Assembly: GCA_011524535.1 (NCBI GenBank)
Contig: WTKD01000006.1
Coordinates: 167,601 to 231,600 of the forward strand
Direction: 5' to 3'
Source: Spirochaetaceae bacterium
Lineage (GTDB): Bacteria; Spirochaetota; Spirochaetia; WTKD01
Length of the DNA stretch: 64,000 bases
Shown: piece after piece, positions 1-64,000 of the stretch
Layout: the number at the start of each line of letters is the position of its first letter
Numbering within the stretch: position 1 is the stretch's first letter
Translations under genes and position numbers: made by a program
Notes under the pieces: generated by a model
What the model saw: the letters and a program-made list of their open reading frames with translations, nothing else
Databases searched by the model: none
Told to the model about the DNA's origin: nothing

Positions 1-2
1 CT

Positions 3-1385
3 TTTACTGAGGACGTTGCGGCGCGATTTGCTGCGTATGGGTGGCATTGCCTTTCTTGCGATGGGCATGATGTGGAAGAGATCGAGCGTTGCGTATATGA
101 CGCAAAGAATGAGAGTGAACGTCCCAGTTTGATTGTGTGTAAGACTAGGATTGGCAGAGGTTCACCCAACAAAGAAGGAAGTGCTGCAGCACACGGAGCC
201 CCTCTAGGTTCAGAAGAGGTTCTACAAACGAAGAAGAGATTGGGTATTTCTGAGGAAGAATTTTTTGTTCCCGAAACTATAAGAACTCTCAACGATCGAG
301 CAGAAAAACGGTCTTCAAATGCTTATGCTGATTGGTGCGGTGTATTCGAAGAATGGAAAACAGAAAATCCAGGATTATATGCCGAGTGGAAGGAACGTTT
401 TGAATTGTCTCATGCTACCAATTTGCGTGACATCGCGTTTCCCATTTACAAAGAAGGACAATCACTTGCAACACGCAAGGCAGGACAGGCATCAATACAA
501 GCCATTGTAAACCTTTTGCCCTATGTTGTTGGAGGGTCTGCTGATCTTACGGGTTCGAACGGAACAGGAATGAGCGGGGTAGGGGTATTTCAAGCAGGCA
601 GCCCTAGGGGGCGTCAGTTTCATTTTGGAGTCCGGGAACATGGAATGGCCGCCGTAGTGAATGGGATTGCTGCTCATGGAGGGTTTATTCCTTTTTGCGC
701 GACTTTTTTGACCTTTAGCGATTATCTGAGACCTGCTTTGAGGCTGAGTTCGCTTATGAAACTTCGAGTGATATATGTGCTTAGTCACGATTCCATCTTT
801 TTGGGAGAAGACGGGCCCACGCATCAGCCTATCGAGCATCTCGCAGCACTTAGGGCGATTCCTGGATTACAGGTTTGGCGTCCAGCGGATGGAGAGGAAA
901 CAAATGAAGCCTGGCGGGCTGCATTGCTCCATGAAGGGCCGAGTTGCATTGTAGTCACGAGGCAGGCATTGCCGGTTCTTCCAAAGCATGATTCTTCATG
1001 GGAGAGCTCGTATCCTAAGGGAGCCTATATATATTACCAGACAGATGACACACCAAAGAACGTAATCTTGGCAACGGGTTCCGAAGTGCCACTTGCTCGA
1101 GAGGCAGTTGAAATATCGGGAATTTCAGCTCGGGTTATTTCTGTCTCCGAATTACAACGATTCAAATCAGATGGTGCATTACAACGCCAATTGATTCCAT
1201 CCTCAGCCAAGGTATTTACCATCGAAGCGGGAATTGCTCAATCTTGGGAATTTTTTGTACAGGGGACTCAAAACATTAGCATCCACGGATTTGGTATGTC
1301 CGGGGCGGCAGAAGATCTCGCCAAGGAATTTGGTTTTGACGCAGAGTCAGTAGCAGAACGTCTAAAAAAGCAGGCAAACACGTAG
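3..1385 (+). CDS. tkt: Transketolase, C-terminal part (5' end lies outside the window)
   Basis: Frame is open from the window edge (FTEDVAARFAAYGWHCLSCDGHDVEEIERC...). Motifs GSADLTGSNGT, FGVREHGMAAVVNGIAAHGG, GEDGPTHQPIEHLAALRAIPGL, ATGSEVPLA are typical of transketolase. Confidence 0.95.
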   Translation, partial: FTEDVAARFAAYGWHCLSCDGHDVEEIERCVYDAKNESERPSLIVCKTRIGRGSPNKEGSAAAHGAPLGSEEVLQTKKRLGISEEEFFVPETIRTLNDRAEKRSSNAYADWCGVFEEWKTENPGLYAEWKERFELSHATNLRDIAFPIYKEGQSLATRKAGQASIQAIVNLLPYVVGGSADLTGSNGTGMSGVGVFQAGSPRGRQFHFGVREHGMAAVVNGIAAHGGFIPFCATFLTFSDYLRPALRLSSLMKLRVIYVLSHDSIFLGEDGPTHQPIEHLAALRAIPGLQVWRPADGEETNEAWRAALLHEGPSCIVVTRQALPVLPKHDSSWESSYPKGAYIYYQTDDTPKNVILATGSEVPLAREAVEISGISARVISVSELQRFKSDGALQRQLIPSSAKVFTIEAGIAQSWEFFVQGTQNISIHGFGMSGAAEDLAKEFGFDAESVAERLKKQANT

Positions 1386-1435
1386 ACTGACCTTGGCTAC
1401 GTAGCAAAGCGAATAAGATATACTCTACAGGCGAG

Positions 1436-1474
1436 AAATAAAAGAATAAAACACCGAGGCCGAAGCCTCGATGT
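1436..1474 (-). terminator. Rho-independent terminator downstream of the GH16 gene
   Basis: Minus strand reads ACATCGAGGC-TTCG-GCCTCGGTGT (10-bp stem, one G-U pair, UUCG tetraloop) followed by TTTATTCTTTTATTT. Confidence 0.8.
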
Positions 1475-1485
1475 GTGCAGATGGA

Positions 1486-3669
1486 TTAGTTCATCGTCAA
1501 TGAGACGTCATCGATGATAAGCGTGTAATCGCCAATCCCGTCAGCGAGGAGGAATTGTACCATCGCTTCGAGATCGGTTGCATACCCCATTGTGAAATCA
1601 AAAGAATATTCAGTTGGCGTATCGGTGAGTACCACTTGGGTTTGTCCAAAGCGGGTATAGGCCTTTCCTATTTCGCCGACCAATGCGGTTATCTTGCGTC
1701 CTTGGCTAATACTATCATCGATTACATTTGCAGTGAATGAGAGGGTGTAAGATGCTCCTTGCAAAATCGGAATCCCTTGGTTCATCAGCTGTAGATGCCA
1801 ATCATTTCCGCTATCGACGGCATCAACCGATAAGAGAAATTTATTTTCCTCTATTCTAAGATCGACTCCTCCATGTCCTGGTTGGGCATAAAAGCTCCAA
1901 AACGAACTCCCGGCTAGATCAGGAATACCAGGGGTGTCGGCGGATATTTGTATTGAATTGGCATCTTCCAGGGCGTACGAATTGTTTATGTTCCAGTCGA
2001 AACCGCCATTGTAAACCAAATTTCCACCAGCAACAGCTGAGCGCATGGTTGGTGGAAGAACTTCTCCGGTTTTCTTCACGACTACATTATCGAAATAGAA
2101 CTTTCCGGTGCCGATAGCGCCAAGGTTGAATTCTAGTCTTGAGAGTGTATGTGATTCATCATTCATATCAAAACTGAATTCGTATGCATTGAAATCGTCA
2201 TGGAGGGTTATGTATTGATCACCACTGAAATTTGCCCAGCCACGTTCTTCTCCAGCACCAAGTTTGACCATAATATTTTTTTCTGGGACCGACCCAAGAT
2301 ATCCCGCGTGGAATGAGACGGTGTAGGTGAATCCTTTTTCAATGGTGAGTTTTTCATGGAGTATCTGATTGCTAAAAAATGCAGTTCCTTCGTTTGTCAC
2401 ATCGATTTCGAGTACATTGTGCTCGGTAGAAATCGTGTGTTCGCCATCGTTTATTTCTAAATTTTTCCAATAGGAGCTGTCTGGGGTGACTTGGAATGTT
2501 GACCCGTTTTCGCGCTGAATTGTATCGCCTGCGTTCCAATCAAAGCTACTGTCATAGATGAGGTTTCCTCCCGCAAGGCTTGGTCGAGATTCGTTCAGCC
2601 ATGGAAATTCTATTTCTGGAGGTTCAACATCAGAGGTATAAGAATCCTTTGCATAAATACGCACATAGTCAATTTCCATTTTTTTTGGTTCGCTCATCGT
2701 TTTATCGATCAATGACTGCGCTGGGTTTCCTAGGAAATTTCCACCGATTGCGAGGTTCATGATGAGATGAAAATCCTTGTTGAATGGAGCGGGATAATCA
2801 TAGAGATCGTGCTCGATGGGGTCCGATTGGGTGTACCAAGCGTTCTGGGTTTGAGTTAAAACATTGTCTACGTACCAACGTATTTCGCCAGGTTCCCACT
2901 CGAGGGCGTAAACATGAAAATCTGTTGCATCGGTTCCTTCTGGAAAATGATATTCATCACCGGATGAGGTGTTGTAGGGGAATTCTGCACCATAATGCAG
3001 GGTTCCGAGAACGGTTTCGGGGGTGTTCCCGTTGTTTTCCATGATGTCGATTTCACCACTGGCTGCCCAGCTACCATATTCATCGTCTTCGCTGAGCATC
3101 CAAATTGCTGGCCAGAGACCGATCCCTGCTGGTAACTTTGCACGAATTTCATATCGTCCATAGGTTTGGGCGAATTTCCCCTTTGTTTTGATTCTTGCAG
3201 AAGTGTAACTGCATTGTTGCGTATCTGTTCGGCCCTCTGCGGTGTACGAGGCGTCTTCTTTTATTGCCCTGATAACGAGTGATCCGTCTTCAAGATAAAC
3301 ATTGGATGCATGGTCGGTATAACATTGCAGTTCATTGTTACCCCAGCCATTTATAAAATCACCGTCGAAATAGAATCCATTTCCAAGATCATAGGCCCAA
3401 TTAATGCCAATGTCTGCACTTTCATCATTGAATTCGTCGTTCCAGGTCAATTTCCAGTCCCCTTTTTGGAGGGATAGTTGCAAATCACCTTCTACCGATG
3501 CAGATAGTAATGCGGGATTACCTGTTCCGTTATCATAGATTATTGATTGGTCTACCGCACCAAAGGTTGAGGTTGTTGATTGAGTAGCTCCGTTTGATGA
3601 GCAGGCACTCAAAATCAATAGACATATACACAAACACGTAAATAATGCTGTCTTTCTCGTGAACTTCAT
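1486..3669 (-). CDS. Glycoside hydrolase family 16 lipoprotein (beta-glucanase/laminarinase type) with two C-terminal carbohydrate-binding (CBM4_9/CenC-like) modules
   Basis: Lipoprotein signal LLILSACSS; GH16 catalytic motif GEIDIME; W-rich GH16 core (WPAIWML); duplicated AGGNL(I/V)Y..(S/G)FDWN modules. Confidence 0.9.
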   Translation of the reverse strand: MKFTRKTALFTCLCICLLILSACSSNGATQSTTSTFGAVDQSIIYDNGTGNPALLSASVEGDLQLSLQKGDWKLTWNDEFNDESADIGINWAYDLGNGFYFDGDFINGWGNNELQCYTDHASNVYLEDGSLVIRAIKEDASYTAEGRTDTQQCSYTSARIKTKGKFAQTYGRYEIRAKLPAGIGLWPAIWMLSEDDEYGSWAASGEIDIMENNGNTPETVLGTLHYGAEFPYNTSSGDEYHFPEGTDATDFHVYALEWEPGEIRWYVDNVLTQTQNAWYTQSDPIEHDLYDYPAPFNKDFHLIMNLAIGGNFLGNPAQSLIDKTMSEPKKMEIDYVRIYAKDSYTSDVEPPEIEFPWLNESRPSLAGGNLIYDSSFDWNAGDTIQRENGSTFQVTPDSSYWKNLEINDGEHTISTEHNVLEIDVTNEGTAFFSNQILHEKLTIEKGFTYTVSFHAGYLGSVPEKNIMVKLGAGEERGWANFSGDQYITLHDDFNAYEFSFDMNDESHTLSRLEFNLGAIGTGKFYFDNVVVKKTGEVLPPTMRSAVAGGNLVYNGGFDWNINNSYALEDANSIQISADTPGIPDLAGSSFWSFYAQPGHGGVDLRIEENKFLLSVDAVDSGNDWHLQLMNQGIPILQGASYTLSFTANVIDDSISQGRKITALVGEIGKAYTRFGQTQVVLTDTPTEYSFDFTMGYATDLEAMVQFLLADGIGDYTLIIDDVSLTMN

Positions 3670-3931
3670 GTTCTCTCCTTACATATTTTGAGTAATTATA
3701 TATTAAAAGTCCACAAATGCAAATATAATATAAAACTAAAATAATAAACTTAAACGAAATAAGAGCATTTTATATTCCGATGTGAGTGATGTTCAGTGGT
3801 TTCTACAATGAGTAGAGAATGAACTAGGAGGATTTTCTGTAATCATGGAATTATCAACGTAGCTGGGCTGGTGAGTAGTAGGTTCCGAATTCATTTACAT
3901 GTGATGTAGGCTATGGTGTACGAAGTGGAAG

Positions 3932-4621
3932 TTATTCTTCGTATTCTATTCGATTAAAGGCGCGCCAGGTTGCAATAACCGATTCTTTTGCATCGGTTGG
4001 TCTTACGTGAAGATGGAAAATACCACAGTTATTTATCTGCAAGAGTGGCATCCATCGGCCTTCGGGGGTGAAACTTGCTTTAACGATCCATTGCATGATG
4101 CCACCATGAGCAACGCAGAGAATCGACGATTTGCCTTCTTGTACGAGCTCGGCGACTTTCTCCCATATTCTATCGGATCGTATGCGGAGCGATGCAGCCC
4201 CTTCTGCCTCGGGAACCCCATCCCAGCTCAAACGTTGGTAGTCATTCCAGAGTTTGGGTTCTTCGATTTTGAGTGAGTCTATGGATCGTTCGCTAAAGAT
4301 ACCGGTATCAAGTTCTTGTAATTCTTCAATCGCTTCGACAGCCTCAGGGTCATGGCCTAGTTCTTTCGATACGATTTTTGCCGTTTCATTTGCCCGTATG
4401 AGCGGTGATGAATAAATTCCATCGAGATTAAAAGGTTTGAAATAGTTACTCGATATTCGTGCTTGGGTTCGCCCTTCTTTGCTCAGAGCGCTGTTTGCTC
4501 GTCCTTGCACCGTATTGCTTTTGTTCGCAATACTTTGTCCGTGACGCATAAAAAAAATGTTAACCGATTGTTGAATGGTTTCAAATCGAGAAATGGGAAG
4601 GGAAGAAGTAGGAATACTCAT
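3932..4621 (-). CDS. Histidine phosphatase superfamily (phosphoglycerate mutase-like) protein
   Basis: FFMRHGQSIANKSNTVQGRANSALSKEGRTQA, second His in CVAHGGIMQWIV. Start could be 4651 (239 aa) or 4621 (MSIPTSS). Confidence 0.85.
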   Translation of the reverse strand: MSIPTSSLPISRFETIQQSVNIFFMRHGQSIANKSNTVQGRANSALSKEGRTQARISSNYFKPFNLDGIYSSPLIRANETAKIVSKELGHDPEAVEAIEELQELDTGIFSERSIDSLKIEEPKLWNDYQRLSWDGVPEAEGAASLRIRSDRIWEKVAELVQEGKSSILCVAHGGIMQWIVKASFTPEGRWMPLLQINNCGIFHLHVRPTDAKESVIATWRAFNRIEYEE

Positions 4622-4975
4622 GCTGCAGTGTATCAAAAAAAATATGAGCACATAACTAAAAAAATGCTAAACATAACAGAAAAACATATGAGAGGAAGAA
4701 AGTCATAGCGAATGCAAATCGATGAACCCATAGAAACTTATATATTCGAATTGCACTATTTCCCGCTCCAAAGGAAGGAATGGATCAAAAAGCACTTCCG
4801 CAATCTAAATAATTTCTCGAGATAGAAGAAACGAGAAAGAAGATATACAAGTCGATTTTTGATATTTTGAATACGAATTATAAGGGATCAGCGGTGTAAT
4901 AAATATCCAAATAAAGATGTAAAATAAAAAGTAAAAAATAGTTTGTTCGCGCTACATATACCCTATAGGAAGACC

Positions 4976-5101
4976 ATGAAAAACGATGGTGCTTCCATCT
5001 CGTCAAAAGGAAGCACACAACACACAAGAGGCAAAGAGGCCTCTTATGTGTTGGACATATACATCATAGGTCTCCATGAAGCACTGCTTGTTACTGAATA
5101 A
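4976..5101 (+). other. Candidate small ORF (41 aa) overlapping two predicted RNA hairpins
   Basis: ATG preceded by ATAGGAAGACC; reads MKNDGASISSKGSTQHTRGKEASYVLDIYIIGLHEALLVTE*. Hairpins GTGCTTCC/GGAAGCAC (4989-4996/5009-5016) and AACACACAAGAGGC/GCCTCTTATGTGTT (5019-5032/5039-5052). Confidence 0.25.
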
Positions 5102-5277
5102 GCGAAGCTAGGTGGAGTAATATTTCTGAAGATTTTTTGTTGTAAATCTAGGCAGCTGGCGCTTTGAACTAGTTTGGAAGAAGAACATTATTCCGGATGC
5201 CATGCAATAGTCATACAGGGATTACATCATGTAGAGAGGAAATTCTATCATTATTTACTGGGAGTGTGTACAGAGAC

Positions 5278-7140
5278 TTACTCAATATTTGTGTAGGTGA
5301 AGGTTATCGTTCGTTGCGGGATTGAATCGTTGTGTTTTATCATGACACTTCGCAATTCTTCATCATAATGTCTCCCGCGTGCATAGATTTCGAAGGTTGG
5401 GTCGTTCCTCCATTGCAGCCCGAAGAGGGTCATGCTATCGAAAGGAGCGATGTTGTGGAACAAGAAATAGCTGGTACGATTTGGGGGAGAATTAATAAGA
5501 ATTTGCAACTCATCGTCAGAAAAATCAGAATTTGCGATTTCTCCAACTCCCCAGGCCCATGAACGTTGCTCAGAGGTGGTAAGGCCCGTTAAATGGGGGC
5601 CAGGAGATTCAACCCTTAGAAAAGAATAGGCAGATTCGGGGTTAAAGTGATCCTGACTGGTTTCTGCATTATCAGAACCCAGATAGATAAAGTTAGGAAT
5701 TGTATTCTGTTCACTTTTTAGGTTTAATACCGCTTGAACGAGGTTGCGCCCCAGGTTTATCATATTTTCGTCTGTTCTTTCTTCACCATATCGAATAAAT
5801 GAGAGACCGGCACGCAAAGATAACAAAGTATTCACTTGGTTTATGCCGGTTTTAATAAACAACTCGCCATCAACGCGGATAAGATTGGGGATGATTTGTT
5901 CCTCTCCGATCGATTCGAACCCTAAGAGCCACGATTGAGTTTCTCTGGGATAGGTCTCTTTGAGTGTATAATGTTCGAATAAGTAGATGGCATATTCGAC
6001 AGCCAATGTGGAAGGTTCTACAAACAAAAGAAAGTTTTCTAACCTGGTTATGAGTTCATCCGTCCCTGTGAAATAGGTAAAAGGTATTAAGTCCGGTTGC
6101 TCTAGAATCCGGATATCTTGAGAAAGAGTTGCGTTGAGGAGGGATTCAAGGCGATTGTTCTGAATGATTAATTGACGAGGAACAATGTCTTGCATAAATC
6201 CAAGATAGGCCATAGCGTTAAAACTCAGTTCAGAAAGATGTAACTGAGCGATACTTCTCATACGGATGGCTTGTTCACTGTATTCATCATCACTGAAATC
6301 GAGGTCATCGGATAGCCATGCTTCTCTGAGGAGCGAGACTATAATTTCTTCAGAAAAAATGGGAGGTTCTGTAAATCGATCCCAGGTTCCTGAGGCGCCA
6401 TTTAATCGGGTATCGGTCCACCCAAGATAAGCCTCATCGATGTATTGTTCGATTTGGTTGGTATGCGATTCTGCGGATATTACTGGCAGCTGTTCAAGAA
6501 TATCCACCTGTTCTACTCGAATTCCTGACTCAACACTTTCGCTCAATTTTAAGGTTGTTTGTCTATTTGTTAGAGCAATTTGAAGCAGATCGGTTGATTG
6601 TTCTACATACTGCGAAAAAGGAGGAAGAACGAGAATATAGGTGGTTTCTTGGTCCAGAAATTCAATAATTTCGGGGTTTTCTTTATCGATTTTTTTTGCA
6701 TAGTCTGCATTGGGGGAGAGACTTATCTGAATTGTTTCGTATTGAGCGAGAGAGTCGGGTGTTTCGATGGAAATACTGATGCCATTCGTTCCCTGTTCTG
6801 CGAATCGTATGGATATCGATTGTTCGAATCTAACGATGAGGCTTTGATCCTCTACTTCGTATGATTGCACCGATACCGCTAATGTTTCATCGGGGGTATA
6901 TAATGTGAGTTTGTTTTGCTCGGAGAACAAAAAACGAACTCCCGAATATGTGACATGTATTCTTGTGATGAGGGGGGAGGTTTCATCGTATCCCTGGGCA
7001 ATTAATGCGGAATATTGCATCGAAGATACGGACCCTTGAACGCTCAGACGTCCAGAATACTGAAGGAAGAGAAAGCCAACGAATAGGGCAAGGTATACGA
7101 GTGGCACTACAACGGATCGATATCTTTTTATACCCTTCAC
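5278..7140 (-). CDS. Hypothetical 620-aa protein, N-terminal signal anchor, large extracytoplasmic part
   Basis: Long ORF with TM segment (VVVPLVYLALFVGFLFLQY) near the N-terminus; no family recognised. Confidence 0.75.
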   Translation of the reverse strand: MKGIKRYRSVVVPLVYLALFVGFLFLQYSGRLSVQGSVSSMQYSALIAQGYDETSPLITRIHVTYSGVRFLFSEQNKLTLYTPDETLAVSVQSYEVEDQSLIVRFEQSISIRFAEQGTNGISISIETPDSLAQYETIQISLSPNADYAKKIDKENPEIIEFLDQETTYILVLPPFSQYVEQSTDLLQIALTNRQTTLKLSESVESGIRVEQVDILEQLPVISAESHTNQIEQYIDEAYLGWTDTRLNGASGTWDRFTEPPIFSEEIIVSLLREAWLSDDLDFSDDEYSEQAIRMRSIAQLHLSELSFNAMAYLGFMQDIVPRQLIIQNNRLESLLNATLSQDIRILEQPDLIPFTYFTGTDELITRLENFLLFVEPSTLAVEYAIYLFEHYTLKETYPRETQSWLLGFESIGEEQIIPNLIRVDGELFIKTGINQVNTLLSLRAGLSFIRYGEERTDENMINLGRNLVQAVLNLKSEQNTIPNFIYLGSDNAETSQDHFNPESAYSFLRVESPGPHLTGLTTSEQRSWAWGVGEIANSDFSDDELQILINSPPNRTSYFLFHNIAPFDSMTLFGLQWRNDPTFEIYARGRHYDEELRSVMIKHNDSIPQRTITFTYTNIE

Positions 7141-7261
7141 AGAGAAATAATACCGCTATATATCTGTGAAAACAAGATATAAATCTGATAATCTTTGGAA
7201 GGAATGCTGATGAGAATAAAAATTTCTTAATTACAGCACAATATAACACCGATTCTCTGAT

Positions 7262-8668
7262 ATGCGGCAGAATAGGACTGGATTTACACTGTTGATGTGT
7301 TTTTTACTGAGTGTTGTTATTCTCACGTGTGAGACAACAAATGTTTCCGAGGATAATGCATTAGATGAAGAGAAAGAAACGGTAATGGATCAAGAACAAA
7401 CCAAAAAAAAAGAAAGCATTGCATTGTTGATTGAGAATGCACCATTTTACTATTTGCCCCTAGAAGAAGGTGTAAGGATTGAAGAATTAGAAGAAGTTGA
7501 TCGAGTATTTTGGGCAGCACAGGCCTACCTTTTACAGGGGACCTTAGAAGAGGCTGAAATTCTTCTAACTACCATTGAAACTACTAAAGAGATGCAATAC
7601 GAGGTGATGCACAGCTTGGCTTTAATCTCTATGCGTAGGAATGATTGGAAAACAGCAGAGTTACGCTTGTTGAATCTTTTGGATATGAACAGAGAGGATC
7701 CAGATGTGTTAACAAACCTTGCGACTGTGTATTTTGAAATGGAAACATATGCAGAGGCAGAGAGGGTGTTTAAAGACAGCTTGAAACTTCGCCGAGATGC
7801 ACGAGCTTTAGAAGGGATGGCAATGGTTCATGAGCAAAATAAGCGCTATGTACATGCAGAAGAACTATACACCGAGTCGATATCATTGGAACCCGAAAAC
7901 CACATGCTCTATGCATATCGAGGAAAGGTAAATGCACTACAGGATATGTTTATTCCAGCAATTGCAGATTATACTCGAGCGATAGAAATTAATCCAACAT
8001 ACGCTTGGCATTATCTTGACCGAGGTCGTTTGCAGGCCGAATTGCGTAGATTTGAAATTGCACTAGAAGATTACGATGATTTCATAGAGCTACGTTCTGA
8101 TGTATTCATTGCATATTTATACCGAGCACAAATATACGAATTATTGCTAGATTTTGAATTGGCTAGAAAAGATTATGAAATGGTATTGTCTATACGAAAT
8201 GATATTTCGCAGGCGCATACGGGATATGGCGTTTCTTCTTTCGTAGACGGTCTATACGAGCAAGCATTGCCTTATTTGCACCAGGCTTATGAAGAAGAAG
8301 ATTACTCGGAATATGCAATGATGATAGGGCTTTCCTATTATGCTCTTGAAAGAACGAATGAACTGAAAGATTTTCTTATACCGGTGATAAAAAAACTTCC
8401 CCAGACAGATGTATTTTATATAGTGATGAATCTTTTGTTGGATTCGACAAATATATTAGGTGCGGAACAACGGATTTCTAGCATCGAGGACAAGGTGGAC
8501 CAAAACAAAGGATACTTTTATATTGGAGCATTCTACGAGGTATTGGGAAATATACGACTTGCAACCAAATTTTATGAGATTGTATACTCAGAAGATGGAC
8601 GAGCGATATTTGAAACGAACATCGCTCGGTACAAGGTCGATAAGTGGGATGTCAAAATTAGCCGGTAA
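7262..8668 (+). CDS. TPR-repeat lipoprotein
   Basis: Lipobox-like VVILTC; multiple TPR units (NLATVYFEMETYAEAERVFKDSLKL, AYRGKVNALQDMFIPAIADYTRAIEINP). Confidence 0.85.
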   Translation: MRQNRTGFTLLMCFLLSVVILTCETTNVSEDNALDEEKETVMDQEQTKKKESIALLIENAPFYYLPLEEGVRIEELEEVDRVFWAAQAYLLQGTLEEAEILLTTIETTKEMQYEVMHSLALISMRRNDWKTAELRLLNLLDMNREDPDVLTNLATVYFEMETYAEAERVFKDSLKLRRDARALEGMAMVHEQNKRYVHAEELYTESISLEPENHMLYAYRGKVNALQDMFIPAIADYTRAIEINPTYAWHYLDRGRLQAELRRFEIALEDYDDFIELRSDVFIAYLYRAQIYELLLDFELARKDYEMVLSIRNDISQAHTGYGVSSFVDGLYEQALPYLHQAYEEEDYSEYAMMIGLSYYALERTNELKDFLIPVIKKLPQTDVFYIVMNLLLDSTNILGAEQRISSIEDKVDQNKGYFYIGAFYEVLGNIRLATKFYEIVYSEDGRAIFETNIARYKVDKWDVKISR

Positions 8669-9605
8669 GCGATTATCTAACCTTATTAAAGAACTCCGTA
8701 CCGACAGACAAATTTGTATTATGACGCATGATTTTCCGGATCATGATGCAGTTGCTGCTGCATTTGGTTTGCAGTACTTATTGCAGTCGGTTGGTATAGA
8801 AACCCATATTGTATATAAAGGCATGCTGCAAAGCCCGTCGTTGGAACACGCCATTTTACTTCTAAATATTTCTATCTATCATTATGATGATGTCGTAGAG
8901 GGAGGGGCGCAGATAATCACCGTTGATGGGCTTCCTAGTATTTCAGAAGATGATGATGTAAAGATTTGTGCAATTATCGACCACCATAAATTTTCTCATC
9001 CGGAATACGTGACCTATAAAGATATCCGAGCTTCGTATGGTTCTTGTGCCACCATTGTTTGGGATTATTTTCGTGATAGCAAGACAAATGTACCGCAGTC
9101 CATTGCTACGGTTTTATTGATGGGTATTATGATGGACACAATGTTTATGACTCGTGGCGTCTCACAGACCGATCTGCGTGCATATAGCGAATTGTTCTAC
9201 CTCGGGGATTGGGCTCTTGCAAGCCGTTTGCTGAGAAATTCGTTATCAATAGATAACCTATCGGTTTTTCAAGAAGCTTTGAAAAAATACAGACGTCATA
9301 ACCAGCTTATATTTGTTTCTATTTCGATTGAGTGTAGCGTAGAGGTTCAAGCTCTACTCGCCGATTTTTTTCTAGGATTGCGCGAGATAACCATTGTTGC
9401 AGTGGTTATACGACACAGTGGGACAATTCGTATATCTTTGAGAAGTGAAGATAAGAGTTATCCATGCGACCAGCTTATCCGCAAGGTTGTAGAGGATATC
9501 GGGCAAGGAGGAGGACACGCTCATATGGCAGGAGGCCAGATACCAGACAACGAATATCCCGGTGATGCAGAGATAGAAAAACGCCTTTGCGAAGGTGTAT
9601 TTTAA
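8649..9605 (+). CDS. DHH/DHHA1-family phosphoesterase (NrnA-like)
   Basis: ORF track opens at 8460, but the likely start is ATG 8649 (MSKLAGKRLSNLIKEL). Motifs HDFPDHDAVAAAFG, AIIDHHK, GIMMDTMFM, GGGHAHMAGG. Confidence 0.85.
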   Translation: MSKLAGKRLSNLIKELRTDRQICIMTHDFPDHDAVAAAFGLQYLLQSVGIETHIVYKGMLQSPSLEHAILLLNISIYHYDDVVEGGAQIITVDGLPSISEDDDVKICAIIDHHKFSHPEYVTYKDIRASYGSCATIVWDYFRDSKTNVPQSIATVLLMGIMMDTMFMTRGVSQTDLRAYSELFYLGDWALASRLLRNSLSIDNLSVFQEALKKYRRHNQLIFVSISIECSVEVQALLADFFLGLREITIVAVVIRHSGTIRISLRSEDKSYPCDQLIRKVVEDIGQGGGHAHMAGGQIPDNEYPGDAEIEKRLCEGVF

Positions 9606-10753
9606 TGATTACTGAAATTCAATTGAATGGCCGAGTGATTTATTTGCTCGGCACTGCGCATGTTTCTAAGGAAAGTGTTGAGGATGTTCGAGAAGTAATC
9701 GAAACAAAGAAACCCGATACGGTCTGTGTTGAACTCGATGCGCGTAGAGAAAAATCGTTGATAAACAAAAAGAGGTGGCAAGAAACCAATATAGTATCAA
9801 TTATGCGCAAAAAGCAAGGTATGTTTATGATTGCGTCCCTTATGCTTTCGGCGTATCAAAAACGCATCGGAAGTGATGTTACGCCCGGGGCGGAAATGCT
9901 CGAAGCGCTTAAACTGGCCAAAAAAGAGAATATACATGTTTCATTGTGTGATCGCCCGATTGAGAAAACGTTAAAACGTGCGTGGCGAAAAACGGGATTC
10001 TTGAAGAAATTGCGACTATTGGAGGCTCTTTTTTCCGCTTCTTTTTCAACAAAATCAATGAAATCAGAAGATATAGAATCATTGAAGAACCAAGACGCAA
10101 TAGATTCGATGATGAAAGAAATTAGTGATCAGCTTCCGTCGATCAAAACGGTGTTGATTGATGAACGAGATCAATATCTAGCAAAAAAAATACACGAAAG
10201 TCCCGGAAAGGGTATTGTTGCTGTACTCGGAATGGGTCATCTTAAAGGGGTTGAAAAACATCTTCGAGCCCTGGAGGCTGAAGAATATGATATCTCTTGT
10301 GATCAGTTGAGTGAGGTGCCGAAACCTTCGAAGATAGGGGTCTTTCTCAAGTGGGCAATTCCTATTGGGATTATTGCGCTCATCACGCGAGGAGCGTTCA
10401 CCAGTGATTGGGCCAGTGTCTTTAATAATTTTCTTTCTTGGTTCATGGTGAACGGCACATTATCCGCGTTTGCAGCCATTCTTGCGCTCGCGCACCCAAT
10501 TACAATCGTAGGGACATTTCTAGCAGCACCGTTTACATCCTTGAGTCCAGCAATTGGTGTTGGTTTTGTTGCAGGAATAATAGAAGGAAGTTTCAGAAAA
10601 CCATTGGTACGGGATTTTCAGAACGTAACAAATGATATCCGAACGCTGCGCGGGGTCTATCGAAACCGTGTAAGTAGGGTTTTGCTTGTATTTTTTCTTA
10701 CTACAATTGGTAGTGCTATTGGAACCTTCAGTGCAATTTCCACCTTATTTTGA
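9605..10753 (+). CDS. TraB/PrgY-family (Tiki/TraB fold) membrane protein
   Basis: Start at ATG 9605 (TAATG overlap with upstream gene). GTAHVS near the N-terminus, CVELDARR, VAVLGMGHLKG; C-terminal TM segments. Confidence 0.85.
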   Translation: MITEIQLNGRVIYLLGTAHVSKESVEDVREVIETKKPDTVCVELDARREKSLINKKRWQETNIVSIMRKKQGMFMIASLMLSAYQKRIGSDVTPGAEMLEALKLAKKENIHVSLCDRPIEKTLKRAWRKTGFLKKLRLLEALFSASFSTKSMKSEDIESLKNQDAIDSMMKEISDQLPSIKTVLIDERDQYLAKKIHESPGKGIVAVLGMGHLKGVEKHLRALEAEEYDISCDQLSEVPKPSKIGVFLKWAIPIGIIALITRGAFTSDWASVFNNFLSWFMVNGTLSAFAAILALAHPITIVGTFLAAPFTSLSPAIGVGFVAGIIEGSFRKPLVRDFQNVTNDIRTLRGVYRNRVSRVLLVFFLTTIGSAIGTFSAISTLF

Positions 10754-10792
10754 ATCTAATCAGATACCGCTGGGGATCGCATCGGTTTGAAG

Positions 10793-11650
10793 CTAATGCA
10801 ATTCGATAGTTGAGTTGTATATCCCAAATTCGGCGATCAATTGATTTTTTATGGCCTTCTGTACTGTTTTTGGTTCGTGGGCTGCGGTAGTTGATATAGA
10901 GGCGTCCAAGAAGGCGCGATCATTATCCAATTGCCATACATGCATAGAATTGATACTGTCTACGCCATCCAATGCTAATAGAGAGGAACGAATAGTGTTT
11001 GGATCTATATGCTCAGGAACTCCCTGCATGAGAATGAGGATACAAGCACGGATCATGACGAGCCCTTGGATCAAAATATAGGCAGAAATGGCAATGGTTG
11101 CAATAAGATCTATGAAGTACCATCCAAAGAGATAGATTAGTATGCCAGCAATGATGACAGCAATCGACGCAAATGCATCTGCCAAATTATGCAGAAAAGC
11201 AGCTCTGATTTTCAGGTTTTTTTTGCTTCCAGAACGATACATCATATAAGCGGTTATAGAATCGACGACGAGCGCGAGAAGCGCAACCCATATAAGGACA
11301 GCTCCTTCGATCGTGGTTGGATTCAAAAATCTCATTACCGCTTGATAGGCAAGAAAAATCCCAAGAAAGATCAAAGAAGAACAGTTTATCAAAGCTCCAA
11401 GTATTTCAGCTCTTTTGTATCCAAAGGTATGGGTGTTCGAGGGGGGAAGTTTTGCGATATTTCGTGCAACCAATGCAATGATGATGGTTCCGGCATCGCT
11501 CAGGTTATGTACCGCATCGGCGATCAAAGCTAAGCTGTTCGCAAGCATGCCCCATGTGAATTGCGCAACAACAAGGGCAAGATTTACAAGGGTGGCGATG
11601 ATTAGTCGGCGAGAGTTGGCACGATTTTGTGTTAATGTATGTTGGTGCAT
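10793..11650 (-). CDS. Cation diffusion facilitator (CDF) family metal transporter, CzcD-like
   Basis: SLALIADAVHNLSDAGTIIIAL and FLHNLADAFASIAVIIAG, matching CDF HxxxD metal-site motifs; six TM segments; C-terminal domain. Confidence 0.9.
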   Translation of the reverse strand: MHQHTLTQNRANSRRLIIATLVNLALVVAQFTWGMLANSLALIADAVHNLSDAGTIIIALVARNIAKLPPSNTHTFGYKRAEILGALINCSSLIFLGIFLAYQAVMRFLNPTTIEGAVLIWVALLALVVDSITAYMMYRSGSKKNLKIRAAFLHNLADAFASIAVIIAGILIYLFGWYFIDLIATIAISAYILIQGLVMIRACILILMQGVPEHIDPNTIRSSLLALDGVDSINSMHVWQLDNDRAFLDASISTTAAHEPKTVQKAIKNQLIAEFGIYNSTIELH

Positions 11651-11762
11651 ATCAGATTTAAAATTGTACTATAAAAAAACCATATATACAAATTTTCTGT
11701 ACTGGATGTTTTTTGTGACATGGGATATCCTAGATATTAGAGAAAAGGAGTTTAGTGAACTT

Positions 11763-12293
11763 ATGACGATACGTAGCATGACTTATGCCGTTTTTGCCAT
11801 CATTTTGTTGATGCTGAGTGGTTGTGCGACAATATTGTATTCAAGTGAACAAACCTTGGGTATATCGAGTTTTCCACGAAGCGCCCAGTACAAAGTTATA
11901 AAAATATCAGATGGAGGCGAAAGGAGCACTCTCACCAAGGGGCTTACTCCAGGAATCATCAACATCCAACGAGGGGAAGGCTATTTTTCAGCGATAGAAT
12001 ATGAAATAGAAGTGACTCTGGAAGGCTACGAACCTGTGATCATTCCTCTGCGATCAAATTTTGCATTTGAACCTATGATTGCAGACTTTTTTCTTGGTAT
12101 AATACCTCTCCTACTCATAGATCCCTTCACTGGGGCCTTTTATTATTACACAGAGGTTTCGAGTGGACAAGATTCAAACGTGTACACTGTTTTTTCTAAT
12201 AGAAGAAGATTGGAAATTTCGATTGAGCTTGCAGCAGTGTCGGATGTCCAGAAAGAGAATCTTGTATTGATAGCCCAAGCAGAAAAAAAATAA
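11763..12293 (+). CDS. Putative lipoprotein, PEGA-like
   Basis: MTIRSMTYAVFAIILLMLSGCATILYSSEQ lipobox; Shine-Dalgarno AAAAGGAG upstream. The ORF-track start at 11415 is antisense to the CDF gene and unlikely. Confidence 0.7.
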   Translation: MTIRSMTYAVFAIILLMLSGCATILYSSEQTLGISSFPRSAQYKVIKISDGGERSTLTKGLTPGIINIQRGEGYFSAIEYEIEVTLEGYEPVIIPLRSNFAFEPMIADFFLGIIPLLLIDPFTGAFYYYTEVSSGQDSNVYTVFSNRRRLEISIELAAVSDVQKENLVLIAQAEKK

Positions 12294-12321
12294 GACTTTT
12301 TTACTATTTGAGAGAGTGCTT

Positions 12322-13710
12322 TTATTCGGTGTGGCTTTTATCTGATGATTCGGAAATTACCTTGAAAGCCGAATCCAGCGAATCTACAACCGTATAAGGG
12401 GTTTCTTGATCCTGTTTTGCTTTGCTTTTAGAGGATGGTCCTTCTGGAGCCAAGCAAAACGTATAGCCAGCATCTTGGGCTGCCTTCAACCGTTTCTTCA
12501 GTAATGAAACGGGGCGAATCTCACCGGCCAGGCTTAGCTCCCCTACTGCGCAGCAGCGGTGAGGAAGAGGGATTCCCGTGCGAGCCGAGTAGAGAGAGAG
12601 AGCTAGGGCAAGATCTGAGCCGACATCATGTATGGTAATGCCTCCCGCAACGTTTATATAGATGTCCTGGTCGGAAAAACTAAACCCGGTGTGTTTTTCT
12701 ACGACGGCAGCAATGCGTGCGATTCTACGCATGTCAATTTTGTCTGAATATACGCGGTGGGCACTTACATGGCTTGTGACGGTGAGTGCTTGTATTTCGA
12801 TGACAAAGACGCGCGACCCTTCAAAGATTGGCACTGAAATAGTTCCTGGAGGAATGGGTTTTGATTCTGGCCTGTGAATTTGAAATAGTTGAGAAATATC
12901 AGGTATGGTTTGAATACCTTGCTCTGATAATGTAAACACTCCCAATTCATCGGTCGCCCCAAATCTATTTTTGATTGCCCTGATATAACGCAGATCCGCA
13001 TCCCCGTGTTCGAACATAAGGACGGTATCTACAAGATGCTCTATTTGTTTCGGCCCGGCTATCGTACCATCCTTGGTGATATGACTCACAATAAATGTAC
13101 ATATTTGATGCGTTCGAGAAAAATCGACCAGGGCCTGGGCAATATGTCGCAACTGTGCAATCGATCCTCCAGTAGAACGGTGATCGTCGAGATGCATTGT
13201 CTGAATTGAATCGATAACGATTACTGCTTTGTGCACCTCTTCCAATGCGAGCAATATTGGGATGATATGTGTATCACAAATAACTGAGACCGAGTCGGTA
13301 GTAATGTTTAATCGCTGGGCTCGATGTTGTATGCGGGCAAGAATTTCTTCACCTGTGATATACCATACTGGCACATCCAGAGTAGATGCATATTGCAACA
13401 TCAACGTGGATTTTCCGATACCAGGCTCACCACCAATGAGTATTGTAGACCCGGGCACCGCACCTCCACCGAGCACTTGGTCAAATTCTTGCATGCGTGA
13501 GGTCCATCGAACTTCACTCGTATCTGGTCTGCCTTGTAGTGGGTGAACGTCACTGCTTTTTTGTGATGTATGCGAATGAGAATCGAGTGAATGTGTGGCT
13601 TCTTTTTCTTCTTCAAGGCTCCCCCATGTGTTGCATTGGGGGCATCGCCCATACCAAGTTGCATGGTATGCATCACAGGTGGTACATTTATATCCTTTAA
13701 TTTTTGGCAT
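12322..13710 (-). CDS. radA: DNA repair protein RadA (Sms)
   Basis: Zinc finger CTTCDAYHATWYGRCPQCNTWGS, Walker A GGEPGIGKSTLML, KNRFGATDELGVF, C-terminal Lon-like domain. Confidence 0.96.
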   Translation of the reverse strand: MPKIKGYKCTTCDAYHATWYGRCPQCNTWGSLEEEKEATHSLDSHSHTSQKSSDVHPLQGRPDTSEVRWTSRMQEFDQVLGGGAVPGSTILIGGEPGIGKSTLMLQYASTLDVPVWYITGEEILARIQHRAQRLNITTDSVSVICDTHIIPILLALEEVHKAVIVIDSIQTMHLDDHRSTGGSIAQLRHIAQALVDFSRTHQICTFIVSHITKDGTIAGPKQIEHLVDTVLMFEHGDADLRYIRAIKNRFGATDELGVFTLSEQGIQTIPDISQLFQIHRPESKPIPPGTISVPIFEGSRVFVIEIQALTVTSHVSAHRVYSDKIDMRRIARIAAVVEKHTGFSFSDQDIYINVAGGITIHDVGSDLALALSLYSARTGIPLPHRCCAVGELSLAGEIRPVSLLKKRLKAAQDAGYTFCLAPEGPSSKSKAKQDQETPYTVVDSLDSAFKVISESSDKSHTE

Positions 13711-13756
13711 CGGTCTACAATTTCCTTTTTTTCAATGACATGATCGTGTAAAACAT

Positions 13757-14881
13757 CTACTGCTCCAATTCACTCCAATCACGGAGTGTGAAAGAATCAT
13801 CGATCAATGAAAATGAATCTGGGTTACTGGTCCAAACAGACAAATCTTTTGAAATAAAGACGATATGAATATTTGGATATATGGATTGCAGTTCTGCTCC
13901 CATTTGTGAACCAAGCACAAGGCTAGCCGTTGATAAGGCGTCTGCGAGCACCGCATCAGCACTTATGATGGTTGTACTGACGAGATCGCTGTCGCTTGGA
14001 TACCCTGTTGCTGAATCCAGTACATGATGGTACCGCACACCGTCTTCCTCGAAAAATCGTTCATAATCACCGCTAGTTACCACAGCTGTGTCTGCAGTGA
14101 TTTCATAGACTCCCATAATGTCTCGTGGACCACCTCGCGGATCTTGGATTCCTACTCTCCAAGGGCTGCCGTCTTCTTTTTTACCAATACTAACAATATT
14201 TCCTCCGAAATCGAGGAGTGCTCGAGTTACGTCCATTTCTTTCAATTGTTCTGCGATCTGTTCTGCAATATACCCTTTTGCAATACCTCCTAAATCCACA
14301 CCCATGCCTTTTTTCTTCAAAAATGCCGTCTCATGTGAGATTTCTATTTGTCTAGGATCGATGAGCGTCAAGGCGTTTTCTATTTCTTCGCTACTGGGGA
14401 GCCTCGCGGTCGAGGTTCCTATTCCCCACAGGGATACCAGGGGGTCGATGCCTAGAGCAAAGGCATTGTTTGTTTCGAGCGAAATATCTTTAGCAACACG
14501 TAATAAGGCAAGTGCTTCGGGGTGCAATACGATGGGTTCGATTCCCGCCGATGTGTTCAATGACCGTATATATGAATCTGGACCGCCGGGATAGGATGAA
14601 AAAATTCTGTCGTACTCATCGATGCTATCCCGAATAGAGTCCCATGCATTGGCATTGAGGCGCTTGTCAAACAGAGTGATTTGAATTGTGGTTCCAATTT
14701 GTAAAGATGAAAAAACGTTAGATCCACATCCGGCAAACGTCAACGTAGCTAGAAAAAGAAACAGGATCCTGGTTCCCAATGAGAATATTCTTTTTGTGGA
14801 CAAAAAGTATCTTCTTGTTTGGGTTGGTTGCGCTAAATCATTCATAGATTTAGGATACACCGAACATTGTACTGTGTGCAT
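13757..14881 (-). CDS. apbE: ApbE-family FAD:protein FMN transferase, predicted lipoprotein
   Basis: Lipobox LTFAGC; KGMGVDLGGIAKGYIAEQIAE; LLDFGGNIVSIG; HHVLDSATGYPSDSDLVSTTIIS. Confidence 0.92.
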   Translation of the reverse strand: MHTVQCSVYPKSMNDLAQPTQTRRYFLSTKRIFSLGTRILFLFLATLTFAGCGSNVFSSLQIGTTIQITLFDKRLNANAWDSIRDSIDEYDRIFSSYPGGPDSYIRSLNTSAGIEPIVLHPEALALLRVAKDISLETNNAFALGIDPLVSLWGIGTSTARLPSSEEIENALTLIDPRQIEISHETAFLKKKGMGVDLGGIAKGYIAEQIAEQLKEMDVTRALLDFGGNIVSIGKKEDGSPWRVGIQDPRGGPRDIMGVYEITADTAVVTSGDYERFFEEDGVRYHHVLDSATGYPSDSDLVSTTIISADAVLADALSTASLVLGSQMGAELQSIYPNIHIVFISKDLSVWTSNPDSFSLIDDSFTLRDWSELEQ

Positions 14882-14907
14882 TTGTGTGCGGCGGGCGATC
14901 CGAGAAA

Positions 14908-15621
14908 TTACCTAATTTCATCGAAATATACATGGTCTTCGGACTCCATTCGAGAAAAATTTGCAGAGTGTAGTTTATTGATGGTAATGATGTATTGTTC
15001 ACGTGAAGCGCTTCTGCTTGCTCGAGGTTTGTATGCCCGGACCTGCGCAAATTTTGGTTTGAGTTCGTTCATCATGTTGTTTAGTATTTGCTGAGAGAAG
15101 ATTTTGCATACAAAATTACCCCCTTTCGCTAAGTATTCTATGTAACGTTGAGTATTATCGTGTAATAGTTTTGATTGAGCATTATCCACAATTCGGTTTC
15201 CAGTGCTCGATGGGGCTGCATCGCATAAAATAAGAGAAAAGGGGGCATAGGATGCTTGTTGCTGGTATATCGATTCTTGGCATAGATCTCCAATTGTTTG
15301 ACTAACACGCTTATGGCCTTTCAATGCCAAAGGATTCAAATCAATCGTGTATATATGGGCTTTTTTTGATAGTGGATGTGACAAACACCACTGGACCCAA
15401 GAACCAGGAGATGCGCCCAGATCGAGTATTTTTGGATTTGAGAATTTTTTTATACCTTCAAATATCCTAAATCGTTTGTCTATTTCTTGCAGTTTGAACA
15501 CCGAACGTGCAAAAAAGCCTTCAGATTTTGCTTGTTTTGTATACGAGTCGCTCCATTGTATTCGATGGGAAGGCTTTTTTTTTGAGGCAGGAGATGCATT
15601 ATTTCTAGTGAGTCGGTTCAT
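14908..15621 (-). CDS. rlmE: RlmE/FtsJ 23S rRNA 2'-O-methyltransferase
   Basis: ILDLGASPGSWVQWCL (SAM motif), CDAAPSSTGNRIVD, GGNFVCKIFSQ, KPRASRSASREQYI. Confidence 0.92.
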   Translation of the reverse strand: MNRLTRNNASPASKKKPSHRIQWSDSYTKQAKSEGFFARSVFKLQEIDKRFRIFEGIKKFSNPKILDLGASPGSWVQWCLSHPLSKKAHIYTIDLNPLALKGHKRVSQTIGDLCQESIYQQQASYAPFSLILCDAAPSSTGNRIVDNAQSKLLHDNTQRYIEYLAKGGNFVCKIFSQQILNNMMNELKPKFAQVRAYKPRASRSASREQYIITINKLHSANFSRMESEDHVYFDEIR

Positions 15622-15770
15622 GACGGATCAAAGAAAGTGGGATGCGTTATTTACTAAGAATATCCAAAAAAACCGAATAATGAAAAGTGGCTATATGAAT
15701 ATGGAGGGAGAAAAGGAGCCATTATCTGGCTGTGTTGACAACGTATCAACTACTGTAATAGTCTCAGTTA

Positions 15771-16418
15771 ATGAAATTGCTTACTTTCGTAAGAAAACCT
15801 CTTCCATATGAGTATAGAAACTTTCTGATTGGCATCATAGGAATAAATGTAATCGTCCAAGTACTTCAATATGCGATGCCATCGCTAATAATATATCTAG
15901 GGATGAACCCCTTAGAAATCTTGAGGGGGAGAATTTGGCAATTCTTCACATATATGTTTGTACACGACAGGGGGAACCTTGGACACCTTCTTTTTAATAT
16001 GTTGGCATTGTTCTTTTTTGGTCGTCAGATAGAACGTGAATTGGGTAGTTGGGAATTCCTTTTGTTCTATCTCAGTACAGGTGTCATATCTGGCTTGATA
16101 TCCTTTTTTATCTATTTGTTTTCAGGGCAAATTTTAAGCCTTCTTGTCGGAGCTTCCGGGGCAGTTTTTGGAGTTGTCTTGCTGTTTGCAACCATGCACC
16201 CTGAAACACGCATATACGTATTTTTTATGATACCAATGTCAGCAGGGTTATTTATTGTATTTCACGTTGGCTACGAGCTATTTATGGAACTAACAAATCG
16301 AGGCAGTCGCGTATCCCATATAACCCATTTGGCAGGGTTTGCCTGGGCCTATGCTTTCATATACATTCGATATCGTATTGATCCATTAAAACGGATGTTT
16401 CCAAGAATATTTTCCTAA
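15771..16418 (+). CDS. Rhomboid-family intramembrane serine protease
   Basis: GHLLFNMLALFFFGRQIE, catalytic GASGAVFGVV, HITHLAGFAWAYAF; six TM segments. Confidence 0.9.
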   Translation: MKLLTFVRKPLPYEYRNFLIGIIGINVIVQVLQYAMPSLIIYLGMNPLEILRGRIWQFFTYMFVHDRGNLGHLLFNMLALFFFGRQIERELGSWEFLLFYLSTGVISGLISFFIYLFSGQILSLLVGASGAVFGVVLLFATMHPETRIYVFFMIPMSAGLFIVFHVGYELFMELTNRGSRVSHITHLAGFAWAYAFIYIRYRIDPLKRMFPRIFS

Positions 16419-16548
16419 AGGTACGTATTCAAAAGAACAGACTACCTAGGTACAACTCATTAAGATGTGCAAAGAGAGTACCTAGATTAATTAGAGCGGC
16501 GGTTAGAAAGTGTAATGTTTTGAGGTGTGCTGCCGTTATTCTTTGTGA

Positions 16549-17250
16549 ATGATACGCGTTTATTCTAACCATATAGGTCTGGGCATCCTTGGGGGACTGA
16601 TGTTTTTCTTCCTAGGTCCAGAGGTGATAACATCACAGGAATACATACGCAGCGTTCAATCAACAGAAGATTATATTTTATACACAGCCTTCGTTCCCTA
16701 TGATTCACCTGCTGAATCCAATAATGCTACCAAGGAGCGTAGAGTAGAGGAAAATCTACAGCGAATTCAAGATCAAGTTGCAACATATGTGCGAGGATAT
16801 ATTCAAGGAATCCCATTCACATACCATCCGCATAGCAACCGCTTTGGCGTAAATGAAGAGTTTATTCCAGAGGTTTCTGATATTGCACAAAAACGTGTTC
16901 TTGACCGCATAACAAATGCAATCACAGATGAGGGGATTTCCCTTACACTTCGGTATACCTTGTCTGATAGCGAACGACTCTACCGGGCGACTGTGGATAA
17001 TGGAATTCGCGCAACGTACGATGCTCGCGGAAGAGGGACCAGCCCAGAAGCTGCTTTTTTTGATGCGTTGCGCGTGGCGGTACGCGAGCCTATGAGGAAA
17101 AAAGTTTTTAATAAACCAAAGAAAATAACAGGGTTTGTTGTGTTGCATCGGATGCCGCGTGAATATTTTTTACAGGGGAAGTATGTGTGTGAGATTAAGG
17201 TTTCCCTCTTGCATATCTCGGTTTCTCCGTACGAGGAGGCATTTTTTTGA
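16549..17250 (+). CDS. Conserved-looking hypothetical secreted protein
   Basis: ORF with signal-like hydrophobic N-terminus (IGLGILGGLMFFFLG); no family securely recognised. Confidence 0.65.
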   Translation: MIRVYSNHIGLGILGGLMFFFLGPEVITSQEYIRSVQSTEDYILYTAFVPYDSPAESNNATKERRVEENLQRIQDQVATYVRGYIQGIPFTYHPHSNRFGVNEEFIPEVSDIAQKRVLDRITNAITDEGISLTLRYTLSDSERLYRATVDNGIRATYDARGRGTSPEAAFFDALRVAVREPMRKKVFNKPKKITGFVVLHRMPREYFLQGKYVCEIKVSLLHISVSPYEEAFF

Positions 17251-17470
17251 AATGTGCTGAGCGGATTCACCATTTGTTGTGGAGAGAATCGCCTTCTATC
17301 AAAGGTTTCGTATTTGCCAGTGGCTTAGTTAGTTATGATTGTTTACTAGCAAAGAATATATTTTCTATAAAAAAAGAATAAAAACCGCTTTTTAAAGAAA
17401 ATTTTTTTAGAAAATAAAGAATTTAAGTGGTTACCCTTTACTTTAGAACATCAGTTGAGTATCATACCGT

Positions 17471-18820
17471 ATGAAATTCATACGTATATGCACGATGTTC
17501 TTACTTTGTAGTGGTATATTTGCGCAGTCGCCACTTACACTTGATGACATTGTAGAAAGAAGTAAGAGCTATAACAAACAATTAGCAATCAGTAGATATC
17601 AACTCGAAAAAGCAGTAAACACAAGAGATAACGTCTGGTCATATATATATCCAAAGGTTAGTGGTTCCTTTAATTACAATTGGCAACGCTTAGATAATAC
17701 CGATGCTCCCGCTGCTCCTGGTTTTTCGGCTGCGAACTCAGACCCAGTCACATCTCAGGCACTCGCATTTACAGGGAGTGCCTCGTTAGGGATTTCTTCC
17801 GCCCTATATGCAGGAATTCGCACCCAGTACTTGGCGTATGAAATCGAAGAGATTGCATTTGAAGCTACGGCCGAAGAAATAGAAAAGCAGGTCCGAAAGT
17901 TTTATTTTGACATTTTATTGCTCAAAGAATCTTTGGAATTGTTTCAAAAGAGATACGAACAAGCTCAGGAATTGCTTTCTAGCACGCAAGCGTCGTTTGA
18001 CAATGGGTTTGTTTCCGAAATAGAGCTATTGCAGGTGAGACTGCGGGCTGACGGATTAAAGCTGGCAATCGAACGACAAGAATCTCTATATAATCAGCAG
18101 TTGCAGGATTATCTAACTTTGGTGGGATTCGAAAGAGGGTTCGAAGTAGATATGGTTGAGCGAATTGCGGATTATTCAGTCAATGAAGATATCTTGAATA
18201 CCGTTGCATCTTCACGAAGTGTGTCGATATATCAGCGCTCTGATGTTCGAATTACAGAACAAAGAATGAAAGTGAATGCGAGCACACGTACGACAAGCAT
18301 ATTGCAATTGCTGCCTCTAATCAATGTGTCGTATTCCTATACAGGAGTGACAAATGGTATAGAGGATGCGTTTAATTTTGATGACAGCTATTACACGGAC
18401 AATCAAACGTTTTCTGTTGGATTGCAGTGGACATTATCTGAGCTGTTTCCACTTTCTACACCGTTAACCAGTATTATCAATTCTGGGATTACGGATGATG
18501 AACTGGAAGAGTCGTTGGTTTCTCAGATCGAAACAGCTGAAAATACCATCGATAACCTAATACGTGAAATCGAGAGAGAGCTAAAAACTCTAGAAGAACA
18601 ATCATCAACGATTGAGCTCAATCAACAGTTATACGATAGAACCCTTGAGGCCTATAACGATGGAACGCGAACCTATGATATGCTCCGTCAGACAGAAATC
18701 GACCTATTGATACAAGAACAGAACTTTCTGAGCACTCAAGTGACGCTTATAAAAAAGGCATTCGATCTGGCTCATGAAGCCAATATTCTGTTTACAGACG
18801 CGTATGTAAAAACTAACTAG
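17471..18820 (+). CDS. TolC-family outer membrane efflux protein (BesC-like)
   Basis: Signal peptide ending IFAQ; LTLDDIVERSKSYNKQLAISRYQLEKA; long alpha-helical OEP repeats; first gene of an efflux operon. Confidence 0.88.
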   Translation: MKFIRICTMFLLCSGIFAQSPLTLDDIVERSKSYNKQLAISRYQLEKAVNTRDNVWSYIYPKVSGSFNYNWQRLDNTDAPAAPGFSAANSDPVTSQALAFTGSASLGISSALYAGIRTQYLAYEIEEIAFEATAEEIEKQVRKFYFDILLLKESLELFQKRYEQAQELLSSTQASFDNGFVSEIELLQVRLRADGLKLAIERQESLYNQQLQDYLTLVGFERGFEVDMVERIADYSVNEDILNTVASSRSVSIYQRSDVRITEQRMKVNASTRTTSILQLLPLINVSYSYTGVTNGIEDAFNFDDSYYTDNQTFSVGLQWTLSELFPLSTPLTSIINSGITDDELEESLVSQIETAENTIDNLIREIERELKTLEEQSSTIELNQQLYDRTLEAYNDGTRTYDMLRQTEIDLLIQEQNFLSTQVTLIKKAFDLAHEANILFTDAYVKTN

Positions 18821-18838
18821 GAGAGAAAGAGAATTACC

Positions 18839-19816
18839 ATGATACATTTTAAAAAGAAACTAATAATAGTGGTGACCGCTATAGTTGCTCTGACCTTTGC
18901 CTGTACTCCGAGAGGAGAAGGCACCGAAGGTGAACAAGGAGCTCAATCAGAAAGGGCCGCTAGACCCGGAACTGCCTCTAATGAGGAAGAGGCAGAACAG
19001 TTATTTGCTGTCAATACGACTATCGCTCGAGAGCAATCAATTGTTGATTACTTTGATTTGAGTGGAGACATCCGCGCCCAGTCGAATGTTACGGTTGTTT
19101 CCGAAGTCGCTGGAGATGTCACCAGAATTTTTGTTGAGCTCGGAGAACGGGTTGCTCGTAATGAGCGGATTGCTGAGATGGACCCTTCCAAACCAGGGCA
19201 AAGATTTGAATTGAACGTCGTTCGATCTCCTATCGCCGGAACCGTTGTGCAAATTCCTGCAGAGGTAGGGATGAGTGCTTCTCCAGGGATGCCTTTGATA
19301 AATATTTCTCAGACTGATGAACTTGAAATCGTCACCCGTATACCAGAACGAAACGTTTCACGGATATCAATAGGACAAAAGGCGCGAGTCCAACTTGATG
19401 CCTATCCAGATACCAACTTCATAGCTGAAGTGTTCGAAATCAATCCGGTATTGGATCCAATAACAAGAACACTCGAAATTCGTCTGGTAATACTCGATGA
19501 ATTTGGCGTTTCAATACGCCCGGGAATGTACGCGAAAATCCAATTGATAGTTGAGGAAAAAGAAGGGGTGGTGTTACCGTTTCAGGCGGTTGTGAGACGT
19601 TTTGGGGAACAATTTGTATATATCGTCAACCAGGATGATACTGTCACACAACAACAGATTCAAGCTGGAATACAAATAGACGATAAAATTGAAGTTGTGT
19701 CTGGCGTTGAAAAAGATGCGGCTGTTGTATACCAAGGACAATCACTGCTCAGCGATGGAGTGAAAGTCAGGGTTATCAATGAATTGGATTTACTCCAATC
19801 CACAGAAGGAGAATAG
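18839..19816 (+). CDS. RND efflux periplasmic adaptor (membrane fusion protein), lipoprotein, BesA-like
   Basis: Lipobox ALTFAC; split lipoyl halves VTVVSEVAGDVTRIFVELGERV / SPIAGTVVQIPAEVGMSASPG; barrel domain IRPGMYAKIQLIVEEKEGVVLPFQAV. Confidence 0.92.
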   Translation: MIHFKKKLIIVVTAIVALTFACTPRGEGTEGEQGAQSERAARPGTASNEEEAEQLFAVNTTIAREQSIVDYFDLSGDIRAQSNVTVVSEVAGDVTRIFVELGERVARNERIAEMDPSKPGQRFELNVVRSPIAGTVVQIPAEVGMSASPGMPLINISQTDELEIVTRIPERNVSRISIGQKARVQLDAYPDTNFIAEVFEINPVLDPITRTLEIRLVILDEFGVSIRPGMYAKIQLIVEEKEGVVLPFQAVVRRFGEQFVYIVNQDDTVTQQQIQAGIQIDDKIEVVSGVEKDAAVVYQGQSLLSDGVKVRVINELDLLQSTEGE

Positions 19817-19817
19817 T

Positions 19818-22800
19818 ATGGGTATTGTTGAAACAATTATAAAACGTCCGATCACACCAATTATCATATTTTCATTGGTTGTTATTGTTGGTCTGGTTAC
19901 TCTTGTTAACATAGGAGTTGAACTATTTCCAGAAGTTTCGTTTCCAACATTGACTGTGTCTACGATTTTGGAGGATGCCAGTCCACGAGAAATGGAAAAA
20001 AATGTTACAGAAGTTCTTGAAGGGTCATTGGGTAATACTCCACGACTGGAATCTATTTCTTCTGAGGTAAAGAAAGGAGCAAGCACCATAACACTTGAAT
20101 TTGAATATGGTACCGATCTTGATGATGCAGCGAATTCTGTGCGCGATAGGCTAGGACTGGTTGAAACGTTTCTTCCTTCGGGGGCACAAACTCAAGTTTT
20201 GCAGTTTGATACAGGTTCGATCCCCGTTATGGTTTTGAGCGTGAGTGCCCCACGGGATAGTGCAGAAATATATGAAATAGCTGACGATTCAATACGCCCC
20301 CTTATCGAACGACTGGATGGGGTTGCTCAGAGTTTTGTAGTTGGAGGCGACGAATCGATTGTTCGAGTGGAGGTGCCGCTGGATCGCCTAGAGGCATACG
20401 ATGTAACACTCACCGAAATTTCACAGTTATTTTTAGCGAACAACACCGAGGTATTTGGAGGTGAACTTTCCCGAGGAAGCTACGATTACATAGTTGAGAC
20501 TTCTGGTCAATTTGAAGACATAGAGGACATACGGAATGCTGTTGTGGGATATAGGAGGACCAACAATGGTGATAGTTACCCGATCAGAATAAGTGATATC
20601 GCAGATGTTTATTTTGATTTTGAAGCGCGTTCCACACAGGTGTACGTAAATGGTAATCCATCGGTGTATGTTGGTGTTCAGAAGAAGAGTTCTGCGAATG
20701 CTGTGCAGGTTTCAGATAACGTTAAGGCATTACAAGAAGAAATTCTCCGTATATTACCACCAGATTTTGAAGTCAACGAGGTATGGGACTCTTCTATTGA
20801 GGTGCGAAATTCTTTGACAAGTGTTAGCGAAAGTGCAGCCATAGGTGCTGTTTTGGCAATTCTTGTGCTTTTATTTTTTCTTAGAAGCATACGTACTACA
20901 TTTGTCATTGCGTGTTCGGTTCCCGTCTCCTTGGTGGTTACTCTCCTTGCGATGAATTTCTTTAATCTAACACTGAACGTTATGACTCTAGCAGGATTGG
21001 CACTTGGTGTGGGAATGTTGGTAGATAATTCTATCGTTGTGCTCGAGAATATATTTCGATACCGAGAACGAGGGGCTAGCCTTTCGAGTTCAGCTCTCCT
21101 CGGAAGCAAGGAAATGTTAACCGCTATTTCGGCTTCGACTTTGACGACGGTCGGTGTATTTTTTCCATTGGTTTTGTTTAGAAATGATCTTGGACTGGTC
21201 GGAGAATTATTTACTTCTTTTGTTATAACGGTTACGGTTGCGCTACTCACATCTCTTATTGTGGCGATGATCTTAGTGCCGGTCTTGTCTAGCCATTATT
21301 TTAAATTGCGCAGCAATAAGCAGCGTAAACTTAAGGGAATTTTTGCTTTTTTTGACTCTATACTAGAGCGATCTTTTCTAGCAGTAGAGAAAACATATAA
21401 ACGATTTCTTTCATTTTTGCTCCGCCATCGATTCTTTGCTACGTTGGGTGTGATACTTGTATCCGTTGGATTAATTTTCCTTTTCCCTTTTTCTGGCTTC
21501 AATTTTCTCCCAGAGTCTGATGGAGATCGCGTAGATCTACGAGTTAATTTACCACCGGGCACGCAGGCAGATATCACGAGGAATCTTTTGTTTTCTGTTG
21601 AACAAACAATGAAAGAGCAATATGGTGCGGAAAATATCACGACAACACTAGTTGAAATCGGAGAACCGGTCCGTGGTCCTGGGGTTTCTGCACAGAACAA
21701 CGCAACGGGTGCTCTGACAATGATTTTGAGTGGCTTTGAGGAGCGAACAGCTAGCGTAGATGAACTTATTTCAACGGCTTCAGAGAAAATGACAGAATAT
21801 CCTTTTGCTGAATATGAATTTTCTGAAGGGGGTGGATTCTCAGGGTTAAGTACTTATCCGCTAGAAATTTTTATAAAAGGTCAAGACTTCGATGAAATGG
21901 GGGATACAGCGGAACAAATTCTTGCAATTATGGAAGAAGATGAACGGATTATTAATCCTTTTATCGATGAAACAGAACCTCTGTTGCAATTGAATGTTGA
22001 TATTGATCGCGAAAGAGCGTATAACCTTGGTCTTAATGTTCGTAGCATAGGGGGAGAGGTTAATGCATTACTCGATGGAGTATCTGCGGGAACGTTGCGT
22101 TTATCTAATCAAGATTATGACATCAAGTTAAGCGTCTCAGAAGAGAATCGTGATTCGGTCCCAGATCTTTCGCGTGCGTATATTTTCACCAATCAGCGTC
22201 AAAAAATCCGTTTGAGTAATATCGCTTCCTATAGAGAAACACAATCACCGAATACAATTAATCGTACGGATAAAAGTCGCTATGTTCGAGTGGTAGCCCG
22301 AACAACGCCAGGAATTACAGTTGATACATTGGTTGGAGATCTTCAAAAGAGAATACAGGCTGAGGTTCCGCTTCTTCCTGGCATTTTGATCGAATACAGA
22401 GGGGATTATGAAGAAACTCAAGAATTATTAGGGACTCTCATGGTATTTGCAATTCTTTCTGCACTCATTGTGTTTGGGATCATGGCAAGCCTCTTCGAAT
22501 CTTTTGTAGATCCATTTATCATAATCTTCACTATTCCACTTTCACTCGCAGGTGTGTTCTTTATATATGGGGTTACCGGGGCTGCCATGAACGCATTTAC
22601 CGCGATTGGGCTCATAATGCTCATAGGAATTGTTGTAAATACGGGGATAGTGTTGGTTGATTACACAAACCTTCTACGAAAACGCGGATTAAGTTTACTC
22701 GAAGCTGGAGCGGAAGCTGGTCGATCTCGATTGCGCCCTATACTCATGACAACATTGACTACAATTTGTGGTATGGCTCCACTAGCCTTTCGATCAACCG

Positions 22801-23006
22801 AAGGAAGCAGTCTTATTACGCCCATTGCATTGACCGTTGTTGGAGGATTGATTAGCGCAACTATACTAACTCTCTTCTTCATACCGGTTTTGTACGCTAT
22901 TTTCAATGTGAGAATTGAAAAACGCAAAAAGAAAAAGGCAGCAAAATTGGCTGCACGTCAACAAAAATTGAAAGAAGAGCAAGCTTCTGTATTGGAGGGT
23001 GCATAA
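19818..23006 (+). CDS. RND-family efflux transporter permease (AcrB/HAE1 superfamily, BesB-like)
   Basis: Start ATG 19818 (MGIVETIIKRPITPIIIF). RND motifs GLALGVGMLVDNSIVVLENIFRYRE, AFTAIGLIMLIGIVVNTGIVLVDYTN, RLRPILMTTLTTICGMAPLA. Confidence 0.96.
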   Translation: MGIVETIIKRPITPIIIFSLVVIVGLVTLVNIGVELFPEVSFPTLTVSTILEDASPREMEKNVTEVLEGSLGNTPRLESISSEVKKGASTITLEFEYGTDLDDAANSVRDRLGLVETFLPSGAQTQVLQFDTGSIPVMVLSVSAPRDSAEIYEIADDSIRPLIERLDGVAQSFVVGGDESIVRVEVPLDRLEAYDVTLTEISQLFLANNTEVFGGELSRGSYDYIVETSGQFEDIEDIRNAVVGYRRTNNGDSYPIRISDIADVYFDFEARSTQVYVNGNPSVYVGVQKKSSANAVQVSDNVKALQEEILRILPPDFEVNEVWDSSIEVRNSLTSVSESAAIGAVLAILVLLFFLRSIRTTFVIACSVPVSLVVTLLAMNFFNLTLNVMTLAGLALGVGMLVDNSIVVLENIFRYRERGASLSSSALLGSKEMLTAISASTLTTVGVFFPLVLFRNDLGLVGELFTSFVITVTVALLTSLIVAMILVPVLSSHYFKLRSNKQRKLKGIFAFFDSILERSFLAVEKTYKRFLSFLLRHRFFATLGVILVSVGLIFLFPFSGFNFLPESDGDRVDLRVNLPPGTQADITRNLLFSVEQTMKEQYGAENITTTLVEIGEPVRGPGVSAQNNATGALTMILSGFEERTASVDELISTASEKMTEYPFAEYEFSEGGGFSGLSTYPLEIFIKGQDFDEMGDTAEQILAIMEEDERIINPFIDETEPLLQLNVDIDRERAYNLGLNVRSIGGEVNALLDGVSAGTLRLSNQDYDIKLSVSEENRDSVPDLSRAYIFTNQRQKIRLSNIASYRETQSPNTINRTDKSRYVRVVARTTPGITVDTLVGDLQKRIQAEVPLLPGILIEYRGDYEETQELLGTLMVFAILSALIVFGIMASLFESFVDPFIIIFTIPLSLAGVFFIYGVTGAAMNAFTAIGLIMLIGIVVNTGIVLVDYTNLLRKRGLSLLEAGAEAGRSRLRPILMTTLTTICGMAPLAFRSTEGSSLITPIALTVVGGLISATILTLFFIPVLYAIFNVRIEKRKKKKAAKLAARQQKLKEEQASVLEGA

Positions 23007-23010
23007 ACTA

Positions 23011-23304
23011 ATGCAAAGGATTGAGATATTTTCCACCGAAGCGGTACAAGAAGATTTCTTCGAAATGCTTGAAAGAGAAACAGGCATAACCAATTATTCT
23101 TATGTGACCGGAACCTGTGGTTCTGGAAATCAAGGAAAAAGAATAGGGGATTCTGTTTGGCCAGAGAGGAATTTCACGTTCATCTGTTATGTAAAAGATG
23201 AAATGATAGAAAGAATTCTAGAAGTGGCAAAAAGAATGAAAGACCTGTTTCCCAATGACGGCATAGAGATGTTTAGCAGCGAAGCAACGGGATATACCCT
23301 ATAG
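23011..23304 (+). CDS. PG0541-type PII-like transporter-associated protein
   Basis: Small protein downstream of the RND gene; VTGTCGSGNQGKRIGDSVWPERNFTFICYV fits my recollection of the RND-associated PII/ferredoxin-like family. Confidence 0.7.
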   Translation: MQRIEIFSTEAVQEDFFEMLERETGITNYSYVTGTCGSGNQGKRIGDSVWPERNFTFICYVKDEMIERILEVAKRMKDLFPNDGIEMFSSEATGYTL

Positions 23305-23315
23305 ATTTGAGAACC

Positions 23316-23366
23316 CGGGACAGCTACAGAAAGTTCTGTAGCTGTCCCGTTCGGGAAGCCCTTTTT
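23316..23366. terminator. Strong hairpin between convergent genes, probable bidirectional terminator
   Basis: CGGGACAGCTACAGAA-AG-TTCTGTAGCTGTCCCG: perfect 16-bp inverted repeat with 2-nt spacer (23316-23349), followed by TTCGGGAAGCCCTTTTT. Confidence 0.7.
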
Positions 23367-23464
23367 CTCTTGGTAGGACCCCAGTTATTGTCTAACCAAG
23401 ACGATACACTTCTTCAGAAGACAGCGATGATTGAACTCTACGAATGAGAGCTCCTAATGTTCGC

Positions 23465-24922
23465 CTATTCGGATACTTTGTCGATGGGAAGCCGTTCTTG
23501 TACAGCAGAACATACGGCTGCAGTTATTTCAACGCATCGCCCGTGATAGTTTGCGGGAATGGCGAAGAATTGATCAATTGTATCAAATCCAAGGGTTTTA
23601 ATGTGTGCGCTACAGGCGGACACAAGTTCTTTTTTAGAGGCTAAAATCTCTTTCAGAGGGGCATTTATTCGTTTTGATTCTTGGACCATTCCCCTCACAT
23701 ACTCATAAGCATTCTTAACCCCAGAGACACTCAGAAGAATATACACAGGCTCGGCGAGAATAGAGTCGTTTGCTTGGTTCAGATTTTCCTGCATTCTTTC
23801 TCGGTGTACGGATAACCCGGTCAAGATATGCGAAATACGTTCACTTGCTTGCATGATGACTGCATACCATTCCAGGCTAAATCGAGTTGATGCTGAATTT
23901 GTGAGGTCGCGTTGATGTTCACTTAGTTGGTCAAAAAAAGCAGTAAGAAGTTGTGGTGTTGCGACCTTCCATAGGCTCTTTATGTGTTCACAATTCCATG
24001 GATTTCGTTTCTGAGGCATTGTCGAGGATCCGACCTGATCTCTAGAAAATGTTTCACTGAATTCACCAATTTCAGAACGTGAAAGGTGGCGGAGATCATC
24101 TGCCAAATCAGCGATAATACCAATCGCTAGTTGCAATTCACTGCGCAGTCTAATAAGAAATTCGGGTTGAACTATTTGTGTCGATATTTCACAGGGGCTC
24201 AATCCGAGTTGCGCTAGTGTTTCTTTTTCAAATTCTTTGGGGTTGGGAATTATGATACCAAGGGCATGAAATCCCCCTACTGCACCAGAAAGCTTACCCT
24301 TAAGATTATTTGTTTTTTCAATAAGTTCTTGGATGGAAATAGACAAGCGAGAAGCATAAGAAGCAAAGAAATACCCCGCTGTGATGGGTATTGCAAACTG
24401 TCCGTGGGTCCTCCCAATTTGGAAGGTTTCAATTTCCTCCTTTGCGCGATCAAGAAGCTTTCGACAAACTCGAATAAGGCTCGGAATAATGCAATCGGTC
24501 ATAAGCTTTTTTATGCGCAAAGAGTGGGCTGTATCTAGCACATCAGAAGATGTTAATCCCAGGTGTACGAACCGGCTAATGTCGTCAGGAAGATATTGGG
24601 AAAAAACACGAACCACGGCTCGCATATGGTGCTTGGTTTCCCTTTCTTCTGTATATACTTGTTCTGGATCGACTTTATGCGCTGCATCATCTATTTGTTT
24701 TGTGAAATTTGCTATTTCTTTTGCGGAGTGGGTTTTCTTGTAGAGGTGTTTTATGAACTGTTGCGTGATGACTTTTTCCACTTCAACCTCAAAAGAAACC
24801 GAGGCATTTTCACTGAGGATATTTGACAAAGCTTTGAAGAGTTCTGGGTTAGACACCGCATATCGCGTATCTAAAGGTGATATATTACCATAATCAGTAA
24901 AAAATGTCTTTTTGTTAGACAT
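23465..24922 (-). CDS. purB: Adenylosuccinate lyase
   Basis: Fumarase/lyase signature GSSTMPQKRNPWNCE; HLGLTSSDVLDTA; GRTHGQFAIPITAG. Confidence 0.93.
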   Translation of the reverse strand: MSNKKTFFTDYGNISPLDTRYAVSNPELFKALSNILSENASVSFEVEVEKVITQQFIKHLYKKTHSAKEIANFTKQIDDAAHKVDPEQVYTEERETKHHMRAVVRVFSQYLPDDISRFVHLGLTSSDVLDTAHSLRIKKLMTDCIIPSLIRVCRKLLDRAKEEIETFQIGRTHGQFAIPITAGYFFASYASRLSISIQELIEKTNNLKGKLSGAVGGFHALGIIIPNPKEFEKETLAQLGLSPCEISTQIVQPEFLIRLRSELQLAIGIIADLADDLRHLSRSEIGEFSETFSRDQVGSSTMPQKRNPWNCEHIKSLWKVATPQLLTAFFDQLSEHQRDLTNSASTRFSLEWYAVIMQASERISHILTGLSVHRERMQENLNQANDSILAEPVYILLSVSGVKNAYEYVRGMVQESKRINAPLKEILASKKELVSACSAHIKTLGFDTIDQFFAIPANYHGRCVEITAAVCSAVQERLPIDKVSE

Positions 24923-24975
24923 AGTGCATGATATACAATTGAAATCTCTACGACAATATCATTTTAATTGAAAGT

Positions 24976-25003
24976 TTGACAAAAGAGATCTAGCGAGTAT
25001 AAT
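24976..25003 (+). promoter_or_regulatory. Consensus sigma-70-type promoter for groEL
   Basis: TTGACA (24976-24981), 16-nt spacer, TATAAT (24998-25003), about 50 nt upstream of the groEL ATG with GGAGG ribosome-binding site. Confidence 0.8.
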
Positions 25004-25049
25004 GATTATAAATTCAAAGACTACTAATAAAAACCATACTGGAGGATAA

Positions 25050-26696
<1,647 letters not shown>

Positions 26697-26761
26697 CGTA
26701 CTATGGCTGTATGAAACGAAATGATTTTGTTTTTTCGATTGCGTTCACCAAAAAATCAACA

Positions 26762-27004
26762 ATGGTGAACAAAAAACTTAAAAGTGCCTATGCGAACAAG
26801 CCTTTCCTGACTTTGTTGGAGAAAGGCTTGTTTCGTCAAGCATTGGCTATGGCCTTGTTCGATAATGACATTTCACAACAAGAAACCTTTCTGCAGACGT
26901 ATGGGAGGCTTATTGGTAAAGATGATCTAGTTATTGAGGAAGTAAAGAAAATATTTGGCGTTTATGATGTTCTTAACTCTGTAAATGCTGTAGAATTGGT
27001 CTAA
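26762..27004 (+). CDS. Small hypothetical protein between groEL and yajC
   Basis: ORF 26711-27004 (97 aa) with internal ATG 26762 (MVNKKLKSAYANKPFLTLLEKGLFRQALAMALFDND...); packed between same-strand genes. Confidence 0.6.
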   Translation: MVNKKLKSAYANKPFLTLLEKGLFRQALAMALFDNDISQQETFLQTYGRLIGKDDLVIEEVKKIFGVYDVLNSVNAVELV

Positions 27005-27027
27005 ATTACAATATAACGGTGGTATAT

Positions 27028-27420
27028 ATGGAAAATATTTCTATGTTTTTATTAGGTGTTGGAACTTCAGCACAGCAAGGTGGCGAAGGTGGCGGGTCAG
27101 CTTATTCTCTAATCATGATAGCACTCATTGGAGTTGTTTTCTATTTTTTGTTGATACGTCCTCAGAGCAAACGTCAGAAAGAACAAAAAAAGATGATTAG
27201 TTCGGTCGAGAAGGGTGATTCTGTTACTACAATAGGAGGTATTCGAGGTACGGTACAATCGGTTAAAGAAGATACATTTCTTTTGCAAGTAGACGGTTCA
27301 ACAAAAATAGAGTTTTCTCGAAACGCTATATCGAATGTAACAAAATCAAAAGCCAAAGATGATCAAAAGAAAGTATCCGAAGAAGACTCACAGGACAATA
27401 AAAAAACGAAAAAGTCCTAG
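27028..27420 (+). CDS. yajC: Preprotein translocase subunit YajC
   Basis: Single TM followed by FYFLLIRPQSKRQKEQKKMISSVEKGDSVTTIGGIRGTV; directly upstream of secD. Confidence 0.94.
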   Translation: MENISMFLLGVGTSAQQGGEGGGSAYSLIMIALIGVVFYFLLIRPQSKRQKEQKKMISSVEKGDSVTTIGGIRGTVQSVKEDTFLLQVDGSTKIEFSRNAISNVTKSKAKDDQKKVSEEDSQDNKKTKKS

Positions 27421-27450
27421 AATGGAGTAACAACTTTTGGAGGTAGAGCA

Positions 27451-29193
27451 ATGAGTAAACGGTTTCGTGCGCTTCTAGTAGTGCTTATTCTTTCGCTTGC
27501 GGGATTCGCAATTTATCCAACATTTGAATGGTATTTTATATATGATGATGCCCAGAGAGAGCTATTGTCTTCCAGCAGACTCGTGTTGGTTGATGAGGCC
27601 CAGAAAAGAGCGCAAGAAACGCTTCAGACTATAACCAACTCATTGTCAGAAAACCCTGAGGCTACCATAGACGAGGAGTATTCCTTTATTCTTGATGTTG
27701 CAAAATCAAACTATGAGTTAGATGGAGCAGAAGTTCCGGAGACCATGAACGTGGTGGCTATTCTTAATAGCTTCACCAGTGAGCAGGAGGCCTTTTCTGC
27801 GGTAGAACAGCATTATTTTCAAGAGCTTGATGCTCAGAAGAGCAAAAAAAGCCGGCTTATACAACTGGGATTAGATCTCTTTGGTGGCGTAAGGTTGATA
27901 TTAAGTCCAGATGAGACATCGTTAACAGAACAGTTCGGTGCTGCTCCCGATAACGCGCAGATCAGCGATGCCGTTGACGTTGCTGTCGAAGTTTTGAATA
28001 GCCGTATCGATGCTTTCGGTGTTTCTGAACCTCAGATACGAAAAAACGACAACAATCAAATCTCGGTTGAAATTCCAGGTGATAACGATCCTGATCGTGT
28101 CCAAACTTTGCTGTCTGGTAAAGGAAGTCTAAATTTTGTATTGGTAGACGAATCTGGCACGGATGAACTCATTCTTTTGCAAAGAGATGAACCAGGATGG
28201 AACCATGAAGTAGATGGGGACCCTGATTTTATAGATGCCAATTCACAGGTTGTAGAATACATAACCAAAGATCAGTATGGATTAGAACAGCGTGTGAGAT
28301 GGATAGCTATTTATAGAAATCCAGAAGAAAATGGATTACTCGGACAATATATTGTAGATGCAAGTACCGGACACGACCCGATAACAGGGCGTCCGACTGT
28401 TAATTTTTCACTCAACAACGAAGGTGCCGATATATTTGCCAAACTGACCCGTGATAATGCTGGACAATCTCTCGCCATCGTTATGGATGACAGGGTTCGG
28501 GCCTATGCCCAAATTCGCGGAGAAATCCCTGGAGGACAAGGTTCCATAAGTGGATTTACCATTGAAGAGAGTGCAGATATTGCCCTTGTACTTCGAACAG
28601 CAGCGTTACCGGTGAAACTGAATGTGGAAAGTCAGCAAAGTATTGGAGCCAGCATAAGCGAAGGAGCCGTTCAGGCAGGATTGAGAGCTTCTCTATTGGC
28701 ATTCGTTGTCGTTGTACTGTTTATGTTGGTATATTATCGCGGAGCGGGATTCATTGCTGGAACCGTTCTTGTGGTGAATCTTCTTATGATGCTTGCTATA
28801 CTCTCTGCTTTTAACCTTACTCTTACTCTTACCAGCATAGCAGCTATTATCTTGACGGTTGGAATGTCGGTAGATGCGAATGTAATAGTATTTGAGCGTA
28901 TAAAGGAAGAGTATGCCTATGGTAAATCGGTGCGTGCCTCAATTGATGCAGGCTTTGCTAAAGCTCTGTGGACTGTAGTAGATGCCAACATTACAACGTT
29001 TATAGCCGTGTTATTTCTTTCACAGGTAACAACCGGACCGGTGCAGGGTTTTGCTGTAACCCTTTCTGTTGGTATTGTTACCTCGATGGTGTCAGCTCTA
29101 TTTTATGCTCGATTGATTTTCGATTTTGGGTGTGAAACGTTGGTCTGGAAAAAACTCAGTATTGCTTGGGGTCCTAGGAAGGAGCAGACATGA
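27451..29193 (+). CDS. secD: Protein translocase subunit SecD
   Basis: LGLDLFGGVRLIL; DAVDVAVEVLNSRIDAFGVSEPQIRK; LTSIAAIILTVGMSVDANVIVFERIKEE. Confidence 0.97.
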   Translation: MSKRFRALLVVLILSLAGFAIYPTFEWYFIYDDAQRELLSSSRLVLVDEAQKRAQETLQTITNSLSENPEATIDEEYSFILDVAKSNYELDGAEVPETMNVVAILNSFTSEQEAFSAVEQHYFQELDAQKSKKSRLIQLGLDLFGGVRLILSPDETSLTEQFGAAPDNAQISDAVDVAVEVLNSRIDAFGVSEPQIRKNDNNQISVEIPGDNDPDRVQTLLSGKGSLNFVLVDESGTDELILLQRDEPGWNHEVDGDPDFIDANSQVVEYITKDQYGLEQRVRWIAIYRNPEENGLLGQYIVDASTGHDPITGRPTVNFSLNNEGADIFAKLTRDNAGQSLAIVMDDRVRAYAQIRGEIPGGQGSISGFTIEESADIALVLRTAALPVKLNVESQQSIGASISEGAVQAGLRASLLAFVVVVLFMLVYYRGAGFIAGTVLVVNLLMMLAILSAFNLTLTLTSIAAIILTVGMSVDANVIVFERIKEEYAYGKSVRASIDAGFAKALWTVVDANITTFIAVLFLSQVTTGPVQGFAVTLSVGIVTSMVSALFYARLIFDFGCETLVWKKLSIAWGPRKEQT

Positions 29194-30227
29194 AAATTTA
29201 CGATTATTCCAAAATCTCAAAGATATACTTCGTAGTAGTGAGTATTTTTGTTTTGGCTGGTATTGGTGTAATGACCTTTGCTGGAGGATTCCAGTTTGGG
29301 ATAGAATTCAATCCTGGAGCAAATCTCACGGTTAGGATAGGGGGAAGCTCATCCTTGGAAGAAGTAGAATCCATATTGAGGGAACCTTATCCGCTTGCCC
29401 GAGTGCAGATTCTAGACAATCAAATCGGAGATTATTTACTCAGGGTGCCCGTTAGTAGAGAGAGAGCTTTCCAGAGTGAAATTGAGACAGATGTGACCGA
29501 TCTATTAGCAGAACAATTTGCTTCGGTTAGAGTCTTAGAATTTGGTTATGTCGGGGAAGCTTTTTCTCGTACATTTCAACTACAGACGGGAATTCTTACC
29601 TCTATTGCCCTATTGCTGATTCTTGTGTATCTTTGGTTCAGGTTTCGTTTCAATTTTGCAATTTCCTCAATCATTACGCTTGTTTTTCATGATGCCTTGG
29701 TGGTGTTGGTCTTCTTAGGAGTTACCCGAATTGAAGTTACATCAGCAACAATAGCAGCCATTCTAACGGTTCTAGGCTATTCCTTGAACGATACCATTGT
29801 TGTATTTGATCGAATTCGTGAGAATTTGGTTTTGATGAAGAATACATCTATGTCTGCTATAGTCAACACAAGCGTTACACAAAGTCTAAGAAGGACTATT
29901 ATTACCTCGCTTACAACATTACTTGCGAGCATTGCCCTTATTGTGTTTGCAGAAGGCTCCGTGCGTAACTTTGCTATAGTGCTTTCATTTGGTGTCTTGA
30001 GTGGAACCTTCTCGTCAATATTTATAGCTTCTCCGTTGTTTCTGTTTTTTGAGAGACGGAATAATTCAGCGAAAAATGCGTCACAATCTAGTAAAGAACC
30101 TTCTCTTGAAGGAGCGGCTCCGCAACAAGGCATGGTTATGGGATCGAATGATGATATAAATCTTGCTAAATTGCGCGAAGAACTAGGTGGAACAAAACGC
30201 AAACAAAAGAAGAAAAAACGTTCATAG
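29190..30227 (+). CDS. secF: Protein translocase subunit SecF
   Basis: ATGA overlap with secD; FAGGFQFGIEFNPGANL; AAILTVLGYSLNDTIVVFDRIREN. Confidence 0.97.
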   Translation: MKIYDYSKISKIYFVVVSIFVLAGIGVMTFAGGFQFGIEFNPGANLTVRIGGSSSLEEVESILREPYPLARVQILDNQIGDYLLRVPVSRERAFQSEIETDVTDLLAEQFASVRVLEFGYVGEAFSRTFQLQTGILTSIALLLILVYLWFRFRFNFAISSIITLVFHDALVVLVFLGVTRIEVTSATIAAILTVLGYSLNDTIVVFDRIRENLVLMKNTSMSAIVNTSVTQSLRRTIITSLTTLLASIALIVFAEGSVRNFAIVLSFGVLSGTFSSIFIASPLFLFFERRNNSAKNASQSSKEPSLEGAAPQQGMVMGSNDDINLAKLREELGGTKRKQKKKKRS

Positions 30228-30343
30228 CGAATTCACTTTTTTGAAGAAATTCTAGCACATTTTTCCACTTCTTTAAAAAAAAGAATGGTTTGAGACCCTT
30301 TTTTAGACCCCTAAAAGAACACACGGTATCGAATAAACTTTGG

Positions 30344-30372
30344 TTGTATTTTCCCCAAAATTGGGTTATAAT
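30344..30372 (+). promoter_or_regulatory. Candidate promoter for tctCBA with an inverted repeat in the spacer
   Basis: TTGTAT (30344-30349), 17-nt spacer, TATAAT (30367-30372); CCCAA-AA-TTGGG at 30354-30365; GGAGG at 30381 and ATG at 30391. Confidence 0.5.
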
Positions 30373-30390
30373 GGTGTTTTGGAGGAAATC

Positions 30391-31350
30391 ATGAATAAAT
30401 TCACCACCTTTTTGTTTGTGCTGATTTGCGCATCAGTATCGCTTTTTGCACAAGATATAGACTCTATACATTTTTTGATTCCTGGAGGAGCAGGAGGAGG
30501 CTGGGACGGGACCGCAAGAGGCACCGGGGAAGCCTTGGTTGGGTCTGGCCTTATTGACTCGGCGTCCTATGAAAACATGTCGGGGGGCGGAGGAGGAACC
30601 GCTATTGGCTACCTAATTAGAACTGGTCGTCGCCAGCAGGGAACGTTGATGGTAAACTCGACTCCTATCATCACACGGTCAATTACTAAAGTATTCCCCT
30701 ATTCTTTTGAAGATCTCACCCCTATAGCAAGTACTATCGGGGATTATGGAACACTTGTTGTTCATCCAGATTCTAAATTTTCTGATTTTTCTGATTTGAT
30801 TAGTTCTGTCAAACGCGACCCTTCATCAGTAACCATCGGTGGAGGCTCGGTATTTGGCGATCTCGATCATCTTGTGGCAGCTACTACTTTTAATGCAGCA
30901 GGAGTTTCCCCAAAAGAAATTAGTTATGCGGCTTACGATGCAGGGGGAAAAGCTCTTACTGGATTGTTGTCAGGAGAAATCGATGTACTGGCTACAGGAC
31001 TTGGAGAAGCTCTTGAACTCTCCAGAAATGGACAAGTTCGTATTTTGGGAATCACGGCAAGTGAACGCCTCGAGGATGCCCCAGAGATACCAACATTTAA
31101 GGAGCAAGGAGCAGACGCCTACTTTGTAAACTGGAGGGGATTTTTCGGTCCTCCAGACCTTTCGAGCAGTAAAGTTCGTGAGTATCAAAATGTTCTAAAA
31201 GAAATGTATTCGACCGACGAATGGGAGGTTGTTCGTAAGCGAAATGGTTGGGTGAACATTTACCAACCAGGAGCTGAATTTGTTGCTTTTTTGAAAGAGC
31301 AAGAAACTGAAATAAGAAAGCTTCGAAGTATTCTCGGACTAAGTGACTAG
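30391..31350 (+). CDS. tctC: Tripartite tricarboxylate transporter substrate-binding protein (TctC family)
   Basis: Signal peptide; HFLIPGGAGGGWDGTARGTGEAL; followed by TctB- and TctA-like genes. Confidence 0.9.
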   Translation: MNKFTTFLFVLICASVSLFAQDIDSIHFLIPGGAGGGWDGTARGTGEALVGSGLIDSASYENMSGGGGGTAIGYLIRTGRRQQGTLMVNSTPIITRSITKVFPYSFEDLTPIASTIGDYGTLVVHPDSKFSDFSDLISSVKRDPSSVTIGGGSVFGDLDHLVAATTFNAAGVSPKEISYAAYDAGGKALTGLLSGEIDVLATGLGEALELSRNGQVRILGITASERLEDAPEIPTFKEQGADAYFVNWRGFFGPPDLSSSKVREYQNVLKEMYSTDEWEVVRKRNGWVNIYQPGAEFVAFLKEQETEIRKLRSILGLSD

Positions 31351-31353
31351 CTA

Positions 31354-31878
31354 ATGTCGAAGAACATTACCCCAGTAATTGAATTTTGGGTTAGTGTTGC
31401 TTTGTTTCTATTTTCGGTTGCTTATGGGGTAGGGGCCATTCAACTTCCTTTACCCCAAGGATCCGATTCAATACCAATTACTCCTAGAAGTATTCCAATT
31501 TTTCTTTCTTTTGCGGGAGCCTTTTTATCCTTAGTAATTATCATTCAAACATTTGTGAGCAATAAATCTCTCATGTTCTTCTCTTCCTCTCAGCATCAAT
31601 CGAAAAAGAATAAACTAAAAAAGACAGTTTTTACTGTAGCGCTCTTGCTATTTTTTATGGTTACCTATGGGTTCCTTCTTCCCTGGCTAGGGTTTCTTGT
31701 TTCTAGTTTTGGGTTTATCTGCGCGAGTATTATCGTACTTGGACAAAGAAAATGGTACGTGTTTCTTGGAGTCCCCCTTGTGACGGTTGTGGTATTTTGG
31801 TTGCTACTTGATGTATTACTAGGGGTATATCTTGGAGAGGGTGAACTTTTCTTTCTCCTTACAGAGTTTTTTTCATAG
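31354..31878 (+). CDS. tctB: Tripartite tricarboxylate transporter TctB family protein
   Basis: Four-TM 174-aa protein between tctC and tctA; LPLPQGSDSIPITPRSIPIFLSFAG. Confidence 0.85.
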   Translation: MSKNITPVIEFWVSVALFLFSVAYGVGAIQLPLPQGSDSIPITPRSIPIFLSFAGAFLSLVIIIQTFVSNKSLMFFSSSQHQSKKNKLKKTVFTVALLLFFMVTYGFLLPWLGFLVSSFGFICASIIVLGQRKWYVFLGVPLVTVVVFWLLLDVLLGVYLGEGELFFLLTEFFS

Positions 31879-31886
31879 AGGATGGT

Positions 31887-33407
31887 ATGGTTGAAGGCAT
31901 ATTAAGTGGACTACAAGAGGCTTTTACAGGACTCAATATTCTCATGGTTATTGTTGGATGTTTTGCCGGAACATTTATAGGTATGTTGCCTGGACTTGGT
32001 CCAATTTCGGCAATTGCGCTTATGATCCCGATAACGTATGGATTTCCTCCTGCAACAGCTCTTATTCTTATGGCTGGCGTGTATTATGGAGCGGTTTTTG
32101 GAGGGTCTACGTCTTCTATTCTTATCAATGCGCCAGGAGTTTCCAGCACGGTAGCAACTACTTTTGATGGATATCCGATGAGTCAAAAAGGCTACGCGGG
32201 TCGTGCATTGGCGATTGCTGCATATTGTTCGTTTACCGGTGGAACTGTGGGCGCCGTTTTTTTACTCATTGCAGCTCCGTTATTAGCACAGCTTGCATTA
32301 ACCTTCCAGTCATCTGATTATTTTGCCTTGATGTTGATGGGGCTCACTGCAATTTCTGCATTTACGAGCAAAGAAACGGTGTTTAAGTCTATACTCATGG
32401 CCGTATTTGGCATCATGCTTTCTACTATTGGCACCGACTTGGCAAGCGGAGTGCAACGTTTCACCTTCGGTAGTATACATTTGGTTGATGGACTCTCTTT
32501 CATCATGATAGTTATGGCTATCTTTGCTCTTTCGGAATCCCTTTTGGGGATTCTTCGTTCTGACAACTCTGCAAAAGATGCAGCCGATGCTATATCAACC
32601 CAAAAGATTAGTAGCTTACGTTTGGGCAAGGGAACCCTTAAAAAACTCATTCCAACAATGTTGCGTTCCTCTGTTCTTGGTTTTTTTGTAGGTGTTTTGC
32701 CAGGCGCAGGCGCAACCATCGCCTCTTTCCTTGCGTATGGGGTAGAGCAAAATCTAGCAAGCCCAGAAGATAAAAAAGAATTTGGTAAGGGAAGCCCTAT
32801 TGGTTTGGCGGCTCCAGAAACAGCAAATAATGCAGCAAGTTCTGGATCTTTTGTTCCTCTTCTGACATTGGGCATACCAGGGTCGGGGACCACCGCGGTA
32901 ATTTTGGGTGCTTTGATTAGTTATGGCATACAGCCGGGTCCGCGTTTATTCGTTGAGCAGCCAGCGATTTTTTGGTCCGTTATTGTTTCTATGTATATTG
33001 GAAACCTAATTTTGCTCGTTTTAAATTTACCCCTTATCCCTTTTATATCTCGTTTATTGATGATAAAGAAAGAAATACTGGTTCCTTTGATTTTGTTTTT
33101 TTCACTTATTGGGGTCTATCTTGTTTCTTTCAACAATGTCGATATCTTTTTCATGGTAGGCTTGGCTATCCTAGCTGTCTTTCTGAACTTTGCCTCTTTT
33201 CCACTCCCTCCCTTGATATTGGGGTTCATTTTGGGAGGACCTTTAGAAGAAAATCTCAGAAGAGCTTTGATTATAAACAAGGGCTCATTCTCCTTTTTAT
33301 GGGAGCGCCCTATTTCCCTTACGTTGTTTATTTTGACACTCTTTTTCTTGTTTCTTCCGTTTATTCGTCGCTTAATTGCGTTCCTAAGACAGCGAGTAAA
33401 GAACTAA
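31887..33407 (+). CDS. tctA: Tripartite tricarboxylate transporter permease TctA
   Basis: GTFIGMLPGLGPISAIALMIPITYG; YYGAVFGGSTSSILINAPG; GFFVGVLPGAGATIASFLAYGVEQ. Confidence 0.96.
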   Translation: MVEGILSGLQEAFTGLNILMVIVGCFAGTFIGMLPGLGPISAIALMIPITYGFPPATALILMAGVYYGAVFGGSTSSILINAPGVSSTVATTFDGYPMSQKGYAGRALAIAAYCSFTGGTVGAVFLLIAAPLLAQLALTFQSSDYFALMLMGLTAISAFTSKETVFKSILMAVFGIMLSTIGTDLASGVQRFTFGSIHLVDGLSFIMIVMAIFALSESLLGILRSDNSAKDAADAISTQKISSLRLGKGTLKKLIPTMLRSSVLGFFVGVLPGAGATIASFLAYGVEQNLASPEDKKEFGKGSPIGLAAPETANNAASSGSFVPLLTLGIPGSGTTAVILGALISYGIQPGPRLFVEQPAIFWSVIVSMYIGNLILLVLNLPLIPFISRLLMIKKEILVPLILFFSLIGVYLVSFNNVDIFFMVGLAILAVFLNFASFPLPPLILGFILGGPLEENLRRALIINKGSFSFLWERPISLTLFILTLFFLFLPFIRRLIAFLRQRVKN

Positions 33408-33408
33408 A

Positions 33409-35091
33409 CTACTTTGTACGCATCTTTTCTATACCGTTCCAGCTTTTTCGAGGTGGTGTAACAAGGTATTTTTCAGCTCGTGTGAGGAAGATATCTATCA
33501 AAATATCGTCCGGTGCGATCGTTTTTGCCTTTTTTAGATTCTTTATGGTTTCTGAAAATTCCTGTTGGTAATAATGCGTAAGACCTGAATGATAGTGTTT
33601 CCAGACCTCTTCGGTTTCTTTATCTATTGATTTTTGGGTTGTGTAGATTCGTTCACCTTGGGTTTTACCCTTTACCTGCACTATATCAACCATTCGGCAT
33701 GGATATATATCCTTTATTCTCTCAAATACCGAATCGGAGAACAAAAGAGGGGTCCCATATAGTTTCGTAAGCGATTCAAGACGGGCTCCTAGGTTAACGG
33801 TGTCTCCTATAACCGTATAGTCCATCTTTTTCTCACTTCCAATGTTTCCAACCGTTACCTTTCCATAGACAATTCCCATGCCCGTTATAAACTGAGGAGC
33901 TTTACTTTGTTTTTGGTGGGTATTAAACTTTTCAAGAGCTTCTTGCATGTTCAACGCGGCTGTAATAGCGTTCTTAGGTGAGTTTTCTAAGTGGTTTGGG
34001 GCGCCAAATATTGCCATAATTGCATCGCCAATGTATTTATCAATAATTCCCTCTTCTGCCATGATGATATCAACCATTGTGCCATAATAGCTATTCAAAG
34101 AGGTGACCAATTCTTCTGGGGGCAATGATTCAGAAATGGTTGTAAAACTTCGAATATCGGTGAACATCACGCTAAGATCCCTGTTTTCACCGATAAGCAT
34201 TTTTTCTGGATTTTCAAAGATGCTATCTATGACATTGCTCGGAACATATTTCTGAAAGATGTTTCTTACTTTTGATTCATTCCTCTTGGCTATTACAGCA
34301 TTCAAGGCATAGTTCTTTATTTGTGAATATGCTTTGTCCAATTCCTCGGTCATCACGTTGAATGTGTGTGCCATTTGACCAAATTCATCATTTTCCTGTA
34401 CTTCTATTTTTGTTGAAAGGTCATTGTTACGTATAATCGAAAGCATTGCCGCGACGGTGTTTCTTAACGGTCTGATCGTGTATTCAATAAATATCAAAGA
34501 GAGGATAAGCATTGCGGAAAGTGAGATCATAGTGATGATACCCGCCTGGGTGGTTATCTCTTGTGCGTCTGCGTAAAATGTGTTGTACTCCTCTGAAACA
34601 ACTATCAACCAATTGAGGGGCATGAATTTAAAGACCTGGGCAGTTCTTCTCTTGCCCTCCAACATTATTTCTTGCCATCCGACATTCTCTTCGGTATATT
34701 TCAGTCCTAAGTCATTTAGAACTTCTTCGGAGAGAGAGGAGTCAGGATAGGTGGAAAAAGCAACGGTCGTTTCGTTCTCGGAAACTTCAAAGGCATAAAT
34801 TACCTCGGTGTCGTTTTGGAGTAGGGTGTTAGCATACGAAGCGATGGCCAGCTCTGCAGCCCCCACAAAGTCTTCATCGTTTGTAAAACCGTTTTTTTCG
34901 AGAATATCCCATTGGTTTTGGGCATATTTGTTTAATTCCAATGCTTTAAAAGCAAGCGCATCAATCGCAACTCGTGTAATTCCATTTCTTGCGGATACGG
35001 AGGCAAAAAAGGTTATGACCACGGTTGTAGCCATTTGTAGAGGGATAATAACCAGTAGTAGTTTCCACTTTATACTTATTTGGCGTTTCAT
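33409..35091 (-). CDS. Class III adenylate/guanylate cyclase with extracytoplasmic sensor and HAMP domain
   Basis: Two TM segments flanking a Cache-like region; HAMP; catalytic FTDIRSFTTISE, DKYIGDAIMAIFG, MDYTVIGDTVNLGARLE. Confidence 0.92.
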   Translation of the reverse strand: MKRQISIKWKLLLVIIPLQMATTVVITFFASVSARNGITRVAIDALAFKALELNKYAQNQWDILEKNGFTNDEDFVGAAELAIASYANTLLQNDTEVIYAFEVSENETTVAFSTYPDSSLSEEVLNDLGLKYTEENVGWQEIMLEGKRRTAQVFKFMPLNWLIVVSEEYNTFYADAQEITTQAGIITMISLSAMLILSLIFIEYTIRPLRNTVAAMLSIIRNNDLSTKIEVQENDEFGQMAHTFNVMTEELDKAYSQIKNYALNAVIAKRNESKVRNIFQKYVPSNVIDSIFENPEKMLIGENRDLSVMFTDIRSFTTISESLPPEELVTSLNSYYGTMVDIIMAEEGIIDKYIGDAIMAIFGAPNHLENSPKNAITAALNMQEALEKFNTHQKQSKAPQFITGMGIVYGKVTVGNIGSEKKMDYTVIGDTVNLGARLESLTKLYGTPLLFSDSVFERIKDIYPCRMVDIVQVKGKTQGERIYTTQKSIDKETEEVWKHYHSGLTHYYQQEFSETIKNLKKAKTIAPDDILIDIFLTRAEKYLVTPPRKSWNGIEKMRTK

Positions 35092-35092
35092 G

Positions 35093-35110
35093 TTGTATTA
35101 TGGTATACAA
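35093..35110. promoter_or_regulatory. Inverted repeat TTGTAT-N6-ATACAA in a divergent intergenic region
   Basis: TTGTAT (35093-35098) tatggt ATACAA (35105-35110), immediately upstream of the cyclase ATG. Confidence 0.3.
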
Positions 35111-35153
35111 TTTTGATTATCTGAGCTATATTCAAAAGAAGAGAGTATTGCGC

Positions 35154-37013
35154 ATGACCAGTAGCAATGGCCCAGACAAAGATATTTTTTCTGCAGAACT
35201 GACGAAGAACATAGGTTTTTCTAATGATGAGATGCAGGACATTCAGAGTGAAATAGATAATATGGTTCAGTCAAATAAATTGACGGTGGAACCAGACTAC
35301 CTAAAGCCTTCACCAAGTCGTTCAGGTCTTCGGTTTCCTTTAATTTTGAATGGAATCCTATTCGCGGTTCTTGGGGTGGTTTTTGGAGTTTTTTTTGCTC
35401 TAACCAACAACAGACAGGATATGCTTGTCCAAGAAGCCCAAACCTTCGTTTCAACCGAAGCGCAGTTGATTAAAGAGTTAGTACGTCAGTCAGAACGAGA
35501 ACTTGCTGATCGAGAAGCCCAAATATCTTCAATTCAAGGAGAACTGAGCGAGATTAGTAGTGCTTTGCAACTTCTCGAACAAGATTTTGATTCACAAGTG
35601 CAATCTCGCCGAGCAACCTTGCAGGCGGAATTTGAAGCGACCCTTGAGGCCCAGCGTGAACAATTGGAAAGCGAAAATTATACTTCTGAGGAAGTACAGA
35701 CGTTGTTGAATGAACTCCAGGGTCAAGCCCAAGAGAGAATAGAAAACGAAATAGCTTTATTTGAGAGCCAATTGGCGCTCGAAACAAGAGTAAGAGAAAC
35801 AGAACTTGTGAAACTTCGCACAAGTCTGGAGGAGGATCTGGCTAGTGGGCAGTCACAAATTACTCAGCTACAGTCATCATTGGCTCGAAGTGAAGAAGAA
35901 TTGCTTGAGGCTGTTGCCTCAGGTGAGGAAACCATTTCCGAACTCGAGACACAGTTAGCTATTAATTCGGGGCTTGAAGAAGAATACCTTTCACTCTTAG
36001 ACCAGCAGGAAAGCGAAGCGGTGCTAGTAGCACAAGTGGATGCTGCCTACCAAGAGGTTTTTAATTTAATTACGGCTGGATCATTTGGAGCAAGCCAAGC
36101 AAGACTTTCACGTCTTGAAGCTTTGGTTCGTGGAATTGATAATTCTACAAACTACACTAGAGGGGATTTGGATATTAGAACGATCCAAATAATACGCGAA
36201 TATGTTGATCTTGAAGAAGTGAACAGACAACAACAAGAAGAATTGATTAATGTAACGGCTGTAGCAGAAGATTTAGCTACTGCAAACCAACCCCTTATAG
36301 AGAGATTTCTCACCCTCCAGCGTGAATACCAGGATGCGGTAAATAGATCACAGAGTTTTCAAGACCCAGCTCAGGCAAAACAGGCCTTGCTTTCTGTGTT
36401 TAACGAGTACGAGGAAGAATTCCCCAATTTTTTGCGAATAGTTTCTAGTTTTGATGAAGCCATTGTAGATGGTATTGCGAGTACCAATCAACGAACAATT
36501 ACTACCTTAGAAGCGAGAGCAAGAGCCCAAGAAGCAGCAGTAGAGCGAGAAGTCGGTCGTCAAGCTCGAAACGAGGCAATTAGCGATTCTTATGACGTTG
36601 TGCAGGCTGCACTTGGAGATCCAGAAAAGCAAGGAGAATCTCGAGCACTGTTGAACAGCGATAGCACCTTGTCTACTATATACGAACTTATTCAAGAGGC
36701 CTTGAGTGCGGAAACGATTGTAAGTTCTTCTTCGGGGCAGGGGGCAAGAAACCCATCTATTCCTCAAGTAGAGCTACCCTTTATTGGAAATGTTACAGGC
36801 ACATTTGGAAGACGTGAATTTACATTCAATAACATTGCGGGTGTAGCCATTCGATTGGGGACAGAAGTCACCGTATATAGGAATTTTAATTCATCTGCTC
36901 AGCTTATTGGGCGTGCGGTGGTCAATCGCACCGATAAGGACCAGGTTCAGGCCGTTCTTCGAAATGGAGAGGGCTCTGTGTCGCAGGGAGATAGCATTTT
37001 TCTCTCCAGATAA
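35154..37013 (+). CDS. Membrane-anchored long coiled-coil protein, hypothetical
   Basis: One TM (LILNGILFAVLGVVFGVFFALT) then E/Q-rich coiled coil and a beta-rich C-terminal segment. Track start is 35100; ATG 35154 (MTSSNGPDKD) looks more natural. Confidence 0.75.
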   Translation: MTSSNGPDKDIFSAELTKNIGFSNDEMQDIQSEIDNMVQSNKLTVEPDYLKPSPSRSGLRFPLILNGILFAVLGVVFGVFFALTNNRQDMLVQEAQTFVSTEAQLIKELVRQSERELADREAQISSIQGELSEISSALQLLEQDFDSQVQSRRATLQAEFEATLEAQREQLESENYTSEEVQTLLNELQGQAQERIENEIALFESQLALETRVRETELVKLRTSLEEDLASGQSQITQLQSSLARSEEELLEAVASGEETISELETQLAINSGLEEEYLSLLDQQESEAVLVAQVDAAYQEVFNLITAGSFGASQARLSRLEALVRGIDNSTNYTRGDLDIRTIQIIREYVDLEEVNRQQQEELINVTAVAEDLATANQPLIERFLTLQREYQDAVNRSQSFQDPAQAKQALLSVFNEYEEEFPNFLRIVSSFDEAIVDGIASTNQRTITTLEARARAQEAAVEREVGRQARNEAISDSYDVVQAALGDPEKQGESRALLNSDSTLSTIYELIQEALSAETIVSSSSGQGARNPSIPQVELPFIGNVTGTFGRREFTFNNIAGVAIRLGTEVTVYRNFNSSAQLIGRAVVNRTDKDQVQAVLRNGEGSVSQGDSIFLSR

Positions 37014-37521
37014 GTATATATTTCGCATTTTTACTGGGGTATTTCTTTTTTTCTGTATAGTGGAGGCATATGCTGAATCCATCTCTTTCTCGGTATGGTC
37101 GTATGAATACACTCCTGTAACCAATCCAGAACAGACATTATTAATCATATCAGAACCAAGCCTGTACAAGCGTAAGCTTATTGATTATATCGTGGACCAA
37201 TTTGAATCTGATGATCTAGGTCTTGAAGAAGTGAAAATCATACCTGAGGAACAGGCATATCTGTATAAAGAAATCTTCTTTGGGGCGGTGCTTTATATGA
37301 CCAGTTGGAACAAAGGGGATTCTTCATATCTTTCATTGTGGAAAGAAAGTAATTCTACAATCGATGTATTACTCTATACAAAACTTAATCCTTATGAAGA
37401 GAAGGAAGCTGCCAGTATACCGATTGATGCAATTACCACCGCTTCAAAGCTTGAAAACATAGATTCTGTTACGGATGATATCTTTAGCGCATTGAAAAAA
37501 TCTGTTAAACTGCACAAATGA
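36964..37521 (+). CDS. Hypothetical secreted protein
   Basis: Signal peptide IFRIFTGVFLFFCIVEAYA; start ATG 36964 overlaps the end of the upstream gene by 50 bp; ATGA overlap with the next gene. Confidence 0.65.
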   Translation: MERALCRREIAFFSPDKYIFRIFTGVFLFFCIVEAYAESISFSVWSYEYTPVTNPEQTLLIISEPSLYKRKLIDYIVDQFESDDLGLEEVKIIPEEQAYLYKEIFFGAVLYMTSWNKGDSSYLSLWKESNSTIDVLLYTKLNPYEEKEAASIPIDAITTASKLENIDSVTDDIFSALKKSVKLHK

Positions 37522-38732
37522 CTCGAATAGCAATTTTCTCCGTGGTGTTAATACTTTTTTTTGAAGTGAGCTCGGTACATGCTGGAGGAAGTCCTTCATT
37601 CGATGAAGACGTTCTTGCCCCTTCTTCAAACACAATTCCAAGAGGAGACTGGTATGTTTCTGATGCGTTTTCTGCTGAGTATAAAGGGCTACTCGATCCT
37701 TTTCTGGAAAGTTATACGGATGTTTCTCTCTTTCCATATCATTCTGGTGTAGAAACGAGCGAAACAGCATCAGCCTCAGAAGAAACCTTAGACCTCATCT
37801 ACAGCAGTAATACCAAAGTGCAAAATGGCAACTACGCCAAAGATCTAACAGATGTATATTTGCTATATGCCAACACACTAAGATTGTCCGAGGTGATTTT
37901 GTTATCTATCGGTGATGAAGAAGGAATATATGCGCTCCCATTCGGAGTCCAGGTTGTGAATTCTTGGTTTGCTTCCGATCTCGATCAAGATGTGGCAAAT
38001 GATTGGGAACTATTTCTTGAAATTGCAAAGACGAGGGCAGAAGGAAATCAAAAAACGCTGCATATTGATGGGAAAAGAAGTTTACTTGGACTGTGGGAAT
38101 CTGTTGTTCTGGGAGAAATTGGGAATACGGATTATACAAGCCTAGTACATAACTTTCTGAATGCCACTGAAGTTGAAAATTCCGACTTCGTGAACAAATT
38201 TCTATCAGCGAATCGTATGTTTTTTAGAATATTAGAATTCTCAGATATTGGGGAAGAAGGAACTGCTCCTCAATTGCCCTTCATATACTCGACAGACCCT
38301 TCATATAATTTTTCTAGTCAGATGGATGGAGACTATGTTCGTCAGGCTCTTCCAAAAACAAGCGGATACGCACTGCTTAGGATGACATTCTTACAAGTTA
38401 ATCAGCAGTCCAGCGCTGATGATATAAATAGCGAATGGTTTCGATATATAAGCAGTCAGGAACAACTCAATAAGCGTGTTGAGTATTTTCGTCTCATGCA
38501 AAAATTGTATATTAGCCCTCAGTTGAATAACCCGGCCTCTATGGACCCGGTGACCATCTTTGATGCAGGTCAGTTTAACAATGCTCTGCACGTTCCGAGT
38601 ATTCTACACGGTGAGAATGTAATTGTGGAGCACAATTTTGAACAGCTATTATTCGATGTAGTCGCCATGGAAATTTCCGAAGAATCTTTCTTGGATCGAA
38701 TTGGGGTATTTTTCCTACAAAACAATGATTGA
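37518..38732 (+). CDS. Extracellular solute-binding-protein-like secreted protein
   Basis: Signal peptide; YALPFGVQVVNSWFASDL...DWELFLEIAKT and late-helix features resemble family 1 ABC solute-binding proteins. Confidence 0.65.
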   Translation: MTRIAIFSVVLILFFEVSSVHAGGSPSFDEDVLAPSSNTIPRGDWYVSDAFSAEYKGLLDPFLESYTDVSLFPYHSGVETSETASASEETLDLIYSSNTKVQNGNYAKDLTDVYLLYANTLRLSEVILLSIGDEEGIYALPFGVQVVNSWFASDLDQDVANDWELFLEIAKTRAEGNQKTLHIDGKRSLLGLWESVVLGEIGNTDYTSLVHNFLNATEVENSDFVNKFLSANRMFFRILEFSDIGEEGTAPQLPFIYSTDPSYNFSSQMDGDYVRQALPKTSGYALLRMTFLQVNQQSSADDINSEWFRYISSQEQLNKRVEYFRLMQKLYISPQLNNPASMDPVTIFDAGQFNNALHVPSILHGENVIVEHNFEQLLFDVVAMEISEESFLDRIGVFFLQNND

Positions 38733-38838
38733 TCGTACTCAGTCGAATGCCTGAGCCGAGATAAAAATATCGCCTAATTGCATAGTTTCTTATAATATAA
38801 TTTCTTATATTTTTTTTTGAACTTCCGATTTTGTACGT

Positions 38839-41322
38839 ATGAGTTCTTCTGTGTTGGTGCAGCGTGCGAAATTAGTAGTATGGCTTGGAATACTTGCATG
38901 TGGGGCATATATTGCATTTGCAATTATCCCATACGTATTGTTCAACACAGGTACCCTTGAATTTGCAAGTAAGCCATCGCATTTTTTGGGAGGTCTATTG
39001 TTCAATGCACTTTCGTATATGTCAATAGGCGTCCCATTTTATTTTCTATGTGCAGCGATTTTACTTTTTCGGCGAAATGTCACCCTTCGACTAATCATCG
39101 GATGGACAGCCTCTATTGTCCCCTATGTTTGTTTTGGTATTTCTATACAAGGAATAGCCTCTGGAGCCAATTTTATCGAATCTGGACTGACTATTTTTTT
39201 TGCTGTTATTAGTTTTATAGGTTGGCTCTGGCTTGTGTCTACCATTCCTGGATTGGTTAAGATACATGGGGTATTCCGACGTGATCAGGATGATGCTAGT
39301 GGGCAAAGTCCAACGAATTTTCTTGAGGCGAAAGGTTTTTCTCAGCATGTTTCTGAACATCAACCGGTGCAGGTTGTGGCTGCCACTGAGGCAATTCATG
39401 ATATTGAGGAGGACAATAGATCCTTGGTCCATTTGGTAAAAAGAAATATTGCAAATTTGTTTAAAGATGATATTGAATCCAGTTCAGACTTTTCTTCTGA
39501 AGAAACGAAAATAGTAGAGGAAAAAGACATCACGATAGATGATTTTGATAGGGAAATCGACGAAATTCCAGAATCTCATTATGAAGCTGATCAAATGGAC
39601 GACGAAGAGTTTGTTTCTCTTCATTATCCAGACATAAATTCCGCAGAATTATTGGAATTAGATTCCAAGCAGTCAGATTATATTAAAATTCTTGAACAAT
39701 CTAGCGGAGGTAGAGCAATACAGTCTGAACCTGAAATCTCTACGTCCGGTGATGATCATGATGCGGATGATTATACCCTATTGAGGGATGAAACACAGGA
39801 CAACGAATACGAAGATTCGGAGTATGGATTTGACCTTGCGGGAGATAGTGAAGAAGAAATTTCAGCGAGACCCCTACAAAAAAAGGAATCATTTCGAAAT
39901 ATTCGTAGAGAGGGTGAATATGTGATTCCAACAACAGGTGTGTTAACTTTTGGATCCTATTCAGAACCAAATGATAACATCGAAGCCATGCAAGATAACG
40001 CACAGCGTCTTATCGATACCCTAAAAGAGTTCGGTATTCCAGCTGAAGTATCAAATATACAGAGAGGATCGACGATTACTCGGTTTGAAGTCATTCCGGC
40101 GCGTGGAATAAAACTTAGCAAAATTAGTGCTATTGCAGACAATATTGCGTTACGTTTGGCTGCACATCGAGTTCGAATAGTGGCCCCTATTCCCGGAAAA
40201 GAAGCGGTTGGAATTGAAATTCCAAATAAACATAGAAGAACGGTGTGGTTTGGGGACATTGTTGAAGAAAGTGAACGTTTTTGGGATGCATCCATGAATA
40301 TTCCCATAGTTCTGGGCGAAGGCTTAACGGGGGAAGACTGCGTTATAGATTTGACCAGTACCCCGCACTTGCTTATTGCAGGTGCAACGGGGAGTGGTAA
40401 ATCGGTATGTGTAAATACACTTATATGTTCCATTCTCTACCGATGTGCCCCCGAGGATGTACGTTTAATCCTGATTGATCCCAAGATTGTTGAATTGAGT
40501 TTTTATAATGACATACCACATTTACTAACACCGGTGATTACCGACACAAAAGATGCCCAACGAGTTCTTCAATATTGTTTATCACTGATGGAAGAGCGGT
40601 ATAGCAAATTTGAGCGTACTGGTGTTCGAGATATCGTTTCATTTAATCAAGAAATGAAAGATACTGGGCGTGAAGAAGAAAAACTCTCCTATGTTGCGGT
40701 AATCATTGATGAATTTGCTGACCTTATGGCAGGGTCTAGTAAAGAAACAGAAATATTGGTTTCCCGTTTAATGGCTATGTCTCGAGCCGTTGGTATGCAT
40801 TTTGTGTTGGCGACACAAAGACCATCGACAGACATCATAACTGGGCTAATAAAATCGAATGTGCCCTCACGCATAGCCTTCATGGTTTCTAGCAAAATCG
40901 ATTCTCGTATTATCATTGATTCTGGAGGAGCAGAATCGCTGTTGGGGCGGGGTGATATGTTGTTTTCTTCGTCTTGGGAACCGGGTCCAGAAAGAATCCA
41001 AGCTTCTTTTCTTAGTGAAGAAGATGTACGCAGAGTGGTTACCGAAGTAAAACGGTATGGCGAAGCAAACTATATTGATGAGTGTTTGTTTGATGAGGAG
41101 GCGGAGGAGGCAATTGGAGAATTTCCTGAAGATGAAGACCCACTGCTGAAAGATGCGATAAATTTGGTCGTTCAACAACAAAAAGCCTCTACCTCATACT
41201 TACAGCGTAGATTTAAGATAGGGTACAATCGAGCAGCCCGGCTTATTGATGAAATGGAAAAAAAGAGAATAATCGGACCTATAAACGGGGCTAAACCAAG
41301 GGAAATATTAGTCAAACAGTAG
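38839..41322 (+). CDS. ftsK: DNA translocase FtsK/SpoIIIE
   Basis: N-terminal TM segments, acidic linker, LLIAGATGSGKSVCVNTLI, VIIDEFADLM, LATQRPSTDIITGLIKSNVPSRIAF, C-terminal gamma winged helix. Confidence 0.97.
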   Translation: MSSSVLVQRAKLVVWLGILACGAYIAFAIIPYVLFNTGTLEFASKPSHFLGGLLFNALSYMSIGVPFYFLCAAILLFRRNVTLRLIIGWTASIVPYVCFGISIQGIASGANFIESGLTIFFAVISFIGWLWLVSTIPGLVKIHGVFRRDQDDASGQSPTNFLEAKGFSQHVSEHQPVQVVAATEAIHDIEEDNRSLVHLVKRNIANLFKDDIESSSDFSSEETKIVEEKDITIDDFDREIDEIPESHYEADQMDDEEFVSLHYPDINSAELLELDSKQSDYIKILEQSSGGRAIQSEPEISTSGDDHDADDYTLLRDETQDNEYEDSEYGFDLAGDSEEEISARPLQKKESFRNIRREGEYVIPTTGVLTFGSYSEPNDNIEAMQDNAQRLIDTLKEFGIPAEVSNIQRGSTITRFEVIPARGIKLSKISAIADNIALRLAAHRVRIVAPIPGKEAVGIEIPNKHRRTVWFGDIVEESERFWDASMNIPIVLGEGLTGEDCVIDLTSTPHLLIAGATGSGKSVCVNTLICSILYRCAPEDVRLILIDPKIVELSFYNDIPHLLTPVITDTKDAQRVLQYCLSLMEERYSKFERTGVRDIVSFNQEMKDTGREEEKLSYVAVIIDEFADLMAGSSKETEILVSRLMAMSRAVGMHFVLATQRPSTDIITGLIKSNVPSRIAFMVSSKIDSRIIIDSGGAESLLGRGDMLFSSSWEPGPERIQASFLSEEDVRRVVTEVKRYGEANYIDECLFDEEAEEAIGEFPEDEDPLLKDAINLVVQQQKASTSYLQRRFKIGYNRAARLIDEMEKKRIIGPINGAKPREILVKQ

Positions 41323-41365
41323 AATTAATATTTACATTCGTTTACCTTTTCTATAGAGTATCGGT

Positions 41366-43093
41366 ATGAGGATCTCTAAAAATGTTAGCAATGTTCTGAT
41401 CTTGTGTAGTGTAGGTATATTGCTTGGGATATTTCTGGTTTTCATACTCCTCGACATTCAGAAATTTGAGAATAATAGATTCCTTTTGGAAGAATTTCTC
41501 AATGAAATAAACTCGACAACTACATATATATCTACAGTAGTAACCGCAAAAAGTCCGCTTACCCCAAGCGTTGAACAGTCTATATTGGATTCGTTATCTG
41601 GACTATCTATGTGGATACAAGAATTACAAGAAAATAGCTCGCTCGCTACGCCTAATATGAGATTTCTGGAAGTTGAGGAAGCTATTTTTTCATTAGAGAG
41701 TAACTTCAAAGACATTTTTAATGACAAAAACATTCTTATTCTTAATGAAGCAAGCGATGGATACAAGAACTATTTTTTAAGCATAGGGGTATACGATAGA
41801 TTAACGATAGAACTGGTGAAACTGTCTGCATTTGAGACCTCTCTCAATGATTATCTTCATATAGAACAGAAAAAGATCATGGAGCACATTGGCATCTATA
41901 TTACGTCTTTTATTGTACTGGCGTTTGGGGTCATTGGAATGTATTTTTTGAGAAGAGAATCGAATATATACGTGTACAATCGAGTTGCACAGATATTGAA
42001 ATCGGCACTTCCAGGTTTCAATGATTCTTTACAAGAAAAATCTTATGATCTTGAGAAATTTTTGCAAAAATTTCTGCTAACTATGGAGAATAGGACGCTC
42101 CATTTTGAAGAAAGAGCGAAGGACTTTAACTCTTTCCTAAAAGGGCCTATGGAACTTATTCGTTCAGAGTCAACCTCTACCGAATCTCGGTTGCGATATA
42201 TAAATGATATGTGCAAGGATGTTTCATTAAAAATTGAAAGATTGTTTACAAATACCCGAGAATATATGATTTCAATGTCAATTTTGCAAGATAGCTCAAT
42301 GAAACTTAATCATCTCACGCAGGGAACTCAGAAAATTTCTGGGTATGCTGAAGTGATCGTAAAGAATTTCACCGAAATTCAAGACCTTTTGCAGCATTCG
42401 ATTGCGACATTGACGGATTATATAGGTATGACACAAGCAAATTATGAGAAAACCAATACTGCTTGTGATGCGTCTTACAGTATCGTTAATCAAACGCAAA
42501 AGTATTCTGAAGATATTCTGACTAATTTGAGTTATTTGGAAGATATCTCACATCGATTCACTGTATTGATGCTCAATTTACAAACTTCAGAAACAAAACT
42601 GGGAAAAGGTATGTTGGATGAGATGCACTATCTTAGTGAACATCTTTCAAAGTATATCAAGGGAGCACGTTCTAGATCCGAACAACTAAGAACTTCGATG
42701 TATAGCCTTGAAAAAACGATGGAAGACCTTATTGATTATTTAAGAACAGGGTCTTTGCAAACGATTTCTGTTAAAAAAGAAATTGAACAGCATGTTCAAG
42801 GTGAAAAAATGCTACACTCGCTTAGGTATATTATAAACACGGAGCACGAAACTCTTAACACGATGCAATACATTGCAGAACATGAAAAAGAACGCATCGA
42901 CACGCTCATGGTAGAAACACATATACGATCGAATGCGCTTGCACTAGAAATGGAAGAAGTACATGTAAGGATGGAAGAGATGTTAAGCGGCTTACAGGAA
43001 TCTTATGAAAGAGTGGGGGAAGTGAAAAGCAATATACACAGTTTTAAGAAAATATCATATATTCCGTTAGAGAAGATAAAAATAAACACCTGA
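41366..43093 (+). CDS. Two-TM coiled-coil protein with chemoreceptor-like topology, no obvious MCP signalling tip
   Basis: TM1 near the N-terminus, roughly 130-aa extracytoplasmic segment, TM2 (IYITSFIVLAFGVIGMYFL), long helical cytoplasmic region. Confidence 0.65.
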   Translation: MRISKNVSNVLILCSVGILLGIFLVFILLDIQKFENNRFLLEEFLNEINSTTTYISTVVTAKSPLTPSVEQSILDSLSGLSMWIQELQENSSLATPNMRFLEVEEAIFSLESNFKDIFNDKNILILNEASDGYKNYFLSIGVYDRLTIELVKLSAFETSLNDYLHIEQKKIMEHIGIYITSFIVLAFGVIGMYFLRRESNIYVYNRVAQILKSALPGFNDSLQEKSYDLEKFLQKFLLTMENRTLHFEERAKDFNSFLKGPMELIRSESTSTESRLRYINDMCKDVSLKIERLFTNTREYMISMSILQDSSMKLNHLTQGTQKISGYAEVIVKNFTEIQDLLQHSIATLTDYIGMTQANYEKTNTACDASYSIVNQTQKYSEDILTNLSYLEDISHRFTVLMLNLQTSETKLGKGMLDEMHYLSEHLSKYIKGARSRSEQLRTSMYSLEKTMEDLIDYLRTGSLQTISVKKEIEQHVQGEKMLHSLRYIINTEHETLNTMQYIAEHEKERIDTLMVETHIRSNALALEMEEVHVRMEEMLSGLQESYERVGEVKSNIHSFKKISYIPLEKIKINT

Positions 43094-43124
43094 CACCGCC
43101 AATTAGTCCAATATATACTAGAGA

Positions 43125-44627
43125 GTGCTTTGTCTGACCGTGTTTGCTTCTGATAGGGTAGTATTCCGCCAAACAATACAAAATATTCCGGCTCACATTG
43201 GACTTATTGAGTGTAGATTTGATGGAATAAGGGATATCGACAAGTCGGACATAGATGAGGCCGGAAGGGTATTGGCGATGGCGCCTCAATCCATACGCAG
43301 TATTGCAACAATTCGTCGTTCTTGTGATGGAGGTCGCTGGATTGGCTCAGAATCTGTACGGCAATCCTTACTTTCTTATTGTATACAATCATCATATTTT
43401 GATTTTGTTGATGTGGAGGAGGATGTGTATTGTGAGGGTATGCAGCACGTTCCTAATACGAGGGATTCCCGAATAGAGGCATCGAAGGAAGATAGAGCTT
43501 CGCATGAGGCCGCCATTATCTGTTCTTTTCACGATTGCACGAAAACGCCAACTGATATACAAGAACGGGTAGATAGAATGTGCTCATACGGCACGATTAT
43601 CAAGCTTGCTGTTATGCTTAATGCAAGCAAGGATCAATTACAGCTTATTGAAATTGCAAGACATCTCCAGAAACACAAGAAAAATGACTATATATTGATT
43701 GGGATGGGTATTTTTGGGAGATGGAGTCGCATATTGTACAAAAAACTTGGCTCAATGTTCACCTATGCCCATAATTCTATCGATCCACCAGCTCCAGGAA
43801 TGATGACTTATAGCGAGCTGATAGAGTTATATCGTGTAGATCAGCATTCGGAGGGAACAAAAATATTCGGTATTATTGGAAACCCCTTGGAGCATAGCCA
43901 TTCTCCAGCCTTCCATAATGCCATATTTTCTGAAAATACCGCAAATGCGGTATATGTCCCGTTTCCTACCGATGATTGCCAGACATTTTTTACATTCGCG
44001 AAAACTCTGGCTATAGAAGGGTTTTCTGTGACTGTTCCGCATAAACGCAGTGTTATGAAGTATCTGCAGGTGATAGAATCACAGGCAACGGCTTGTTCTG
44101 CAGTTAATACGGTTATTATGGAATCATCGGGCTATGTCGGGCATAATACGGATTATTTTGGTTTTCTGGAACCTTTGAGAGAGGCTTTTTCTGAACGATT
44201 GATTACTGGGAAGCTCCGTGCTGCAATGATAGGAGCCGGGGGGGCAGCATCAGCGGTCCTGGCTGGTCTGGTTGATCTTGGATGCCAGGTGATTATATAT
44301 AATCGCACGCTTTCAAAAGCAGAATTGCTTGCTAGAAAATACGATGATGAGGTATGCGCAGAACAACTTAGATCAACTATTGATGCGGGACACGATATAA
44401 TCGTTCAATGTACTGATATCGGTATGTATCCCAATAGAGAAGAATCGCCAATTCCCGATTATGATTTTTCTGGAAAGGAGATTGTGTATGATCTTATATA
44501 CAATCCCGCACCAACAGCCTTTCTAGCACGAGCACAGGCTGCTGGATGCTTGTGTATTACCGGTGAACCGATGTTTCGATTGCAGGCAAAATGTCAGTCT
44601 GAAATGTTCTTGAATCGGTTGAAATGA
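43125..44627 (+). CDS. aroDE: Bifunctional 3-dehydroquinate dehydratase (type I)/shikimate dehydrogenase
   Basis: AroD motifs IECRFD, CSFHDCTKTPT, TIIKLAVM, MGIFGRWSRILYKKLGSMFTYA; AroE motifs GIIGNPLEHSHSPAFHNAIF, FSVTVPHK, NTDYFGF. GTG start. Confidence 0.92.
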   Translation: MLCLTVFASDRVVFRQTIQNIPAHIGLIECRFDGIRDIDKSDIDEAGRVLAMAPQSIRSIATIRRSCDGGRWIGSESVRQSLLSYCIQSSYFDFVDVEEDVYCEGMQHVPNTRDSRIEASKEDRASHEAAIICSFHDCTKTPTDIQERVDRMCSYGTIIKLAVMLNASKDQLQLIEIARHLQKHKKNDYILIGMGIFGRWSRILYKKLGSMFTYAHNSIDPPAPGMMTYSELIELYRVDQHSEGTKIFGIIGNPLEHSHSPAFHNAIFSENTANAVYVPFPTDDCQTFFTFAKTLAIEGFSVTVPHKRSVMKYLQVIESQATACSAVNTVIMESSGYVGHNTDYFGFLEPLREAFSERLITGKLRAAMIGAGGAASAVLAGLVDLGCQVIIYNRTLSKAELLARKYDDEVCAEQLRSTIDAGHDIIVQCTDIGMYPNREESPIPDYDFSGKEIVYDLIYNPAPTAFLARAQAAGCLCITGEPMFRLQAKCQSEMFLNRLK

Positions 44628-44670
44628 TGGGTTTAACGCTATTCAAATGATATATCAAAAGAGGAAATAA

Positions 44671-45078
44671 TCAGGGATTTGTCGGTTGCATGCCAAAGAA
44701 TTTTTCTTCTATGATTTTTGAATACTGGAGAGCTTCATGTTCTTCTTGGAATGTTTCCAGGAATATTCCAAATATCCAACCAGTGTAATCTTCGTATTGT
44801 ACCTTGTACCATGGTGCATAGAGACCGAATTGAATATCTGACTGTTTGGTGACAAAATCGATGGTGATTATGTCTCCTCCCCGCATGAGTGTTTGTATGG
44901 AGGATTGACTATCTGCTCGTGTGTGCAGTTTCGCATATGCTTCTTGAACGACACCGATCGAGCGGTCCTTATACAGTTCATCGGTAGACGATTCTTCGGC
45001 GGCACAGCCCATCAAAAAAATGAGTATTATTCTGAAAGGCAATAGTTTCAACGGGTGATACAGCTGGTGAGGGATCAT
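44671..45078 (-). CDS. SH3-domain (bacterial SH3-like) lipoprotein
   Basis: Lipobox IFLMGC; AKLHTRADSQSSIQTLMRGGDIITI...WYKVQYEDYTGWIFGIFLE; TAATG overlap with uvrB. Confidence 0.75.
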   Translation of the reverse strand: MIPHQLYHPLKLLPFRIILIFLMGCAAEESSTDELYKDRSIGVVQEAYAKLHTRADSQSSIQTLMRGGDIITIDFVTKQSDIQFGLYAPWYKVQYEDYTGWIFGIFLETFQEEHEALQYSKIIEEKFFGMQPTNP

Positions 45079-47087
45079 TATCTATCTCCCATTTTTTTTA
45101 ATGATGCAATTTCATCCCGAAGCGTAACTGCTTCTTCGAAAGCAAGCCGTTCTGCTGCTTCGCGCATTTGTTCTTCTAAAAGTTGTATATATTTTTTTCG
45201 CTCGGTGCGATTGAATATATTGTATTCTTGTTTTAATAATTCAACCGAGTAGGCTGCTTGCTTTTCGCGCATTGTTCGCTCGCGGGCGATGATTTCATAA
45301 ATGGCTTTTTGTATCGATGCTGGTTGTATATTGTGTGCATGGTTGTATTCTTCTTGGATAGCTCTTCTACGATCTGTTTCTTCGATAGCTTTTTGCATGG
45401 CATCAGAGATTTTGTCTGCGTACATAATCACTGTTCCGTGTTCATTGCGAGCAGCGCGACCGATTGTTTGGATGAGCGAGGTGGCTGATCGTAAGAACCC
45501 AACCTTATCGGCGTCCAAGATAGCAACAAGTGAGACTTCGGGTAAATCGAGCCCCTCTCGAAGTAGGTTTATACCGACTAGAACATCGAATACACCATTG
45601 CGGAGGTCAGTAAGCAGTTCAACTCTTTCGATGGTTTCGGTGTCAGAATGAAGATATCGTGCTCGAACTCCGAGTCCGCTTAGGTAGTCGGTAAGATTTT
45701 CGGCAAGTTTTTTTGTTAGAGTGGTGATCAATACGCGTTCTCTTTTTTCTACCCGGTTTTGTATCTCTTCGTAGAGATTTTCCATTTGTCCTTCTGTTTT
45801 TCTTACCGATATTTTTGGATCTAGCAGACCCGTGGGGCGGATGATTTGTTCGGTTACTTTGCTTGCAAGTCTGGATTCTTCAGAACCCGGGGTTGCGCTT
45901 ACGAGAACACATCGATTGATAAGTGCCTCAAATTCGGTTGAACGTAACGGCCGGTTGTCTAGAGCGGAGGGTAGTCTGAACCCGTGTTCCACAAGCATGG
46001 TTTTTCGTGCTCGATCTCCGTTGTACATAGCTCGGACCTGGGGAAGTGTTACATGGGATTCATCTATAAAGCACAAAGATGATTTAGGGAAGTAGTCGAG
46101 TAATACCGATGGGCGTTCACCTTCGTCTCTACCGCCGAGAATACGAGAATAATTCTCGATCCCACTACAGGTTCCTGTTTCTTGAAGCATATCGATATCG
46201 AATTGAACCCTTGCTTTGAGTCTTTGTGCTTCTACCATCCTTCCTTCTTCGAGCAATGATGCTTCTCTTATTTCCAGCTCGGCGAGTAATTCTGGAATCG
46301 CTCGATCGAGTACCGATCTTTCAACGATGTAATTTCTTGCTGGAAAAATGGTCAAAGAATCTACCTCACGTATCAATTCGAGGGAGACAGGATGCCGAAT
46401 GGATATTTGTTTTATTTCATCCCAATCTAGCTCAATGCGGTAGACAAAAAGTTCATAGGCAGAGCATACATCTATGGTTTCTCCACGTACACGGAAGGTT
46501 CCGCGTTCCAGTGATATATCATTTCGAGTATATTGCAAATCGATGAGATTTTTCTTGCATTTATTGATATCGAGTTTGGTCCCTCGTTTGAGAAATAATT
46601 GATAGTAGGCAAAACTTGTTGGACTTCCGATGCCGTATATGCATGAGACAGAGGCAACAACGATCACATCGGAACGGGTCAGTAAATTTGTAGTTGCGGA
46701 TAGGCGTAGGCGTTCTATTTCATCATTTATCGAAGAATCTTTTTCGATGTACAAATCTCGAGAGGGAATATAAGCCTCAGGTTGATAGTAATCGTAATAA
46801 GAAACAAAATATTCTACGGCGTTATTTGGAAAGAAATCTTTGAATTCACGATAGAGCTGAGCTGCCAGGGTTTTGTTGTGTGAGAGAATTAGGCTTGGTT
46901 GATTGAGGCGTTCGATAACATTCGCCATAATAAATGTTTTTCCAGATCCTGTGATTCCATGTAGGCATTGAAATCGCTCTCCGTCTTCTATACCTTCTAC
47001 CAATGAATCAACCGATTGTTTCTGTGTGTCGGTAAGAGAATAGGAGGATTTCAAGTCGAACGTGTTGTGTTGGATATTTATTCCCAT
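45078..47087 (-). CDS. uvrB: Excinuclease ABC subunit UvrB
   Basis: LHGITGSGKTFIMANVI; YFVSYYDYYQPEAYIPSRDLYIEKDSSIN; GINLLREGLDLPEVSLVAILDADKVGFLRS; C-terminal UVR motif. Confidence 0.98.
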   Translation of the reverse strand: MGINIQHNTFDLKSSYSLTDTQKQSVDSLVEGIEDGERFQCLHGITGSGKTFIMANVIERLNQPSLILSHNKTLAAQLYREFKDFFPNNAVEYFVSYYDYYQPEAYIPSRDLYIEKDSSINDEIERLRLSATTNLLTRSDVIVVASVSCIYGIGSPTSFAYYQLFLKRGTKLDINKCKKNLIDLQYTRNDISLERGTFRVRGETIDVCSAYELFVYRIELDWDEIKQISIRHPVSLELIREVDSLTIFPARNYIVERSVLDRAIPELLAELEIREASLLEEGRMVEAQRLKARVQFDIDMLQETGTCSGIENYSRILGGRDEGERPSVLLDYFPKSSLCFIDESHVTLPQVRAMYNGDRARKTMLVEHGFRLPSALDNRPLRSTEFEALINRCVLVSATPGSEESRLASKVTEQIIRPTGLLDPKISVRKTEGQMENLYEEIQNRVEKRERVLITTLTKKLAENLTDYLSGLGVRARYLHSDTETIERVELLTDLRNGVFDVLVGINLLREGLDLPEVSLVAILDADKVGFLRSATSLIQTIGRAARNEHGTVIMYADKISDAMQKAIEETDRRRAIQEEYNHAHNIQPASIQKAIYEIIARERTMREKQAAYSVELLKQEYNIFNRTERKKYIQLLEEQMREAAERLAFEEAVTLRDEIASLKKMGDR

Positions 47088-48343
47088 TGTTGCTCCTGTG
47101 GTCGTTCTGAAAGTATTATCACGGTTGTTTTTCTTGTTCCATCTGAACGGATATAGGTAATATTAACGGTTTCTCCAGGTCTATTGTCCTCGAGGGCTTC
47201 GTAAAAATTGGCAATACTTTTTATTGGGGTGCCATCTATTTCAATAATAATATCTCCACCAAGATATATGCTCGTATTCCCGTAGAAGACCTCCGTTTTT
47301 CCCCCCTTTAATCCAGCATCGTCGGCATTACCGCCTCGAACAATTTGCGAGACGAGTATTCCTCGGTCAACCGGCAAATCTGCGTACTCTACCAATCGCG
47401 GGAAAATTTGTCGGGGGATGATGTCTATCCATCCACGCTGCACAAATCCAAATTGGATCAAGTCGGGAATAACCCTGCGTGCGGTATCAACAGGGACGGC
47501 AAATCCAACGCCCACCGAGCCTCCAGAAGGGGTATATATCATGGTGTTGATGCCTACCATGACTCCACGGCTGTCCAGAAGGGGTCCGCCACTGTTCCCT
47601 GGGTTTATGGATGCGTCGGTTTGAATCATATTGTTTATTATCAGGTTTTGATCAGTACGAATCGGTCTTCCAAGGCCCGAGACTATACCAATAGTAAGCG
47701 TTCTATCTAGACCAAAGGGGTTTCCTATCGCTAGGACTTGTTGTCCGATTTGAAGGTTTTCCGATGAGCCGAGAGGGATGGGGGATAGGCTTCGATCCTC
47801 TGGATCAAAATAAAGAATAGCAAGGTCGTTCTCCGAGTCAACACCAACGATTTCTGCTGACATAGATGTGTTATCGGATAAAGTTAATACGATATCCGAT
47901 GCGCCTTTTACAACATGATAATTCGTTAGAACATACCCCCGCTCATCGATTATGGAGCCCGATCCTGTGTTTCCTTCTTGGGGGACCGGTTCAAGAAACC
48001 AATTGTAGGCGATTACTTTGGTTGATATGTTTACAACTCCTTCGTTTCTCGAACGATATATGGAAATTGTTTCCCGTTCACCTTGTGTTAATCCGCCGGA
48101 TTGTACTGTGATAGGGTCGATTTCGTTTGAAAAGGTGTCTGGTGTGGTCGAAAGGGATTCCGAAGCATCGGCTAGGTCCGACTGGTTGGTTTGTAATTCT
48201 TCTTCGAGTACGTCTGGATTTTGTGGCTGGGTGTCTACTGTTTGCGCACTATCACGATTTGGATAATTTTGCCCTAGTCTAAAGAAGAAAAAGAAAGAAC
48301 CCAAGAGAAAAGCAGATACCAATATAAAGGGTCGGGCCTTCAT
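47078..48343 (-). CDS. htrA: HtrA/DegP-type trypsin-like serine protease with PDZ domain
   Basis: GSGSIIDERGYVLTNYHVV, ENDLAILYF, INPGNSGGPLLDSRG, C-terminal PDZ region. Confidence 0.95.
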   Translation of the reverse strand: MKARPFILVSAFLLGSFFFFFRLGQNYPNRDSAQTVDTQPQNPDVLEEELQTNQSDLADASESLSTTPDTFSNEIDPITVQSGGLTQGERETISIYRSRNEGVVNISTKVIAYNWFLEPVPQEGNTGSGSIIDERGYVLTNYHVVKGASDIVLTLSDNTSMSAEIVGVDSENDLAILYFDPEDRSLSPIPLGSSENLQIGQQVLAIGNPFGLDRTLTIGIVSGLGRPIRTDQNLIINNMIQTDASINPGNSGGPLLDSRGVMVGINTMIYTPSGGSVGVGFAVPVDTARRVIPDLIQFGFVQRGWIDIIPRQIFPRLVEYADLPVDRGILVSQIVRGGNADDAGLKGGKTEVFYGNTSIYLGGDIIIEIDGTPIKSIANFYEALEDNRPGETVNITYIRSDGTRKTTVIILSERPQEQQWE

Positions 48344-48512
48344 TACGTAGTATATTCTTCAATTGAAGGGTTCCTCAAGAATATGAGCTTTATTTTGGAG
48401 GTCATTTGGTCCATAGGTGTCTGATTTATTGCGGTTTGATATACTATCGTAAGTTGTGAAAAAATGAGTTCACATTATTTCATTTCGCAACAACTAAAGA
48501 AAAGGAGTACAC

Positions 48513-49499
48513 ATGGCAGAGTTTAAACTACCTGGTTTTTTACGCAAGTCAAATATGATTGTTATCGTCGTCGTCGTCGTGCTGATTATTGTGTTAGCGC
48601 TTAGCAGTCTGTTTGTGGTAGACCAAACCGAAGAATCTATTGTCTTGCTCTTCGGTGAGTACAGTAGAACGGTTGGACCAGGGTTACACCTAAAATTACC
48701 ATTGGGAATAGAAACAAGTGAAAATGTTCCTACTCAGATAATCCAGAACATGAGTTTTGGGTTTAGAACCGAGAGGCCAGGAATAAATACAGTGTTTTCT
48801 AATGTTGATTTCCCCGAGGAATCGATCATGCTTACGGGAGATTTAAACATAGTCGATGTTGAGTGGATCATTCAGTATCGTATAGAAGACCCAAGAGCCT
48901 GGTTATTCAATGTTGAAGATAAAGACACAACTATACGAGATATTTCGCAATCAATAGTAAATCAATTGGTAGGAGACCGATCGATCATAGATATACTCAG
49001 CGATGAGAGGCCGAATATAGAATTCTTTGCGCAGGAATCTATGAATGAAATTTTTGATAATTACAAATTAGGGATTGAGATTACCGCTGTACGTTTACAA
49101 AATATTGTACCTCCTGTTGGGCGGGTTCAAGATTCATTTGAAGATGTGAACCGCGCTGTCCAGGATATGAATCGACTTATTAACGAAGGGCGCGAAGCCT
49201 ACAACAAAGAGATACCGCGTACCCGTGGTGAGGGAGAACAACTTGTGAAAATTGCAGAAGGGTATGCAACCGAACGTGTGAACCGAGCCCGAGGTGATGC
49301 TGATCGATTTCTTTCGGTCTTGAGTGAATACAATCAAGATCCTCTCACTATGCGGTCTAGGTTGTATTATGAAATTCTTGAAGAAGTACTTCCAAAGGAA
49401 GGAACCACACGCGTTCTTGATCGAGGTATTGATACGGCTATCCCATTTTTTAACTTCTTACCTAATACATCGACTCTTAATCAGGAGGGTACACAATGA
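48513..49499 (+). CDS. hflK: HflK, SPFH/prohibitin-family membrane protease modulator
   Basis: N-terminal TM then VDQTEESIVLLFGEYSRTVGPGLHLKLP; pairs with HflC. Confidence 0.93.
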   Translation: MAEFKLPGFLRKSNMIVIVVVVVLIIVLALSSLFVVDQTEESIVLLFGEYSRTVGPGLHLKLPLGIETSENVPTQIIQNMSFGFRTERPGINTVFSNVDFPEESIMLTGDLNIVDVEWIIQYRIEDPRAWLFNVEDKDTTIRDISQSIVNQLVGDRSIIDILSDERPNIEFFAQESMNEIFDNYKLGIEITAVRLQNIVPPVGRVQDSFEDVNRAVQDMNRLINEGREAYNKEIPRTRGEGEQLVKIAEGYATERVNRARGDADRFLSVLSEYNQDPLTMRSRLYYEILEEVLPKEGTTRVLDRGIDTAIPFFNFLPNTSTLNQEGTQ

Positions 49500-50485
49500 A
49501 ACGGGCTCTCGTAGTATTAATTGTTCTTGGGGTGTTTGTAGGTCTGTTTTTGTTAGTAGGACCTTTTTACATCGTAGAAGAAGGGGAACAGGTCATAGTG
49601 ATCCGTTTTGGTCAAATTGTATCCGAAGAGCAGGATGCTGGTTTAAAATTCAAAATTCCGTTCGTAGATAACGTTGTGCGTTATTCAAAAAAGATTCTCT
49701 CTTGGGATGGTGACCCGAGAAGAGTTCCGACGGCAGAAAACCAATTTATTTGGGTAGATACTACCGCTCGTTGGAGAATAGCTAATCCTTCACGATTCTA
49801 TTCGTCGGTAACAACGATGGAACAGGCCTATTCTCGTCTTGATGATATCATCGAGAGCGCTGTTCGTACGGTAATTGCGGCAAATGGAATAGTTGAGGCC
49901 GTGAGAAATTCGAATATTATCAACACAATAGATAGAGCAGCTCCATTAGACGGGGCTTTGTCCGATGAATCGGCTGGATTAGCAGAAATACAGAATTTGT
50001 TGACGATTGTTGATGCTCAGCCAGAAATAGCCAAGGGAAGAAGAATGCTTTCACAGGAGATGTTTGAAGATGTATCTGAAACTACTCCTCGATTTGGCAT
50101 TGAGCTGATAGATATAGTTATACGTCAGATCCGATACTCTGATGATCTTACAGAAAGCGTCTATAATCGAATGGTTTCTGAACGACAACAGATTGCGCAA
50201 GCATATCGATCCTTCGGAGAAGGACGTAAACAAGAATTACTTGGTCAACTTGAAAACGATAAGAGGGCCATCCTTTCTCGCGCTTACGAGGAAGCCGAAG
50301 GAATACGTGGATTAGCAGATGCTGAAGCGGCAAGTATATATTCTGAGGCCTATAGTCAAAATGCAGAATTCTTTGAGTTCTGGCGTGCGCTTGAATCCTA
50401 TAAAAAGGTTATTCCTTCGCTTGATAAAGTGATAACGACAGACATGGAATATTTTGATTACCTATACGACAAAGACGGTAATTAA
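49496..50485 (+). CDS. hflC: HflC, SPFH/prohibitin-family membrane protease modulator
   Basis: ATGA overlap with hflK; FYIVEEGEQVIVIRFGQIVSEEQDAGLKFKIPFVD. Confidence 0.94.
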   Translation: MKRALVVLIVLGVFVGLFLLVGPFYIVEEGEQVIVIRFGQIVSEEQDAGLKFKIPFVDNVVRYSKKILSWDGDPRRVPTAENQFIWVDTTARWRIANPSRFYSSVTTMEQAYSRLDDIIESAVRTVIAANGIVEAVRNSNIINTIDRAAPLDGALSDESAGLAEIQNLLTIVDAQPEIAKGRRMLSQEMFEDVSETTPRFGIELIDIVIRQIRYSDDLTESVYNRMVSERQQIAQAYRSFGEGRKQELLGQLENDKRAILSRAYEEAEGIRGLADAEAASIYSEAYSQNAEFFEFWRALESYKKVIPSLDKVITTDMEYFDYLYDKDGN

Positions 50486-50490
50486 GACAA

Positions 50491-52167
50491 ATGCGTCTGG
50501 GAGCATTGTTGGATGCGATTGCTGAACAGATTTTGCACGTATCTCAAACGAGTGCGCAAGAAATAACCGATATATGTTTTGATTCCCGGATGGTTGGTCC
50601 GGGATATCTTTTTGTTGCGCTTCGCGGTGAACACACCGATGGACATCACTATATAATTGATGCCTGTTCCCGCGGGGCTGTTGGAATCATCGGTGAAGTG
50701 ATACCAGATAATGTGTCTGAAACAGTGTGCTGTGTGCGGGTCACCGACTCAAAGCGCTGTTTTTCGCTACTTTCCGCAAAATTTTTTGACTATCCGTCTT
50801 CGAAAATCCCTTGTATCGGGGTTACTGGAACGAATGGAAAAAGCACAGTAATCCATTACATAGCCCAAATACTCGTATCACACGGGGTTCGAGTCAATTA
50901 TATATCCACCGTTGGCACATTCAAAAGTGGAAAATTTTTGGAAAATGAGCACCATCTCACCACCCCAGATGCTTATACGGTGCAATCCTTCATCGCAGAT
51001 GCTATTGGCAATGCAGATATAGTTCTTGTGGAGGCGACCTCTCACGCATTGAGTAAAAAAACATACAGGCTAGAAGATGTGATGTTTTTTGCCGCTGTCT
51101 ACACCAATATAACCCATGAACACTTGGATTTTCACGGAACATTCTCACAATACGTTCAAGACAAAATGCGCCTTGCAAATGTTCTGCTTTCATCAAAGAA
51201 ATCTAAGCAACCTAGAGTCACAGACACCGAGATAGCCAGTACAAAAAATGATTTTGCTATATCTGTGGATCCCTTTGTTGTCATGCAATGGGGGGAGTCA
51301 TTTGAATCAGAATTGAATATCGATCCCTCCGTAGAAATATGTTATGTTGCGGCCGCAGAAACTCAAAAGGATATAAAGACAAAAAAACAGACAATGGATG
51401 GTTTGAGTACAGATCAAAGGTTTGGAAATTCTTCATATGTTGTATATTCGATGGAAGAAGAACAGCTGTTGAAGTGTAATGCTATATTTGCAAATTCTTT
51501 AGAAGAGCATAAGGTTCCACTCATGGTTTCTGGAGAATATAACGTGAAGAACATGGCCATGGCATTGCTTGTGGGTTCAAAATTAATACAGATTGGTTTG
51601 GAGAAACTGACCGCAAGCTGTCGTGACATACAAAATCCGATTGGAAGAATGCACAGTATTGAATATGGAACTTGTCGTATTCTGATCGATTTTGCGCATT
51701 CTCCCGATGCATTTTCTTTGTTTTTGTCACATGCACGCCAACATACTCCTGAAAGTTTGATAGTTGTGTTTGGATCTGCCGGTGAGAGAGACTATGAAAA
51801 AAGAGCTTTACAAGGTAACATCGCCGCGCAGTATGCCGATGTCATTGTGTTATGTGATGAAGACCCGCGGCAAGAAGATCCAAATAAAGTAATAAACGAT
51901 ATCCTTGATGGAATACGTAAGCATTCTCGCTGGCAAGAGAATGCAGTACGATGCGAACGTATCGCTGATCGAAAACAGGCGATAGAGTATGCAGTTTCTT
52001 TGTTGCATGAATATGATACATTATGCACACTTGGAAAAGGGCATGAAACATCCATAGTATATGCAGATCATGAAATTGAATGGAATGAGATTGCTGTTGT
52101 CGAACAAGCCATTAGAGAAAAAGAGGAAGTAAATGAAGGACATATTGGTCATATACGGGGGAGATAG
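50491..52167 (+). CDS. murE: UDP-N-acetylmuramoyl-tripeptide synthetase (MurE family)
   Basis: GVTGTNGKSTVIHYIAQIL; HLTTPDAYTVQ; TNITHEHLDFHGTFSQYVQDKMRL; IDFAHSPDAF; DEDPRQEDP. Confidence 0.92.
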   Translation: MRLGALLDAIAEQILHVSQTSAQEITDICFDSRMVGPGYLFVALRGEHTDGHHYIIDACSRGAVGIIGEVIPDNVSETVCCVRVTDSKRCFSLLSAKFFDYPSSKIPCIGVTGTNGKSTVIHYIAQILVSHGVRVNYISTVGTFKSGKFLENEHHLTTPDAYTVQSFIADAIGNADIVLVEATSHALSKKTYRLEDVMFFAAVYTNITHEHLDFHGTFSQYVQDKMRLANVLLSSKKSKQPRVTDTEIASTKNDFAISVDPFVVMQWGESFESELNIDPSVEICYVAAAETQKDIKTKKQTMDGLSTDQRFGNSSYVVYSMEEEQLLKCNAIFANSLEEHKVPLMVSGEYNVKNMAMALLVGSKLIQIGLEKLTASCRDIQNPIGRMHSIEYGTCRILIDFAHSPDAFSLFLSHARQHTPESLIVVFGSAGERDYEKRALQGNIAAQYADVIVLCDEDPRQEDPNKVINDILDGIRKHSRWQENAVRCERIADRKQAIEYAVSLLHEYDTLCTLGKGHETSIVYADHEIEWNEIAVVEQAIREKEEVNEGHIGHIRGR

Positions 52168-53215
52168 CCCTGAACACGAAATTTCTTGTGTTTCGGCTCA
52201 GTGTATTGTAAAGAATCTTCTTGAAGGAAAAAACAATGTGCAGCTTGTAGGAGTCACACGGAGCGGTGAGTGGTTTTTACAGCAGGATGAAGTACTCAAG
52301 GATATAGAGCGCTTGGATGCTCTTCCCATAGAAGAAGACAAACCACAAGTTTCAATTCACCCGCATGTCGGGCTATTTGCTGGGAATAAGAAACTTGAAT
52401 GCGACTGTGTGTTTCCAATGATGCACGGAAAGAATGGTGAAGATGGAAGTATCCATACCGTGATGCATATTGCGAATCTCCCTTGCGTGGGGGCTTCTCA
52501 TGTTGCAAATGCTGTTTCTATGCACAAAGTATTTGCAAAACGTATATGGAGAGATGCTGGATTACCAGTGCTACCATTCAGATGGGTAAGGAATGTTGAC
52601 TTTGAAAATACAATAACAAGGTCAAATGTGTTTGATATGCTTGCCCGTGAAATAGGATTCCCATTGTTTATAAAGCCTACAGAATCGGGTTCATCTTGTG
52701 GCATTTCGAAAGTTTCCAAAATAGAGGAACTAGAAGTTGCGATTTTAGAAGCATTTGAATATAGTGAATCTTTTTTAGCAGAACCGGCGCGGCCAGTAAG
52801 GGAAGTCGAGGTGTCTATAGTCGGTAATGCTGAACTCACAAGTTTTCCTCCGGGGGAAATTGTAGTGAGAAATGAATTCTATTCATACGATGAGAAGTAT
52901 AGCAATGCAAGCACAACGCAAATACAAGCGCCGGCAGACATACCCGTTGAATTGCAGAATAATTTTCGTAATCTTGCAGAACGAGCCTATGCCTTGTTAG
53001 ATTGCCGTGGTTATGCGCGTGTTGATTTCTTTCTTGATACACAGACGAACAAGATATATCTAAATGAATTGAACACCATCCCAGGATTTACTCATATAAG
53101 CATGTTTCCAAAACTAGCTGAAGTACAAGGAATATCCTACAAGGAACTGATTGATAAAATTGTGATGTTGGCTATAGACAGGCATCACGCCGACACGATA
53201 CCTTCTTACAAATAA
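52133..53215 (+). CDS. ddl: D-alanine--D-alanine ligase
   Basis: YGGDSPEHEISCVSAQ; FIKPTESGSSCGISKV; EVEVSIVGN; YLNELNTIPGFTHISMFPKL. Confidence 0.95.
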   Translation: MKDILVIYGGDSPEHEISCVSAQCIVKNLLEGKNNVQLVGVTRSGEWFLQQDEVLKDIERLDALPIEEDKPQVSIHPHVGLFAGNKKLECDCVFPMMHGKNGEDGSIHTVMHIANLPCVGASHVANAVSMHKVFAKRIWRDAGLPVLPFRWVRNVDFENTITRSNVFDMLAREIGFPLFIKPTESGSSCGISKVSKIEELEVAILEAFEYSESFLAEPARPVREVEVSIVGNAELTSFPPGEIVVRNEFYSYDEKYSNASTTQIQAPADIPVELQNNFRNLAERAYALLDCRGYARVDFFLDTQTNKIYLNELNTIPGFTHISMFPKLAEVQGISYKELIDKIVMLAIDRHHADTIPSYK

Positions 53216-53250
53216 ATAAGTGAGGGAGGTACAATTGCGGTTATGACTAT

Positions 53251-55374
53251 ATGACCTCTAATCTCATGTATCGTTGCTTGATTATTTTCATACTATTTCT
53301 TTTGATTGGTGGACCAGTTCCAGCACAACAGTATTTTTATGAGGTCGAAGAATTGTTGCAATCCAATACTCCTGGACATGCAATGCATGTTATCCACGAA
53401 TACGCAAAAAACCTCATCGACGAAAGAGATATCGAGTATCAGACCCTGAGGGGCGGGGATACCGAACAATACGATAGCTATTTGATCGGAGATCCTTCCG
53501 CAAAGATGCTCATTGTGGTTCCATTGAAGGAAGATTCGGCAACACTGGCATTTTTTGCTGTGATTCTGGATATGGTAGAGAAACATTCTGATAATTCCTT
53601 TGCGGTATTGTTTCAGTCAACGCTCAACGATACGGCAACCGAAGCATTGTATGAACAATTCTGGGTCATGTCGCCTCCCTATGAGGCGGTTATCTTTATT
53701 GGAGAACATATAGGCAGTTTTCCGCTCATCGTACAGTCGGGAACTCCTCTTAATGCCCCGAGACACCTCTTCGCGACAATAAAACGAGCAAACACGGAAG
53801 CTATTACTATCGTTTATCAAGGAGTGCGCCTCATTGAATCCGTAAATAGACAGTTTTGGGAGAGTGATTCTGCTTCTTCACAATGGATAGCAAATGGAGT
53901 GCCAGCAGTGGTCTTTGCTGGAGCTCCATTACCGGAGGAAAAAAATCTTAGCACTGATATCGATTCTGGTACGGTATTGTATGAGAGAGAAGGAAGACTT
54001 ATGGCGATCCAGTCGTTGATTGAACGAATAGCTTGGGATATTTCTTCGTCTGAGAAGGTAGATAGGATACGATGGCAATTCCAGTTTCTTTCCTTGCAGT
54101 ATGCTTTATTTGAACCATTGTTTCTTACTGAAATACAGCTATACCTTGTGAGTTTGGTGTTTGTTGCATTTTGTTTATTCGTCCTTATCTTTTTTAAGAA
54201 AGGAGTAGGTCGGCGTTTATCCTTTTTGTGGCGTCATAAAAAGGAGATGCTTGTTATTACAAGTATACTCTTGGTTTCTGTATTGGGAGGAACGCTCCTG
54301 GCACAGGGGGTTTTGTCCCTAGGTTTTGGAATATCCGATTCTATGGCGATTCTATTGCAGCTTCTGATATTTCTGAGTTTTTTTTACACATTGTATCCCT
54401 TCGCTGTCTACATCCTTCGATTAAAAAAAGTAAGCAGGTTTCTCACCAGTTTTGCATTATTGTGGATATTTGTGAGCATATTTTTGCAATCACTCGTAAG
54501 TATTTCTTTTATTTTTCATGGAACTCTTGTCGCTGTGATGTGCTTTGTGTTTGCGCTTGTTCGAACACCGAGGGGGAAGATATTGTGTCTGATCTTAGCG
54601 GTTATTCCATTGCTTGTAGATATAGCGTTTGCTCGATATTTAAGGTATGAAGAGTTAGCACATCGATTGGTCGAAGACCCTTTGCTGGGGAGTATTGTGC
54701 TTATCAGCTTTACCTATCCATTCATCTGTATGCTTGCTCGTTGTGAATTGCTATTTTGCAAGAGATATTTATATGTTTCCCATTTTGGTGGAATTATATG
54801 TTTGTTTCTAAGCATTTTTGTCATTTTGACAACAGAGGGTGAACCCTCTCCAATAACCGCACAGATTGTCGAAACCGTCGATACGAATCGACAAACACGA
54901 TCGCTTTCCGTCGATTTCTCAGAAGATGTTGGTTCCTATACCTTTGTTCAAAATGGAATATGGTATGCGGGCGAAGAACAATACGAAGTATTTGAGCTGC
55001 CGTATACGGATTATGGCACCGAGATTTCGATCCTCAACCAGCATAGCAAACCGCTCTATCGATATCAGTTTGATTATACGGCGGTCAATCCTCCGAACGA
55101 GTTAACCGTTTCGTTTGATTCGGATATTCCTTTTTTACTACAAAATTCCACACTCCTCAGCGAACAAACCGAAGGCGAGGAAACAACTTCGCTTAGGGTA
55201 ATAAGAAGGTTCCCTCCGCCAGTATCACGTTCTTCTGTAATTCTGAGCAGTATTACAGAGCCCAATATTCGAGTGCAATTAATCTATCCAGCTGTTGATG
55301 TGCGTGTAAACACAGAAAAGGATGTTGTTGTGACGAGTATTCGGAATATTATATATGAACAAACAGCGCAGTGA
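53251..55374 (+). CDS. Hypothetical multi-pass membrane protein with N-terminal extracytoplasmic (degenerate M28-like?) domain
   Basis: Signal peptide ending PAQQ; about 270-aa soluble domain with SQWIANGVPAVVFAGAP; several TM segments; about 180-aa C-terminal soluble domain. Confidence 0.7.
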   Translation: MTSNLMYRCLIIFILFLLIGGPVPAQQYFYEVEELLQSNTPGHAMHVIHEYAKNLIDERDIEYQTLRGGDTEQYDSYLIGDPSAKMLIVVPLKEDSATLAFFAVILDMVEKHSDNSFAVLFQSTLNDTATEALYEQFWVMSPPYEAVIFIGEHIGSFPLIVQSGTPLNAPRHLFATIKRANTEAITIVYQGVRLIESVNRQFWESDSASSQWIANGVPAVVFAGAPLPEEKNLSTDIDSGTVLYEREGRLMAIQSLIERIAWDISSSEKVDRIRWQFQFLSLQYALFEPLFLTEIQLYLVSLVFVAFCLFVLIFFKKGVGRRLSFLWRHKKEMLVITSILLVSVLGGTLLAQGVLSLGFGISDSMAILLQLLIFLSFFYTLYPFAVYILRLKKVSRFLTSFALLWIFVSIFLQSLVSISFIFHGTLVAVMCFVFALVRTPRGKILCLILAVIPLLVDIAFARYLRYEELAHRLVEDPLLGSIVLISFTYPFICMLARCELLFCKRYLYVSHFGGIICLFLSIFVILTTEGEPSPITAQIVETVDTNRQTRSLSVDFSEDVGSYTFVQNGIWYAGEEQYEVFELPYTDYGTEISILNQHSKPLYRYQFDYTAVNPPNELTVSFDSDIPFLLQNSTLLSEQTEGEETTSLRVIRRFPPPVSRSSVILSSITEPNIRVQLIYPAVDVRVNTEKDVVVTSIRNIIYEQTAQ

Positions 55375-56578
55375 GATAGCGCATGTCGATCTTGATGCCT
55401 ATTTTGTTGCGGTTGAACAGAGAGATTTCCCCGAGCTCCAAGGAAAACCGGTTATTGTAGGGGGCTCTCCCGAATCTCGATCGGTGGTATCCTCATGCTC
55501 CTATGAGGCGCGCGAAAAGGGTATTCATTCTGGAATGTCGATGAAAAAAGCTCATGCACTACTCCCTGAGGCGATATTTCGGCGACCCCGCTTCGATGAA
55601 TATCGAAAAACATCAGTAGAGATTATGAAATTCTTTTGTGAGTACGCTCCAGGTGTACAGCAGATGTCCATAGATGAAGCGTTCCTGGATTTTCAGAACA
55701 CAAGATATTTGTACGATGACTTGCTGGTGGTGTTAAAGAAGCTGCAAGAAAGATTATTATCACAGTTTGGATTATCCTGTTCGATTGGTCTTGCCCCTTC
55801 TCATTATTTTGCAAAATTGGCATCTGATTTTGATAAACCGTATGGGTTTGTGCATATAGAGCCAGATACAGAAAAGAGCTTTGTGAACAGACTTTCGATA
55901 GAAAACATCTGGGGATTGGGGAAGCAAAGTTTGAAAAGGCTTTCCATATATGAGATACGCACAGTACAGGATTTAAAGAAGATTTCCCCACAAAATCTTT
56001 CTGTTATTTTGGGAAAGAGCTATGCACAATACATAGGAGCTGTCTTGGAAGGAGAGCCTCCCCATTCATTTACTCGGAGTTCTATAGAACGGTCAACGAG
56101 TGTAGAAGAGACATTTCCTCAAGACCTGCAGACAGGGGATGCGGTGAGAGCAGGATTGCTTAGCCTTGCCCAAAAGTTGTCAGGACGACTGAATGCTGAT
56201 CATCATATTTCTTCGGTGATAGTTCTTAAAGTTCGATTTAAAGATTTTTCAACGTTCACAGTACAAAAAACGATCTTTCAACAACATTTGCACACGCAAA
56301 AAATATATGAGACTGCGGTGGGATTATTCAAGAAACGCTGGAAAACTTTCGATCCAATTCGTTTAATGGGCATTGCTGCAAAAAGATTACAAAATGAATC
56401 TCAACTTGTTCCAGACATGTTTGAAACCAATAAGGATACGGCTCTTCGGAAAATAGATAAGACCGCGCTCGATCTAAAAAATAAATATGGTAATGTTTCT
56501 TTGAGACCAGCAAGGACATTTAGTCTATACGCCAAGGACACCAAGAAAAAGAATATTTCGAAAAAAACAGATTCTTAG
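55355..56578 (+). CDS. dinB: DNA polymerase IV (Y-family)
   Basis: AHVDLDAYFVAVEQRDFPELQGKPVIVGG; YEAREKGIHSGMSMKKA; MSIDEAFLDF; LAPSHYFAKLASDFDKP. Confidence 0.96.
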   Translation: MNKQRSEIAHVDLDAYFVAVEQRDFPELQGKPVIVGGSPESRSVVSSCSYEAREKGIHSGMSMKKAHALLPEAIFRRPRFDEYRKTSVEIMKFFCEYAPGVQQMSIDEAFLDFQNTRYLYDDLLVVLKKLQERLLSQFGLSCSIGLAPSHYFAKLASDFDKPYGFVHIEPDTEKSFVNRLSIENIWGLGKQSLKRLSIYEIRTVQDLKKISPQNLSVILGKSYAQYIGAVLEGEPPHSFTRSSIERSTSVEETFPQDLQTGDAVRAGLLSLAQKLSGRLNADHHISSVIVLKVRFKDFSTFTVQKTIFQQHLHTQKIYETAVGLFKKRWKTFDPIRLMGIAAKRLQNESQLVPDMFETNKDTALRKIDKTALDLKNKYGNVSLRPARTFSLYAKDTKKKNISKKTDS

Positions 56579-56673
56579 AATATAGAAATTATCATGTGGT
56601 GATAAAAATGTATGGTATTGCGATGACAAAAATGTATTTTTGCGAGTATATGTGGGGCGCCTCGTTCTATGCG

Positions 56674-56690
56674 ATCACGTGTGATATACT
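56674..56690. promoter_or_regulatory. Palindrome ATCACGTGTGAT overlapping a possible -10 element upstream of dapL
   Basis: ATCAC-GT-GTGAT at 56674-56685 followed by TATACT at 56685-56690; weak -35. Confidence 0.3.
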
Positions 56691-56735
56691 TGAGTATGCA
56701 ATTATTGACATTAACGAATATCCTTGGAAACATGC

Positions 56736-57974
56736 ATGACAACTATTAATAATAATTTTTTAAAACTGAACTCTTCCTATCTTTTTTCTCGTATTGCTAG
56801 CGAGGTGAAAACATACGATTCAAAAAATGCTGGGGCTCCCATCATTAGCCTAGGCATTGGAGATGTGACGCAGGGCCTTCCAAGTTTGGCGGGACAAGCC
56901 ATGGTCGATGCGATAGGAGACATGTTGAGTCCATCTACATTTCGCGGTTATGGACCAGAGCAGGGCTACGATTTTTTGCGTTCGGCCATAGTGCAGAGTC
57001 AGTATAGATCCAGAAATGTTGACATAGATGCAGATGAGATATTTGTCAGCGATGGAGCAAAAAGCGATACAGCGAATATTCAAGAATTGTTTTCTGATGC
57101 GACACGCATAGCGATGAATGACCCCGTTTACCCGGTGTACGTAGATTCAAATGTAATCGGAGGACGCACAGGAAAATGGGTTGATGGGCGGTATGAAGGT
57201 GTTGTCTATATTCCAATAAGCTCAAAAAATAATTATAGATTTCTGTTGCCAGATGTACCCGTTGATTTGATATATGTGTGCTCACCAAATAATCCGACCG
57301 GTGCGGTTGCAACGAAAGAAGAATTGCAACGCTTGGTCGATTTTGCCTTGGACTGTGGGGCGGTTATCATATACGACGCAGCCTACGAGTCGTTTATACG
57401 CGACCCGCGGTTTCCACGTTCGATTTATGAAATCCCACGTGCTTGTGAATGCGCTATAGAATGCAATAGTCTTTCAAAATCTGCTGGATTTACAGGTCTA
57501 CGATGTGCCTACACGGTTGTACCGAAGAAATTGCAGGTAAAAGATGCCGAGGGAACATCTCATTCTTTGCGTGATTTATGGCTTAGGCGTCAAACTACGA
57601 AGTTCAATGGAGTTGCTTATCCCATACAGCGAGCAGCAGCGGCCATGTTTACCCCAGAGGGGCAAGCACAAATACGTGAATTGACGGATTATTATTTAAA
57701 AAATGCGACAATTATCCGCGCATTACTCGATGAAACATCGCTTGAATTTAGCGGTGGACTACATGCCCCGTACATATGGATTAATGTAAAACAAGACAGC
57801 TGGGAGTGTTTCCGAATGCTTTTGGAAGAGGCAAGGGTTGTTGTGACTCCAGGGGCGGGATTTGGTCCTTCAGGAGAAGGCCATATCCGTATCAGCGCAT
57901 TTGCGATGAGAGAATCGGTTGTTAGTGCCTTGCAACGATTACGACCGATTTTATTGATGAATTGGAAGAAATAA
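56736..57974 (+). CDS. dapL: LL-diaminopimelate aminotransferase
   Basis: SLGIGDVTQGLP, FVSDGAKSDTANIQELF, DPVYPVYVDSNVIGGRTG, VCSPNNPTGAVATKEEL, NSLSKSAGFTGLRCAYTVVPK. Confidence 0.95.
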   Translation: MTTINNNFLKLNSSYLFSRIASEVKTYDSKNAGAPIISLGIGDVTQGLPSLAGQAMVDAIGDMLSPSTFRGYGPEQGYDFLRSAIVQSQYRSRNVDIDADEIFVSDGAKSDTANIQELFSDATRIAMNDPVYPVYVDSNVIGGRTGKWVDGRYEGVVYIPISSKNNYRFLLPDVPVDLIYVCSPNNPTGAVATKEELQRLVDFALDCGAVIIYDAAYESFIRDPRFPRSIYEIPRACECAIECNSLSKSAGFTGLRCAYTVVPKKLQVKDAEGTSHSLRDLWLRRQTTKFNGVAYPIQRAAAAMFTPEGQAQIRELTDYYLKNATIIRALLDETSLEFSGGLHAPYIWINVKQDSWECFRMLLEEARVVVTPGAGFGPSGEGHIRISAFAMRESVVSALQRLRPILLMNWKK

Positions 57975-57976
57975 AA

Positions 57977-58390
57977 ATGGGTTATCCCGAATTGCAAGAA
58001 GACATGGCTCTTGCCTGGAATCGACGTGAAAACGCTCATGCTCCCTATTCCCATTTTAAGGTATGTGCTGTGGTACGCTTTACTGGCAATGATCTGTTCT
58101 ATGTGGGTGTCAATGTTGAAAATGCAAGCTATGGAGCTTCTATATGCGCGGAACGTTCGGCCATACTTTCTGGAATTTCTGCTGGAGAGAGGGCCCCTAT
58201 TAAGTCTGTGCTGGTTGCTTCAAACGCAAAGCAACCGGCGGTTCCATGTGCGGTGTGTTTACAGTTTCTTGCTGAATTTTCGAATGGAGATACCAAGATT
58301 TACTTGGTGAACGGAGAAGAGAAAATTATAGAACATGCATTCTCAGATTTGCTCCCTCATCCATTTACTTCTTTCGTAGGTAATGACTAA
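57977..58390 (+). CDS. cdd: Cytidine deaminase
   Basis: Zn-site motifs NVENASYGASICAERSAI and PCAVCLQFLAEF; AHAPYSHFKVCAVV. Confidence 0.92.
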   Translation: MGYPELQEDMALAWNRRENAHAPYSHFKVCAVVRFTGNDLFYVGVNVENASYGASICAERSAILSGISAGERAPIKSVLVASNAKQPAVPCAVCLQFLAEFSNGDTKIYLVNGEEKIIEHAFSDLLPHPFTSFVGND

Positions 58391-58424
58391 GGTCAATACA
58401 AGAGTTGCAATTGTTGGTAAATAG

Positions 58425-59792
58425 TTATTTTTTTAGCCAGATCGTTCCTGGTTGTTGAAAAATTCTTTTTTTCCCAAAGAGAAAAGTTAACAAAAAGCAG
58501 ACCACTACATAAGCAAGGCAGACGAAAAGGACAATAAAAAACCCTCGCAAATCACCATTGATACGAGAAGGAACAGCTGTGTTCAAAATTAAAATAAGAG
58601 GGATAGAAAAGAGAAAATTGAACCCCATTGAATACATATAATCGCTGATGGCGGGCGTTTTGTATTCGGGGTCTACGATACGCAATAGGGCCAATGCTAT
58701 CGTAAGCGTGCCCGATGAAACCCCGAAGATCATCAAAGTGCGAAAAAATGTAAAATTCTTAAACAATCGACTACAGACCCAGAGCAAGGGGAGGGTGACA
58801 AGAAAAATGCCCAGGAGAGAAAGCAGTAGTAATCCAAACCAGTATTTGCCAATAACGGCAAGAGAGATGCTCGCAACCGATGCAACAATGACATAATCCA
58901 TGGTTATCCCGCTTATCCGGATAAAATGTTGATCCTGAAAGGCACGCATTGCGCCTGTTTTTTGCAAAATTCCTCGTGTAACCAAGGCCCATAGAGCTGA
59001 AAACAAAAACGATAAACTCCATAAAGTTTCGGTTAGATTGGATAAAGCCGGATTTCCTGTTGCATTCAGACCAGAAGTAAGGAGTGTTAAAAATGCATAA
59101 TTAATACCATACACGATGAATACCAGGCAAACATGGAGGGAAAGAACATCGAATAATGAACTATCGTGTGCGTTATTTTCTTTTGATGGATTCTTAGAAG
59201 GAGAGGGTTTTGCATCTGTCTGCGGAAGAAGGGTATTTGCGGTAAGATCGAGTATATTCTTTTTCTTCGCCCATTGTATGAGTATGATGCCGAACGTAGA
59301 TGCTACTAGGTATCCAATAGATGACATGAATATGCCCATGGTTGCGGCTGATTCAAAACCGAGGGTTTCAAACGTTTTTCCGAGGCTGAATGCCGGTCCA
59401 GGGCCCAAGGCAAATCCGAGTGGCAATAGGATTCCAAATCCGAGTGACAATTCTGGATATACCATAGATGCGACAAGATAGCCAACCAGAAGCCCAAAGA
59501 ATCCTTGCAATCCATATTGCATGAAAACAGCGGTGCTGTTTGCTATAACCTGCGAACCAAATTTCTGCGGACGTTTCAAAATGATGGCAATAAAAGACAG
59601 ATTGAAACAATGAAATGTTATAGATTCGAGGGTAGTGGTAGGAAGTTGTTGGGTTTCATATAAGATTAACAAAAAAAATCCAGCAAGCAATGCGGTAGGT
59701 ACACGTAGAGCTTTCAGCAATGGAACATATCGTCGAAGTAGTGTCATTACAAGCATTGCAGCACTCAACAACGATAGATCAAGAATCAACAT
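58425..59792 (-). CDS. Sodium/glutamate symporter (GltS)-like family membrane protein
   Basis: About 10 TM segments; LGFALGPGPAFSLGKTFETLGFESAATMGI resembles the GltS/ESS family. Confidence 0.7.
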   Translation of the reverse strand: MLILDLSLLSAAMLVMTLLRRYVPLLKALRVPTALLAGFFLLILYETQQLPTTTLESITFHCFNLSFIAIILKRPQKFGSQVIANSTAVFMQYGLQGFFGLLVGYLVASMVYPELSLGFGILLPLGFALGPGPAFSLGKTFETLGFESAATMGIFMSSIGYLVASTFGIILIQWAKKKNILDLTANTLLPQTDAKPSPSKNPSKENNAHDSSLFDVLSLHVCLVFIVYGINYAFLTLLTSGLNATGNPALSNLTETLWSLSFLFSALWALVTRGILQKTGAMRAFQDQHFIRISGITMDYVIVASVASISLAVIGKYWFGLLLLSLLGIFLVTLPLLWVCSRLFKNFTFFRTLMIFGVSSGTLTIALALLRIVDPEYKTPAISDYMYSMGFNFLFSIPLILILNTAVPSRINGDLRGFFIVLFVCLAYVVVCFLLTFLFGKKRIFQQPGTIWLKK

Positions 59793-59794
59793 GA

Positions 59795-60376
59795 TTAGAC
59801 TAAATCACACGCTTCGGGAGGCATCCAGTGATGGTCTTTCCCATTCCATTTTACATTACAACCGATAGGGTTTGTTAATTGGATTCTTGGCTGTTTTTTT
59901 GCGACAAGGTCAGAAAGAACAAGATCGAGGGTGAATTTTTTAGAAAGTTGGGCATTTCTGGGGTTGTCTACGGCTTGCCCACAATAAACCAGAGTTCTAG
60001 ATGTGTCAAAAACGAAAAAATGAGGCGTACGTAATGCACCATAGATGCGTGCTATCTCTTGAGATTCATCATATAAGTAAATCCACGGGAATGTGTATTT
60101 TTCCATACGTGCTACCATATGATCAAAACTATCTTCAGCGTATGTGTTTTTTGAATTGCTATTAATGGCAACAAATCGAACCCCTTGGGGAGCAAATGTC
60201 TCTGCACTTCTTCGGGTATCTTCGTCCGATCCGGTTACATAGGGACAGTGATTACAAGAGAAAAAAATAACAAGGATTTTTGCGTCTGAAAATGATTCGA
60301 GCGTGTACGAGTTTCCGTCGGTTGCGGGGAGAGAGAAGTTAGGAGCTTTTGATCCAATTGCTAATGTAAAGGGCAT
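59795..60376 (-). CDS. Thioredoxin-fold redoxin (AhpC/TSA-like) protein
   Basis: [65 protein letters not shown]. Confidence 0.85.
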
Positions 60377-60440
60377 AACAGAACGACAAATCGCCTAAGC
60401 AATCATAGCAAATAGCCGTAGTTTTAGGTAGTACAACGGT

Positions 60441-61583
60441 ATGTGGTTACGTTTTATTATCTGGTTTAAAACTTCACGTTTCGCGATTTTCTTGTATTTT
60501 TCGGCTATCGTTCTCCTTGTTAGTGGGGTTATTGTGTTGATTGAATCAGCTGAAAACAATATGTTTCGGACATTTGGAGATGGATTATGGTGGGCGATTG
60601 TGACTTTGAGCACAACTGGATATGGTGACTTAATTCCAGTAACAAGAAGCGGGAGAATTATCGCAGCGATGCTCATCCTTGTTGGGGTTGTAGGAACCAG
60701 CGTGTTTTCTGGATATTTTGCTTCCTTATTGGTGGAGAGAAGAACTACATATAGGAGAGGACTTATGCAAATTAATCTGATAAAAGATCATATTGTTATA
60801 TGTGGATGGAGAGGAACGGAGATGCCGGGATTTGTAAGTCGTGTGCTTGTACAGAACGAAAATATATCAGCAAGGCAATGTGTTGTAATTACATCGGTCG
60901 ATCCATCGCAATTTGATGAATGCTATAGTATCCCTGAATTGAAAGAACTACGATTTGTGCATGGAGATATCTTTTCGGAAGAAACGTTAAAACGTGGAAA
61001 TGTAAGCAAAGCAAGGAAGGTTATTGTTATACCCGAACCCGAAGTGTCTGGCGCAGAAAGCGACTCCCGTGTGATTATGACGGTTCTTGCATTACGTAGT
61101 ATTTCTCGAGACGTATATATCATCGCTGAACTGAATGACGTTCAATATGCTGATCAGCTTCGAAGAGCAGCCTGTGACGAAGTAATTTTTTCTAAAGAAG
61201 TCCAGCAAAATATAGTCGCCTGCGCCTCTCGAACCGTTGGGTTGAGTAATATCGTGCTTGAATTACTCTCACGAGAAGGAGAGGCTCATTTTAGTACCGA
61301 GCGTATCGCAGATAAATACATTTCGGGTACATTTAAAGCGTTTAGGCTTCAGTTTTCACACGATTCGCGATTAGTCCTTGGTGTTCTCGAACATTCGGGT
61401 AATCCAGCTCTCATGAAAATGAACGCTATACGAGAAGCCCAAAAAACAGCGAATACATCACAATTGATAGATAATCTCACCCAAGTGCGCACGCTTCGTG
61501 TGCATAATCCTGTTTTTTTGCCGGATGATTCGTATATTATCAAACCCTATTCGCGTGTAATGTATGTGGAGCGGAATACATGA
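60441..61583 (+). CDS. Two-TM potassium channel with TrkA-N/RCK domain
   Basis: TM1, pore helix and filter GLWWAIVTLSTTGYGDLIPVT, TM2, then HIVICGWRGTEMPGF (RCK nucleotide-binding fold). Confidence 0.92.
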   Translation: MWLRFIIWFKTSRFAIFLYFSAIVLLVSGVIVLIESAENNMFRTFGDGLWWAIVTLSTTGYGDLIPVTRSGRIIAAMLILVGVVGTSVFSGYFASLLVERRTTYRRGLMQINLIKDHIVICGWRGTEMPGFVSRVLVQNENISARQCVVITSVDPSQFDECYSIPELKELRFVHGDIFSEETLKRGNVSKARKVIVIPEPEVSGAESDSRVIMTVLALRSISRDVYIIAELNDVQYADQLRRAACDEVIFSKEVQQNIVACASRTVGLSNIVLELLSREGEAHFSTERIADKYISGTFKAFRLQFSHDSRLVLGVLEHSGNPALMKMNAIREAQKTANTSQLIDNLTQVRTLRVHNPVFLPDDSYIIKPYSRVMYVERNT

Positions 61584-62077
61584 ACATAGAAGAATTTTTT
61601 CAAAACATACAACAGGTATCCTTTTTTAAGGGATTGCTTAAGAATGAAGAATTTCTTGACAGATTACACTCCTATTGTAAAAAGAAAATATTTCCGATCA
61701 ACGATGTTATAATTCATGAGGGTGAGAGAGGTGGGACAATGTACATGGGCATATCCGGGTCGATAGAAGTCAGCAAAATGACAAGAGCTGGGGATATTTT
61801 TACATTGAGCCCATCCTACAACGCTTGCGGAGTAACTTTTGGGGAGTTATCCATGATAGACAATGTTAAACGATCGGCCACGGTTTCTGCGACGTCAAGG
61901 AGCGAGTTCTATACTATTGAAAAGAAATTTTTTGAAGCCCTGTGTAGGGATTTTCCAAATGAAGGAATGCTTATTATGGAAAAACTTGCCCGGAGGTTGT
62001 CGGGCTATCTTCGAGAAACCAATGATAATATGCTCGCTTTATTCGATGCACTTGTTGACGAAGTAAAGTATTCGTAA
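61580..62077 (+). CDS. Stand-alone cyclic-nucleotide-binding (CNBD/Crp-fold) protein without DNA-binding domain
   Basis: INDVIIHEGERGGTMYMGISGSIEVSK; phosphate-binding-cassette-like FGELSMIDNVKRSATVSA; 165 aa, no HTH; ATGA overlap with the channel gene. Confidence 0.9.
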   Translation: MNIEEFFQNIQQVSFFKGLLKNEEFLDRLHSYCKKKIFPINDVIIHEGERGGTMYMGISGSIEVSKMTRAGDIFTLSPSYNACGVTFGELSMIDNVKRSATVSATSRSEFYTIEKKFFEALCRDFPNEGMLIMEKLARRLSGYLRETNDNMLALFDALVDEVKYS

Positions 62078-62091
62078 CGCTATTCTAAGAA

Positions 62092-63876
62092 TTACCATCC
62101 ACCAAAGAGAGGAGCCTCTCCTAAATCTTCGAGATTAGTATCAAGTACATTGCTCCTTCGCCCCTCTAAACTAATATCGAGTATTCTCATTGAGGTATAT
62201 TGCTCGCCGTTGAACGTCACTCCTCCATATGCATTTTCTACAAACCTGCTTCCCGATATGAGTCCAAACGAATTTGAATCTCCGCTAATCCTGCGAACAC
62301 TGACATTGTATTCTATCGTGTTATCTGTTGTGACAAGTATGCCCATATTCCTATTACCCACAATGCCTCCTCCGTAACTGAGAGAAGTTATGTAGACAGG
62401 AAGAGTTATTTCCCCTACGTTGCCAGAAGCGATTACTCCGCCGTGCATAACTCCGACCATGCCCCCAACATTATTTCCAGTTTCACTGGTCAGTGATCCA
62501 AGTGATACATTGTGTTCAAGGGTTCCGCTGATCATTTCTCCGACTATTCCACCGACATTATCCGAATGTGAGATGATCGTTCCAGAATTGGTGTTTTGTG
62601 AAAGTATTCCGTTGTCCATTATGCCAATAATGCCACCGATTCCGTCGCCTTTTCCATCCAGAACTCCTAGGTTATTGTTCCCTTCGAGGAAGGTTTCGGT
62701 GCCGACGAATAGTCTTCCAAGTATTCCGCCGCCAGCCCCTTGTGATACGAGTATGGCACCTTTGTTTGTGCTGTTTCGTATTGCACTTTGTTGGTACATA
62801 GAGCCAGCTATACCACCGATGTTTTCTTTTTTTGTACTAATAGAACCTTCATTCGTAAAGTTTGTTATGGTTCCACTGATAAATAGACCTGCGGCGCCTC
62901 CGGTATTGAATATTTCACTGTAAATTCTCCCTTTGTTTGAGCTGTTCGATATAGTTCCGGTCAGCGCTAATCCCACAACCCCTCCAATGCCAACAACTCT
63001 TTCAGAAGAAATTCTAGATGTTTGTATAGTGGCTTCATTTCTTACCGTGTCTAGTCTACCGGTTTGTATCCTCCCAACGATGCCACCAACATGCTCTAAG
63101 CCACGTACCGTTCCACTAACCGATATAGATTGAATTATTCCATTCATCAATAACCCAGATATAGCACCGACACTTGTGTGTCCTTCTATTACTACATTTT
63201 CAAGGGCTAGATCTGTTACGATAGGAGCCTCGGGGTTATTTGCTTCGACGATTTCGAATAACCCAGAAGCGGCTCGAGAAGGACCGATATTATTCACATA
63301 TAAATCGGTTATTTTCTTATCATTTCCGTTAAATACGCCTGAAAAAGCATTGTACACGGCATAATCTGTAAATGATCCAATCGGTTCGTATTCGGGCAGA
63401 GAAACTCGATGTTCCTTATTGCATAACAACTGAGGCATGTGGATATCTTCTGTGAGGATGTATTTCCCTGCGAGGACACTTGATTGATAGTCGATACTTG
63501 CGGTAGATGAAATGATTCGAATGTCTTCTGTTTCTGTCATTTCTTTCCAGGTCTCTGCTGTTACGTTTGAGTATACGATCAAGATAGGTCCACTGGAAGC
63601 TTCTCCGAGGAGTTGTAGTTCTTTCCAATCTGAGATTTCTATACCGGCATTATCTGCTCCCCAGTTATTTTCACGCCATGATCTTATCGTTTCGTATTGA
63701 TATTGTGGGGTGTATTCCAATAATTCTTCTAGGCAGTATTCGCTATTAATTCCAGGGGAGCGAAGAGTTGCACCGATATCTCCTATGGTCATATCGGTGC
63801 ATGAAATCGAAAATACTGCTTTTATGCAAATCAAAATCGCTGTGAACATTGATCGCATTTTTCCTACGATACGCAT
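62092..63876 (-). CDS. GLUG-motif repeat surface/secreted protein
   Basis: Many GGIVG/GGIIG/GGMVG repeats alternating with NxG(x)I strands; FSGVFNGNDKKITDLYV; possible lipobox SISC; C-terminus PLFGGW. Confidence 0.85.
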   Translation of the reverse strand: MRIVGKMRSMFTAILICIKAVFSISCTDMTIGDIGATLRSPGINSEYCLEELLEYTPQYQYETIRSWRENNWGADNAGIEISDWKELQLLGEASSGPILIVYSNVTAETWKEMTETEDIRIISSTASIDYQSSVLAGKYILTEDIHMPQLLCNKEHRVSLPEYEPIGSFTDYAVYNAFSGVFNGNDKKITDLYVNNIGPSRAASGLFEIVEANNPEAPIVTDLALENVVIEGHTSVGAISGLLMNGIIQSISVSGTVRGLEHVGGIVGRIQTGRLDTVRNEATIQTSRISSERVVGIGGVVGLALTGTISNSSNKGRIYSEIFNTGGAAGLFISGTITNFTNEGSISTKKENIGGIAGSMYQQSAIRNSTNKGAILVSQGAGGGILGRLFVGTETFLEGNNNLGVLDGKGDGIGGIIGIMDNGILSQNTNSGTIISHSDNVGGIVGEMISGTLEHNVSLGSLTSETGNNVGGMVGVMHGGVIASGNVGEITLPVYITSLSYGGGIVGNRNMGILVTTDNTIEYNVSVRRISGDSNSFGLISGSRFVENAYGGVTFNGEQYTSMRILDISLEGRRSNVLDTNLEDLGEAPLFGGW

Positions 63877-63895
63877 CGATCTTGTTCTTTAATTA

Positions 63896-64000
63896 TTACC
63901 ATCCACCAAACAGAGGCTTTCCTCCAGATAATGGACTTCCATTCGCATCTTGAACAATACTTGAGCCTATATCGTATATGTATTGTGAGGTGTAGGTGGG
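63896..64000 (-). CDS. C-terminus of an upstream paralogous protein (truncated by window edge)
   Basis: Minus strand translates ...PTYTSQYIYDIGSSIVQDANGSPLSGGKPLFGGW*; shares PLFGGW* with the 62092-63876 product. Confidence 0.7.
   Translation of the reverse strand, partial: PTYTSQYIYDIGSSIVQDANGSPLSGGKPLFGGW

Follow-up and report, generated by a model that had tools for sequence, protein, structure and literature searches.

A predicted 2TM-RCK potassium channel paired with a separate cyclic-nucleotide-binding protein in spirochaetes and several other phyla

To our knowledge, the bacterial cyclic-nucleotide channels known so far carry their sensor and their pore on one chain. SthK and MloK1, for example, place the cyclic-nucleotide-binding domain (CNBD) on the pore chain behind a six-transmembrane channel and contain no RCK domain. 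The locus considered here has in common with them a K+-type pore, a CNBD with a conserved cassette and spirochaete hosts, but its CNBD is a separate protein, not covalently fused to the channel, and its pore is of the 2TM-RCK type. MthK and the other 2TM-RCK channels, with two transmembrane helices, a K+ filter and a cytoplasmic RCK domain, are the best match to this channel in both sequence and structure; the present family differs from MthK in having a near-obligate CNBD partner gene and a hairpin insert in the C-lobe of the RCK domain. A soluble ligand-binding regulator encoded apart from the membrane K+ pathway is also the design of KtrAB and TrkAH, but in those systems it is the RCK that is made as a separate protein, and it binds ATP or ADP, whereas here the RCK belongs to the pore chain and a CNBD is the detached part; regulation of KtrAB through separate RCK subunits is described in PMC12059179.

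We describe the pair from a 64,000-nucleotide stretch of contig WTKD01000006.1 of a Spirochaetaceae bacterium (hereafter, the window). It is a real and widely conserved arrangement of known modules that is apparently undescribed: full-text search of the open-licence literature returned fused CNBD channels, MthK and KtrAB, and no description of a channel paired with a free CNBD. A near-obligate split pair present in several phyla would add another design for ligand-gated channels and, in spirochaetes and predatory bacteria, would connect the signals of class III cyclases with the flow of ions. A detachable sensor would also help to study the way in which a pore is driven by CNBD and RCK modules, and the pair, compact and with one soluble partner, would be easily tested.

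The two genes in the window and their predicted products

The preliminary description of this DNA had read here a two-TM channel with an STTGYGD filter and a TrkA-N/RCK domain, ending in an ATGA overlap with a 165-residue soluble protein that is only a CNBD. Both reading frames and the overlap lie where they had been placed (Table 1), and Pfam bore out the domain assignments, giving Ion_trans_2 (2.4e-14), Slo-like_RCK (8.6e-13) and TrkA_N (3.3e-10) for the channel and cNMP_binding alone (2.5e-13) for the smaller protein.

Table 1. Coordinates, within the window, of the channel-CNBD pair and its features.
Feature	Position	Strand	Basis
2TM-RCK potassium channel gene, 380 aa, predicted MthK-type fold	60441..61583	+	ORF, Pfam, PDB match, AF2/Foldseek
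Selectivity filter STTGYGD, residues 57-63	60609..60629	+	sequence
RCK N-lobe, residues 115-250	60783..61190	+	Pfam Slo-like_RCK 115-228, TrkA_N 148-250
Family-specific insert in RCK C-lobe, predicted helical hairpin, residues 318-355	61392..61505	+	AF2 helices 322-334, 339-350
ATGA stop/start overlap of channel and CNBD genes	61580..61583	+	sequence
Gene for free CRP-like cyclic-nucleotide-binding protein, 165 aa	61580..62077	+	ORF, Pfam, AF2/Foldseek
Phosphate-binding cassette FGELSMIDNVKRSATVSA, residues 87-104	61838..61891	+	sequence
Predicted long CNBD C-terminal helix, residues 126-164	61955..62071	+	AF2/DSSP, 39 residues

The two transmembrane helices, the K+ filter and the RCK domain behind them place the channel among the MthK-like 2TM-RCK channels. 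MthK is its PDB sequence match (4e-16), and the AF2 model built from the family alignment, which is confident (mean pLDDT 93.9), placed MthK first in Foldseek (8djb, 2.8e-19); by analogy, the protein would form a K+ pore gated via its RCK domain. The Ca2+ site of MthK (D184, E210 and E212), a regulatory feature of MthK rather than one common to all RCK channels, is not retained as such when the family is aligned to MthK: the equivalent of E210, E230, is kept in 169 of 178 relatives, the E212 position is mostly Leu or Ile, and D184 falls in an alignment gap. This pattern would be compatible with a site that binds something other than Ca2+, without proving such a ligand.

MthK has an internal RCK start, which gives a free RCK, and the window carries at 60750-60770 a strong Shine-Dalgarno-like AGGAGAGG ahead of an in-frame ATG (Met109), as if for the same purpose. 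Because Met stands at this position in only 39 of 178 relatives, we rejected such a start as a family feature.

The AF2 model of the CNBD protein, likewise built from the family alignment, is also confident (mean pLDDT 93.9), and CRP/CAP-type proteins ranked first in its Foldseek search (4ev0, 1.2e-12); the CNBDs of SthK and MloK1 are among its sequence matches. The predicted CNBD fold and the Glu and Arg of the cassette, which reads FGELSMIDNVKRSATV, place it among the cNMP-binding domain proteins. CRP/CAP shares with it the closest fold, including the R-S-A cassette type, but the present protein is linked to a channel gene and is not a free regulator with a DNA-binding domain. Pfam found no HTH DNA-binding domain in the window protein, so that it lacks the C-terminal HTH of CRP/FNR transcription factors, and a single long helix closes the model; among 78 CNBD relatives, Pfam found nothing further but two isolated weak matches. 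This C-terminal helix, one of the better conserved CNBD segments, might possibly serve in dimerisation or as a contact helix.

The four-base overlap of the two genes recurs in 34 of the 183 paired relatives described below, and translational coupling through the ATGA is plausible. Upstream of the pair lies a redoxin gene (59795-60376, minus strand); downstream and convergent with the pair is a gene for a 594-residue protein (62092-63876, minus strand) to which the Glug motif is assigned by a marginal match. Since both neighbours lie on the opposite strand to the pair, the two genes form a unit by themselves. We rejected a reading as a Pycsar-type defence system, since PADLOC matches cover the CNBD alone; the genes beside the pair, for the redoxin and the Glug-motif protein, supply neither a Pycsar effector of the TIR or TM kind nor a PycC cyclase.

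Linkage of channel and CNBD across phyla

The neighbourhood search for conserved pairs that the preliminary description had suggested gave a clear answer. Among 60 relatives in a first survey, the best CNBD match adjoined nearly every strong channel match. An extended survey took in 395 class and 247 phylum members, the class to which a Bdellovibrio record belongs, genomes sampled from the family Lachnospiraceae, and a scan with named records over 84,980 species; removal of duplicates left 189 distinct full-length family channels, and, with two at contig ends set aside, 187 were assessable downstream. A CNBD gene lies directly downstream on the same strand at 183 of these 187, a count of related, non-independent sequences, and the argument rests on the breadth of phyla and the changing flanks. 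Weak or broken CNBD copies stand at two of the 187 (L146 and L253); the exceptions are L136 and L223, the latter with its CNBD upstream in an array. Fusion of channel and CNBD, sought as Rosetta-stone evidence, was found in none of the 183 pairs.

Of the named loci, 78 of 80 are paired, and at the other two (L213 and L228, both Spirochaetota) the fetched sequence ends inside the channel gene. The named pairs come from at least six phyla, namely Spirochaetota, Bdellovibrionota, Desulfobacterota (Thermodesulfobacteriota), Fibrobacterota, Cloacimonadota and Bacillota, with phylum labels that are doubtful for one 'Streptomyces' bin and some 'Deltaproteobacteria' records. The pair is present in 15 of 144 genomes from the class of the Bdellovibrio record and is rare in the Lachnospiraceae sample (1/199). 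Upstream neighbours at four scanned loci belong to unrelated families (a response regulator with Hpt, OmpA, Lgt and an M42 peptidase), so that the linkage cannot be put down to general synteny. Ordinary 2TM-RCK channels, including several from pair-bearing genomes, have no adjoining CNBD (0/6 in the first set). The linkage of channel and CNBD is far beyond chance. At one Treponema locus (L150) the channel and CNBD genes have both decayed together, which we counted in favour of the two acting as one complex.

The paired channels also have about 38 additional residues inserted between two strands of the RCK C-lobe, for which AF2 predicts two helices. Searched with a profile of this insert, 181 of 183 CNBD-paired channels gave a match, and the remaining two have visibly divergent versions; among 38 unpaired channels, 36 are without the insert. 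On a tree of pore and RCK N-lobe columns, however, the association of insert and CNBD amounts to one gain and one loss, and although both independent contrasts are co-changes (2/2; sign test p=0.5), the association is suggestive and not significant by this measure. Residue-level DCA on 178 paired sequences (Meff 135) gave output dominated by noise. Partial distance correlations were 0.42 between the insert and CNBD residues 68-86 and 0.33 between the insert and the end of the C-helix, a weak signal because the pore filter and the C-helix, at 0.35, score comparably. A long CNBD loop accompanies 33/33 long-insert versus 5/145 short-insert channels; like the distance correlations, this correlated indel points at the insert but is confounded by clade. 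We propose that the hairpin would be the docking site of the CNBD. In tandem loci of gut Treponema, the first channel copy has lost the insert and is without a CNBD of its own, while the channel copy after it keeps the insert and, except at L136, has the CNBD as well.

Proposed cyclic-nucleotide sensing and gating scheme

The cassette Glu and Arg noted earlier in the window protein are kept in 162 and 174 of 178 aligned CNBDs, respectively; a further 13 have Asp at the Glu position (Glu/Asp 175/178), and the residue following the Arg is Ser or Thr in 173. The resulting family pattern, G-E-x(n)-R-S/T-A, is typical of cyclic phosphate binding. In complete Treponema-type genomes (L019, L020, L096 and L097) the paired CNBD has lost the cassette residues, with FGKAALLGEDFHGSSV in L019 and L020. 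Such destroyed cassettes with the pair retained amount to three distinct Treponema-type sequences (FGKAALL...FHGSS), and the CNBD may therefore also have a ligand-independent role.

As to the source of a ligand, the class III cyclase suggested in the preliminary description at 33409-35091 is real (PF00211, 1.4e-21, with HAMP; minus strand) and sits about 25 kb from the pair; the source genome has four PF00211 matches. Within the 395-genome class sample, where a strong channel match defines a pair-bearing genome, every one of the 96 pair-bearing genomes encodes at least one PF00211 cyclase, compared with 153 of the 299 that lack the pair; the difference is confounded by how large and complete the genomes are and by phylogeny. 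The conserved cassette together with this co-occurrence is consistent with a cNMP sensor.

We consider it probable that the two proteins form one complex, in which the CNBD acts in trans as an obligate subunit and puts the 2TM-RCK channel under the control of cAMP or cGMP. In this scheme, four copies of the 2TM-RCK protein would form the K+ pore and, in the cytoplasm, an RCK assembly, and the CRP-like CNBD would be an obligate soluble regulatory subunit seated on the RCK C-lobe, probably via the hairpin. Class III cyclases would supply cAMP or cGMP, binding of which would alter the CNBD, and the RCK domain would pass this change on, opening or closing the pore. We infer the contact and its docking site, the ligand, the direction of gating and the stoichiometry alike. 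The earlier proposal of a cNMP sensor acting as a separate subunit thus stands as far as a separate, near-obligate and unfused partner (183/187) with a conserved cassette (178 CNBDs) is concerned, and its action on the pore is the probable part. The more specific picture of a cross-phylum channel family, in which a separate CRP-like sensor docks on the C-lobe hairpin and RCK gating is rewired to cNMP in trans, we offer tentatively, as one that may be right but may slightly more easily prove wrong.

The persistence of linkage in the three Treponema-type sequences with a destroyed cassette is what would be expected if the CNBD were an obligate assembly or stabilising subunit, with cyclic-nucleotide binding not the main signal. 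We regard this as unlikely, considering that ~98% of the 178 sequences across phyla retain the cassette Glu/Asp and Arg and that every sampled pair-bearing genome has a class III cyclase. Let us assume, instead, that the two proteins are merely co-expressed for one response, such as osmotic or K+ homeostasis, and never touch, the CNBD acting on some other target; operon linkage is by itself no proof of contact, and residue-level coevolution was dominated by noise. This is rather improbable in view of the near-absolute linkage across several phyla with changing flanks, a CNBD without a DNA-binding or enzymatic domain of its own, and the absence of the insert from channel copies that lack the CNBD.

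The sensor might also gate the channel in response to a ligand other than cAMP or cGMP, be it another cyclic mononucleotide or a small molecule. Folds of the CRP/FNR type have elsewhere been turned to the binding of other ligands, and the Bacillota members of the family are far from typical cAMP users; the conserved G-E-x(n)-R-S/T-A cassette and the class III cyclases in all sampled pair-bearing genomes nevertheless make this very improbable compared with the cAMP- or cGMP-gated complex that we prefer.

Variant members of the family

The filter is of the T-x-GYGD type in most of 178 relatives and degenerate in 16. Degenerate filters (FA-AYFD, FA-NYFE, LAGNDY) with the CNBD kept are seen in gut Treponema (L121-L124, L126, L130, L132, L138, L219 and L221) and in Lachnospiraceae and relatives (L225-L227, L229 and L230). 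Because of this degeneracy, with an AGN type that resembles the CASTOR/POLLUX filter, these members may not be K+ selective. CASTOR/POLLUX/DMI1 channels are likewise RCK-gated, and 10 of 79 family members give a weak Castor_Poll_mid match, with the AGN-type filter in some Bacillota members; the similarity is weak only, however, and the window channel has a K+ filter. We know of no CNBD partner for CASTOR/POLLUX/DMI1.

Tandem duplications (L105, L106, L132, L135, L138, L219, L221 and L224) take the form of channel-CNBD-channel-CNBD, or of a channel that has lost the insert followed by channel-CNBD, and suggest possible heteromeric channels. At L024 (204-1926, minus strand), in a complete genome, a pore ORF, an RCK ORF and the CNBD follow one another with a four-base overlap at each junction, which may reflect either a genuine channel in three parts or a frameshift. 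The Cloacimonadota array at L223 (500-5050) holds three channel-like genes and two CNBDs, and one of its channels, without most of the RCK, retains the tail of the C-lobe insert.
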